Origin: Bacteroidia bacterium | Lineage (GTDB): Bacteria > Bacteroidota > Bacteroidia > Bacteroidales > UBA7960 | DNA length: 48,379 nucleotides | Direction: 5' to 3' | Assembly (NCBI GenBank): GCA_007695305.1 | Contig: REEA01000129.1 | Location: 1 to 48,379 of the forward strand | Part shown: in pieces, positions 1-48,379 of the stretch | Layout of the letters: every line of letters begins with the position of its first letter | How positions within the stretch are numbered: the first letter of the stretch is position 1 | Translations under genes and position numbers: made by a program | The notes under the pieces: generated by a model | Told to the model about the DNA's origin: nothing | The model's database searches: none | Seen by the model: only the letters and a program-made list of their open reading frames with translations

Positions 1-244
1 AAATAGTCTGATTAAAACACCTTTTTTTAGCACTCGTAAAACCTTAACTTACTAAATTTTATTGACCAAATCTATTTTCTCATTCGCCTTGCTGCTTTGC
101 TTCTTCTTACCAAATTCATTGCATTGGCAGCAGGTGCAGATGAAGTAACCGGTTAATAAACGGCTGATCATAAAAAGGGGCTTGCAACGGTTTTTGAAAG
201 GGGATCAGAAAAACCCCACCGTGCAGGTCCCTTTTGCGCATTGA

Positions 245-275
245 GTTGTAATTTGTTTTTAAGGTTGTATTTTTG
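245..275 (+). promoter_or_regulatory. Possible Bacteroidota promoter (GTTG - 19 nt - TATTTTTG)
   Basis: Motif spacing fits and it lies upstream of the response regulator ATG at 293. Confidence 0.45.
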
Positions 276-292
276 TAAGAAAATCATAGCCA

Positions 293-982
293 ATGGCAAC
301 TATTCTGATCATTGAGGACGATAAAAGGCTGGCTGAGATCATACAACGTGGGCTCGGGGATAATGCCTACAAAACCCACATTGCATATGATGGGCGTATG
401 GGATTGAAACTGGCACTGGCAAATGATTATGATCTGATTGTTTCTGATATCGTGCTCCCTGAAATGAATGGGCTGGAACTATGCCGGAAAATCAGGGCCA
501 GCAAACCTGCCATACCAATCCTGATGCTGACAGCCCTCGGTACAACCGATGACAAGGTGGAAGGCTTTGATGCCGGTGCTGATGACTACCTGATTAAACC
601 ATTTGAATTTCGTGAACTGCTGGCCAGAATAAGGGCTTTGCTCAAAAGAGCCGGAAACGCTTCGATGATGCAAAATCCGGTGCTGAAGTACCATGACCTG
701 GAAATCAATATACACAACAAAACAGCACGGCGAGGTGATCTTGCCATCAAACTCACGCCCAAGGAATTTAAATTACTGGAATATCTGCTCAGCAACACCG
801 AAAGGGTGCTTAGCAGATCAGAAATAGCCGAAAAAGTGTGGGATACACATTTCGACACAGGCACCAATTTTATTGATGTTTATATCAATTATCTGAGAAA
901 AAAAATTGATAAACCTTTTCAGACGAAGCTGATACATACCAGGGCAGGGATGGGGTTTATTCTTGAAAAAGAACAAGCCTGA
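293..982 (+). CDS. OmpR-family two-component response regulator
   Basis: Receiver domain (IEDDKRLAEII, DYDLIVSDIVLPEMNGLE, KPFEFRELLARI) plus C-terminal winged helix (LTPKEFKLLEYLL...RKKID). Confidence 0.95.
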   Translation: MATILIIEDDKRLAEIIQRGLGDNAYKTHIAYDGRMGLKLALANDYDLIVSDIVLPEMNGLELCRKIRASKPAIPILMLTALGTTDDKVEGFDAGADDYLIKPFEFRELLARIRALLKRAGNASMMQNPVLKYHDLEINIHNKTARRGDLAIKLTPKEFKLLEYLLSNTERVLSRSEIAEKVWDTHFDTGTNFIDVYINYLRKKIDKPFQTKLIHTRAGMGFILEKEQA

Positions 983-999
983 TCTCCAAATTTGCAACC

Positions 1000-2391
1000 A
1001 TGAGAATCAGAAGCCGGCTTACCCTTTTGTTCACGATCATAAATGCGGCAATATTGCTGCTGTTTGCCATATACATTTATTCCTCATCTGCCGGAAATCG
1101 CCGGGAGGCATTTTTCATTCAGCTGCGAAAAGAGTCCATGACAAGGGCAAATCTATTGTTTGATACCGGTGTTGATGCAGAAACCCTGCAAACCATTTAT
1201 TTACAGGACAGGGAAATAATGAGCCCGGTGGAAGTTGCTATCTATGATACAGCATTCAATTTGTTGTATCACGATGCAGAAGGTGTTGATTTTTTGAACG
1301 AAACCCCTGAAATGATCCAACTGATCGTGGAGAAGGAAGAGATTCGCTTTACACAGGAAGGATGGGAGGTTATAGGCATGCTCTTTGACCACAATGATAA
1401 GCAATATGTGATTACCGCTGCAGCCTATGATGAATATGGCCAACAGGCTCTTAGAAACCTGCGGGGAAGTCTTTTTATAGCATTGTTGGCAGCCACTGTG
1501 GTAACCTATTTCGCCGGGCGTTATTTTTCTGATAAGGTGTTAAAACCGGTTTCGCGAATGGCATCAAAAGCCGGGTCCATCAGTGCTACAAATCTTCATT
1601 TGAGGCTTAAAGAAGACACCGGAAGGGATGAGCTTGCTGAACTGGCATCCACATTTAATCAGATGCTCGACCGGCTGGAACAATCTTTTGACGCTCAGCG
1701 CGAATTTGTTTCCAACATCGCACACGAATTACGAACCCCTTTAAGTGCTGTTATCGGTGAAGCCGAATTGGCCCTGTCAGGTCAAAAGCTGCCGGCTCAC
1801 TGCCAATCATCCTTTGAAAATATCCTCAAAGATACCCGCCGGTTGTCCCGGCTTGGCACAGGCCTTATGGATATGGCCAAAGCCAGCTATGAGACACATC
1901 AAATCAGTCAGCAAAGCATGCGTCTCGACGAAGTAATTATGGATGCCCGTCTGGACATCTTGAATGACCATCCTGATTATAAAATTAATATGCATGTAGA
2001 TGAAAGTCTTGATGACGAAAGCCAGGTAACCATGCAGGGCAACTTTTACCTGTTAAAGGTTGCTTTCGCCAACCTTATGGACAATGCCTGCAAATTTTCC
2101 GGGGATAAAACCGCGCGAATAACCTTGCGAAAAAGCCAAAATGGCCGGGAACTTGTGGTTACCATCTCCGATCGCGGTATTGGAATACCGGCAGAAGACC
2201 TGCAACACGTATTCAATCCCTTCTACAGGGGCAAAAATAGTACAGAAAACGACGGGAGTGGCATTGGCTTGTCGCTGGTACAAAGGATTATTCGGCTCCA
2301 TAATGCTGATATTGAACTGAATTCGACCCCCGGCAAAGGAACGGATGTGCATGTGAAAGTCAGTATCAAACCCGTAACCCTTAAACCATAG
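1000..2391 (+). CDS. HAMP-containing sensor histidine kinase
   Basis: N-terminal TM segments, HAMP region, HisKA motif FVSNIAHELRTPLSAVIGE, HATPase motifs (NLMDNACKFS, GIGIPAEDL, GSGIGLSLV); directly follows the response regulator. Confidence 0.95.
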   Translation: MRIRSRLTLLFTIINAAILLLFAIYIYSSSAGNRREAFFIQLRKESMTRANLLFDTGVDAETLQTIYLQDREIMSPVEVAIYDTAFNLLYHDAEGVDFLNETPEMIQLIVEKEEIRFTQEGWEVIGMLFDHNDKQYVITAAAYDEYGQQALRNLRGSLFIALLAATVVTYFAGRYFSDKVLKPVSRMASKAGSISATNLHLRLKEDTGRDELAELASTFNQMLDRLEQSFDAQREFVSNIAHELRTPLSAVIGEAELALSGQKLPAHCQSSFENILKDTRRLSRLGTGLMDMAKASYETHQISQQSMRLDEVIMDARLDILNDHPDYKINMHVDESLDDESQVTMQGNFYLLKVAFANLMDNACKFSGDKTARITLRKSQNGRELVVTISDRGIGIPAEDLQHVFNPFYRGKNSTENDGSGIGLSLVQRIIRLHNADIELNSTPGKGTDVHVKVSIKPVTLKP

Positions 2392-2420
2392 ATGGATATA
2401 GAAAAGGATGCCGCACTTAT

Positions 2421-2451
2421 TTTGTGCTGCCATTAAAAGGTCTTATCTTTG
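2421..2451 (+). promoter_or_regulatory. Bacteroidota-type promoter (TTTG - 19 nt - TATCTTTG)
   Basis: Both -33 TTTG and -7 TATCTTTG match the consensus with 19-nt spacing, ahead of the 2483 gene. Confidence 0.6.
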
Positions 2452-2482
2452 TTAAGATAGTACTAACTAAAAAGCCAATACG

Positions 2483-2794
2483 ATGTCTGTATTGATGGAA
2501 TTTGCGATGTTTCCTACCGATAAGGGAGAGAGCGTTAGTCCTTATGTGAGCAAAATTATCAAAATGATTGATGAATCAGGGTATGAGTATCGGCTGACAC
2601 CCATGGGTACCATTGTGGAAGCCGATGACCTGAAAGAGATTTTATCATTGGTGGAAAAGGCCTACAAAATTCTTGAACCTGATTGCAGGCGCGTGTATTC
2701 AGCCATCAAACTGGATATCCGTCAAGGGGCGAAAAACTGCCTTGAAAAGAAAGTGCAGGCAATAGAGAATCAGATAGGAAAGGTAAAAAAATAG
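2483..2794 (+). CDS. MTH1187/YkoF-like thiamine-binding family protein (DUF77)
   Basis: About 100 aa with MSVLMEFAMFPTDKGESVSPYVSKIIKMIDESGYEYRLTPMGTIVE, characteristic of the MTH1187 family. Confidence 0.85.
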   Translation: MSVLMEFAMFPTDKGESVSPYVSKIIKMIDESGYEYRLTPMGTIVEADDLKEILSLVEKAYKILEPDCRRVYSAIKLDIRQGAKNCLEKKVQAIENQIGKVKK

Positions 2795-2798
2795 ACCA

Positions 2799-3977
2799 AT
2801 GCGCAGCATGAACATCAGGATCAGGCTGGTTGCCTTCCGGGATGCTCCGGCGGAAGTCTGTGAGCAGGCCCAAAACCACCTCACTAAGGGTTTTCCAAAT
2901 ATTCATTTTACTTTTGCTGATCAGTCCCCTGATGTAATATGTTTTGCCAGTGGAGGCTCTGAGGAAATGGCTGTTTCTCTGATGGAACCCGGGCGGTTTT
3001 ACCTGCTACTGGCCGGTGATCAAGGAAACGCTTATGCCGCAGCTACTGAAGTCAAAGCATGGGCAGACCTCAACGGAAGGTCCACAAAGCTTGTTACCAT
3101 CAAACAGGCCATGGAAGAAAATATCCTTGTTCATTTGTCCGGTATAACCCAAGCCCGTCATCTGCTGCAGCAGCAGAAAGCTGCTTTGATAGGGGAGGTT
3201 TCCCATTGGCTTGTTGCTTCACATTTTCCGCTGTCGCTAGCCCGGGATCGTTTTGGGATCAACATGATCCATCTTCCCTGGAAAACCTTGCCAGACTATT
3301 TGGAATGCCCGCCGGACCAAGAGTTTTTGAATGTTTTTGCTGAAATCCAGGAAAAGAATCTTGAAAAAGAAGCCCGCATCCATACCTTTATTCAACAAAT
3401 CGTTACGGAATACAAATTGGATGGCGTTTCTGTGGAGTGTTTTTCCATGGTTAAAGATCGGGGTGTAACGGCATGTCTATCTTTGGCGTTATTAAACAGC
3501 CAAAATATTTTGGCCGCTTGCGAGGGCGACTTGGTGAGCCTGACGGGCATGATGGTCGTCAGGGCCTTAACAGGGCACGTTCCATGGATGGCCAATGTGG
3601 CATCCATCAACCACCACCATGTTCTATTTGCACATTGTACCGCTCCTTTACACGTTGTTCGCGCGTATTCATTACCTACCCATTTTGAAACTGACAAATC
3701 TGCAGCAGTGCAGGGTGTTTTGGATATGGAAGATGTGACGATTTACCGCCTCAATGCTCAACTGAACAAAGCTTTTATTGCAGAAGGAAAGATTGTTTCC
3801 AGACCTCAGCATGATTTTGCCTGCCGCACACAGGTTGAGGTAGCTCTTTCTTCCGCAGACTTGCACTCATTGCGTGAAAATCCGCTTGGCAATCATCATC
3901 TCATTATTCCGGGCAGGTATGGCAATATGTTACGATGGTTTGGGTTGGTCTTCGGGCTTCAGGCAATACAAGGATGA
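2799..3977 (+). CDS. L-fucose/L-arabinose isomerase-like protein
   Basis: C-terminal FucI-like signature: VECFSMV...ACLSLALLNSQNILAACEGDLVSLTGMMVVRALTG and GNHHLIIPGRYGNMLRWFGLVFGL. Confidence 0.6.
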   Translation: MRSMNIRIRLVAFRDAPAEVCEQAQNHLTKGFPNIHFTFADQSPDVICFASGGSEEMAVSLMEPGRFYLLLAGDQGNAYAAATEVKAWADLNGRSTKLVTIKQAMEENILVHLSGITQARHLLQQQKAALIGEVSHWLVASHFPLSLARDRFGINMIHLPWKTLPDYLECPPDQEFLNVFAEIQEKNLEKEARIHTFIQQIVTEYKLDGVSVECFSMVKDRGVTACLSLALLNSQNILAACEGDLVSLTGMMVVRALTGHVPWMANVASINHHHVLFAHCTAPLHVVRAYSLPTHFETDKSAAVQGVLDMEDVTIYRLNAQLNKAFIAEGKIVSRPQHDFACRTQVEVALSSADLHSLRENPLGNHHLIIPGRYGNMLRWFGLVFGLQAIQG

Positions 3978-3994
3978 AAGTTATAAGGAGTAGA

Positions 3995-4018
3995 GGTCGA
4001 AAGGTCGAAAGGTCGAAA
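3995..4018. repeat. Tandem repeat, 3 x 8 bp (ggtcgaaa)
   Basis: Three perfect copies of ggtcgaaa read directly from the sequence. Confidence 0.95.
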
Positions 4019-4085
4019 GTCTCTTAAGTCTCTTAAGTCTCTTAAGTCTCTTAAGTCTCTTAAGTCTCTTAAGTCCATTAAGTCC
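4019..4085. repeat. Tandem repeat, 6 perfect x 9 bp (gtctcttaa) plus one variant (gtccattaa) and a partial copy
   Basis: gtctcttaa repeated six times at 4019-4072, then gtccattaa and gtcc; abuts the ggtcgaaa array. Confidence 0.97.
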
Positions 4086-4131
4086 AGCTTATCCCTCAGC
4101 TCCCAGCTCCCCAAAACATTATCATCATTGT

Positions 4132-4779
4132 TCAAAACGGTTTTGGTCTGAAATCCTCGCTGTTGATGATGCTGGCGCTTTTCCCGGTAGCCCTGATGAC
4201 GAAAAGGCCGTTGTTTTCGGCCATCTGAATACAATTCTTATCAGCCCTGAGATAGGCCACGGCGCCATACACGGTCATATCGCTGTAGCGGGGCATCCAG
4301 ATTTTGACTTTTTCCAGCTTCTCGAGGAAATATTTCACATCTCCGGTCTTCATGGTGGTTTTTACTTCCACGAATACCAGCTCGTTACCATTCTCCGCCA
4401 GGATATCAAATTCGTAACCTGGTCGGGGCTGCTTGCTTTCAATGCGCTGCTGCGTCCGGTGTACCTTGATGCCCCTGGCATTGAGCAGCTGGATCAGGTC
4501 TCCTTCAATAAGCGATTCCATCAACTTTCCCCACTGTGATGTAAACAGTTCGCTGAGTTGCTTCAGTTTCTTATCGGTTGCCTTAAATTGCTTTTCTGTT
4601 TCCTTAAACTGTTCAGCAGTTTCCTGAAATCGCTTGTCCGTTTCCTGAAATCGCTTGTCTGTTTCCTGAAACATTCTCCATACATCACGGGCACTAAGGG
4701 GCTGCGCATATGATGCTTCAGGTTCATTCAGCCCGGATGTGCCGGACTTCGGGTTTCGATACTTTTTTCGTTTGCTCAT
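4132..4779 (-). CDS. Coiled-coil protein with C-terminal PD-(D/E)XK nuclease-like fold (DUF3782-like), paralog A
   Basis: Heptad-type coiled coil FQETDKRFQETDKRFQETAEQFKETEKQFKATDKKLKQL, then YEFDILAENGNELVFVEVKTT (D...E-x-K nuclease-like motif); close paralog of 4988-5572. Confidence 0.75.
   Translation of the reverse strand: MSKRKKYRNPKSGTSGLNEPEASYAQPLSARDVWRMFQETDKRFQETDKRFQETAEQFKETEKQFKATDKKLKQLSELFTSQWGKLMESLIEGDLIQLLNARGIKVHRTQQRIESKQPRPGYEFDILAENGNELVFVEVKTTMKTGDVKYFLEKLEKVKIWMPRYSDMTVYGAVAYLRADKNCIQMAENNGLFVIRATGKSASIINSEDFRPKPF
4578..4672 (-). repeat. About 21-bp in-frame tandem repeats encoding coiled-coil heptads
   Basis: tttcctgaaatcgcttgtccg / tttcctgaaatcgcttgtctg / tttcctgaaac plus diverged tttccttaaa units; about five units here versus two in the paralog. 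Confidence 0.8.
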
Positions 4780-4888
4780 CTTCTTTATTGCTTATTCAGC
4801 TATGGCCAATTTGTGTAAACATTTGCTTCATGATTTATTTTTCATAAAGGAACCTCCGCTGAGACTATTTATAGTAACTACATTTTGT

Positions 4889-4908
4889 TAGCTATTGATA
4901 GCTATTGA
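4889..4908. repeat. Direct repeat, 2 x 10 bp (tagctattga)
   Basis: tagctattgatagctattga. Confidence 0.85.
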
Positions 4909-4953
4909 GGTCAGTTTTCGCTTTGTATTCCACTTTCTGCGTTTGAGCCTCGC

Positions 4954-4988
4954 CAATTATCAATCACCAATCATCAATCACCAATCAT
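4954..4988. repeat. Short tandem repeat: 7-bp period (caattat caatcac caatcat caatcac caatcat), i.e. 2 x 14 bp
   Basis: Direct reading; ends at the stop codon of paralog B. Confidence 0.9.
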
Positions 4989-5572
4989 CAAAACGGTTTT
5001 GGTCTGAAATCCTCGCTGTTGATGATGCTGGCGCTTTTCCCGGTAGCCCTGATGACGAAAAGGCCGTTGTTTTCGGCCATCTGAATACAATTCTTATCAG
5101 CCCTGAGATAGGCCACGGCGCCATACACGGTCATATCGCTGTAGCGGGGCATCCAGATTTTGACTTTTTCCAGCTTCTCGAGGAAATATTTCACATCTCC
5201 TGTCTTCATGGTGGTTTTTACTTCCACGAATACCAGTTCATGGCCATTTTCCGCCAGGATATCAAACTCGTAAGCCGGTCCTGGCTGTTTGCTTTCAATG
5301 CGTTGCTGCGTCCGGTAAACCTTGACACCCCTTGCATTAAGTAAAGGTATCAGGTCGCCTTCCACCAGCGATTCCATCAGTTTGCCCCATTGCGATGTAA
5401 ACAATTCGCTGAGCTGTTTCAGTTTCTTGTCCGTTTCCTTAAACTGTTTATCCGTTTCTTTAAACAGTCTCCAAACATCCTGGGCACTCAGGGGCTGCGT
5501 GTATGGCACCTCAGGTTCATTCAGCCTGTTGCTGATGATCTTCGGGCTTTTGTACTTTTTTCGCTTGTTCAT
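4988..5572 (-). CDS. Coiled-coil protein with C-terminal PD-(D/E)XK nuclease-like fold (DUF3782-like), paralog B
   Basis: Same architecture as 4132-4779 with a shorter coiled coil (FKETDKQFKETDKKLKQL) and identical C-terminus. Start set at MNKRKKYK (5572) by alignment to paralog A; the ORF is open to 5641. Confidence 0.75.
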   Translation of the reverse strand: MNKRKKYKSPKIISNRLNEPEVPYTQPLSAQDVWRLFKETDKQFKETDKKLKQLSELFTSQWGKLMESLVEGDLIPLLNARGVKVYRTQQRIESKQPGPAYEFDILAENGHELVFVEVKTTMKTGDVKYFLEKLEKVKIWMPRYSDMTVYGAVAYLRADKNCIQMAENNGLFVIRATGKSASIINSEDFRPKPF

Positions 5573-5939
5573 AATCAGTATCCTCTTTTCAGCATTAATC
5601 GATATGTGTAAATAGATACTTAATGCATAAAACTTATACAAAAATATATAAAATTTAACCTTATTACAAAAAAATATCTATAAAATAATTTAAACGGTCA
5701 ATTATGGTATTTAAGCGGTTGTGGTTTACTTCCGGGAAAAAGACCGGGTGCTGTATTTGATCATGGTAAAAAGTAATAAACACTTGACAGGAACGAGGGA
5801 AGGGGTGCTTTCCGTTGTTATGTTTTTTCTTTATCTTTACATGATCAAAAATGTCCGGGACGATCATGTCCGGATAAATGTAGCACAGGAAACTGAAATC
5901 CCTGACTTTTTCAGACAATAATACAAAGACTATAAACAT

Positions 5940-6131
5940 ATGGGAAAAGCCATTGTAAAATGCACCATCGCCACCTATGGGATCGATGAATATGTGGTGG
6001 AAGTCCCCTGCGGTAAAGACGATGTGGACGAGATCATTATCTCAAAAGCATGGAAAAAACTCAAGGATGATGAAGGCGGATCACTTCCTTATGGTGGTCG
6101 CTCAGCAGAAATCCTCAAACGCATTGATTGA
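5940..6131 (+). CDS. Small hypothetical protein (63 aa)
   Basis: ORF MGKAIVKCTIATYGIDEYVVEVPCGKDDVDEIIISKAWKKLKDDEGGSLPYGGRSAEILKRID in an otherwise noncoding stretch with plausible protein composition. Confidence 0.55.
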   Translation: MGKAIVKCTIATYGIDEYVVEVPCGKDDVDEIIISKAWKKLKDDEGGSLPYGGRSAEILKRID

Positions 6132-6282
6132 GCTCAGACTTCCATTTTAACCTCCATACAAACCCATTATACTGCAGAGTGTTACGCAAAAACCTGTGTG
6201 CAACTGCTTGCATGTCCACTTTGTTAAAATCCTAAACAATTGTTAAATATCTTTAAAAAACACAAACATTTTACATCAGGAT

Positions 6283-6314
6283 GTTGTTTGGTATAAAAGA
6301 AATGGGTACCTTTA
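6283..6314 (+). promoter_or_regulatory. Possible Bacteroidota promoter (GTTG - 20 nt - TACCTTTA) for the HMA gene
   Basis: Near-consensus -7 and -33 elements upstream of 6376. Confidence 0.4.
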
Positions 6315-6375
6315 TACTTGTTTAGGCACAAAATCTAAATTCAATTGTTGAACTTTCTAAAAAAAAATGATCATT

Positions 6376-6753
6376 ATGAGAAACTTATTTTTCGTAGCAG
6401 CCTTGATGCTTCCAATGCTGGCAATGGCAATGGGAACCACCCAAACGGTAGAGTTTAAGGTTAACGGCAACTGTGGAGGTTGTAAAGCAGCCATTGAAAA
6501 CGCTGCCAAGATTGAAGGTGTGGCAAAAGCAGAATGGTCGGTAGAAACCAAATTGCTTTCCCTTACCTACTGCACCGAAACTGTAGATATTAACGATGTG
6601 TATCAGAAAATCGCTGACGCAGGCTATTCCTCTGAAAAACTCGAAGCTACAGGAGCACCCGATTGCGGAAACACTGAAGTACAATCAAACTGTGGTTCAG
6701 ACACCGAAAAAAAGGAAACCACTGTTAGAACAAACACTGGAGGAGGTTGCTAA
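6376..6753 (+). CDS. Exported heavy-metal-associated (HMA) domain protein
   Basis: Signal peptide MRNLFFVAALMLPMLAMAMG, HMA core FKVNGNCGGCKAAIENAAKIEGV, Cys-containing tail ending GGGC. Confidence 0.85.
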   Translation: MRNLFFVAALMLPMLAMAMGTTQTVEFKVNGNCGGCKAAIENAAKIEGVAKAEWSVETKLLSLTYCTETVDINDVYQKIADAGYSSEKLEATGAPDCGNTEVQSNCGSDTEKKETTVRTNTGGGC

Positions 6754-6923
6754 AACGATCTTTCTAATCAGAGTCTGTCACTAAAGTCAGGTGTCTGATC
6801 TGTAATTTTCTGGTTCAAGGCTTGCGCAGTTTTCAAAATCAAGGAGTTTACTATTGTAAATGACTGTTTTCAAAACAAGCATAACGAAGAAACCGGACAT
6901 TATACACGGACACTTAATAATCC

Positions 6924-6977
6924 AAACCGGCACATAGAACCCTCACATTTACGGGTTGCAATGTGCCGGTTTTTTCA
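6924..6977 (+). terminator. Intrinsic terminator after the HMA gene
   Basis: 12-bp stem aaaccggcacat / atgtgccggttt with inner aaccc/gggtt stem, followed by a T-run. Confidence 0.75.
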
Positions 6978-7003
6978 AATGGTATAACAGGCAAATGATA
7001 CAA

Positions 7004-7222
7004 TCAATCATTTGTTTTGCTCTTCTCCTCCTCCAAACCATCCAAAATCTTTTGTACGTCAGACTCTGTGTGATACAGTTTTTCTTTACAGATTTGGATC
7101 AGCTCAGCAGCCCGTTTCACTTTATCTGACAGCTCATCCACACCAATTTCACCTTCTTCCATATCAGCAACAATCTGTTGCAGCTCCTCAAAAGCCTCCC
7201 TGTATCCTGTTTTCTTTTCCAT
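7004..7222 (-). CDS. xseB: Exodeoxyribonuclease VII small subunit
   Basis: YREAFEELQQIVADMEEGEIGVDELSDKVKRAAELIQICKEKL; adjacent to xseA. Confidence 0.93.
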   Translation of the reverse strand: MEKKTGYREAFEELQQIVADMEEGEIGVDELSDKVKRAAELIQICKEKLYHTESDVQKILDGLEEEKSKTND

Positions 7223-7225
7223 GAT

Positions 7226-8626
7226 CTATTGTTTTTTTGTTTCCGTATCCAATACTTTACTGATGATAACTCCATCAAATAAGGTAGTTTCGATAAGGTG
7301 ACCTGTTTTTACCTGTTTGGCACTCGTTAATGATTTACCTTTTTGACGTGTAATGCTGTAACCTCTTTTCAACACATTGGCAGGATGCAACTGATTGGCA
7401 ATTCTGCCCAAAGCGTTCAGACCCTCCGAGGCTTTTTTCAAAATAGCCATACTCGTTAACTGTATATGTCCTTGCTGATGACTTAAATTTTCCCGCTCCA
7501 CCTTGAAAAAACCAAAGGCTTGCTTTTTTATGAATTCCAGCTGCTGCCGTAGCATATATTCCCTGGCATTTTTGATAAGGAAGCCTGTGTGTCTGGTCAA
7601 ATGCAGACTGAGTTCCCTTAAATGGCTCCTGTGCCTGAAAAATATGCCGCGACTATGTGTCAAAAACATGTGCACCTGGTGGTTGAAATATTCCTTGCTG
7701 TGTTGCAATTTTTGCAATGAACCGCTAACCAATGTATTTTCCAGGTTGGTAAGGGCCTGGGCAAATTGATGAAATCGTTGAATGAGTGATTCTGCGAGTT
7801 TGGTTGGGGTGATCTCATTGGCGTATGCCACCATTTCCACCACAGTTTCATTGGTAGCATGACCAATGCCTGTTAATACCGGTAAAGGGAAAAGGGCCAC
7901 TTCCCTCGCCAACGTGTAATTGTTATAACACGATAGGCCAATGTCACCACCGCCTCCACGCACAATCACCACCACGTCAAAATGATGCATCAGCTTCCTG
8001 ATCCTGGTGAGTTGGTTAAGGATGGAATCCACCGCGTGGTCTCCCTGAAGGAGGGATGGAAACAAATGGTGATGAAAACGGTATTTATTCGGATTGTGGT
8101 CGATCACTTTGATAAAATCCGCGTATCCCTTGCTTGTTTCCACTGATATAACAGCAATCCGCTGTGGCAGGAGAGGAATCTCAAGATGCTTGTTGGCATC
8201 AAATATCCCCTCCTTTGTAAGCTTTTCGATGCATGCTTGCTTTTCCTGTTCAAGATCACCCAGGGTAAATGCCGGATCAATGTCAATGATACGCAACGAA
8301 AGTCCATATACCGGGTCAAAACTGATTCGTGCAAGAAAAAGGATTTTGATCCCGTCTTTCAAGGGTTCCTTTAGGACATCCAAAAAACGCTGGTTGATGG
8401 CATGATAGTCTTCCTTCCATAAGGTTGCCCGCATCTGGGCTGTAATTTTCCCCGCTTCTTTTTCAACAAGGTCGGGGTAGCAATGACCGGAATACTTGTA
8501 ATGGTTTAATTTGTTCAGTTCCGCCTTGATCCAATAAGCAGACCTGTATCGCTCAGAAAGGGTTTTCCTGATGCTGCGTGCAACTTCCCCAAGTGAAAAA
8601 ATCTTTCTGTCCTCCATCATCTCCAC
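7226..8626 (-). CDS. xseA: Exodeoxyribonuclease VII large subunit
   Basis: N-terminal OB fold (FSLGEVARSIRKTLSERYRSAYWIKAELNKL) and VVIVRGGGGDIGLSCYNNYTLAREVALFPLPVLTGIGHATNETVVE motif. Confidence 0.95.
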   Translation of the reverse strand: MEMMEDRKIFSLGEVARSIRKTLSERYRSAYWIKAELNKLNHYKYSGHCYPDLVEKEAGKITAQMRATLWKEDYHAINQRFLDVLKEPLKDGIKILFLARISFDPVYGLSLRIIDIDPAFTLGDLEQEKQACIEKLTKEGIFDANKHLEIPLLPQRIAVISVETSKGYADFIKVIDHNPNKYRFHHHLFPSLLQGDHAVDSILNQLTRIRKLMHHFDVVVIVRGGGGDIGLSCYNNYTLAREVALFPLPVLTGIGHATNETVVEMVAYANEITPTKLAESLIQRFHQFAQALTNLENTLVSGSLQKLQHSKEYFNHQVHMFLTHSRGIFFRHRSHLRELSLHLTRHTGFLIKNAREYMLRQQLEFIKKQAFGFFKVERENLSHQQGHIQLTSMAILKKASEGLNALGRIANQLHPANVLKRGYSITRQKGKSLTSAKQVKTGHLIETTLFDGVIISKVLDTETKKQ

Positions 8627-8655
8627 CTTTCATCATTTTTAAAAAAACAGCAGCT

Positions 8656-9237
8656 TTACCCTTTTTTAAGCTCATTCCCAATCTTATAAGGATCACCAAC
8701 TTTTTCTCCAACTCTTCTGTATTCTCTCACTCCGCCGATATATATCAGGGGGTCAAAAGCCCGGATATCTATGGAGCCGATGTTGTCAGCATCTTCCAAT
8801 AAATTGGTGTCAACATGTGTTTCCACGATTTCTCCCACGAAATGATTGGTTCGGCCAATGATACGCCAGTCAACCAGCTTACACTCGAGGTTAAGCGGAC
8901 ATTCTTTGATGATGGGAGACCTAACCACTTTTGAGGGCATTTTGGTAAGACCGGTTTCAGCAAACTTGTCCAGATCTCTACCTGACCTGATTCCGCAAAA
9001 ATCTGCTTCGGTCATGATGGATACCGTAGCAATATTTACCGTGAAATCTTTGTTCGCTTTTATCTCTTCCCCGGAAAATCCGCGGGTGCCGACCGATATT
9101 CCCAATGTTGGCGGTTTGCTTGTCAAAAGACTGACCCATGCAATGGTTACAATATTTGCTTTTTCCATGCTGCCTGTAACTACGAGGGTTGTTGGACAGG
9201 GAAACATGATTTTTTGAGGACCGAATGTTGTTTTCAT
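8656..9237 (-). CDS. Flavin reductase family protein (flavoredoxin-like)
   Basis: Flavin reductase-like FMN-binding fold: PCPTTLVVTGSMEKANIVTIAWVSLLTSKPPTLGISVGTRGFSGE...NIATVSIMTEADFCGIRSGRDLDKF. Confidence 0.85.
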   Translation of the reverse strand: MKTTFGPQKIMFPCPTTLVVTGSMEKANIVTIAWVSLLTSKPPTLGISVGTRGFSGEEIKANKDFTVNIATVSIMTEADFCGIRSGRDLDKFAETGLTKMPSKVVRSPIIKECPLNLECKLVDWRIIGRTNHFVGEIVETHVDTNLLEDADNIGSIDIRAFDPLIYIGGVREYRRVGEKVGDPYKIGNELKKG

Positions 9238-9402
9238 AAGTCTGTAAAAACTTTTGTATTACTTTTTTTTGTTCGCCGCAATAACATCTTTGTCACTGAT
9301 CTCCCGCATCATTTTATCTGTATCGGCATCTCCCGGATTATGCATTCGCCTGATAATTTTTTTTCTACGGGGGCTTCACAGCAGACAATACCATTCATCG
9401 TT

Positions 9403-10959
9403 TTAGTGTGCCCAGTGAATGGTCTTAAGATGGTTAAGCATCTCTTTGGCAGCCTCCAATGCCTGGATGGCTCTTGTGTTTGAGTAATTTGTCAAAAAAG
9501 TCCGTGCGAGCTCAGGATCGTCTTTTAATAATTTCAATGCCACCTCTTCGATGGCCGGCTGCATGGCAAACTGTTCAGCCTCAAAAGGATCCCAACGCTC
9601 CCTGACCCATTTGATATTTGTGGGATAGTTCAGATCAATCATGTTTTCCAGGGCATTAAAAACATCAAACGCGTTGTCCGGATCATAATTGAATGCGCCG
9701 GGAGGTGGATTGAACTGAAAGCTGATATCCAGCGCCTGATCCAGCGGCCAGTCTTTGTAATATGGTTTTGGTGTGGATGTGATACCCGCATACCAGGGTA
9801 CGAGCACTGAGCCGCAGGGTGCAGCTGTGGTTCGCCAGGCAACGGATCCTACTTCTGCAGGCAGCCAGTTTCTCAACTGGTAAACCACCAGCTCCTGTGA
9901 TGTGCTGCTGCAAATGGCCCCTGTACCCGGCAAGTGATGCGGAGATGCATCTGTTGGCATGCCAAGCGCGTACGAAAGGGACATATCAGGCTCCTGACCA
10001 TCAATGTGTCCATGACTACGGATGATATTGGCCACATCAGATATCGTAAATAAATGTTCGCTATATAACGCAAAGGGTAGTTGCTGCTCTGCCGGCAGTT
10101 CGATCAATTCATTCTTTACCAGTGATTGACTGAACCACTGCCGTGGATCTACCCCATACTCATCCATAAAACTACCCTCGTATGGAGGCAGATTGAAAGC
10201 ATCCCTGAAGCTGAAAGGTTCACCGCTGTCAGGATTGTACCAACCGCGTGATATGGCATATTCTACCAAACCTTCGGAGGCGAGTACATTATCCGTGTCA
10301 CTGAGATCTGCTTCCGGACCAATGATATGAACATTGGGCAACAAAACAATGGCATCATCGGGAACCCGCTGTGCGATCCAGTGTTTACCCCTTACCACAC
10401 CAAGCAGCCAGGCTTCATTAGCGTCGGCTATGATGTAAGTGCGCCCTGAAGCTGCATAACCAAAATAATTCAGCAGCTCGGTGGCAATATCAACGCCTTC
10501 TCTGGCAGTTTTTGCCCTCTGAGCCACAATTCGCCGCAATTTATAACCAATGCCACCGTCAACAATATCGCCGCGTGCGACCAGCTCATCGTATGTGTCT
10601 TCGCGGGTTCGGCACGCATCCGATGATATGGCCACACCAAATTCATTGAAATAACCGTCGCTAAATTCCACACCGGGATTGCTGGTCCATAAATAGGCAT
10701 AGGTTTCGTTCGCTTGCGGCCATTTCCCGCCACGACGCAGGTGAACCATGCTGCCCGGAACATGCTCCATACGGGGAACGTATCTGTAGCTCAGATTACG
10801 CAAACCACCGTTTTGCTCAAGGTGACCAAACAGGACCGAACCGTCGGCCGAAGCATCCTTTCCCACAATAACTGCAAAACAGGCACTTGCTTCATTTTTG
10901 GTAAAAATGATGGAAACCACAACCATCATCATAATGACAATCTTTTTGCTTTTTTTCAT
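9403..10959 (-). CDS. C69 family dipeptidase (exported)
   Basis: Signal peptide ending at Cys nucleophile (ASACFAVIVGKDASADGSVLFGHLEQ), peptidase U34/C69 features. Confidence 0.88.
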   Translation of the reverse strand: MKKSKKIVIMMMVVVSIIFTKNEASACFAVIVGKDASADGSVLFGHLEQNGGLRNLSYRYVPRMEHVPGSMVHLRRGGKWPQANETYAYLWTSNPGVEFSDGYFNEFGVAISSDACRTREDTYDELVARGDIVDGGIGYKLRRIVAQRAKTAREGVDIATELLNYFGYAASGRTYIIADANEAWLLGVVRGKHWIAQRVPDDAIVLLPNVHIIGPEADLSDTDNVLASEGLVEYAISRGWYNPDSGEPFSFRDAFNLPPYEGSFMDEYGVDPRQWFSQSLVKNELIELPAEQQLPFALYSEHLFTISDVANIIRSHGHIDGQEPDMSLSYALGMPTDASPHHLPGTGAICSSTSQELVVYQLRNWLPAEVGSVAWRTTAAPCGSVLVPWYAGITSTPKPYYKDWPLDQALDISFQFNPPPGAFNYDPDNAFDVFNALENMIDLNYPTNIKWVRERWDPFEAEQFAMQPAIEEVALKLLKDDPELARTFLTNYSNTRAIQALEAAKEMLNHLKTIHWAH

Positions 10960-11093
10960 TTTCTGACTGTGTTGAATATTGATATTGCGACTCTAATCTT
11001 TTTCACAGGCATGTTTATGATGATGGCCTGTATCTTCATCCCACCCGGTTTGCGGGCCAGAGATGTTTTTTACGTCCTGCGGGAGCTTGTTTT

Positions 11094-12788
11094 TCAATCA
11101 TCCGCCAGGTCAAAAACCACCTCACCGCCCAGGACGGTTTTCAAAACCCTGATCCGGTGAATATCCTCCGCGGGTATGGCCATATAATCCCTGTCAATTA
11201 CCAGGAAATCAGCGAGCTTGCCGGGGGATATACTTCCTTTTATATCCTCTGAAAATTCAAGGTATGCCGGCCAGATTGTATATGCTTTCAGGGCTTCTTC
11301 GCGAGTCATTGATTGTTCAGAGAACCAACCGTCAGGAGGGTTGTTCTCCCGGTCTTGACGTGTAACGGCGGCATGCAATCCATAGAATGGATTAAAAGGT
11401 GACACGTAATAGTCGGATCCTGCAGATATTAATCCACCTGCATCCAGAATGCTTCGCCATGCATACGCTCCTGCATATGCCCGGTCATATCCTATTCTGC
11501 TTTCAACGAAAAGCATATCTTCAGTGGCATGGATGGGTTGCATGGAAGCCAGGATCTTCCTGTCGGCAAATCGCCGGATGTCTTCCGGATGAAGGATCTG
11601 TGCATGCTCCACCACCAGCCGGGCTTCACGGGGACTTTTACCGCTGATTTCCATGGCTTTCTCGAAAGCATCCAGCGTGGCCCTGTTGCCTCTGTCGCCG
11701 ATAGAATGTGTTCGGGTGCTAAATCCCAACTCCAGCAGATCAGCCACCAGCCGTGCATAAACGTCCGTATCTTCGCCAAGTGGTCGCAAAGCGCCTGTTT
11801 CGCCGGACATATCATCATAGGGTTCCAACAGGGCAGCACCCCGACCTCCAAGAGAACCATCCACGAATTTTTTTACCCACCTTACCGTATAGCGATGGTC
11901 ATAAAGGCCGATAAGGGGTGTACGCATCTCTTTTGCGGCAGACTCCGTAACCGCATCCATCAGTCTGACTTTCAAAAGCCCTTTCTCAAAAGCATCCTTT
12001 CGGATAGCAACATCTTCAAGTGTGGTAGGAGTAAGGTCATGGGCAGTTGTGATACCGGCTGCCAGCAGTGCATTACCAGCCAGACGATAGGCTTCAAGCC
12101 ACTGCGCGTGGTCAAGGTCCGGATCAGGTGGAATGTGACGCGTAACCAATGCTCCCGCCGCAGATACAAGCACGCCCGTAGGCTCCCCACTTTCATCCCG
12201 GACAATGATTCCGGCCTCAGGATCAACGGTCTCTGCAGTTATACCGGCAACCCGCAAAGCAAGGCTGTTCACAAAATGCGCATGACCGCAATACCTCCTT
12301 AAAACAACAGGATTATACGGACTAACCGCATCAAGTAAATGCCGGTGTGGAGGATCCTCCCATATGGCATCATTATAACCGCGTGCAACAATCCATGCCC
12401 CGCTGTCTGCACGCGCAACAGCCTCCCCTATGGTCTCCAGCAACGCATCCATTGGTAACCAGTAGATATCCAGCGGAGCCATTAAAAGATTCTTTGCCAG
12501 GCCATCAAAATGCATGTGGCTCTCGGTGAGACCCGGAATCACCGTTAAGCCTTCCAGGTCTGCCACCCTGGTCTTTCGACCGGCAAAAGCCATCGCTGAT
12601 TCAGTATTGCCTACATACACGAAGCGGTCGCCTTTAACAGCCAATGCAGTAGCATGCATTAAATCCTCGTCTGCAGTGTAGATGTTGGCGTTAATATAAA
12701 TCGTATCCGCCTGATCAACACCACAGGATGAAAGCAGGCACACCATCAGGACGGTGAAAAAAATAAACAACAAAGCTTTTCGTTTCAT
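11094..12788 (-). CDS. YtcJ-like amidohydrolase, predicted lipoprotein
   Basis: Lipobox LLSSC; ADTIYINANIYTADED...VIPGLTESHMHFDG, HSIGDRGNRATLDAFEKA, SAGSDYYVSPFNPFYGLHAAVTR. Confidence 0.9.
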   Translation of the reverse strand: MKRKALLFIFFTVLMVCLLSSCGVDQADTIYINANIYTADEDLMHATALAVKGDRFVYVGNTESAMAFAGRKTRVADLEGLTVIPGLTESHMHFDGLAKNLLMAPLDIYWLPMDALLETIGEAVARADSGAWIVARGYNDAIWEDPPHRHLLDAVSPYNPVVLRRYCGHAHFVNSLALRVAGITAETVDPEAGIIVRDESGEPTGVLVSAAGALVTRHIPPDPDLDHAQWLEAYRLAGNALLAAGITTAHDLTPTTLEDVAIRKDAFEKGLLKVRLMDAVTESAAKEMRTPLIGLYDHRYTVRWVKKFVDGSLGGRGAALLEPYDDMSGETGALRPLGEDTDVYARLVADLLELGFSTRTHSIGDRGNRATLDAFEKAMEISGKSPREARLVVEHAQILHPEDIRRFADRKILASMQPIHATEDMLFVESRIGYDRAYAGAYAWRSILDAGGLISAGSDYYVSPFNPFYGLHAAVTRQDRENNPPDGWFSEQSMTREEALKAYTIWPAYLEFSEDIKGSISPGKLADFLVIDRDYMAIPAEDIHRIRVLKTVLGGEVVFDLADD

Positions 12789-13119
12789 ATTTTAATCGTT
12801 TCGGGTGAATATCTTGTGCACATAACTATTTGTTAAATAGAACTTTGATAGTTTTCTACTAAAGTAAAAGTGCAAGTAACCGATATCTTACATTAAGAAT
12901 GATTAAGACGGTTTCAGTCAATTATAATCACTTCCTTGATTGCCGGCTGAAGCGGAATCTTCAGAAATTAATGCATAGATTGATCATGCAATAATAGGTA
13001 AAAATACGTAAAAATGAAAAATCGAATTAGGCTATCGGACAAAAACAGCATTTTTGTGGAAGAACAAAAAAATTGCAAATGAAATAAAGATTGCTTAGTT
13101 TTATCCATTATTATAGATC

Positions 13120-14529
13120 ATGCTGAAAAGACCTGCCCATATCATTTTAGCGCTGACGATGGGAAGCAGCCTGTTTTTTGGTTGCCATTCAAGACCCGAA
13201 GTCATTGACATGCCTCAAATTACTGAACGGGGTGAACTGGTTGCCATAACCGGTTATAGCCCTTTCAGCTATTTTGTATATCGCGGTGAAGTAATGGGTT
13301 ATGATTATGAATTGCTCGGTTTACTGGAAGATTACCTGGATATTACTGTGCGCATTGTATTGGCCCATGATTTTGATGAAATGATCCGGATGCTGGAACA
13401 GGGTAAAGGAGACCTGATTGCCTATGGTTTGACAGTCACCACAGAGCGTCGTGAACGTTTGGCATTTACTGACCCGATGAATATGACCAGGCAGGTATTG
13501 GTGCAAAGGAGGCCCGACAATTGGCGCCGGATGATGTTGCACCAGATTGAGAATGAACTAATCAGGAACCCGTTGGAACTGTCGGGCAAAACCATCCATG
13601 TAAGACGCGGTTCAGCATACAATGAACGCCTCCGCAACTTATCCCGGGAAATCGGAGCAGAAATACACATCCTGGAAGCAGATATAGGTGTTACTACCGA
13701 ACAACTGATCCGCAAAGTGGCAGAAAAGCAAATCGATTACACGGTGGCAGATGAAAACATCGCCGCCATGCAGTCTGCCTATTATCAGAACCTGGACGTT
13801 TCAACGGCCATCAGCTTGCCCCAGCAGACAGCCTGGGCCGTAAGACCATCTTCAGAATTGTTATTGGATACCCTGAACGCATGGCTGCAGAATGCCCGTA
13901 AACATGTTGATTATTACGTGATCTATAACAAATATTACGAAAACCGCAGGACCTTCAGGCTTCGTTATGGCAGCGAATTTTTTCCCATCACCGGAGGAAC
14001 AATTTCACCCTACGATAGTTTGTTAAAGGAACAATCTGCCCTGATCAACTGGGATTGGAGGTTGCTGGCTGCTTTGATATACAGGGAGTCACGTTTCGAT
14101 CCGCATGCACGTTCCTGGGCAGGAGCAGAAGGCTTGATGCAGTTGATGCCGCCAACCGCAAAAGCCTTTGGTGCTGAAAACCCTTTCGACCCCATACAAA
14201 ACATCATAGCCGGAGTTCGATTCCTGGAATGGCTGGACAACTATTGGGCAAAAGAAATAATGGATGAAAATCAGCGCCTTCATTTTATTATTGCCTCCTA
14301 TAATGCAGGCCAGGGACATGTGCAGGATGCACGGCGACTGGCAAAAGCAGAAGGCGCAGATCCTGATATCTGGTTTGATAACGTGGAAAAATATATGCTG
14401 AAAAAATCCAACCCGGAATACTATCTTCGGGAAGAAGTGATCTATGGCTATGCCGCAGGTGAAGAACCCGTAACATATGTGCAAACCATTCTGAACCTCC
14501 ATGCACACTACAAACTATTTTTTGATTAG
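13120..14529 (+). CDS. MltF-like protein: solute-binding (SBP_bac_3) domain plus SLT transglycosylase domain, predicted lipoprotein
   Basis: Lipobox FFGC; periplasmic binding domain (GELVAITGYSPFSYFVYRGEVMGYDYELL) then ESRFDPHARSWAGAEGLMQLMPPTAKAFG...ASYNAGQGHV. Confidence 0.92.
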   Translation: MLKRPAHIILALTMGSSLFFGCHSRPEVIDMPQITERGELVAITGYSPFSYFVYRGEVMGYDYELLGLLEDYLDITVRIVLAHDFDEMIRMLEQGKGDLIAYGLTVTTERRERLAFTDPMNMTRQVLVQRRPDNWRRMMLHQIENELIRNPLELSGKTIHVRRGSAYNERLRNLSREIGAEIHILEADIGVTTEQLIRKVAEKQIDYTVADENIAAMQSAYYQNLDVSTAISLPQQTAWAVRPSSELLLDTLNAWLQNARKHVDYYVIYNKYYENRRTFRLRYGSEFFPITGGTISPYDSLLKEQSALINWDWRLLAALIYRESRFDPHARSWAGAEGLMQLMPPTAKAFGAENPFDPIQNIIAGVRFLEWLDNYWAKEIMDENQRLHFIIASYNAGQGHVQDARRLAKAEGADPDIWFDNVEKYMLKKSNPEYYLREEVIYGYAAGEEPVTYVQTILNLHAHYKLFFD

Positions 14530-14668
14530 CTAAGCTCAGCTCCGGTTATACATTCTATTGAATCATTGCTTTATTGTACTGCTGAAAACAGACACCAATG
14601 GCTACGAAAGCAAACAATGTGCTTATTTGAATGTTATACATTTATCTATACAGATAAACTGATATTTA

Positions 14669-15628
14669 ATGTCGCAGAATATGAACATCACAGGCATACA
14701 TCACATCACCGCCCTTGCTGGTGATGCACAAAAGAATCTTGATTTTTACACAGGTGTCCTTGGTTTGCGTTTTATCAAGAAGACCGTTAATTTTGATGAT
14801 CCGGGAGTATATCATTTATATTATGGTGATGATATTGGCAGTCCGGGCAGTATTATGACTTTTTTTCCCTATGGGGGAATCAGGCGTGGAAGGCATGGAA
14901 CAGGACTGGTGAACACCACCACTTTTTCTGTGCCTATGGACGCGCTGGGTTACTGGGAAAAACGGCTGGATCGTTTTGATATACCCCGCAAGAATGCCCA
15001 GGAACGTCTGGGCAAAGAGGTATTTATTTATTTTGAGGATCATGATGGTTTGGGTATGGAATTGGTTTTTAATGATCTTGATGAAAGAAAACCTTATTCT
15101 GATGGACCCGTCCCGCCCGAATATGCCATCAGGGGATTTTACAGTGCGGAGATCTGGGCAAGCGGATATGAGCGCACCGGAGCACTGCTTACAGGTAAAA
15201 TGGATCACCGCTTGATAGGAGAAAGCGGCAACCGTTTTCGGTTTGCCACTCTTGATGTCCCGGGAAATTACATTGATATCCTTGTTCCATCATCGAATAC
15301 TACCGGCTTGAGCGGGTACGGTACCATTCACCACATTGCTTTTCGTTCACCCGACACAAACAGTCAGCAGGAAATAAGGCAAAGCATCAGACAATATGGC
15401 TTGCAGCCAACACCCGTTATCGACAGGCAATACTTTAAATCGGTATATTTCAGAGAGCCTGGTGGCGTATTGTTTGAGATAGCCACCGATGCCCCGGGTT
15501 TCACAGTGGATGAAGCCCCGGATAAGTTGGGATCAGAACTCAGGCTGCCGCCTCATCACGAATTCAACCGTAAGCATATCGAATCCGGGTTGCCTGCCAT
15601 CGCTGAACATTCAAAAAGCTATGTGTAA
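14669..15628 (+). CDS. Ring-cleaving dioxygenase / VOC (glyoxalase) family, MhqE/MhqO-like
   Basis: GIHHITALAGDAQKNLDFYTGVLGLRFIKKTVNFDDPGVYHLYYGD. Confidence 0.9.
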   Translation: MSQNMNITGIHHITALAGDAQKNLDFYTGVLGLRFIKKTVNFDDPGVYHLYYGDDIGSPGSIMTFFPYGGIRRGRHGTGLVNTTTFSVPMDALGYWEKRLDRFDIPRKNAQERLGKEVFIYFEDHDGLGMELVFNDLDERKPYSDGPVPPEYAIRGFYSAEIWASGYERTGALLTGKMDHRLIGESGNRFRFATLDVPGNYIDILVPSSNTTGLSGYGTIHHIAFRSPDTNSQQEIRQSIRQYGLQPTPVIDRQYFKSVYFREPGGVLFEIATDAPGFTVDEAPDKLGSELRLPPHHEFNRKHIESGLPAIAEHSKSYV

Positions 15629-16248
15629 TGCACGAAAAGAAAGTAATATATGCCGGTAAAAGGCTCGCTGAAGCGGGAAAAGCCATCATCCTGATACACG
15701 GTCGGGGCGGAACAGCAGAAAATATACTTTCGCTCACCGAACATCTCGAATTGGACGAATTTGCCATCCTTGCACCTCAGGCTACGCGCAATACCTGGTA
15801 TCCTTATTCATTTTTGGTACCCCGGCAGCAAAACCAACCCTGGCTTAATGCAGCCCTTGGGCTCATTGGTGAACTGGTGAATGACATCATGCTGACCGGC
15901 ATCACCAAAGAAAACATCTTCATCAGCGGTTTCTCGCAAGGTGCTTGCCTGAGCCTTGAGTTTGCCGCAAGGAACCCGGGCCGCTACGGTGGTATTATTG
16001 CCTTTACAGGTGGTCTGATCGGAGATAAAATCACCCCGGATCAGTATAATGGGGACTTCCTCCAGACACCGGTATTCATCGGAACAAGTGACCCTGATCC
16101 GCATATACCTGTTGAAAGGGCAAAACAATCAGAACAGATTCTCCGGAACATGCATGCAAAAACAACATTGAAAATTTACAAAGATTTGGGGCATATGATC
16201 AGCCTTGAACAACTGGATACCGTCAATACACTGTTTTTTGCATCATAA
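15628..16248 (+). CDS. Alpha/beta hydrolase (phospholipase/carboxylesterase), MhqD-like
   Basis: HGRGGTAENIL, FISGFSQGACLSLEFA nucleophile elbow, GTSDPDPHIP, LGHMIS; start overlaps the upstream stop (taatg). Confidence 0.88.
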   Translation: MHEKKVIYAGKRLAEAGKAIILIHGRGGTAENILSLTEHLELDEFAILAPQATRNTWYPYSFLVPRQQNQPWLNAALGLIGELVNDIMLTGITKENIFISGFSQGACLSLEFAARNPGRYGGIIAFTGGLIGDKITPDQYNGDFLQTPVFIGTSDPDPHIPVERAKQSEQILRNMHAKTTLKIYKDLGHMISLEQLDTVNTLFFAS

Positions 16249-16322
16249 AGCTTTATGTTTAGCCTCCCAATTATTCCGTATTTTTGCCCTGAATGTGATT
16301 TTTTTGATGAAAACAATGTGCC

Positions 16323-17222
16323 ATGCAAAAGGTTTTATTGATTCTGGCAGCCGGAATGGGCAGCAGATACGGCGGAATGAAACAGCTTGATGAAGTTGGC
16401 CCTTCCGGGGAAAGCATTATGGAATATTCAGTGTATGACGCGATCCGGTCGGGATTTGAAAAAGTGGTCTTCGTAATCAGGCGAAGCTTTGAAAACGATT
16501 TCAACCGCCGGATCATAAAAAAGATTAGTCCCTGTATACAAACAGACCTTGTCTTCCAGGAACTTGACGATCTTCCCGAACCATTTCTGTGTAACAAATC
16601 AAGAAAAAAACCCTGGGGAACCGGCCACGCCCTTTGGGTGGCACGGCAATCCGTTGAAAATCCCTTTGTGGTCATAAATGCCGACGATTTTTATGGCCGT
16701 GAAGCCTATGCTGTTATGGCAAATCATCTCGATACACTACCTGGAGATTCCCAAAGCCATTATGCCATGTGCGGTTACCGACTTGAAAACACCCTGTCGG
16801 ACCACGGACATGTTTCCAGGGGTGTCTGCAAAGTGGATGAAAACAATATGCTGGCCAATGTTACGGAATATACCCAAATACAGAAAAATGAATCGGGAAA
16901 GATCATCAGCAAGGAGAAAAATACGGCACTGCAACCCGATGAGATCGTTTCCATGAATTTTTGGGGTTTCACCCCCGATGTGTTTGATCACCTTGAAAAC
17001 AAAATGAAAAATTTTCTCGAAGAAGAAGCGCAAATTGATCAGTCGGAGTTTTTTCTTCCTTTTGTAATTGATGAGCTGATCTCCGAAAAAAAAGCCATGG
17101 TAAGTGTCTTACAAAGCAGTGCGCAATGGTTTGGGGTCACCTACCGGGCCGATAAGGAGGCAGCTCTGACAAGGATAGATCAGCTTGTAAAGAAAAATGT
17201 GTACCCGGAAAAACTGTTTTGA
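16323..17222 (+). CDS. Sugar-phosphate nucleotidyltransferase-like protein
   Basis: N-terminal LLILAAGMGSRYGGMKQLDEVGPSGESIMEYSVYDAI and VINADDFYG. Confidence 0.85.
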   Translation: MQKVLLILAAGMGSRYGGMKQLDEVGPSGESIMEYSVYDAIRSGFEKVVFVIRRSFENDFNRRIIKKISPCIQTDLVFQELDDLPEPFLCNKSRKKPWGTGHALWVARQSVENPFVVINADDFYGREAYAVMANHLDTLPGDSQSHYAMCGYRLENTLSDHGHVSRGVCKVDENNMLANVTEYTQIQKNESGKIISKEKNTALQPDEIVSMNFWGFTPDVFDHLENKMKNFLEEEAQIDQSEFFLPFVIDELISEKKAMVSVLQSSAQWFGVTYRADKEAALTRIDQLVKKNVYPEKLF

Positions 17223-17227
17223 TCATT

Positions 17228-17782
17228 ATGTTACCATATCATCCTAATGTTTTGTTAATCAGCGGTACGGGCAGCAATGTGGGGAAAACGACCCTGAGTT
17301 GTATGCTCCTTGAAAAATTCCGCCATATCGGTATTGTGGCTGTCAAAATTACACCGCACTGGCATCCGCAACCTGACAATATCCATATAATACATCAGGA
17401 GAATCATCTGATGATCATCAGAGAAACCAACCGCAATACCAGGAAGGACAGTTCCAGGATGTTGCGGAGCGGGGCTGATCGTGTGTATTTTGTTCAGAAT
17501 ATAATTGATGATGGCCTATTGAAGGCTTTTCCCATCATATTGAACGACATGGACAAAACAGCACCCATGATCATCGAATCGGCTGCAATGGGGAAATATA
17601 TCAAACCGGCGTGTCATTTTCACATTACCAGACCCTTATCTGCAACACACAAGTTACAAAACACCAATATTCCCATCGATCACCTGATCAGTTTTAACGG
17701 CTCAACTTTTGATTTTGATCTCGAACGCATCAGCTGGAATGACGAAAAGTGGATCATATCGCTGAAACCGGAAAAACAATAG
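17228..17782 (+). CDS. P-loop NTPase of unknown function (MobB/nucleotide-kinase-like)
   Basis: Walker A ISGTGSNVGKTTL at the N-terminus; start ATG 17228, or TTG 17219 overlapping the upstream gene. Confidence 0.65.
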   Translation: MLPYHPNVLLISGTGSNVGKTTLSCMLLEKFRHIGIVAVKITPHWHPQPDNIHIIHQENHLMIIRETNRNTRKDSSRMLRSGADRVYFVQNIIDDGLLKAFPIILNDMDKTAPMIIESAAMGKYIKPACHFHITRPLSATHKLQNTNIPIDHLISFNGSTFDFDLERISWNDEKWIISLKPEKQ

Positions 17783-17806
17783 CGCAACGAACTCCTCCGC
17801 TTTTAT

Positions 17807-17814
17807 TATTTTTG
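17807..17814 (+). promoter_or_regulatory. Possible Bacteroidota -7 element (TATTTTTG)
   Basis: Matches TAnnTTTG upstream of ATG 17841; no clear -33 element. Confidence 0.4.
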
Positions 17815-17840
17815 ATGTCTGGTTTTACCGGATATTTTTC

Positions 17841-20800
17841 ATGGAAAAAAAGAACAACATATTTGCCATCGATGCGGGTACCTTATCCATCAAGATGGTA
17901 TATTCCGAAAATGGACATATTCACCGTATCGCCTTCAAACATCACGGAGAGCCGGATCATGCCCTGAATATGATGCTTGAGAAACACGCCCTTGACTTAC
18001 AAAAAGGGCGATCGGTGGTGAGTGGCAAATATGCATCACTGCTCAGCGGGAATGACGATATAGTGGGCGTATCCCCTGCACCGGCACTGGTAAATGCATT
18101 AAAGCATCCGAAATATCGTGATATAAGGTACATTGTGGACATCGGGTCCTCCGGATTGGCAATGGCCGAAGTAATTGACGGCAGCCTGAAACGCTATGAA
18201 ACCAACTCATTGTGCGCAGCCGGTACAGGTGCTTTTTTGGATCAGCAAATGCATCGTCTTGGACTTTCGCATGATACCATCCACCGGATTCCTGTACTGG
18301 ATAATCCACCGGTTATTGCCTCCAGATGTTCCGTTTTTGCCAAAAGCGACCTGATACACCGCCAGCAGGCCGGATATACGGTGGAGCAACTCTGGAACGG
18401 ACTTGTGAAAGGACTTTCACAATCCGCATTCACAACGCTTTTCAGGGGAACAAAAGTCGAAGGCCCGGTAATGCTTATTGGCGGACTTACAAAAAACAAG
18501 GTTTTTCTTCACTATTTTGAATCATTGCTGGATGGTCAACGGATCATCATACCTGAACAAGCCGACTATTTCCTTGCCGAAGCACTGTATCAGTCACTGA
18601 AAGAAGATACATTGTTTGCAAATGGCCAAAAACCGAATCATAAGTCCCACAAGCAACACTATGAAAAACCACTTCTGTTCAGGGAATCGAAACAGGCTGC
18701 CCATGTACATTATAATGATGATTACGGCAATGAAGTGGATCTTTATAAATTAAGCAAAGGCGAAACCCTCCAAGCCTATGTTGGAGTTGATATCGGTTCA
18801 ACCAGTACCAAAATGGCTCTTCTTGATACCAGTGGAGATATCCGGCTGGGACTCTATGCCAGAACCAAAGGCAGACCCGTGGAAGCTTTTCAGCGCTTGC
18901 TTCACGGATTGTATTCCATTTGTCAGCAATATGATGTGACACTGATGATCCAATCACTGGGAACAACAGGTAGCGGCCGGAAACTGGTGGGTGCATTTGC
19001 CGGTGCCGATATGATAAAGAACGAGATTACCGCTCACCTGCAGGGCGCCATGAAAGAATATCCGGATGTAAAAACCATTATCGAGATTGGGGGACAGGAT
19101 GCCAAATATATCAGGGTGGAAAATGGCTGGATGGCCGATGCCAACATGAATTATGTGTGTGCGGCCGGCACAGGCTCATTCCTTGAAGAACAGGCCGCCA
19201 ATCTGAATATCCATCTGGATGAAATCAGCATGGTCTGCAAAGAGGTTGCCCCACCATACGCAAACCACAGGTGCACTGTTTTTATGGAACAGGATGCAAA
19301 TCAGCTACTTGCCAAGGGGCTGACCAAAAGCCAGGTGATGGCATCCATCCTTTATGCCGTATGTAAAAACTATCTGCATCGTGTAGTGCAACACCGCCCG
19401 GTGGAAGAACCAATCCTCTTTCTCGGTGCAACCGCAAAAAATGCCGGCCTCGTGGAAGCATTTCAAAATGTGTTGAACAAAACCATATTAACCTCACAAC
19501 ACAGTCACCTCATGGGAGCCATCGGAATGGCGGAAGTCTTACGTAAAGAAAAACTTCAGGAAACAAAATTTAAAGGCATTGAAATTAAAGATGTAAAGTT
19601 TAATCTTTCCGAAGAATGCTGTAAACTTTGCAACAACCATTGTCAAATCACCAGGCTTACCTCCATTGGCGGGGAAACATTGGCATCCTGGGGATATCAG
19701 TGCGGCCGCGAGGAGGGAGTGAAACCGGCCGCTAAAAACAAACCGCGGCAACCCTTGTCAAAAATGGCGACACTGGTCTACTCTGTTAAAAAACCTTTGA
19801 ACCCTTTGGGTACCATCTATTTTCCACAAGTGCTGCATTACTTTTCCTACAATCCTTTCTGGCAGGCCTTCTTCTATTCGCTGGGCATTGAACTCAGCCC
19901 TGTAACGATCAGTAACCCGTCATCAGATTCTCACTCCACCAGATCGCTCACCGATTGTTGTTATCCGGTAAAACTGGCCACTGATAGGGTTTTTTCCCTG
20001 GCGGAGGAAGGTAAAACACCGTTTTTCCTCCCTTATCATCTGCAAGATGAGGTCAACCCTAAAGCAGCTGCCTCTTTCTTTTGTCCGCTGTCACAAGCAT
20101 TCCCATCCTTGATGAAAAGTACATTCCGGATGCACAACAGGCAAACCGAGGGTATTATCGCACCTGTGATTGACTTTTCCAGGGAAGATGAAAGGAATAT
20201 CAAGGAATTGAAAAAAAGTCTGGGACATCTGTTTTCATTAAAGAAGGGAGCGGTTGAAAAAGCCTGGCAATCGGCAAAACAAGCCGGAAAACAATATATT
20301 GAAGAGCTTCATCGGCAAAGCACGCTTGCACTCAGCAGCAGCCGTTCAGAAGGGAAACCTGTTTTTGTGCTGATCGGAAGATCATACAATCTGCTGGATG
20401 ATATGTTGAACCTTGGGTTGCCGGAAGCCATCAGCCAGTATGGATACACTGTGCTTCCCCTGGATATGTTACCCGTCTCCCGTAAAGAACTACCAAATGG
20501 TTATGAAGACATGTATTGGTCTTATGGCCAGAAAATTGTAGTTGCCGCGCAATACATCAGACGCACACCCGGATTGTATCCCATATTCCTTACCAATTTT
20601 AATTGCGGACCGGATTCATTCCTGTTGGGTGTCTTTGAAAGAGAAATGCAAAAAAAACCTGCCTTAATTCTTGAGTTGGACGAGCACGGGGGTGACGGTG
20701 GTTATATTACAAGGTTGGAAGCTTTTTTTGACCGGGTTGACAACCATTATAAGCATCACAACAACCGGCAGGAAATGCCTGTTATAAATGAGAAAAAGCG

Positions 20801-21965
20801 GGTTGTTAGCCGGCTCACCGACCGGAAAGTGTATATCCCTCCGATGCATCCGGTTGCTTCGCGCCTGATGAGTGCAGGTTTACGCGGATATGGGATAGAG
20901 TCGGTCGCCCTGGATAAGGAAGACGCTGAAACCTATGCACTGGGAAGTTCTTTTACCCGGGGATCCGAATGTATGCCGGCAGCCAGTACCATAGGCTCTT
21001 TTATTCACCGCCTGGCAAAAGAACAACAAAACGGTACCGGGCATGAAAATTCCGCTCTCTTTATGCCTTGTACAAACGGCCCTTGCCGGTTTGGCCAATA
21101 TGCACGGCTTCACGACAAAATACTTCAGTCGCAAGACTTTTTCGCATCCATCGTTTCACCAAATTCCGATGACCATTACAGCGATATTACAGGCCCCATG
21201 CGGAAGCATCTCTTTAAGGCTCTGATGGTATCCGATATACTGGATAAACTGAAACACAAAATTCGTCCATATGAGAAAGATGCCGGCATCACTGACCGTT
21301 TGATGCAAGACTATGTAAGCCGTCTGGAAGGGGCCTTTGAAGACCGGGCAGATATAAAGGTAATCCTCAGACAACTGTGTGCCGATATCAGGGGAATCCG
21401 GGTATATGACGACCAAAAGCCGCTGGTTGGTGTTGTGGGCGAAATATATGTACGCAATTCTCCATTTTCCAATGCAAATCTGGTGGAAACCATTGAAGCG
21501 GCCGGAGGCGAGGCATGGGTTGCACCCATTATGGAGTGGCTGCATTATACGTCCGGTTTTGAAAAAAACCGGAATCTGTCAGATTGGCTCCACAGCAAAA
21601 TAGCCAACGGTGTGGTGTCCTGGCTGGAGAAAAGCTATCTGGGTATTTTCGGTAATTTATTGAAAAGCAGACGTGAACCTTCAATAAAGACCATTCGGCG
21701 TTACGGGAAGGAGTTTCTGCCGGATCAGATAGAGGGGGAGTCAATACTTACCATTGGCAGAAGTATTGCATTTATGCAACAGGGTGCCGATTTGGTTTTG
21801 AACGTTTCTCCTTTTGGGTGTATGCCGGGAAACATTAGCGCATCCATACTGAAAGATGTATCGCGTAAATACGGTATACCTCTGGTATCATTATTCTTTG
21901 ATGGTGAGGTCGATTTCTCCGGAATTCTGGAAACCTATATAGGCAATGTAAAAAAAGCCCCCTGA
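17841..21965 (+). CDS. Acyl-CoA dehydratase activase-related protein (BadF/BcrA/HgdC ASKHA domains, DUF2229 and HgdB-like region)
   Basis: Two ASKHA modules (FAIDAGTLSIKM...; AYVGVDIGSTSTKMALLDTSG), IEIGGQDAKYIRVENG, NYVCAAGTGSFLEEQA, Cys cluster EECCKLCNNHC, long HgdB-like C-terminus. Confidence 0.92.
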   Translation: MEKKNNIFAIDAGTLSIKMVYSENGHIHRIAFKHHGEPDHALNMMLEKHALDLQKGRSVVSGKYASLLSGNDDIVGVSPAPALVNALKHPKYRDIRYIVDIGSSGLAMAEVIDGSLKRYETNSLCAAGTGAFLDQQMHRLGLSHDTIHRIPVLDNPPVIASRCSVFAKSDLIHRQQAGYTVEQLWNGLVKGLSQSAFTTLFRGTKVEGPVMLIGGLTKNKVFLHYFESLLDGQRIIIPEQADYFLAEALYQSLKEDTLFANGQKPNHKSHKQHYEKPLLFRESKQAAHVHYNDDYGNEVDLYKLSKGETLQAYVGVDIGSTSTKMALLDTSGDIRLGLYARTKGRPVEAFQRLLHGLYSICQQYDVTLMIQSLGTTGSGRKLVGAFAGADMIKNEITAHLQGAMKEYPDVKTIIEIGGQDAKYIRVENGWMADANMNYVCAAGTGSFLEEQAANLNIHLDEISMVCKEVAPPYANHRCTVFMEQDANQLLAKGLTKSQVMASILYAVCKNYLHRVVQHRPVEEPILFLGATAKNAGLVEAFQNVLNKTILTSQHSHLMGAIGMAEVLRKEKLQETKFKGIEIKDVKFNLSEECCKLCNNHCQITRLTSIGGETLASWGYQCGREEGVKPAAKNKPRQPLSKMATLVYSVKKPLNPLGTIYFPQVLHYFSYNPFWQAFFYSLGIELSPVTISNPSSDSHSTRSLTDCCYPVKLATDRVFSLAEEGKTPFFLPYHLQDEVNPKAAASFFCPLSQAFPSLMKSTFRMHNRQTEGIIAPVIDFSREDERNIKELKKSLGHLFSLKKGAVEKAWQSAKQAGKQYIEELHRQSTLALSSSRSEGKPVFVLIGRSYNLLDDMLNLGLPEAISQYGYTVLPLDMLPVSRKELPNGYEDMYWSYGQKIVVAAQYIRRTPGLYPIFLTNFNCGPDSFLLGVFEREMQKKPALILELDEHGGDGGYITRLEAFFDRVDNHYKHHNNRQEMPVINEKKRVVSRLTDRKVYIPPMHPVASRLMSAGLRGYGIESVALDKEDAETYALGSSFTRGSECMPAASTIGSFIHRLAKEQQNGTGHENSALFMPCTNGPCRFGQYARLHDKILQSQDFFASIVSPNSDDHYSDITGPMRKHLFKALMVSDILDKLKHKIRPYEKDAGITDRLMQDYVSRLEGAFEDRADIKVILRQLCADIRGIRVYDDQKPLVGVVGEIYVRNSPFSNANLVETIEAAGGEAWVAPIMEWLHYTSGFEKNRNLSDWLHSKIANGVVSWLEKSYLGIFGNLLKSRREPSIKTIRRYGKEFLPDQIEGESILTIGRSIAFMQQGADLVLNVSPFGCMPGNISASILKDVSRKYGIPLVSLFFDGEVDFSGILETYIGNVKKAP

Positions 21966-21983
21966 TCAAAGAACAGGGGGCTT
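21950..21983 (-). terminator. Intrinsic terminator for csp, overlapping the 3' end of the activase ORF
   Basis: Stem aagccccctg / cagggggctt; on the minus strand it is followed by tttttt. Confidence 0.8.
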
Positions 21984-22025
21984 ACGCAGGACTTCAAGGT
22001 CCTGGTTTTCTCTAAAAAGGATGAT

Positions 22026-22217
22026 CTATGACAGTTTCACATTAGCCGCATTCATACCTTTTCTGCCTTCCTTCAGCTCAAAGGTAACTTCATCACCTTC
22101 TCTGACCTGATCAACCAGACCGGTTGCATGTACAAAAAATTCCTCTTCTGTTTCGTGATCCTTGATAAATCCAAATCCTTTAAGTTCGTTAAAGAACTTT
22201 ACTGTTCCAGTTTTCAT
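22026..22217 (-). CDS. Cold shock protein (CspA family)
   Basis: MKTGTVKFFNELKGFGFIKDHETEEEFFVHATGL. Confidence 0.96.
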   Translation of the reverse strand: MKTGTVKFFNELKGFGFIKDHETEEEFFVHATGLVDQVREGDEVTFELKEGRKGMNAANVKLS

Positions 22218-22347
22218 AAAAATAAAATCATTTAATTAATTTGAATTGATATACCACAGTATTTGAAATGAAACTTTACTTAAGGAAGGTGTGTTTGAAG
22301 TCAAATAGAGCGGAAATCAATTCTGGTTACTTTTTTTAATTGCATGA

Positions 22348-22355
22348 CAAAGGTA
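22348..22355 (-). promoter_or_regulatory. Possible -7 element (TACCTTTG on minus) for csp
   Basis: caaaggta on plus; would give a leader of about 125 nt. Confidence 0.45.
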
Positions 22356-22428
22356 ATATAAAAAACCAGAGTATTTGCAAAAATTGAAAAAATTTATTTA
22401 ATATTATTGTTTATGCCATCACTTCCTT

Positions 22429-23274
22429 TCAAAAACTTTCGTCTGATTGGGCAATACCCGAAATTCCCGCACCAATGGCGGTACAATAGGCTGCATGTGG
22501 CGGAAAATGGAATACAACATCGTACAGGCCGGCAAGTACGTTAAAAGTTTGTCTGGCCTGCGGGATATCAATCATCTTGCCTGACAATACAATATCCCGG
22601 TCTTTTTCAGAACGGGCAGCAAATATTCCCATCATACCAACTACCTGGAAAACCATGTTGAGAATCCCTTTACATATATCATTTTTGTCTGCCTGATCAT
22701 TCATTTTTCCAAAATTGGAAGCAGTAATGTTACCGGGAAGCTTTCCGATGTAATTATCAGAAGAGATATCACCAACACTCAGATCAATGTTTTCAAGCTT
22801 TCCATAGGTAGCTGCTTCAATAATATTATCAATATTTGAAAGGTTGGCCATGTTCTTTGATAACCCGGCAATGGTGCCACCACCCACACCGGTGCCACCA
22901 AGATGCTTAATGCATTTTCCGTGTGCTTTTACAAAAGCAGTACCGGTTCCCATGCTCACAATAATGGCCTGTTTCAGGCCGGTAAGAAACAAACCGCCCT
23001 GACCAATGGCCCTGAATTCGTCGACCTGGTGTATGGGTAAACCCAGAAGCTTGTCACCCAAAAAGGAAGCACCAACCCCGGTAACCATCACATTATCGAT
23101 GTCATTAAATGACAAATTGTTCACGTTTAAAAACTTACCCAATGCTCCCGAAGCAGAAGCTACCGGATCATTTGCCTCAACGGTTAAGGGTTGGATGATT
23201 TGCTTTTCGCGGGTGCCGACAATCTTGGTTGTGCTGCCCCCAATGTCAATGCCCAGATTCATCATTTGGTGCAC
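22429..23274 (-). CDS. coaW: Type II pantothenate kinase
   Basis: NLGIDIGGSTTKIVGTREKQIIQPLTVEAND...VTGVGA...VSMGTGTAFV...GGTGVGGGTI. Confidence 0.82.
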   Translation of the reverse strand: MHQMMNLGIDIGGSTTKIVGTREKQIIQPLTVEANDPVASASGALGKFLNVNNLSFNDIDNVMVTGVGASFLGDKLLGLPIHQVDEFRAIGQGGLFLTGLKQAIIVSMGTGTAFVKAHGKCIKHLGGTGVGGGTIAGLSKNMANLSNIDNIIEAATYGKLENIDLSVGDISSDNYIGKLPGNITASNFGKMNDQADKNDICKGILNMVFQVVGMMGIFAARSEKDRDIVLSGKMIDIPQARQTFNVLAGLYDVVFHFPPHAAYCTAIGAGISGIAQSDESF

Positions 23275-23386
23275 ATTTTTTATTTTGATGGATTAAGTTG
23301 TGGAATGCCTGGTAAAACACCTCCATTACAGTCCGTTTAAGCGTTGTATTTGTTTTACCCTGATAAATGGGATAACCGCTTACAGG

Positions 23387-24136
23387 TCAGTTAATACCCT
23401 GTGCCAGCAGGTCCGCAATATGAATGGTTTTCAAGGGCAATCCCTGTTTGTCGATAAATCCCTGCAAATGCATAAGGCACGATGACTCTGTGGAAACAAT
23501 GTATGCTGCATTGCTGTCCAGTGCATGCTGCACTTTCTGTTCCGCCATGGCGGTGGAAATGGCTTCATGCTTTACGGAAAAAGTGCCGCCGAAACCACAA
23601 CAAACATCATGATCTTTCATTTCAACAATTTTCAGCTCCTTTACATTTTGCAAGAGCCTGCGCGGCTGGTGAGTAAGCCCGTAATCCCGGATTGCTGCAC
23701 ATGCATCATGAATGGTAACGGTGGCCGGAAACCGGGCACCCATATCTTCCATGCCCATAACAGTGACCAGAAAATCAGTAAACTCGAATATTTTTTTTGA
23801 CAACGCGTTGCTCTCGTTGTGTAAAGCCGAATTGTAAAACATTTTCCGATAATGGTTCCTGATCATCGCAACACAAGATGCCGACGGTCCCACTACATAA
23901 GCATAATTATTGAAATCTCTGATGACTTTTTCCCCCAGGTGCTTTGCTTCATCCCAATATCCGCCGTTATATGCAGCCTGTCCGCAACAGGTTTGTTCCG
24001 GGTTATAACCAAATTCCATGTGAACATGCTTTTTTTCGGCTGCATGCTTCAATACCTTCAGCATGCTGAATCCTGTATCCGGATACAGCTGATCCACAAA
24101 GCAAGGTATAAATAATCCTGTCAGGATAGTCATCAT
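23387..24136 (-). CDS. (Fe-S)-binding protein, LutA/YkgE-like (two CCG cysteine-rich domains)
   Basis: PEQTCCGQAAYN and DVCCGFGGTFSVKHEAIS motifs. Confidence 0.88.
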   Translation of the reverse strand: MMTILTGLFIPCFVDQLYPDTGFSMLKVLKHAAEKKHVHMEFGYNPEQTCCGQAAYNGGYWDEAKHLGEKVIRDFNNYAYVVGPSASCVAMIRNHYRKMFYNSALHNESNALSKKIFEFTDFLVTVMGMEDMGARFPATVTIHDACAAIRDYGLTHQPRRLLQNVKELKIVEMKDHDVCCGFGGTFSVKHEAISTAMAEQKVQHALDSNAAYIVSTESSCLMHLQGFIDKQGLPLKTIHIADLLAQGIN

Positions 24137-24151
24137 TTATCTTTTAAGCGG

Positions 24152-24883
24152 TCAGTGGTAACGTTGCCTCAATGCTTCAAACAATATGATACCGGTTGCC
24201 ACAGATACATTTAGTGAGCCAATGGAGCCTTTCATGGGAATTTCAACCACATTGTCGGATGTTTTTCTGACAGCGGCTGAAACGCCCTTATCTTCCGAGC
24301 CCATCACAATGGCAAGTGGTTTGGTAAGATCACTGTTAAAGACATTTTCATGGCCTTTGCTGTCACAAGCAACAACCCTGATACCGCAGGCCTGCAAAAA
24401 GGCAATGCTTTGCAAGATGTTTGCTTCCTTGCAAACCGGAATTCTTGACAAAGCGCCGGCTGATGCCTTAATGGCATCAGGGGTGACATTTGCACTACCT
24501 TTCGCAGGTAAAACGACTGCATGGGCACCTGCACATTCTGCCGAGCGACCAATGGCTCCCAGGTTACGTACGTCAGTGACCCCATCCAACAGAACGAGCA
24601 ATGGTGTTTCGCCCCGTTCGAAAATGCCCGGAAGCAAGTCTTCCAGTGAATGATATTCGATGGCAGATATGTAGGCGATAACGCCCTGGTGATTCCCGGT
24701 GGTTACCTTTGACAGCCGCTCGGCCGGAACCATCTGAAAGGGAATCTTTTTCTTCCTGATGAGTGCAAACAGTTTCTGAAAAGTACTTCCCTGCAAACCC
24801 TTTTGGATAAGCACTTTTTCTGGTATCCGCCCGCTTTCCAAACTTTCCAGAACAGGATGTATCCCAAATATAAATTGTTCCAA
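24152..24883 (-). CDS. rlmB: 23S rRNA (guanosine-2'-O-)-methyltransferase, SpoU/TrmH family
   Basis: FGIHPVLESLESGRIPEKVLIQKG; LLDGVTDVRNLGAIGRSAECAGAHAVVLP; VMGSEDKGVS; GSIGSLNVSVATGIILFEALRQR. Confidence 0.92.
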   Translation of the reverse strand: MEQFIFGIHPVLESLESGRIPEKVLIQKGLQGSTFQKLFALIRKKKIPFQMVPAERLSKVTTGNHQGVIAYISAIEYHSLEDLLPGIFERGETPLLVLLDGVTDVRNLGAIGRSAECAGAHAVVLPAKGSANVTPDAIKASAGALSRIPVCKEANILQSIAFLQACGIRVVACDSKGHENVFNSDLTKPLAIVMGSEDKGVSAAVRKTSDNVVEIPMKGSIGSLNVSVATGIILFEALRQRYH

Positions 24884-24964
24884 ATTATGTCCGTTTAGTT
24901 AAATGAAAAATTGCCTGCCATATTATTTAGCGCCCGAAAAGCATACAAAGGTCGGAAAAATATT

Positions 24965-25678
24965 TCATTTGATGGTCCAGTCAATTTCCTCCATATTTTG
25001 TGCTCTCAAAATACGATTTACTTCCGAAAAATGTTTGCAGCCTAAAAAACCTCTGGCCGCGGAAAAAGGGGAGGGGTGCGGGGCTTTCAACACATAATGC
25101 CTGGTGGCATCAATCATTTGCTCCTTTGCTTGTGCATAATTTCCCCAAAGTAAAAATATAAGACCTGATTTTTGTTCTGACAAGGTTCTTATAGCCGCGT
25201 TGGTAAAGGTTTCCCAGCCTTTGTTCTGATGTGATCCTGGTTGTCGCGCACGCACGGTAAGCGTGGCATTCAGCAACAATACACCGCGGTCAGCCCAGTC
25301 CTCCAGGTTGCCGTGCAGAGGCTCTGAAATGCCCAGGTCAGCCCTCAGTTCCTTGAAAATGTTGATCAGGGAAGGCGGCTTGGGGATACCCCTGTTTACC
25401 GAAAAACATAGTCCATGTGCCTGTCCCGGACCATGATATGGATCCTGCCCCAATAATACCACCTTTACCTTGTGGAAAGGTGTCCGGTTAAAGGCAGCAA
25501 AAATCCTGGATCCCGGCGGATAGATAGTGTACTTCTTTTTTTCCTCCAGTAAAAACTGTTTCAAATCATGGAAATAATCGGATTTGAATTCATCCTGCAA
25601 TACCTTCATCCAGCTTTCCTCAATAACGGGCTTCACTTCAGATTCACTCATTATTTTCGCTTTTTCAGGGTGTGTCAA
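24965..25678 (-). CDS. ung: Uracil-DNA glycosylase
   Basis: VVLLGQDPYHGPGQAHGLCFSV and KAPHPSPFSAARGFLGCKHFSEVN. Confidence 0.97.
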   Translation of the reverse strand: MTHPEKAKIMSESEVKPVIEESWMKVLQDEFKSDYFHDLKQFLLEEKKKYTIYPPGSRIFAAFNRTPFHKVKVVLLGQDPYHGPGQAHGLCFSVNRGIPKPPSLINIFKELRADLGISEPLHGNLEDWADRGVLLLNATLTVRARQPGSHQNKGWETFTNAAIRTLSEQKSGLIFLLWGNYAQAKEQMIDATRHYVLKAPHPSPFSAARGFLGCKHFSEVNRILRAQNMEEIDWTIK

Positions 25679-25728
25679 CTATTTATGAAAGTCCGTATTG
25701 TGCTGAGCAACGGATTTTCAGTGCTTAT

Positions 25729-27108
25729 TCAGTCGCCAGATTGATTTGCAAGTTTTTGAACAAAACCTGCCATGTCAAAACCACCGAAGCTTCCTGAACT
25801 CATAAAAAGAAAACAGGTATTTTGTGAAGGGCGGCTGTGTAAGATGTGACCAAGGCTTTCCTTGTCTGTTATCACATGCAAGCCCTTTTTATCAAACGCC
25901 CGCGCAACTTCTGACTTGTCAATCAGAGGCAGTCTTTTTAGTTCGAGGGCACGGGGACTGTAAAACACGATAGCTTCATCGGCTTTTTCCATGGTATCTT
26001 TATATTGAGGTAAAAAAGCCTTGTTCAGACTGCTATAGGTGTGCAATTCCATGCAAGCAACAATGGTTTTGCCTGTAAAATGAGACTTTACTGCTTCCAG
26101 GGTGGCACGAAGTTTCGACGGTGCATGCGCGAAATCTCTGATCACCAACACATTATCATCATTATAAAGAATTTCCAGGCGATTGCTGGCCCCCCTGAAA
26201 GACCCGGCATGTTTTCCAAAGGCTTCATCTTCTATACCAAGCTGTTGCAACACAAGTCGCGCAGCCTGAATATTCAGTAAGTTATGCCTGCCAAACAAAC
26301 CCACCGGAAAGTTGCCTCCCTCACTTAATATGGTGGTTTGCCCGTCTTGAACCACATAATCCGGAATGGTATACGGATACAGACAAATATCATCTCTTTG
26401 GATCTGTTGAACCAATGCCTTCACTGCAGGTTCATCGGCGCAATAAATCAACTTGCCGTTTTCCTCAATACAATCAATGAATGTTCTGAATTGGTCAAGG
26501 TAATGTTCATAGGTGGGAAAAACATTCATGTGGTCCCAGGCAATACCACTGATCACGGCAATGTGTGGCTTATAGACATGAAACTTGGGTCGGAGGTCTG
26601 TCGGCCCGCTGGGATACTCATCACCTTCCATTATCATAAATGGTACATCATCTGAAAGCCTGACCATCACATCAAAGCCCTCCAACTGCGCACCCACCAT
26701 ATAATCGGTCTTCATATCCAGATTTTTCATGATATGCAAAATAATGGACGTGATGGTTGTTTTTCCATGACTGCCTCCGATCACAACCCGTGTCTTTTCC
26801 CTGGCATGCTCGTAAAGATATTCCGGAAAAGAATATACAGGAATACCCAGCTGCTTGGCTTTTAACAACTCCGGATTGTCAGGCTTGGCATGCATGCCGG
26901 CAATAACTGCATCCAGCCCCGGATGAATATTTTCCGTAAACCAACCGGTTTTTTCCGGGAACAGACCATACATACGTAAACGCTTCCCCGAAGGATCAAA
27001 TATTTCATCATCCGACCCGGTTACCACTTCTCCCTTTTTATGGAGTGCAATGGCCAGGTTATGCATGGCACTGCCACCTATGGCGATAAAATGGATATGT
27101 TTTTTCAT
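25729..27108 (-). CDS. mpl: UDP-N-acetylmuramate:L-Ala-gamma-D-Glu-meso-DAP ligase-like (Mur ligase family)
   Basis: IHFIAIGGSAMHNLAIALHKKGEVVTGSDDEIFDPS, VIGGSHGKTTITSIILHIM, GDEYPSGPTDLRPKF. Start at MKKHIHF; the ORF extends to 27129. Confidence 0.88.
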   Translation of the reverse strand: MKKHIHFIAIGGSAMHNLAIALHKKGEVVTGSDDEIFDPSGKRLRMYGLFPEKTGWFTENIHPGLDAVIAGMHAKPDNPELLKAKQLGIPVYSFPEYLYEHAREKTRVVIGGSHGKTTITSIILHIMKNLDMKTDYMVGAQLEGFDVMVRLSDDVPFMIMEGDEYPSGPTDLRPKFHVYKPHIAVISGIAWDHMNVFPTYEHYLDQFRTFIDCIEENGKLIYCADEPAVKALVQQIQRDDICLYPYTIPDYVVQDGQTTILSEGGNFPVGLFGRHNLLNIQAARLVLQQLGIEDEAFGKHAGSFRGASNRLEILYNDDNVLVIRDFAHAPSKLRATLEAVKSHFTGKTIVACMELHTYSSLNKAFLPQYKDTMEKADEAIVFYSPRALELKRLPLIDKSEVARAFDKKGLHVITDKESLGHILHSRPSQNTCFLFMSSGSFGGFDMAGFVQKLANQSGD

Positions 27109-27246
27109 TTGCTTATTTATGCGCATCACACAGATATCCTATGTTGCACGTGCTAAAATAAATTTCCCGAAAAATCGTAAAATTAAGGATTTTTTGCCGG
27201 TGCTCCCTGATTTTATATGTGAACTTGCATGAAAGGATTGTTTTTG

Positions 27247-27254
27247 TAATTTTG
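27247..27254 (+). promoter_or_regulatory. Possible Bacteroidota -7 element (TAATTTTG)
   Basis: TAnnTTTG match upstream of the MBL-fold gene. Confidence 0.4.
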
Positions 27255-27363
27255 CAATTGTACAAAAGCCTTGGTGTGGCATTATTCCGGAAAATATATT
27301 GTTGGGAATCACCCTCTCCGGGGTACCTTGCCAAGAAGTATTAATCTAACTAAATGCTTATAT

Positions 27364-28203
27364 ATGAAGTTGTTTCCAGTGGTAGCAGAGAATTTCAAAT
27401 TGGACGGCGGTGCTTGTTTTGGTGTTGTTCCAAAAACAATCTGGGAAAAGTATGTGCAGGCTGATGAGAACAATATGATTCCCCTGGCATCACGCTGCCT
27501 TTTAGCCGATACGGGCGACAGACGCATCCTTGTAGATGTGGGAATGGGGGATAAACAAAGCGAAAAATTCTTTAGCTTTTACCACCTTTTTGGTGATGAC
27601 AGCCTTGAGAAATCTCTCGCAGCTCACGGTTATACACCGGAAGATATTACAGACGTGATCCTGACACATTTGCACTTCGATCATGTGGGAGGTGCCGTAA
27701 AATGGGCTGAAGACGGAAAAACCCCTTTACTTACATTTCCCAATGCCACATATTATTGCTCCAAGCTTCAGTGGGATACCGCAATGGAGCCAAATCCACG
27801 TGAAAAAGCCTCCTATTTTATGGAAAACCTGCTACCTTTATATGATAGCGGACATCTTGAATTTATCCATGAAAATGGCCCTTTTTGTGATGGCGTGTAC
27901 CTGGAGATAAAACATGGTCACACCCTGGGACAGGTGGTACCAATATTTGACTATAAAGGCAGGAAAGTAGTATTTATGGCTGACTTTATTGCATCTGTAG
28001 GGAATATCCCCCTGGCTTACATTCCAAGCTTTGATATTGACCCGGTTGTGTCAATGCAGGAAAAGGAAGAGTTTCTGAACAGGGCGGTAGCAGATAACTA
28101 TGTATTGTTTTTTGAACATGATTATGACAATGAATGCTGCACAGTAAAAGATACCCCAAAAGGCGTTCGGGCAGCGGATATATTAACCCTCGACCGACTC
28201 TGA
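27364..28203 (+). CDS. MBL-fold metallo-hydrolase (lactonase-like)
   Basis: DVILTHLHFDHVGGAV, KHGHTLGQVVPIF, FMADFIAS. Start at MKLFPVVAENFK. Confidence 0.87.
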   Translation: MKLFPVVAENFKLDGGACFGVVPKTIWEKYVQADENNMIPLASRCLLADTGDRRILVDVGMGDKQSEKFFSFYHLFGDDSLEKSLAAHGYTPEDITDVILTHLHFDHVGGAVKWAEDGKTPLLTFPNATYYCSKLQWDTAMEPNPREKASYFMENLLPLYDSGHLEFIHENGPFCDGVYLEIKHGHTLGQVVPIFDYKGRKVVFMADFIASVGNIPLAYIPSFDIDPVVSMQEKEEFLNRAVADNYVLFFEHDYDNECCTVKDTPKGVRAADILTLDRL

Positions 28204-28229
28204 GCATTCACATTTTGTCAATTATACCC

Positions 28230-28946
28230 ATGCCTATGGAAGACAAAGCAATCGACTATCACCAGCGTTTCACAAAAATGACCCCTGAGGAAATCCTCTC
28301 GTGGGTACTCCAACAGCATCCCGGTAAAGCGGTTTTCTCAAGCAGCATGGGCGCTGAAGACCAGGTCATCACCCACATGCTCTGCGGCATTACCTCTAAA
28401 CCTTCCATTTTTACCCTTGATACCGGTCGCTTGTTTTATGAAACTTACGATCTCATTGATAAAACCAACAAAAGATACGGTATCATAATTAAGGTTATGT
28501 TTCCCGACGCCGGACAGGTAGAGAAGATGGTTAATGAAAAAGGTATCAATTTGTTTTATGATAGTGTCGAAAACCGGAAACTATGTTGTAATGTCAGGAA
28601 GATCGAACCTCTGAAACGAGCCCTTAAGGGTAATGATATCTGGATCACCGGTTTGAGGAGCGATCAGTCTCTCACACGAAATGGCATGCCATACGCGCAA
28701 TGGGATGCCGGGAATAATATTTTAAAAGTCAATCCCCTGTTAAACTGGTCTGAAGATCAGGTATGGGATTATATACATGCACACAAGGTTCCTTACAACA
28801 CTTTGCATGACAAAGGTTACCCGAGCCTTGGTTGTAAACCCTGCACCCGGGCCATTGAGCCGGGCGAAGATATACGGGCAGGACGCTGGTGGTGGGAACA
28901 ACCCGAAACCAAAGAGTGCGGACTACACCAAAGCCGCCGGAAATAA
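28230..28946 (+). CDS. cysH: Phosphoadenylyl/adenylyl-sulfate reductase
   Basis: VFSSSMGAEDQVITHML, CCNVRKIEPLKRAL, ITGLRSDQSLTR, YPSLGCKPCTRAIEPGEDIRAGRWWWE...CGLH; CC/CxxC cysteines suggest a 4Fe-4S APS-reductase type. Confidence 0.92.
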   Translation: MPMEDKAIDYHQRFTKMTPEEILSWVLQQHPGKAVFSSSMGAEDQVITHMLCGITSKPSIFTLDTGRLFYETYDLIDKTNKRYGIIIKVMFPDAGQVEKMVNEKGINLFYDSVENRKLCCNVRKIEPLKRALKGNDIWITGLRSDQSLTRNGMPYAQWDAGNNILKVNPLLNWSEDQVWDYIHAHKVPYNTLHDKGYPSLGCKPCTRAIEPGEDIRAGRWWWEQPETKECGLHQSRRK

Positions 28947-28980
28947 CACATAGCTATCAAAAAGCAAACCGGTTCAGGGA

Positions 28981-29784
28981 TTATTTTGGGGGTATCAGAT
29001 CGTTTTCAACCATCACGCCTCCATCTGCAGTAACTATACTTCCTGTAATCCAGGAAGCATCTTCTGACAGGAGAAATCTTACCACATTGGATATATCTTC
29101 CGGCTTGCCAATACGGCCGATAGGATAGCGCTTCTGAGCCCCGGTAAGCATTTCCTCATATGCTGCCTTGTTTTCGATCACTTTATTATCCAAATGTATA
29201 TGGGTGCGGACAAGCCCGGGATTAACAGAATTCACACGAATATTGTATGGTCCCAGGTCGCCGGCCAGAAAACGGGTCAGCATGTCAAGGCCTGCCTTTG
29301 ATACCGAGTAAGCAACGCTGGTTCCGGGTTTTAATCCGGCCACCGACGAAATGTTCACAATGGATGCACCTCCGGCTTTGCGCATAAGTGGCAACAAGGT
29401 TTTGGTAAGTATATAGGGTCCGGTGAGATTCACATCAAGGGTGAATTGCCAGTCATCAACGCTAATGGTTTCAATGGTGCCCTTGGTAAGGACCCCGGCA
29501 TTGTTTACCAGGCCATGGAGCATACCATATTGTTCTGTCAGGTAATCATACACACGCGCAGCATCTTCCTGCCGGGAGATATCACCGGTAATAAAATCTA
29601 TATCCCTCGCCAGATCAGGCATTTCCACCATTGCACGCTCAATCTTTTCGGGGCTTCTGCTTAGGGATACAACCCGGTGACCCTCTTTAATAAGATCTGA
29701 TGCAATGGCCAATCCAATACCGGAGCTGCCACCACTGATCAAAAAAACTTTCTTTTCCATCATGTAATCTATTTTATGATTCAA
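28981..29784 (-). CDS. SDR family oxidoreductase
   Basis: FLISGGSSGIGLAIASDLIKEG, LVNNAGV, YSVSKAGLDMLTR. Confidence 0.93.
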   Translation of the reverse strand: MNHKIDYMMEKKVFLISGGSSGIGLAIASDLIKEGHRVVSLSRSPEKIERAMVEMPDLARDIDFITGDISRQEDAARVYDYLTEQYGMLHGLVNNAGVLTKGTIETISVDDWQFTLDVNLTGPYILTKTLLPLMRKAGGASIVNISSVAGLKPGTSVAYSVSKAGLDMLTRFLAGDLGPYNIRVNSVNPGLVRTHIHLDNKVIENKAAYEEMLTGAQKRYPIGRIGKPEDISNVVRFLLSEDASWITGSIVTADGGVMVENDLIPPK

Positions 29785-29883
29785 CGAGCTTCATACAAAA
29801 AGCTTACTAAAAAATAAACAGCAGGAGTTAATGATTGTTTGGATGAACAAGGATGATTTTGCCGGACATTCAAACCGTCGTTG

Positions 29884-30810
29884 TTACTTTTTAGCCAATG
29901 ATTTGAAATGCAGTATTATATCTACTTTCTCCTCCAGCGATAGTTTACCCTCAATCCAGTGAATTTTCGTTCCTTTTTTTTCCATACGACGGAACCAGGT
30001 CATCTGCCGTTTGGCAAACTGGTGAATGGCTGTATTTAAAGCATTAAACATCTCGCTATAAGAGATCTGACCGTTGACATACTGCGTGAGATAGCGATAC
30101 TCAAGGCCGTAAAAGGATAATTGCTCCGGTTTGATGCCGCTGCTAAGCAGCTTTTTTACCTCATCAATCATTCCTTCTGCAAGTCTTTGCTCCAGGCGCC
30201 GGGTAATTCGTTCTCGTATAACGTTGCGGGGGTATGCAATGGCAAAAACCACGGGCAGAAATACCGGGTAGTTTTGAACTTCATGCATATGCTCATTTTC
30301 ATAGACAGCGATTTCAATGGCGCGTATCAACCTTTTTCTGTCTCCGGTATCTGTGATATTATGCGGTGGACGCAGTTTGCTCAGCATAGCGGTCAGGGTC
30401 TCCATGGGCAATTGACTCAGTTTTGCTCTTAAAACAGGATCTTCAGGCACTTTTTTCATCCGGTAACCTTTTATGGCAGCTTCAACATAGAGGCCGGTAC
30501 CTCCACACAATACAGCCTGCTTTTTCCGTCCGGCGATGTCTGCAAAAGCCCTGGAAAAGTCCTGCTGATATTCATATACATTGTATTCATAACCGGGTTC
30601 TGCTATGTCGATCAGGTGATAGGGAACCTGTTTCCCATCAACAATAAAATCATCCAGATCCTTTCCAGTACCCAGATCCATACCACGGTATACCTGCCGG
30701 GAATCAGCACTGATGACTTCACCGTTAAGCGTTGACGCTACATGCGCCGCCACAATGGTTTTTCCACTTGCTGTGGGACCGGTAATAACAGGTAGTATGG
30801 GTTTAGACAT
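29884..30810 (-). CDS. miaA: tRNA dimethylallyltransferase
   Basis: PVITGPTASGKTIVAAHVASTLNGEVISADSRQVYRGMDLGTGK; start MSKPILP (ORF open to 30846), overlapping the upstream GT2 gene. Confidence 0.95.
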   Translation of the reverse strand: MSKPILPVITGPTASGKTIVAAHVASTLNGEVISADSRQVYRGMDLGTGKDLDDFIVDGKQVPYHLIDIAEPGYEYNVYEYQQDFSRAFADIAGRKKQAVLCGGTGLYVEAAIKGYRMKKVPEDPVLRAKLSQLPMETLTAMLSKLRPPHNITDTGDRKRLIRAIEIAVYENEHMHEVQNYPVFLPVVFAIAYPRNVIRERITRRLEQRLAEGMIDEVKKLLSSGIKPEQLSFYGLEYRYLTQYVNGQISYSEMFNALNTAIHQFAKRQMTWFRRMEKKGTKIHWIEGKLSLEEKVDIILHFKSLAKK

Positions 30811-32092
30811 GTTTGTTTGCGTCATTTCTCTGATATGAACGTTCAATCTCCATCAATGAATTTCGCAGCTGATCAAGCAGCAGAACGGGAGCCGTATGGA
30901 AACCAAATCGGCTGAAAAACTCTTTTTGGGGCTCCGGGGCTGTTTGCTTTTCCCGGTCAGAAACAGAAAGCTCCCGGATAAGCCCGGGATAATACTCTTT
31001 GAGAAAACCTTCCAGATGCTTTTCATCACTCTGTGGTAATTGTTTTTGTTCTGATTTCAGAAACTGTAATACCCTGAGTCCATCCACTTTCTGGTGAGAC
31101 GCCTGGATGAACTGTTCTTTTGAACCGGCATTTTTTCGCAATGCCGCGAATGGATCATCTTCCCTGAACTGCTTGCGTAAGAAATCAGCCATTGGAAAAT
31201 CTGAATATCCTGCATACAATTGAGAAAAATGATCGTATGAGGTTTTTACACGGTCAAAGAGGTAGTGACTGTAAATGGGATAACTATCCCATTCACCTTG
31301 GCTTCCTTTGATTAAGGCAGGGCCTGTTCCGAAAAACACCCTGTCGGAATACCTGGTTGCCGGGTACATCAAATGGGTATTATCATTGCATATCCAGCCT
31401 GTTTTCCTGAGTTTTTGCAAAAAATAAAAATCTTCGCCGCTTTTTTTAGCGGTGATGCCACCTATGGTTCGGTAGGCGTTTACAGGGAGTGCCATTGACG
31501 AACCGATGGCCGTAAAACTGTAGGGCGAACCGATACGCCACATATTGATGGCATAATAGCGCATGTAGATCTCATAACGCAACATGGCCCTGTCAAGACG
31601 CTCATCGCCGGTAAGTCTGTGGTAATAGGGGTTCGAAAGGGCAAGCGCATGGCGTTGGGTTTTAAAGCACTCATACACTGAAAGGGTATATCCCGGATCA
31701 AAAAGACTGTCGGCATCCATGCTGATCATCACATCACCGGGGTTGGCCTCACTGCTGATGACATCCATCAGCACTTTGCGCGCTTGTCCAACACCAAAAT
31801 GCTTGCCCTGCCAACCTTTACCCCGGCTGCTGCAATCGATGACCCGCAGTTTTTTGCACTGCTTTGCCTCGAGGTAAGCCAGCGTTTCCCGGTTGTTCAG
31901 GCAAATTTCTTGCTTTTGCGGATCATCCCACCATGAATCAGGCTGATTCACACAAACCAGGATACGCAGATATTCAGTAGGTTCTTCCAGCAAAAGATCG
32001 ATGGTACGAGGCAACCAGGCGGCCTCATTCATGGCCGGAATCGCAACGTATATGGTACCATTTTGCATGATAAAGTCTTGTCCGGTAATCAT
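30803..32092 (-). CDS. Glycosyltransferase family 2-like protein
   Basis: TIYVAIPAMNEAAWLPRTIDLLL, ISMDADSLFDPGY, GGITAKKSGEDFYFLQKLRKTG. Confidence 0.8.
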   Translation of the reverse strand: MITGQDFIMQNGTIYVAIPAMNEAAWLPRTIDLLLEEPTEYLRILVCVNQPDSWWDDPQKQEICLNNRETLAYLEAKQCKKLRVIDCSSRGKGWQGKHFGVGQARKVLMDVISSEANPGDVMISMDADSLFDPGYTLSVYECFKTQRHALALSNPYYHRLTGDERLDRAMLRYEIYMRYYAINMWRIGSPYSFTAIGSSMALPVNAYRTIGGITAKKSGEDFYFLQKLRKTGWICNDNTHLMYPATRYSDRVFFGTGPALIKGSQGEWDSYPIYSHYLFDRVKTSYDHFSQLYAGYSDFPMADFLRKQFREDDPFAALRKNAGSKEQFIQASHQKVDGLRVLQFLKSEQKQLPQSDEKHLEGFLKEYYPGLIRELSVSDREKQTAPEPQKEFFSRFGFHTAPVLLLDQLRNSLMEIERSYQRNDANKHV

Positions 32093-32142
32093 GTGTCATG
32101 TTTACCGGTATAAGAAAAAATTATTACAGCGTCAGTGAAAGA

Positions 32143-32673
32143 TTACATCTCCGGTAAGGGCTCTTTCTTTTTCAAAAATGCCGATGTGATCAATGAAAGA
32201 ATAAAGCCGAGAAATGTGTTTCCAAAAATACCGGAAAACAAAAACACAATCGGATGCACGAACCGTCTGGCAAAATTCAACTGCTCATCGGTTGCATTAG
32301 GTGCTCTTTCCAACATTTGCTGTTCGGCAATATTTCTGAGCGTTTCCAAGGCATCGGGTGCGAGAAAGCTGAAAAATATGTAGCTGAAAACACCTGAAAC
32401 AACGCCGGCTACCAGGGATAACAGCGTACCAAAACCCAGGGCCTGACCATAAGAAATAAAACCTCCGGATTGCTCGTCACGGAATTTAATGGTACCGAAA
32501 ATAATACCTGCAAGCAAAACCAGGTAACCAATATATTGTACCCAGGTTATGGTATACAGGTTAAACATATAAGTGATCAGGCCCAGGATGATCAGCCCGA
32601 TACCGGTAAGTAAACCATAGGTGAGTGCCTGTTTAAACATTCCTCCTTTTTTTGAAACCTCTTGATTTTCCAT
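32143..32673 (-). CDS. DUF4199 domain-containing membrane protein
   Basis: Four predicted TM segments, GGFISYGQALGFGTLLSLVAGVVSGVFSYIFF, characteristic of DUF4199. Confidence 0.85.
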   Translation of the reverse strand: MENQEVSKKGGMFKQALTYGLLTGIGLIILGLITYMFNLYTITWVQYIGYLVLLAGIIFGTIKFRDEQSGGFISYGQALGFGTLLSLVAGVVSGVFSYIFFSFLAPDALETLRNIAEQQMLERAPNATDEQLNFARRFVHPIVFLFSGIFGNTFLGFILSLITSAFLKKKEPLPEM

Positions 32674-32785
32674 AGTTATACTGTTTTGTAAGACATGATA
32701 AGTAAAACCTAAAACAAAGTTATAAATTAAATCGGCTGTTTTGCTTTTTCCATATTATTTTTGTGAAAGGAAGCGGGATTTTTGC

Positions 32786-32793
32786 TATTTTTG
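32786..32793 (+). promoter_or_regulatory. Probable -7 element (TATTTTTG) for SRP RNA
   Basis: Located just 5' of the SRP RNA start, at appropriate spacing. Confidence 0.5.
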
Positions 32794-32797
32794 CACC

Positions 32798-32893
32798 GGG
32801 TAAGTCTGGTACGACCAGCTCCCGCTGAATTCCCCCAGGACCGGAAGGTAGCAAGGGTAAGCGGTCGTAGCGGTGCGATATCAGGTCTTACCC
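32798..32893 (+). ncRNA. ffs: Bacterial small SRP RNA (4.5S)
   Basis: Terminal pairing gggtaag.../...cttaccc and conserved apical region ccccaggaccggaaggtagcaagggtaagcgg. Confidence 0.93.
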
Positions 32894-32984
32894 TTCTTTT
32901 TTGGCAAAGGACACTTTTTTGGTTTTAATGCCCGGAGCCAAACAACCCGGATAAACATTTCTAATAACAATTAAATACAAAAAA

Positions 32985-33635
32985 ATGAAATTTTTCATAG
33001 ATACAGCCAACCTGGATCAGATCCGGGAAGCTATGGATCTTGGCATTCTCGACGGGGTTACCACCAACCCTTCGCTGATGGCCAAAGAAGGAATACGCGG
33101 TGATGAAAACATTCGGCGTCATTATGTGGAAATCTGTCAAATTGTTGAGGGCGATGTGAGTGCAGAAGTGATCGCCACCGACTTTGAAGGGATGATCAGG
33201 GAGGGAGAAGCATTGGCCGCCCTGCACCCTCAAATTGTGGTTAAAATACCAATGATCAAAGATGGAGTAAAGGCGATCAAATATCTCTCTTCCAAAGGTA
33301 TCAAAACAAATTGCACACTGGTATTTTCTGCAGGACAGGCAATACTGGCTGCCAAGGCAGGAGCCACCTACGTGTCACCATTCATCGGACGGCTGGATGA
33401 TATTTCCACGGAAGGTGTGGAGCTGGTTGCACAAATCGTGGACATTTACCGTTATTATGATTTTGAAACGCAGGTACTCGCTGCAAGTATCAGGCATACA
33501 ATGCACATCATTCAATGTGCCGAAGCCGGCGCCGATGTGGTTACCTGTCCGTTACAACCCATTCTCGGGCTGCTCAACCATCCCCTCACCGATAGCGGCC
33601 TCGAGAAATTTCTTGCAGATCATAAAAAAGCATGA
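32985..33635 (+). CDS. Transaldolase / fructose-6-phosphate aldolase family
   Basis: MKFFIDTANLDQIREAMDLGILDGVTTNPSLMAKEG; VVKIPMIKDGVKAIKYLSSKGIKTNCTLVFSAGQAILAAKAGATYVSPFIGRLDD. Confidence 0.95.
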   Translation: MKFFIDTANLDQIREAMDLGILDGVTTNPSLMAKEGIRGDENIRRHYVEICQIVEGDVSAEVIATDFEGMIREGEALAALHPQIVVKIPMIKDGVKAIKYLSSKGIKTNCTLVFSAGQAILAAKAGATYVSPFIGRLDDISTEGVELVAQIVDIYRYYDFETQVLAASIRHTMHIIQCAEAGADVVTCPLQPILGLLNHPLTDSGLEKFLADHKKA

Positions 33636-33857
33636 TCTCAGCAGATTTTCAGATGTTTGAAGGCCGAAGTGCATGGCAGCATCATAGCGTGCTCCAATTG
33701 GTTTTTTTGTGGTAACTTCGCAAAGGTATAAACATGCAAGGTCGCAAATGAAGCGAAAAGTGGCGAGAAGCACTTGGTTGTATTGTGCGGCAAGCAGTAA
33801 ATGCATGTAAAACTTTTGATCATTAGACATTTTCACATTTTCACAAAGTAAACATAA

Positions 33858-35240
33858 ATGAAAGCCATAATAATATTCATGACATTGCTGATGGTTACCG
33901 GCTTTTCTGCAGTGTCTTCCGGTGAGCGCTTCGATCGTGTTTCAGAGCTCCTTGAAGCTGAGCCCGACAGAACTTTTCTCATCTACAAATATGAAATCAA
34001 ACAAAACATTGCCCGTCCGGCTCTCCACCGAACACAAAGAGCTTTTGAGGAGGCCGACAGTCTGAATGCAGATATCATTCTGCTTCACCTCAATACTTAT
34101 GGTGGGCAGGTTGATGTTGCCGATTCCATTCGGACACGGATCATGCAGAGCCGGAAACCTGTCATTGTGTTTGTCGACAACAATGCCGCCTCAGCCGGTG
34201 CACTCATTTCCATCGCTGCCGACAGGATCTACATGCGTCCGGGCGGCAATATCGGTGCTGCCACCGTTGTTGATCAAACCGGAGAAGTAGTGCCCGATAA
34301 GTTTCAGTCCTATATGCGCTCCATGATGCGCTCAACGGCAGAGGCCAAAGGTCGTGATCCGCAAATAGCGCAGGCAATGGTTGACCCATCCATCGAGGTA
34401 GAAGGGGTGGTCGAAGCCGGCAAAGTTCTCACGTTTACCGCCTCCGAAGCAATGAGGTGGGGCTTTGCCGAAGGAATGGCAGAAAATATTGAAGAAGTGC
34501 TGGAACTGGCAGGAATTGAACGATACGAGATCATCGAACAGCAATTGACAATGGTCGACCGGATCATACAGTTCCTGATCAATCCCATTGTGAGCGGCAT
34601 CCTGATCATGCTCATACTTGGAGGCATTTATTTTGAACTGCAAACCCCGGGTATCGGTTTCCCCATCGTGGCGGCAATATCCGCTGCACTTCTCTATTTT
34701 GCACCTCTTTATATCCAGGGGCTCGCTACCCATTATGAGATTGTCTTGTTTGTTCTCGGACTGATTCTCATTGCTGTGGAGCTCTTTGCCATACCCGGCT
34801 TTGGTGTAACCGGCGTCCTGGGAGCCATATTTATGATCTCCGGCCTGGCCTTGGCAATGGTAGGAAACCAGGGTTTTGATTTCACAGGTGTACCCATGAC
34901 AGACGTAGTCATGGCATTCATGATCGTAATCATTGCATTTACCCTATCAATCATAAGCTCCTTCTACCTGGGCCGCCGGCTGTTTACTACCAACCGCTTT
35001 GGCGAACTGGCACTGAATACCGTGCAGGAAACAGCATCCGGATATACTTCTGCCGATGTGACAATGAAAACACTGATAGGCAAAAATGGTGTTGCCTTTA
35101 CCATGTTGCGCCCGTCAGGAAAAGTGGAAATTGACGATGACATATATGATGCCACAGCCCTAACCGGCTTTATCGATAAAGGAGAACCCGTAAGAGTGGT
35201 AAAATATGAAACATCACAAGTTTTCGTCGTAAAAGCATAA
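33858..35240 (+). CDS. NfeD family protein (ClpP-class serine protease domain plus TM plus NfeD-like OB domain)
   Basis: LHLNTYGGQVDVADSIRTRIMQSRKPVIVFVDNNAASAGALISIAADRIYM; C-terminal membrane region and OB domain. Confidence 0.92.
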   Translation: MKAIIIFMTLLMVTGFSAVSSGERFDRVSELLEAEPDRTFLIYKYEIKQNIARPALHRTQRAFEEADSLNADIILLHLNTYGGQVDVADSIRTRIMQSRKPVIVFVDNNAASAGALISIAADRIYMRPGGNIGAATVVDQTGEVVPDKFQSYMRSMMRSTAEAKGRDPQIAQAMVDPSIEVEGVVEAGKVLTFTASEAMRWGFAEGMAENIEEVLELAGIERYEIIEQQLTMVDRIIQFLINPIVSGILIMLILGGIYFELQTPGIGFPIVAAISAALLYFAPLYIQGLATHYEIVLFVLGLILIAVELFAIPGFGVTGVLGAIFMISGLALAMVGNQGFDFTGVPMTDVVMAFMIVIIAFTLSIISSFYLGRRLFTTNRFGELALNTVQETASGYTSADVTMKTLIGKNGVAFTMLRPSGKVEIDDDIYDATALTGFIDKGEPVRVVKYETSQVFVVKA

Positions 35241-35262
35241 GCCATCTGAGATTGCGTACGTA

Positions 35263-36678
35263 ATGACAGACAAGCGAAACATATCCCCATTGTACACCGA
35301 CATGTACCAACTCACTATGGGACAGGCATATTTTCTGAATGATCGCCATCACATGCCTGCCAGTTTTGATTATTTCTTCAGGAAGAATCCTTTTCAGGGC
35401 GGATATGTTGTCTTTGCCGGACTTGGAGATCTGTTGCAAATGATTGGTGAACTCAGATTTAACGATGCGGATATCGATTATCTGCACAGCAAAGGATTTG
35501 ATTCCGATTACCTGGAATATTTAAAACGGTTTCAATTTAAGGGTGATATCCTGGGTATGCAGGAAGGAGAAATCGTTTTTCCGCTGGAACCCATTCTTCG
35601 AGTGGATGGTGGATTACTGGATGTACAGCTCGTGGAAACACTGTTGCTGAACATGCTCAACTTTCAATCATTGGTTGCCACTAAAGCCAACCGCATTCGA
35701 CAGTCGGCCGGCAACAAGACCCTGAGCGATTTCGGCCTCAGAAGGGCACAGGGAATGGGCGGTATTCAGGCTTCAAGGGCAGCCATCATAGGTGGTTTCG
35801 ACACCACCTCCAATGTTTTCGCCGCCATGCAAAACGGAATCCCACCTGCCGGAACAATGGCTCATTCTTTCATCGAAAGTTTTGATGATGAGCTTACCGC
35901 ATTTGAAGCATATGCATATACCTTCCCGGATAATTGCGTTCTGTTGGTCGATACCTACAACACTATGAAAAGCGGCCTTCCCAACGCCATCAAAGTGGCA
36001 AAGAAGCTGAACGCCAAAGGCAAAAGATTAAAAGGTATTCGCCTGGATAGCGGCGACCTTGCTTACCTTTCAAAAAAAGCACGGCAGATGCTCGATGATG
36101 AAGGACTTCAATATGTGAAAATCGTTGTTTCCAATCAGCTCGATGAACATGTGGTGAAAAGCCTGCTTGATCAAGGTGCACCCATAGATATCTTTGGTGT
36201 GGGAACAAGTATGATCACCGGCCGGCCCGATGGAGCCATCGATGGCGTTTATAAACTATCCACAGCAGATGGAAAACCCCGGTTGAAAATATCTGAGAAC
36301 CTGCAAAAAACCACTTTGCCCGGTAAGAAAAAGGTACTGCGTTTTCTGGATGGCAAAAAACAGTTTTATGCAGATTGCATCGCACTGGAGGCAGAACAGG
36401 AACCAAAGCTGATGATACACCCATTTCATAAAGAAAAATCATTATCCCTGGAAGATTATCATTTTGAAAATCTTTTCCGGGAACATATGAAACATGGTAA
36501 AATGCTGGCACAATCGAAAGGACCTTTCGAACTTCGTGAAATAATGTATAACAGACTCCAACAATTACCTGATGAACATAAACGTTTCGATTATCCACAC
36601 ATTTATAAAGTTGGCATATCAAACCAACTCTTGCAGCTAAGAGATAAAATGGTAAAGAATTTGCAGGTTTTTATCTGA
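35263..36678 (+). CDS. pncB: Nicotinate phosphoribosyltransferase
   Basis: LYTDMYQLTMGQAYF, DFGLRRAQGMGGIQASRAAIIGGFDTTSNV, GIRLDSGDLAYLSKKARQML. Confidence 0.95.
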   Translation: MTDKRNISPLYTDMYQLTMGQAYFLNDRHHMPASFDYFFRKNPFQGGYVVFAGLGDLLQMIGELRFNDADIDYLHSKGFDSDYLEYLKRFQFKGDILGMQEGEIVFPLEPILRVDGGLLDVQLVETLLLNMLNFQSLVATKANRIRQSAGNKTLSDFGLRRAQGMGGIQASRAAIIGGFDTTSNVFAAMQNGIPPAGTMAHSFIESFDDELTAFEAYAYTFPDNCVLLVDTYNTMKSGLPNAIKVAKKLNAKGKRLKGIRLDSGDLAYLSKKARQMLDDEGLQYVKIVVSNQLDEHVVKSLLDQGAPIDIFGVGTSMITGRPDGAIDGVYKLSTADGKPRLKISENLQKTTLPGKKKVLRFLDGKKQFYADCIALEAEQEPKLMIHPFHKEKSLSLEDYHFENLFREHMKHGKMLAQSKGPFELREIMYNRLQQLPDEHKRFDYPHIYKVGISNQLLQLRDKMVKNLQVFI

Positions 36679-36737
36679 CATCCGGCCACTGAAAGCCTCT
36701 GCAAGCATACTTTTCTAATTAAAACAATGTTTCTACG

Positions 36738-37343
36738 ATGAAAGCTCTGATTATCACAGACATTCAAAATGATTTTTTACCGGGAGGAGCCCTTGCTGTT
36801 CCCGGAGGGGACGAAATTATTGATACCGTAAATGATATTCAATCCAGGTTTCCCCTTGTAGTTGCCACCCAGGACTGGCATCCTCCGGTTCATAAAAGTT
36901 TTGCATCACAACATCCCGGCAAGAAGGTTATGGAAACCATTATGCTTGGTGAAACAGAACAAATATTATGGCCTGACCATTGTGTGCAGGGTACCGCCGG
37001 TGCTGCGCTGTCCGACAAATTATCCACGGAAAGGATAGAAGCACTGTTTCGTAAAGGGATGGACCCGGAAATAGACAGCTATAGTACATTTTATGACAAT
37101 GAACACAAGAAAAATACAGGTCTGGCCGATTATCTCAAAGGGCGGGGTGTAAAACAGGTTTATCTGAGCGGACTGGCAGGTGATTTCTGCGTCGGATTCA
37201 GTGCATTGGATGCCCTCAACGAAGGCTTTGATACGTTTTTGATCGAAGATGCCACCAAGCCCATCGACAACGAAGGATTTGAAAAAATGAAAGAAAGGAT
37301 CAAAAAGCTTGGCGGGAAAATCATCCACGCGGATAATATCTGA
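36738..37343 (+). CDS. pncA: Nicotinamidase (isochorismatase-like)
   Basis: ALIITDIQNDFLPGGALAVPGGDEII, VATQDWHP, WPDHCVQGT, VYLSGLAGDFCVGFSALDA. Confidence 0.95.
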   Translation: MKALIITDIQNDFLPGGALAVPGGDEIIDTVNDIQSRFPLVVATQDWHPPVHKSFASQHPGKKVMETIMLGETEQILWPDHCVQGTAGAALSDKLSTERIEALFRKGMDPEIDSYSTFYDNEHKKNTGLADYLKGRGVKQVYLSGLAGDFCVGFSALDALNEGFDTFLIEDATKPIDNEGFEKMKERIKKLGGKIIHADNI

Positions 37344-37349
37344 TCGCCG

Positions 37350-38300
37350 ATGAAAGTAAGGTCCGTAAACATTCCCAATGCCCGGTTACTTGAAGGCCAA
37401 ATCTATCCCTTCCGGGTTATAAAAACCATCTCTCTGGATGAGGGAGATGATTATTTTGTGATGATGGACCCCAATGGATACAAAATCCTCATGCCCGCGG
37501 TTTTTTATGTGAATTATGGCATGCAACCGGGTGATTCAGTGTTATGCCGTGTGGATAAAATCAACTGTAACGGTCGTATGTTCCTCGAGCCAATGCATCC
37601 TCATTACAGAGAGGGAAAGACCTATTCATTTCCAATCCATTGCAAAGGAGAACGAGAAAATATTCTCGGCATGGATGAATGGTATTTTATGGTGAAAGAC
37701 ATATTTGGCCAAAAGTGGAAGGTGCGCACCTATTCAAAGTCATTGTGGGAAAAGCCCCCCGGCGAACTAAAATGCCTGGTTAAAAGAATCAAAAAAGGAA
37801 AGCTTTTCCTTGCCGTCCAGGGTGAGGAAATCAAACATCCAGACCTGGAAGCCGGCCAAATATATCCCTTTACCATTGTAGATGAACGCCTGCATCCTGA
37901 CGACAAAACTACATATTACATATTGGCGGATAAAAGTGAAAACAAACATCTTTTAAAGAAGAAGTATTATCAGAACTATAACCTGGAAATAGGGCAAAAT
38001 ATCCTTTGCCGGGTAGATAAATTCAGCACAGAAGGCTTTTATTTTCTGGAACCTGAGCATCCTTGTTATCGGCAGGGTGCTGTTTATTCTTTTCCTGTTG
38101 ACCGATTGGAGGAGTTGGTCTTTACGGATGGCTTCAGGCAAAAGGTGCTGGTGTTACGCGATTGTCACGGGGAGGAAGTAAAAATCCATATTACCGATGA
38201 AGAAGCCGCTCAATATGAAAATATGTCAGAAATAGTTGCGCGGGTTGACAGGATTCGGAAAAGCCGCCTGGAGGTCACCCTTCATAACCAGATTACCTGA
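37350..38300 (+). CDS. Uncharacterised protein with four OB/S1-like repeat modules
   Basis: Internal duplication: GQIYPFRVIK...VLCRVDKINCNGRMFLEPMHPHYREGKTYSFPI vs GQIYPFTIVD...ILCRVDKFSTEGFYFLEPEHPCYRQGAVYSFPV. Confidence 0.7.
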   Translation: MKVRSVNIPNARLLEGQIYPFRVIKTISLDEGDDYFVMMDPNGYKILMPAVFYVNYGMQPGDSVLCRVDKINCNGRMFLEPMHPHYREGKTYSFPIHCKGERENILGMDEWYFMVKDIFGQKWKVRTYSKSLWEKPPGELKCLVKRIKKGKLFLAVQGEEIKHPDLEAGQIYPFTIVDERLHPDDKTTYYILADKSENKHLLKKKYYQNYNLEIGQNILCRVDKFSTEGFYFLEPEHPCYRQGAVYSFPVDRLEELVFTDGFRQKVLVLRDCHGEEVKIHITDEEAAQYENMSEIVARVDRIRKSRLEVTLHNQIT

Positions 38301-38583
38301 AATCCACTTCATCAATCGCTTCAGTGCCCAGCTCTTCATTGATCATCCGGATGATTTTCTTTTTAGCATAATGCAATTCATTCCTGAGCACAGATGACCG
38401 CAGCTTCACGATAAGAGTACGTTTGCGGATCGAAATATGATCGGTATACAGAGCAATACTGCTACCCATGACCTTTTCCCAGGAAGACATGATCCGGGTT
38501 TCTGTGATCTTGTCTTCAAGGCGGTGATTTCTGATAAATTCCTTAATCAGATCACCCAGTTTTCTTTCATTTGTTCCGGCCAT
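38293..38583 (-). CDS. DUF721 domain-containing protein (DciA-like)
   Basis: KLGDLIKEFIRNHRLEDKITETRIMSSWEKVMGSSIALYTDHISIRKRTLIVKLRSSVLRNEL; downstream of recF. Start set at MAGTNERK. Confidence 0.85.
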   Translation of the reverse strand: MAGTNERKLGDLIKEFIRNHRLEDKITETRIMSSWEKVMGSSIALYTDHISIRKRTLIVKLRSSVLRNELHYAKKKIIRMINEELGTEAIDEVDFR

Positions 38584-38594
38584 GATGGTATTGG

Positions 38595-39719
38595 TTATTT
38601 TGAAGAATGCAAAGTTTTGCTGTGTGTACAAACCCCATCATCTATGTTAAATAATTTGCATTCGGAAGGAATGGATGAAAACAAACGCTCCAGCCTTTCC
38701 TGATCGGTATCTGTAATGAGCACCTGGCCGAAATCTTCATTGCTTACCAGTTGCATCAACTGTTTTACCCTGAATGCATCCAGCTTATCAAAAATATCGT
38801 CAAACAATAAAATGGGATTGTATCCTTTGATTCTTTTTGTGAAAACAAACTGGGCGAGTTTCAGAGCAATGATAAAAGACTTTTGCTGACCCTGACTGCC
38901 AAACTTTTTTATGGTTTCTCCATGGATCAGAAACAAAAGGTCGTCTTTATGAATGCCGACAGTTGTGTACTGCGCCAAACGGTCTTTATCAGCAGCATCC
39001 GTCAACTGGTCCCGGTAATCACGTTCATGCAGGGTGGATTCATATAAAACATCGGTTTTCTCTTTTTCCCCTGATAAAAACCCGTAATATTCTCTGAATA
39101 CGGGTAAAAAAGCCTCAAAAAACTTCGTCCGCTCATCAAATATATATTCACCGTTTGTAATCAATTGTTCATCCCATACCTCGAGCGACTCCCTGTCAAA
39201 CAATTTTTTCTCTGCGAAGCTTTTCAAAAGAGCGTTGCGTTGCTGCAGTGCTTTGTTGTAATCAATCAGTTTATATAAATACTCCTTGTTATACTGAGAA
39301 ATTACGCCATCCACAAATTTTCGTCTTTCTTCGCTGCCTCCGAGTATCAGACGACTATCAGCCGGACTTAACAGTACGAGGGGGTACAGGCCAATATGGT
39401 CAGAAAAACGTTCATATTCCTTTTTATTCCTTTTAAACACTTTTCGTTGCCCCCTTTTCAATCCACAATAGAGTGCATCTTCCTGACCGTTAACAATATA
39501 TTTACCCTGGATAACAAAAAAGTCATTATCAAACCTGATATTTTGTGAGTCAATAGGATTGGCAAAACTTTTACAGAAAGAAAGATAATAAATGGCATCC
39601 AGCACATTCGTTTTGCCGGCACCATTTTGGCCGGCAAAACAATTGAACTTTGGAGAGAGCTCCACGGAAAACTCTGCCAGATTTTTAAAATTGATTATGC
39701 TAAGTTGCCTGCAATGCAT
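38595..39719 (-). CDS. recF: DNA replication/repair protein RecF
   Basis: LSIINFKNLAEFSVELSPKFNCFAGQNGAGKTNVLDAIYYLSFCKSF; LLFDDIFDKLDAFRVKQLMQLV. Confidence 0.95.
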   Translation of the reverse strand: MHCRQLSIINFKNLAEFSVELSPKFNCFAGQNGAGKTNVLDAIYYLSFCKSFANPIDSQNIRFDNDFFVIQGKYIVNGQEDALYCGLKRGQRKVFKRNKKEYERFSDHIGLYPLVLLSPADSRLILGGSEERRKFVDGVISQYNKEYLYKLIDYNKALQQRNALLKSFAEKKLFDRESLEVWDEQLITNGEYIFDERTKFFEAFLPVFREYYGFLSGEKEKTDVLYESTLHERDYRDQLTDAADKDRLAQYTTVGIHKDDLLFLIHGETIKKFGSQGQQKSFIIALKLAQFVFTKRIKGYNPILLFDDIFDKLDAFRVKQLMQLVSNEDFGQVLITDTDQERLERLFSSIPSECKLFNIDDGVCTHSKTLHSSK

Positions 39720-39737
39720 GGGGGAAACACTTGCCGG

Positions 39738-40484
39738 TTATTGGTTCATTCCGCCGCAAACGGTAAAAACCTGCCCTGTAACATAGGCAGCCAGGTCAGA
39801 AGCCAGGAAAACAGCCATTCCGGCAACGTCTTCAGGCTGGCCGGCACGCTTCAGCGGAATTTTTTCAGCCCATTCCTTTTTCACATCTTCAGGCAATCTG
39901 GCGGTCATTTCTGTTTCAATAAAACCGGGAGCAATAGCATTTACCCGGATATTGCGGGCGCCGATCTCCTGTGCCACCGACTTGGTAAACCCAATCATAC
40001 CGGCTTTGGATGCCGCATAGTTGGCCTGACCGGCATTGCCCCCGATACCAACTATGGAACTCATGTTGATGATGCATCCCGAACGTTGCTTAAGCATGTA
40101 TTTCTGGGTTGCCTTGGTAAGATTGAAAGCCGATTTAAGGTTCACCCTGATCACATCATCCCACATTTCTTCTGTCATACGCATCAGAAGCGTGTCACGA
40201 GTGATACCGGCATTATTCACCAGGATGTCGATCTGTCCAAAAGAATCAACCACCTCTTTCAACAAAACTTCACTGTCGTCAAATTTACTTGCATCAGAAG
40301 CGTAACCCTTTGATTTTACACCCAATGCCTGCAATTCCTTCTCCAGCTCCCTGGCAAGATCATCATACACAAGGTCTGAAAATGCGACATGAGCACCATG
40401 CCGTGCAAATGCTATGGCAATTGCTTTGCCAATTCCACGGGAACCTCCTGTGATTAGCGCTGTTTTTCCTTCCAATAACTTCAT
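39738..40484 (-). CDS. fabG: 3-oxoacyl-[ACP] reductase
   Basis: LEGKTALITGGSRGIGKAIAIAFARHGA, ILVNNAGITRDTLLMRMTEEMWDDVI, NYAASKAGMIGFTKSVAQE. Confidence 0.95.
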   Translation of the reverse strand: MKLLEGKTALITGGSRGIGKAIAIAFARHGAHVAFSDLVYDDLARELEKELQALGVKSKGYASDASKFDDSEVLLKEVVDSFGQIDILVNNAGITRDTLLMRMTEEMWDDVIRVNLKSAFNLTKATQKYMLKQRSGCIINMSSIVGIGGNAGQANYAASKAGMIGFTKSVAQEIGARNIRVNAIAPGFIETEMTARLPEDVKKEWAEKIPLKRAGQPEDVAGMAVFLASDLAAYVTGQVFTVCGGMNQ

Positions 40485-40571
40485 TTTATTTTGCTTTGAT
40501 TTACACTTGGTTATTTGAAAAACTGAATGTGATTATATGTTTTTTAAAGATGCTATTATCATAGGTTTCCA

Positions 40572-43500
40572 TTAAATCCATTTGATCAGGCTGAAATCCT
40601 GCCGGTGCGCCAATTCCGGATGCTTGGGAAACATGCGGAAGGCATAATTAAATGAACCTGTGCGTTTGGCAGGTACCTCACAACGGAATGTCACCTGGTT
40701 TTTTTGCGTTTTGATCTGTTCCATTTCATACACAGACACTATCTCCCTGCTGCCATCAGGTGACTTTTGACCAAACACAACTTCAACTCCGAAATCACTG
40801 GATTTCAGGTCTCCCACATTAAGCTTCAATTCAGCAACAAACAAATCACCCAGCAAAAGCCTCTTGCCGGAATTGCTGACAAGCCTCTTTTCCACAACCT
40901 CAATATTGTCCCATGCCTGGATAACCTTGTTTTTCCAATGTACCATCGCCCTCGCCAACTGATGATCATTTTCTTCAAATTTTCGCGAAGACTCAAAAAG
41001 CTTGTTGTAAAACAAGCGGAAATAATCATCCATCATCCGCTTATTGGTATAGTGCGGGGCAATGCGGGCAATGCAGTTTTTTGTCCAGCGCACCCACTCT
41101 TCCGGAATGTTTTCCTTGTTGCGTGTATAGAACATGGGTACGATTTCCGACTCCAGAATATTATAAACGGTTTCCGCATCCAGCTCATCCTGGAATTCCT
41201 GATTCTCAAATGTTTTCTCTTCTTTCAACTTCCAACCCGCTTCTTCTGTATAACCTTCTGCCCACCAACCGTCCAGGACACTGAAATTCATGATACCGTT
41301 CAAAACGGCTTTTTGACCACTTGTTCCTGATGCTTCCATGGGCCGGGTGGGTGTATTCAACCAAATATCAACCCCTTTCACAAGCTCACGTCCCAATTCC
41401 ATGTCGTAATCCTCAAGAAAGATGATTTTTCCCAGAAACTCCTTTCTCCGGCTGATCTCAAGAATGTGTTTAATGAGATCCTGCCCGGCCTTATCTGCAG
41501 GATGCGCCTTGCCTGCATAAATAAACTGGACGGGCATGTCGGGATTGTTGACAATTTTTGCCAGGCGATCAATATCATTAAAAAGCAGGCGAGCCCTCTT
41601 ATAAGTGGCAAATCTCCTTGCAAACCCAATGGTGAGTGTGTTTTCGCTCACTGCTTCCATGAGCTGGTATATCTTGCGGGGTGTTTCCTGCCTGCGTGCC
41701 AGGTTACTTAAAAGTCGCTCATTGATATATTCCAGCAATTGCTTTCGTTTTTTATTGCGCAATACCCAGATTTCTTCATCCGGCACCTGCATGATCTTTT
41801 TCCACGCTTCCGGATTGGATACATCCTGCAGGTAGTTGTCGCCAAAAGTTTTCCTGTAAAGCTGCTGCCATTCTTTTGCTGTCCAGGTACCAAAATGCAC
41901 GCCGTTGGTAACATGGCTCAGGTGCAATTCTTCCGGAAAAAAACCGGGATAAAGATCCTTAAACATGTTCCGGGATACTTTCCCGTGAATTTTGCTGACC
42001 CCATTGACGAATTTTGCCAGTTTCGCCGCCAGGACACTCATGGAGTAATCCTCTTGCGGATCGTTGGGGTTCATCTTACCCAGCCCCATGAATGTTTCCC
42101 AGCTTATGCCCAGCCTGTCGGCATAATGGGGCATGTAGGTACGCAGCATGTCCTCGCTGAAAAAGTCGTGACCGGCCGGAACCGGTGTGTGGGTGGTGAA
42201 TAAACTGGATGCCCTCACCACTTCCAGGGCTTCGTGGAAGCTCAGGTTTTCTTCCTGCACATACTTGCGAAGCCGTTCAAGTCCTGTAAAAGCTGCATGA
42301 CCTTCGTTGCAATGGTAAACATCGGGCTTGATGCCCAGCGCATCCAGGATACGAATACCACCAATACCAAGCAAAAACTCCTGTTTGAACCGGTTTTCCC
42401 AGTCTCCACCATATAATTGGTGGGTGACAAAACGGTCAAAGCTTTGGTTTTCAGATATATCAGTGTCAAGTAGATATAATGGGATCCTGCCAACATCAAT
42501 CTTCCATACCCTGGCATGCAAAGTACGTCCCGGAAACGCAATACTGATCTTTATTCTTTCACCACTTTCGTCGCGAACGGGTGTCGCAAACATTTTGATA
42601 AAATCATGCGGATGATAGGTATCCAATTGCTCTCCATGCACCGAAAGACTCTGTGTGAAATAACCGTAACGGTATAGCAGGCCGATCCCGATCATATCCA
42701 CATTATCATCACTGGCCTGTTTCAAAAAATCACCCGCCAATACACCCAAACCTCCGGAATATATTTTGATGTGCTCACTCAGGCCATATTCCATGGAAAA
42801 ATAGGCAATCTTTTTTGTTTTTTTCTGTTTGCCCTCTTCCATGTATTGATGAAAATTCTTTACGACCTCTTCATATTGCTTCATGAATGACGCATCATGA
42901 AGCATTCGTTCATAATGTTCCATGGAAAGATTCTCCATGAGAATAACCGGGTTCTTTTCGCAGGCCTTCCAAAGCTCCGGATCAATTTTCCAAAAGAGAT
43001 CCATAGCTTCAAAGTTCCATGTCCACCAAATATTTCGCGCAATTTCGGGCAAGGACTGTAAATCCTCGGGTACTTTGAGTTCAATGGTCACTTTTTTCCA
43101 CTTCGGGCGCATGCTTTCTATGGGTGGCATGGATACAACACGCACCGGTTGTTTTTTGTCCTTGTATAAATCGTAACGGTCAGAGGAGTTTCCCAATACT
43201 TTGGCATATGCTGTAAAATATGACGAAATCTGTTCGCTCCAGCCTGCATCCTGTCTGTCACCTTGAGCGTCACCTGAAGGAACTATCCCGGCAGGGGTGA
43301 TCAGTCCTGGTTTTATACCAAGGATCCATTGGCACTCATCGGCCGCTTCTTCGGTGGGAACCGTTAAAAGATCTGCATGTAAGGCAGCCGCTTCCTCAAG
43401 ACTATGCTTTGATACAATATCCAATTCACTGACCAATACCCCTGCGTCCACCTCATCAAGGGGAGTCGGTAAATTCATTTCCTTGCGTCGCAATGTCTTT

Positions 43501-44072
43501 TTCAGGATACTTTCATGCATGGTGAATACAGTTCCTGCCTGCGGTACGTTGTCGTTTACATATAAAACACCGGTACCGGTTCTCCAGTTGTGAAAATGCG
43601 CCACCAAACGGTCGTGTGCAGTCAGATGAAACTGGTAAAAACTCTCAATTACCTGACCAGCAGCGTACCCAAACATGGCAGGCTCGGTGTAATCCCACTG
43701 ACCACTCAGAGAGTTCAAACCAAACTTCAACCAATAATTTGTAAAAATCTTGTCTTTTTGTCCGAAAAGAGGCGTAAAATCAACCAGAATGGCAATGGGT
43801 TCTCCCTGTACCTGCCACCTGCCAATGCGAACATGTATATTGTGTTCGGCCGCATACTCACGCCACGACCTGAATATCTCCGTGTCTTCAATAAATTCGG
43901 GATGCTTATGCGTTTCTTTCCAAACATCAGGGCCAATGCAAATATATTTGTCCTTAAGATGGTCGGTGAGATATGGTGTTTTTGTACTGAGCTGGGTATG
44001 CAGATCACTCACTTTGTTGCAAACCTCCCAACTCACTTCAAATAAATAATCCGGACTGAGTTTTTGTTTCAT
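40572..44072 (-). CDS. Alpha-glucan phosphorylase (GT35) with N-terminal glycogen-synthase (GT3)-like domain
   Basis: N-terminus DYLFEVSWEVCNKV...VAHFHNWRTGTGVLYV...GTVFTMHESIL (GT3-like), then DUF3417/GT35 phosphorylase (AYFSMEYGLSEHIKIYSGGLGVLAGDFLKQASD; PTRPMEASGTSGQKAVLNGIMNFSVLDGWWAEGY). Confidence 0.9.
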   Translation of the reverse strand: MKQKLSPDYLFEVSWEVCNKVSDLHTQLSTKTPYLTDHLKDKYICIGPDVWKETHKHPEFIEDTEIFRSWREYAAEHNIHVRIGRWQVQGEPIAILVDFTPLFGQKDKIFTNYWLKFGLNSLSGQWDYTEPAMFGYAAGQVIESFYQFHLTAHDRLVAHFHNWRTGTGVLYVNDNVPQAGTVFTMHESILKKTLRRKEMNLPTPLDEVDAGVLVSELDIVSKHSLEEAAALHADLLTVPTEEAADECQWILGIKPGLITPAGIVPSGDAQGDRQDAGWSEQISSYFTAYAKVLGNSSDRYDLYKDKKQPVRVVSMPPIESMRPKWKKVTIELKVPEDLQSLPEIARNIWWTWNFEAMDLFWKIDPELWKACEKNPVILMENLSMEHYERMLHDASFMKQYEEVVKNFHQYMEEGKQKKTKKIAYFSMEYGLSEHIKIYSGGLGVLAGDFLKQASDDNVDMIGIGLLYRYGYFTQSLSVHGEQLDTYHPHDFIKMFATPVRDESGERIKISIAFPGRTLHARVWKIDVGRIPLYLLDTDISENQSFDRFVTHQLYGGDWENRFKQEFLLGIGGIRILDALGIKPDVYHCNEGHAAFTGLERLRKYVQEENLSFHEALEVVRASSLFTTHTPVPAGHDFFSEDMLRTYMPHYADRLGISWETFMGLGKMNPNDPQEDYSMSVLAAKLAKFVNGVSKIHGKVSRNMFKDLYPGFFPEELHLSHVTNGVHFGTWTAKEWQQLYRKTFGDNYLQDVSNPEAWKKIMQVPDEEIWVLRNKKRKQLLEYINERLLSNLARRQETPRKIYQLMEAVSENTLTIGFARRFATYKRARLLFNDIDRLAKIVNNPDMPVQFIYAGKAHPADKAGQDLIKHILEISRRKEFLGKIIFLEDYDMELGRELVKGVDIWLNTPTRPMEASGTSGQKAVLNGIMNFSVLDGWWAEGYTEEAGWKLKEEKTFENQEFQDELDAETVYNILESEIVPMFYTRNKENIPEEWVRWTKNCIARIAPHYTNKRMMDDYFRLFYNKLFESSRKFEENDHQLARAMVHWKNKVIQAWDNIEVVEKRLVSNSGKRLLLGDLFVAELKLNVGDLKSSDFGVEVVFGQKSPDGSREIVSVYEMEQIKTQKNQVTFRCEVPAKRTGSFNYAFRMFPKHPELAHRQDFSLIKWI

Positions 44073-44398
44073 TTGTTTATCGTTTTGTTTTGTTAAGTCA
44101 AAATGTAAAAAGTCGAAATGTGAAAATGTCAAAGGGCAAAAAAATCAAATCCTGCGTTCTCGCTTCAGGTATCCTTTGATACATTTACAAAAGCTTCAGG
44201 TAACATTTTCATTTATCTACATTTTAATGTTTTAAATAAAAAACCGTTGAAATAATCCACTTGAAATTATTCATTGGTGTATCCAAAATAAAGAGCGTGA
44301 AATTACAAAAAATTTAGCAACCGGAGACGGCTTTATGCTTCATTGACGACAAGGGGATCAAAGCCACCATTCCATATGCGCTCTGTGTAACCGGGTCA

Positions 44399-44430
44399 AA
44401 AAAACCTGCCTCCTTTGATAGGGAGGCAGG
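44399..44430 (-). terminator. Intrinsic terminator downstream of the T9SS protein gene
   Basis: Stem cctgcctcc / ggaggcagg, T-run on the minus strand. Confidence 0.8.
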
Positions 44431-44463
44431 CAAATAGTTCAGCTGCAATTGGTTTCAACATAT

Positions 44464-47400
44464 TTAGCGTTTCATCATTTTTTTATTGATGAAGGTACCA
44501 TCTTCAAATCGGATGGAAATAATGTAAAGCCCCGGTTGTAAATGATCAGTCCTTAATGTTACCTGGCTTCCTGCCGGAGTTTTTTCCATGAGCTTTTGTC
44601 CGGTAGTACTGAAAACAACAACTTCATTTATCAATTTGTTGGCTCCAATGTGGATTTGATACCGGAAAGGGTTGGGATACAATATGATATCTTCCAAATC
44701 CGTGTCAACCACATTTACGAATATTTCCATATCATCCGAATCACGGGCGGTAAGCTGTATGGTTTCCATAAATTGAGACACCAGAGCCGTCAGCAGGATG
44801 GGTTCGCCGGGTATCGTGTTGCCAATGTAATCGGCTTCAAAGAATAAAGTCCTGAACACTGCGTAATCGTCAAGATTGTTGTAAATATCGTAATTCGTAC
44901 CGGTTGCAAATACTGCACCGGCATCTTCAAAATAGATGGGTTCGGCGATGGTGATCAGTCTCGCCTGGTGAACCGTGCTCACATCACCCAATGATACACT
45001 CAGCGGAACAACTTCATTATTTGTTGATGTAGCGGGTCCCGGATCCTCCGTTGGAATAAACTGCAACATCTGGTTGTGTGCCGTCAATGTTCCGGTTAGA
45101 CCCGTAATACCGTCATACCGGTTGTATGAAGTTGTGATGATACCGTTGTTATCGTCAATGAGTATCCCTGCTGTATCATCCTGGATATACTTTTGATTCC
45201 TGTGGCTCATCTGGTATGTGAGAATGGCTTCACCGGTTAGCGTATAGGATGCACCCATCTGCCCGGCACGTAATTCGGCAATGGTGGCCACTTCCTCGGG
45301 ATCATCGCTCAACACTTCCACTGACACCATGTCCAGCAAAATGTGGTTCATTCCTTCATTCGTGTTTCTCAATGAGAAAATAAACTCGGCAATATCCGAA
45401 CTGTTGGCCGCGGTCACCACCTGGCTGTACTCGCTCCAGCTGTCGCTGTTTACGCTGATATACGTGTTGTAGGGAGCATACCCGAAACCGGTATCCCGGT
45501 CATCAAATAAACCTGTTCGGATATCGCCCTGACCTTTTACCCAAAATGTGATGTTGTATGATGTGCCGTTTTCAACCGAAGCAGGCTGACTGGTAAACCT
45601 GCGGTGATCACCGGAAGTGTTTACCAGCTGTGCTGCATAATTGCCGGAATAGGGATTATCACTGTATTGATTCACATTGGCAGCGCCGATATTTGATTTT
45701 GAACCATACCAGCAATCCGGCAAGCCATCCGTCCAGTCTTCAAAGTCCCCGTTACAGATCAACCCGTCTGGTTCATCTTCATCAATGGTGGTGAAGGTCC
45801 AGAACTCGCCGTCGTAGAAACCGGGGAAATAATTACCGGCCATGTCTGCAAAAGCATTGTCATCAACCAAAACGGAATAGGTGTTGCCTGGCAGCAAGGG
45901 TTCAGGAAGGCTGATGTAAACGTTGCCGCCATCAATGCTTACATACTCACTGTCTGCTTCAATATAGGCGACGAAGTTATCTCCTTGTCCTTCATAATAT
46001 TCAATGATAATGGCACCGTCTCCGGCAAAAATGAACATTTCGTCAAATTCCATCATGAGTTGCGGGTTCAGCTCAACGTTAGTGGCTCCCGATTCGGGAT
46101 ATTTGCTTACCAGTGATGGATCAACGTTATCAATGATCTGAAAATGACCGGATTCAGCAAAAAAGGAGGGGTCGTTATTGTCGGTCAGGCGATAAAAGAA
46201 TGTACCATGGATCCCATTGGCAACTTCCTCAACAATTTCGTCAAGATCAGCGGGAATAACAACACTCTCAACCGGGTCATCCAAATCAATCATGAACAAT
46301 TCAAACAACAATTGTTCAAGGTTCTCGGCTTCCCAGGTAAACACCATGTCGTCATAGGTAAAAAACTCATCACCTTCTTCCGGGGTGAGTACCACCAGGA
46401 TACGGTTCTCGCCCAGCGTGGTTACTTTGTAAAAAGCGTTGCTTTGATCCTCTGCTGTTACGGTTACCACGATGACATCCTCGAAGCTGATGGGAAGGTC
46501 ATCCAGGTCTTCTTCAGCCACTGGGTTTCCGTTAAGTGTTACGGCGTAAGTGGCGACAACATCGTTGGGTACCACCTCAATACCTCCAAATTCAAAAAAG
46601 TCATCCACATAGAGTATGGCTCCGGGATCCACCTCAGGATCATCCACTTCCAGACCACCCAGGTTAAGCACACTGATTCCCCCAATATTAAACACTGCCA
46701 GACTTACATCGCTGCTTAAGCCGGTTTCTGTGGCGGTAATCAAAATGTCGTTGATGTGCCAACGGCCAAAATTGTCGGCATCAGACTCATATTGGAACCC
46801 GATGTGTACTGTGCCTCCGTACGCACTCAGGTCGATATTACCTGAAAAGGTCCACGAACCAAACCCGCCGCCTGTATGGGGATCATAAGTGGCATCGAGG
46901 GTTGTCCATGTGGCATCCGCAGGATCACCAGAACCGGTATAGTTGTCAGAAATATGAACAGACAGTGCATCACCGGTGCGGAAAGCCGTCTGGTTATAAA
47001 AAGAAAAGTTGATGTTTTCCAAACCATTGAAATCAACTTCCGGTGAAATAAACCACGAATGGGGATATTCGGGCTGGCTGTTGAATTCAGTGATCATGGC
47101 ATAGGTAATGTTGGCGAAATCATCCAGCACCCATGTGTTGGCCCCCGGGAAGTAGTCATGCACTATCCACCCGCCGGAGAAAAGATCATCATCCTGAAAA
47201 TCTTTCTCCAGCACGAGCATACGGAATTGATATTCAACCGTGGCTACGTTACTGGGGGTAAGTCCTTCTTTGAAAGCCCTGGCTTTGATCACAACATCTT
47301 CATCAATGTCAATGGGATCGGTGAACAGGATATCATTTTCGGTAGGATCGTCACCGTTAAGCGTATAATAAATCTGGGCTTCAGGCGTACTGGTTGAAAT

Positions 47401-48030
47401 ATTAACCGATATTGCATCAAAGTAAATACCACCGGCCGGATCAAAAGCAGGGGTAGCAACCGTGGTCATTTCTCCAAGAGCTGCGAACATGCCAATGTTG
47501 ATACGCCCCTCATTCACGTTATCGCCACCGAGAATCTGCAGCTGGAAATCACCGGCTGCAAAATTTTGGGGGCCGCCGGGAAACACGTAAGAATATTCCT
47601 GGTAAACCTGGTAGGCGTCAAACCAGTCCTTGTTGATGGTGATCAGGGTTTCCCAGTTGTCGCCGCCATCGTAACTGATATTCAGGTCACGCTGTTTACC
47701 GCTACCCAACATCCAGTCGCGCAACTGCAGGCTAAAGCCGGTCATTCCGTTTACCGCACCGGTATTGTGCACTGTAAATACCTCTCTGTCGCGGAAAGAA
47801 TAAGAAGACCCTCCATAGCTCTCACCCTCAGCACCTCTTACGGCACTCACCGCATGAAAATGCCAGTCACCATCGATGTAGGTTTTTTCATTGTATCCGG
47901 TCATCGAACCGTCGGCCCACCAAAGATCACCGTTCTCAAACATGGTCACATAAATTTCATCTGCTATGCTGTTTACCGGAATAGCAAACAACATAATCAT
48001 TACGATTTTTTTCATTGTAGAAAGTTTCAT
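44464..48030 (-). CDS. Large multidomain secreted protein with T9SS type A C-terminal sorting domain
   Basis: Signal peptide; chitobiase-type repeat (TPAFDPAGGIYFDAISVNISTSTPEAQIYYTLNGDDPT), choice-of-anchor/MAM-like module, Big_5-like Ig module, CBM-like module, and C-terminal DIILYPNPFRYQIHIGANKLINEVVVFSTTGQKLMEKT...LQPGLYIISIRFEDGTFINKKMMKR. Confidence 0.9.
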   Translation of the reverse strand: MKLSTMKKIVMIMLFAIPVNSIADEIYVTMFENGDLWWADGSMTGYNEKTYIDGDWHFHAVSAVRGAEGESYGGSSYSFRDREVFTVHNTGAVNGMTGFSLQLRDWMLGSGKQRDLNISYDGGDNWETLITINKDWFDAYQVYQEYSYVFPGGPQNFAAGDFQLQILGGDNVNEGRINIGMFAALGEMTTVATPAFDPAGGIYFDAISVNISTSTPEAQIYYTLNGDDPTENDILFTDPIDIDEDVVIKARAFKEGLTPSNVATVEYQFRMLVLEKDFQDDDLFSGGWIVHDYFPGANTWVLDDFANITYAMITEFNSQPEYPHSWFISPEVDFNGLENINFSFYNQTAFRTGDALSVHISDNYTGSGDPADATWTTLDATYDPHTGGGFGSWTFSGNIDLSAYGGTVHIGFQYESDADNFGRWHINDILITATETGLSSDVSLAVFNIGGISVLNLGGLEVDDPEVDPGAILYVDDFFEFGGIEVVPNDVVATYAVTLNGNPVAEEDLDDLPISFEDVIVVTVTAEDQSNAFYKVTTLGENRILVVLTPEEGDEFFTYDDMVFTWEAENLEQLLFELFMIDLDDPVESVVIPADLDEIVEEVANGIHGTFFYRLTDNNDPSFFAESGHFQIIDNVDPSLVSKYPESGATNVELNPQLMMEFDEMFIFAGDGAIIIEYYEGQGDNFVAYIEADSEYVSIDGGNVYISLPEPLLPGNTYSVLVDDNAFADMAGNYFPGFYDGEFWTFTTIDEDEPDGLICNGDFEDWTDGLPDCWYGSKSNIGAANVNQYSDNPYSGNYAAQLVNTSGDHRRFTSQPASVENGTSYNITFWVKGQGDIRTGLFDDRDTGFGYAPYNTYISVNSDSWSEYSQVVTAANSSDIAEFIFSLRNTNEGMNHILLDMVSVEVLSDDPEEVATIAELRAGQMGASYTLTGEAILTYQMSHRNQKYIQDDTAGILIDDNNGIITTSYNRYDGITGLTGTLTAHNQMLQFIPTEDPGPATSTNNEVVPLSVSLGDVSTVHQARLITIAEPIYFEDAGAVFATGTNYDIYNNLDDYAVFRTLFFEADYIGNTIPGEPILLTALVSQFMETIQLTARDSDDMEIFVNVVDTDLEDIILYPNPFRYQIHIGANKLINEVVVFSTTGQKLMEKTPAGSQVTLRTDHLQPGLYIISIRFEDGTFINKKMMKR

Positions 48031-48135
48031 TGGATCAGCTTTTTATGGTTAAATTTTCTTGTTTTGAAACTGCTGGATACAGCCATTCCGGGTGAGTTTG
48101 AATGTGTTATAAGGCATTCACTCACCTTATTTCTG

Positions 48136-48143
48136 TAAAGATA
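48136..48143 (-). promoter_or_regulatory. Possible -7 element (TATCTTTA on minus) for the T9SS protein gene
   Basis: taaagata on plus, about 100 nt upstream of the start codon. Confidence 0.35.
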
Positions 48144-48379
48144 AAAAGAAGAAACGGATAATAAAACCTACCTGTAAGAAATTTCACAATAAAACAACAT
48201 GTCAAAACAGAATTATTGAATTCAATAAACTGTTTTTAACGGCATGGCAGGAAGACAGGAGGGAGGGCGAACAAAAACCACCCGGCTTTGAATCTTTAAG
48301 GACACAATGTGTTTAACCTTTTCATTAGCCTGCATTATTCACAAAAAGCAAACAAATTGTTGTATCTAATTGATTAAAT

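Follow-up and report, generated by a model that had tools for sequence, protein, structure and literature searches.

Two neighbouring minus-strand genes, each encoding a coiled coil joined to a nuclease-like domain, have short-period tandem arrays at their 3′ sides. Do gene and array form one unit, as the first-pass annotation of this DNA suggested in reading the layout as a mobile or amplifiable gene-plus-3′-repeat cassette, or do two separate features adjoin here? The locus lies in a 48,379-nucleotide stretch from a Bacteroidia bacterium (the window), and its features are as follows (coordinates are window positions; TRF, Tandem Repeats Finder).

2799–3977, plus strand: left-edge flanking gene, a synteny marker (synteny comparison)
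3994–4019, no strand: 8-bp array AGGTCGAA (TTTCGACC on the other strand), 3.2 copies (TRF)
4017–4084, no strand: 9-bp array AAGTCTCTT, 7.6 copies (TRF)
4097–4111, no strand: 7-bp words CAGCTCC, 2.1 copies, in the word order of a dispersed element (TRF, element comparison)
4132–4779, minus strand: gene A, coiled coil plus PD-(D/E)XK nuclease domain, 215 residues (ORF, alignment A1, AlphaFold2 domain 82–215)
4132–4344, minus strand: 213-bp tract of A, identical to B 4988–5200 (sequence alignment)
4360–4518, minus strand: predicted active-site codons of A, E88, D125, E138 and K140 (conservation in 26 sequences; coordinates computed from the gene start)
4570–4671, minus strand: 21-bp coding tandem repeat, the coiled-coil heptads of A (TRF, period 21, 4.9 copies)
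4953–4991, no strand: 7/14-bp array CCAATCATCAATCA, 2.8 copies, overlapping the stop codon of B (TRF)
4988–5572, minus strand: gene B, tandem paralogue of A, 194 residues from ATG (ORF, A–B comparison)
4988–5200, minus strand: 213-bp tract of B, identical to A 4132–4344 (sequence alignment)
5940–6131, plus strand: right-edge flanking gene, 63 residues, which lies next to the left flank where the site is empty in genus-mates (synteny comparison)

The open reading frames, together with 94% identity between the two proteins over their last 158 residues, bear out the pair of paralogous genes at 4132–4779 and 4988–5572 that the annotation had described, and its motif YEFDILAENG..LVFVEVKTT is found in the protein pair. 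An alternative TTG start would lengthen the reading frame of B to 5641. The coiled-coil length encoded by the 21-bp repeat varies among paralogues, and similar FQ(D/E)TD(R/K)K heptads are found in several phyla. A further minus-strand reading frame of 91 residues (3959–4234), reading DLRDLRDLRDLRD, is the translated 9-bp array and probably no gene. Elsewhere, the window holds a Bacteroidales small SRP RNA at 32791–32897 (RF04183, 91.2 bits).

In an alignment of relatives (A1), E88, D125 and E138 are invariant in 26 sequences, and K140 is present in 90% or more of them. AlphaFold2 modelled the C-terminal domain of protein A (residues 82–215) at a pLDDT of about 90 with the topology H-E-E-E-H-E-H-E, which is how helices and strands succeed one another in PD-(D/E)XK folds; the preceding helix (residues 30–79) is compatible with a heptad coiled coil. 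The best matching PDB folds for this model were AF1548, EndoMS, Can2 and Card1, all nuclease-like, at E values of about 1e-4 and with modest TM-scores. The structural check that the annotation had proposed thus recovered a nuclease fold, and its assignment of a PD-(D/E)XK-like nuclease is supported: residue conservation and the predicted structure support placing the C-terminal domain of A and B in this superfamily, with nuclease activity as a prediction.

Relatives occur in Bacteroidota, Gammaproteobacteria, Acidobacteriota, Chlorobi-type and Kapabacteria genomes. No protein match appeared among the phage and plasmid records searched, and no conserved neighbour gene (toxin–antitoxin or defence partner) was found at the nuclease loci examined. 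Two Thermoanaerobaculia loci (L084 and L088) carry copies of the nuclease gene; in L088, three or four lie in tandem at roughly 1.3-kb spacing and are 91–94% identical, spacers included. In Contendobacter and Chromatium (L078, L083 and L086), host-specific palindromic interspersed repeats and terminator-like hairpins lie within a few bases 3′ of the nuclease genes, and many small open reading frames surround them. A reading of these copies as integron cassettes was rejected, since the palindromes are host-specific and terminator-like hairpins come after them, and since few attC-like core-site pairs were seen.

The history of the locus can be followed within the genus. In three genus-mates (G004, G017 and G018), about 80–320 bp separate the two flanking genes, and the site between them contains neither nuclease nor array. 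In a sister species (G020), the orthologous site holds a single nuclease gene, of which the 5′ half and the upstream sequence resemble B and the 3′ flank resembles A. Because A and B differ by 13–25% in the 5′ half of the gene, whereas B and the G020 gene are 90–98% identical there, the duplication probably predates the split from the sister species, and G020 would then have lost one copy through recombination between the two genes, leaving a fused one. Judged by their sequences, A and B are an old tandem duplication. The 213-bp tract that they share has its end precisely at the stop codon, past which the two genes have 0 bp in common; such a tract fits gene conversion, bounded by the unrelated arrays past the stop codons. 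An array is also present at the G020 site, but it is a different one (AGTAAGC/AGTAGGC). The comparison of empty sites proposed in the annotation therefore had a divided outcome, in that empty sites do exist in close relatives, whereas the orthologous occupied site carries another array.

The arrays themselves are prominent: together with the 21-bp coding repeat, they include the top three Tandem Repeats Finder scores of the 48 kb (122, 99 and 71). They had been placed immediately 3′ of each stop codon, which holds for B, whose array begins at the stop codon, but not for A, whose main array starts about 48 bp past the stop with the CAGCTCC words in between. The CCAATCATCAATCA array was found at this site alone in the genome. 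By contrast, the 9-bp word AAGTCTCTT matched 60 times, at many places across this genome, in a pattern search, and no exact three-copy array of it appeared in a sample of 296 further genomes of the phylum. Of 96 genomes, 10 contain the 8-bp word AGGTCGAA in dispersed form, and all but one of these belong to the genus. Reversed patterns, searched as a control for the array words, gave zero hits. The array words are genus-specific and dispersed, and arrays adjoin the stop codons of several non-nuclease genes too.

Elsewhere, the words of the window precede, in the same order, a conserved sequence AATCATCCYCCTGTGTGTCAAAAATCCTGTCATGGGYGTTTCAT. The core of this interspersed element is present in 11 of 21 genomes of the genus, with up to 58 copies (zero control hits). 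Element copies in this genome span about 220 bp; the interior of an orthologous one in G020 is longer and contains palindromes. Arrays lie within 250 bp to the left of 20 of 34 element copies versus to the right of 5 of 34, and at 28 of the 34 it is the start of the neighbouring gene that faces the element on the array side (P 0.0002). Copies at L228 (about 1390–1626), L259, L177, L254, L277 and other loci are oriented toward the start codon of the next gene. The element is interspersed genus-wide and combines a constant right end with a hypervariable interior of short words. As its conserved right end is absent from the window (nhmmer), the window arrays, although related to the element interior, are not proven copies of the element. 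No Rfam family scored above its cut-off in the element. A REP-associated transposase (Y1_Tnp), considered as its mover, was rejected: G000, G020 and G006 have it, though not next to copies of the element, and none was found in G005 and G007, each with about 50 such copies.

Do arrays then go with nuclease genes? Within the genus, 9 of 44 nuclease-adjacent gaps contain an array, where 3.2 are expected from gap length (P 0.004); leaving the window out, the figures are 7 of 42 versus 3.1 (P 0.03). In other genera of the order, arrays occupy 3 of 36 such gaps (1.5 expected, P 0.18), and the nuclease loci scanned outside Bacteroidota have no adjoining 7–9-bp array, only two weak ones of 6 and 12 bp. 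These figures are to be read with background rates taken from sampled stretches of the genome, crude longest-ORF gene calls and fragmented metagenome-assembled genomes whose contigs often break inside arrays. As for the 3′-flank enrichment that the annotation had asked about, the genus shows an excess of about twofold in nuclease-adjacent gaps; it lies on both sides of the gene and does not extend to 7–9-bp arrays at the loci scanned in other phyla.

That gene and 3′ array constitute a single mobile or amplifiable cassette could be argued from the layout in the window, where both genes have a 3′ array, from the empty site in the three genus-mates and from the genus-wide count of 3′ arrays (6 of 21 nuclease gaps). 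However, the other 15 of these 3′ gaps are bare, 4 of 24 5′ gaps carry arrays as well, and every array-bearing nuclease copy has its own, different word. With the changed array in G020 and the lack of 7–9-bp arrays beside relatives in other phyla, these observations argue that the arrays do not travel with the gene, and we regard the cassette as hardly tenable. A second possibility is that the nuclease cuts near its own locus or at repeats and that repair expands the arrays, giving an enrichment on both sides. The nuclease is predicted, from conservation and the structural model, to be active, and the array excess in the nuclease gaps of the genus is about two- to three-fold; but that excess is small once the window is left out, other phyla show none, and genus-mates with no detectable nuclease, such as G002, are still array-rich. 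Such break and repair appears unlikely. The broader proposal that the coiled-coil nuclease family is linked to array turnover, cutting intergenic repeats so that repair expands or swaps words near its own genes, is very unlikely.

Genome context may equally well be at work or not: accessory genes and arrays would gather together in intergenic sites under loose constraint. This would agree with a site that is variable within the genus, with neighbour genes that are not conserved, with arrays that adjoin other genes also, and with Contendobacter and Chromatium relatives that adjoin those hosts' own, different interspersed repeats. It is compatible with the account that we favour and would account for the array excess. 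That account, which we hold to be probable, takes A and B as stand-alone accessory nuclease genes from an old tandem duplication and the arrays as a dispersed, genus-specific population that changes independently of them. What counts against it is the remaining excess of about twofold beside nuclease genes of the genus (7 versus 3.1 without the window); a weak biological link between arrays and nuclease genes may exist, although the excess possibly comes from variable sites.

Under the favoured account, A and B would be accessory members of a widespread, DUF3782-like coiled-coil PD-(D/E)XK family, duplicated long ago at a site whose counterpart in several genus-mates is empty; their 3′ parts would be held alike by homologous recombination. 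The coiled coil would multimerise the protein, and the C-terminal domain would cut nucleic acid with metal ions held at E88, D125, E138 and K140. The adjoining arrays would belong to the dispersed intergenic short-word arrays of the genus, some of which form the interior of the ~220-bp element; they would vary independently of the nuclease genes, probably lengthening and shortening by replication slippage or recombination with no role for the nuclease. Two features that looked like one are thereby separated. The nuclease genes are an ordinary tandem pair of known kind; they enlarge a coiled-coil nuclease family that is widely distributed but uncharacterised and, if the identical tract is read as gene conversion, show a recent case of it between tandem copies. 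The dispersed element is the more interesting of the two and merits its own study; it offers a concrete way into the question of how identical short tandem words come to occupy dozens of unlinked Bacteroidales sites.

Among described systems, the nuclease pair resembles the DUF3782 family (PF12644), in which DUF3782 is the coiled-coil part of a prokaryotic PD-(D/E)XK endonuclease family (PMC4786415): an N-terminal coiled-coil stalk is followed by a PD-(D/E)XK domain, as in A and B. The DUF3782-like label given in the annotation fits a paralogue in the same genome (C46), which passes the Pfam cut-off at 24.9 bits, but not A, at 14.8 bits under the cut-off of 24.4, or B, for which no match to this family is listed; only 1 of 26 family members reaches an E value of 0.01 with this profile. 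Hjc-type and other PD-(D/E)XK nucleases (PF01870) are of the same fold class: the Pfam Hjc model is narrowly above its cut-off for both proteins (23.1 versus 21.1 bits), and 21 of 26 members match it weakly across the catalytic region. A and B differ from Hjc-type nucleases in carrying a coiled coil and in being bacterial, and an assignment as Hjc Holliday junction resolvase at the equivalog level was rejected, the NCBIfam score lying far below the cut-off (23.3 versus 70 bits). Weak CARF-nuclease matches in PADLOC were likewise set aside as reflecting the common fold only.

The ~220-bp element is apparently undescribed. Its nearest described case is the BrickBuilt MITE of Porphyromonas gingivalis (PMC4596501), likewise an intergenic interspersed element of a Bacteroidales lineage, in which constant ends enclose a tandem array. 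Constant ends of this kind were not found around the window arrays, whereas many intergenic copies with an internal array were found in the genus. BrickBuilt consists of a single 23-bp unit with inverted-repeat ends; the present element, by contrast, has many 7–9-bp words and the conserved right end AATCATCCYCCTGTGTGTCAAAAATC, with no inverted ends identified. The intergenic TAACTGA heptamers of Beggiatoaceae, Cyanobacteria and Bacteroidetes (PMC4679880) are also short-period direct repeats dispersed through the genome, but they are built from one word, whereas the arrays described here combine several genus-specific words (7, 8 and 9 bp) in composite order.
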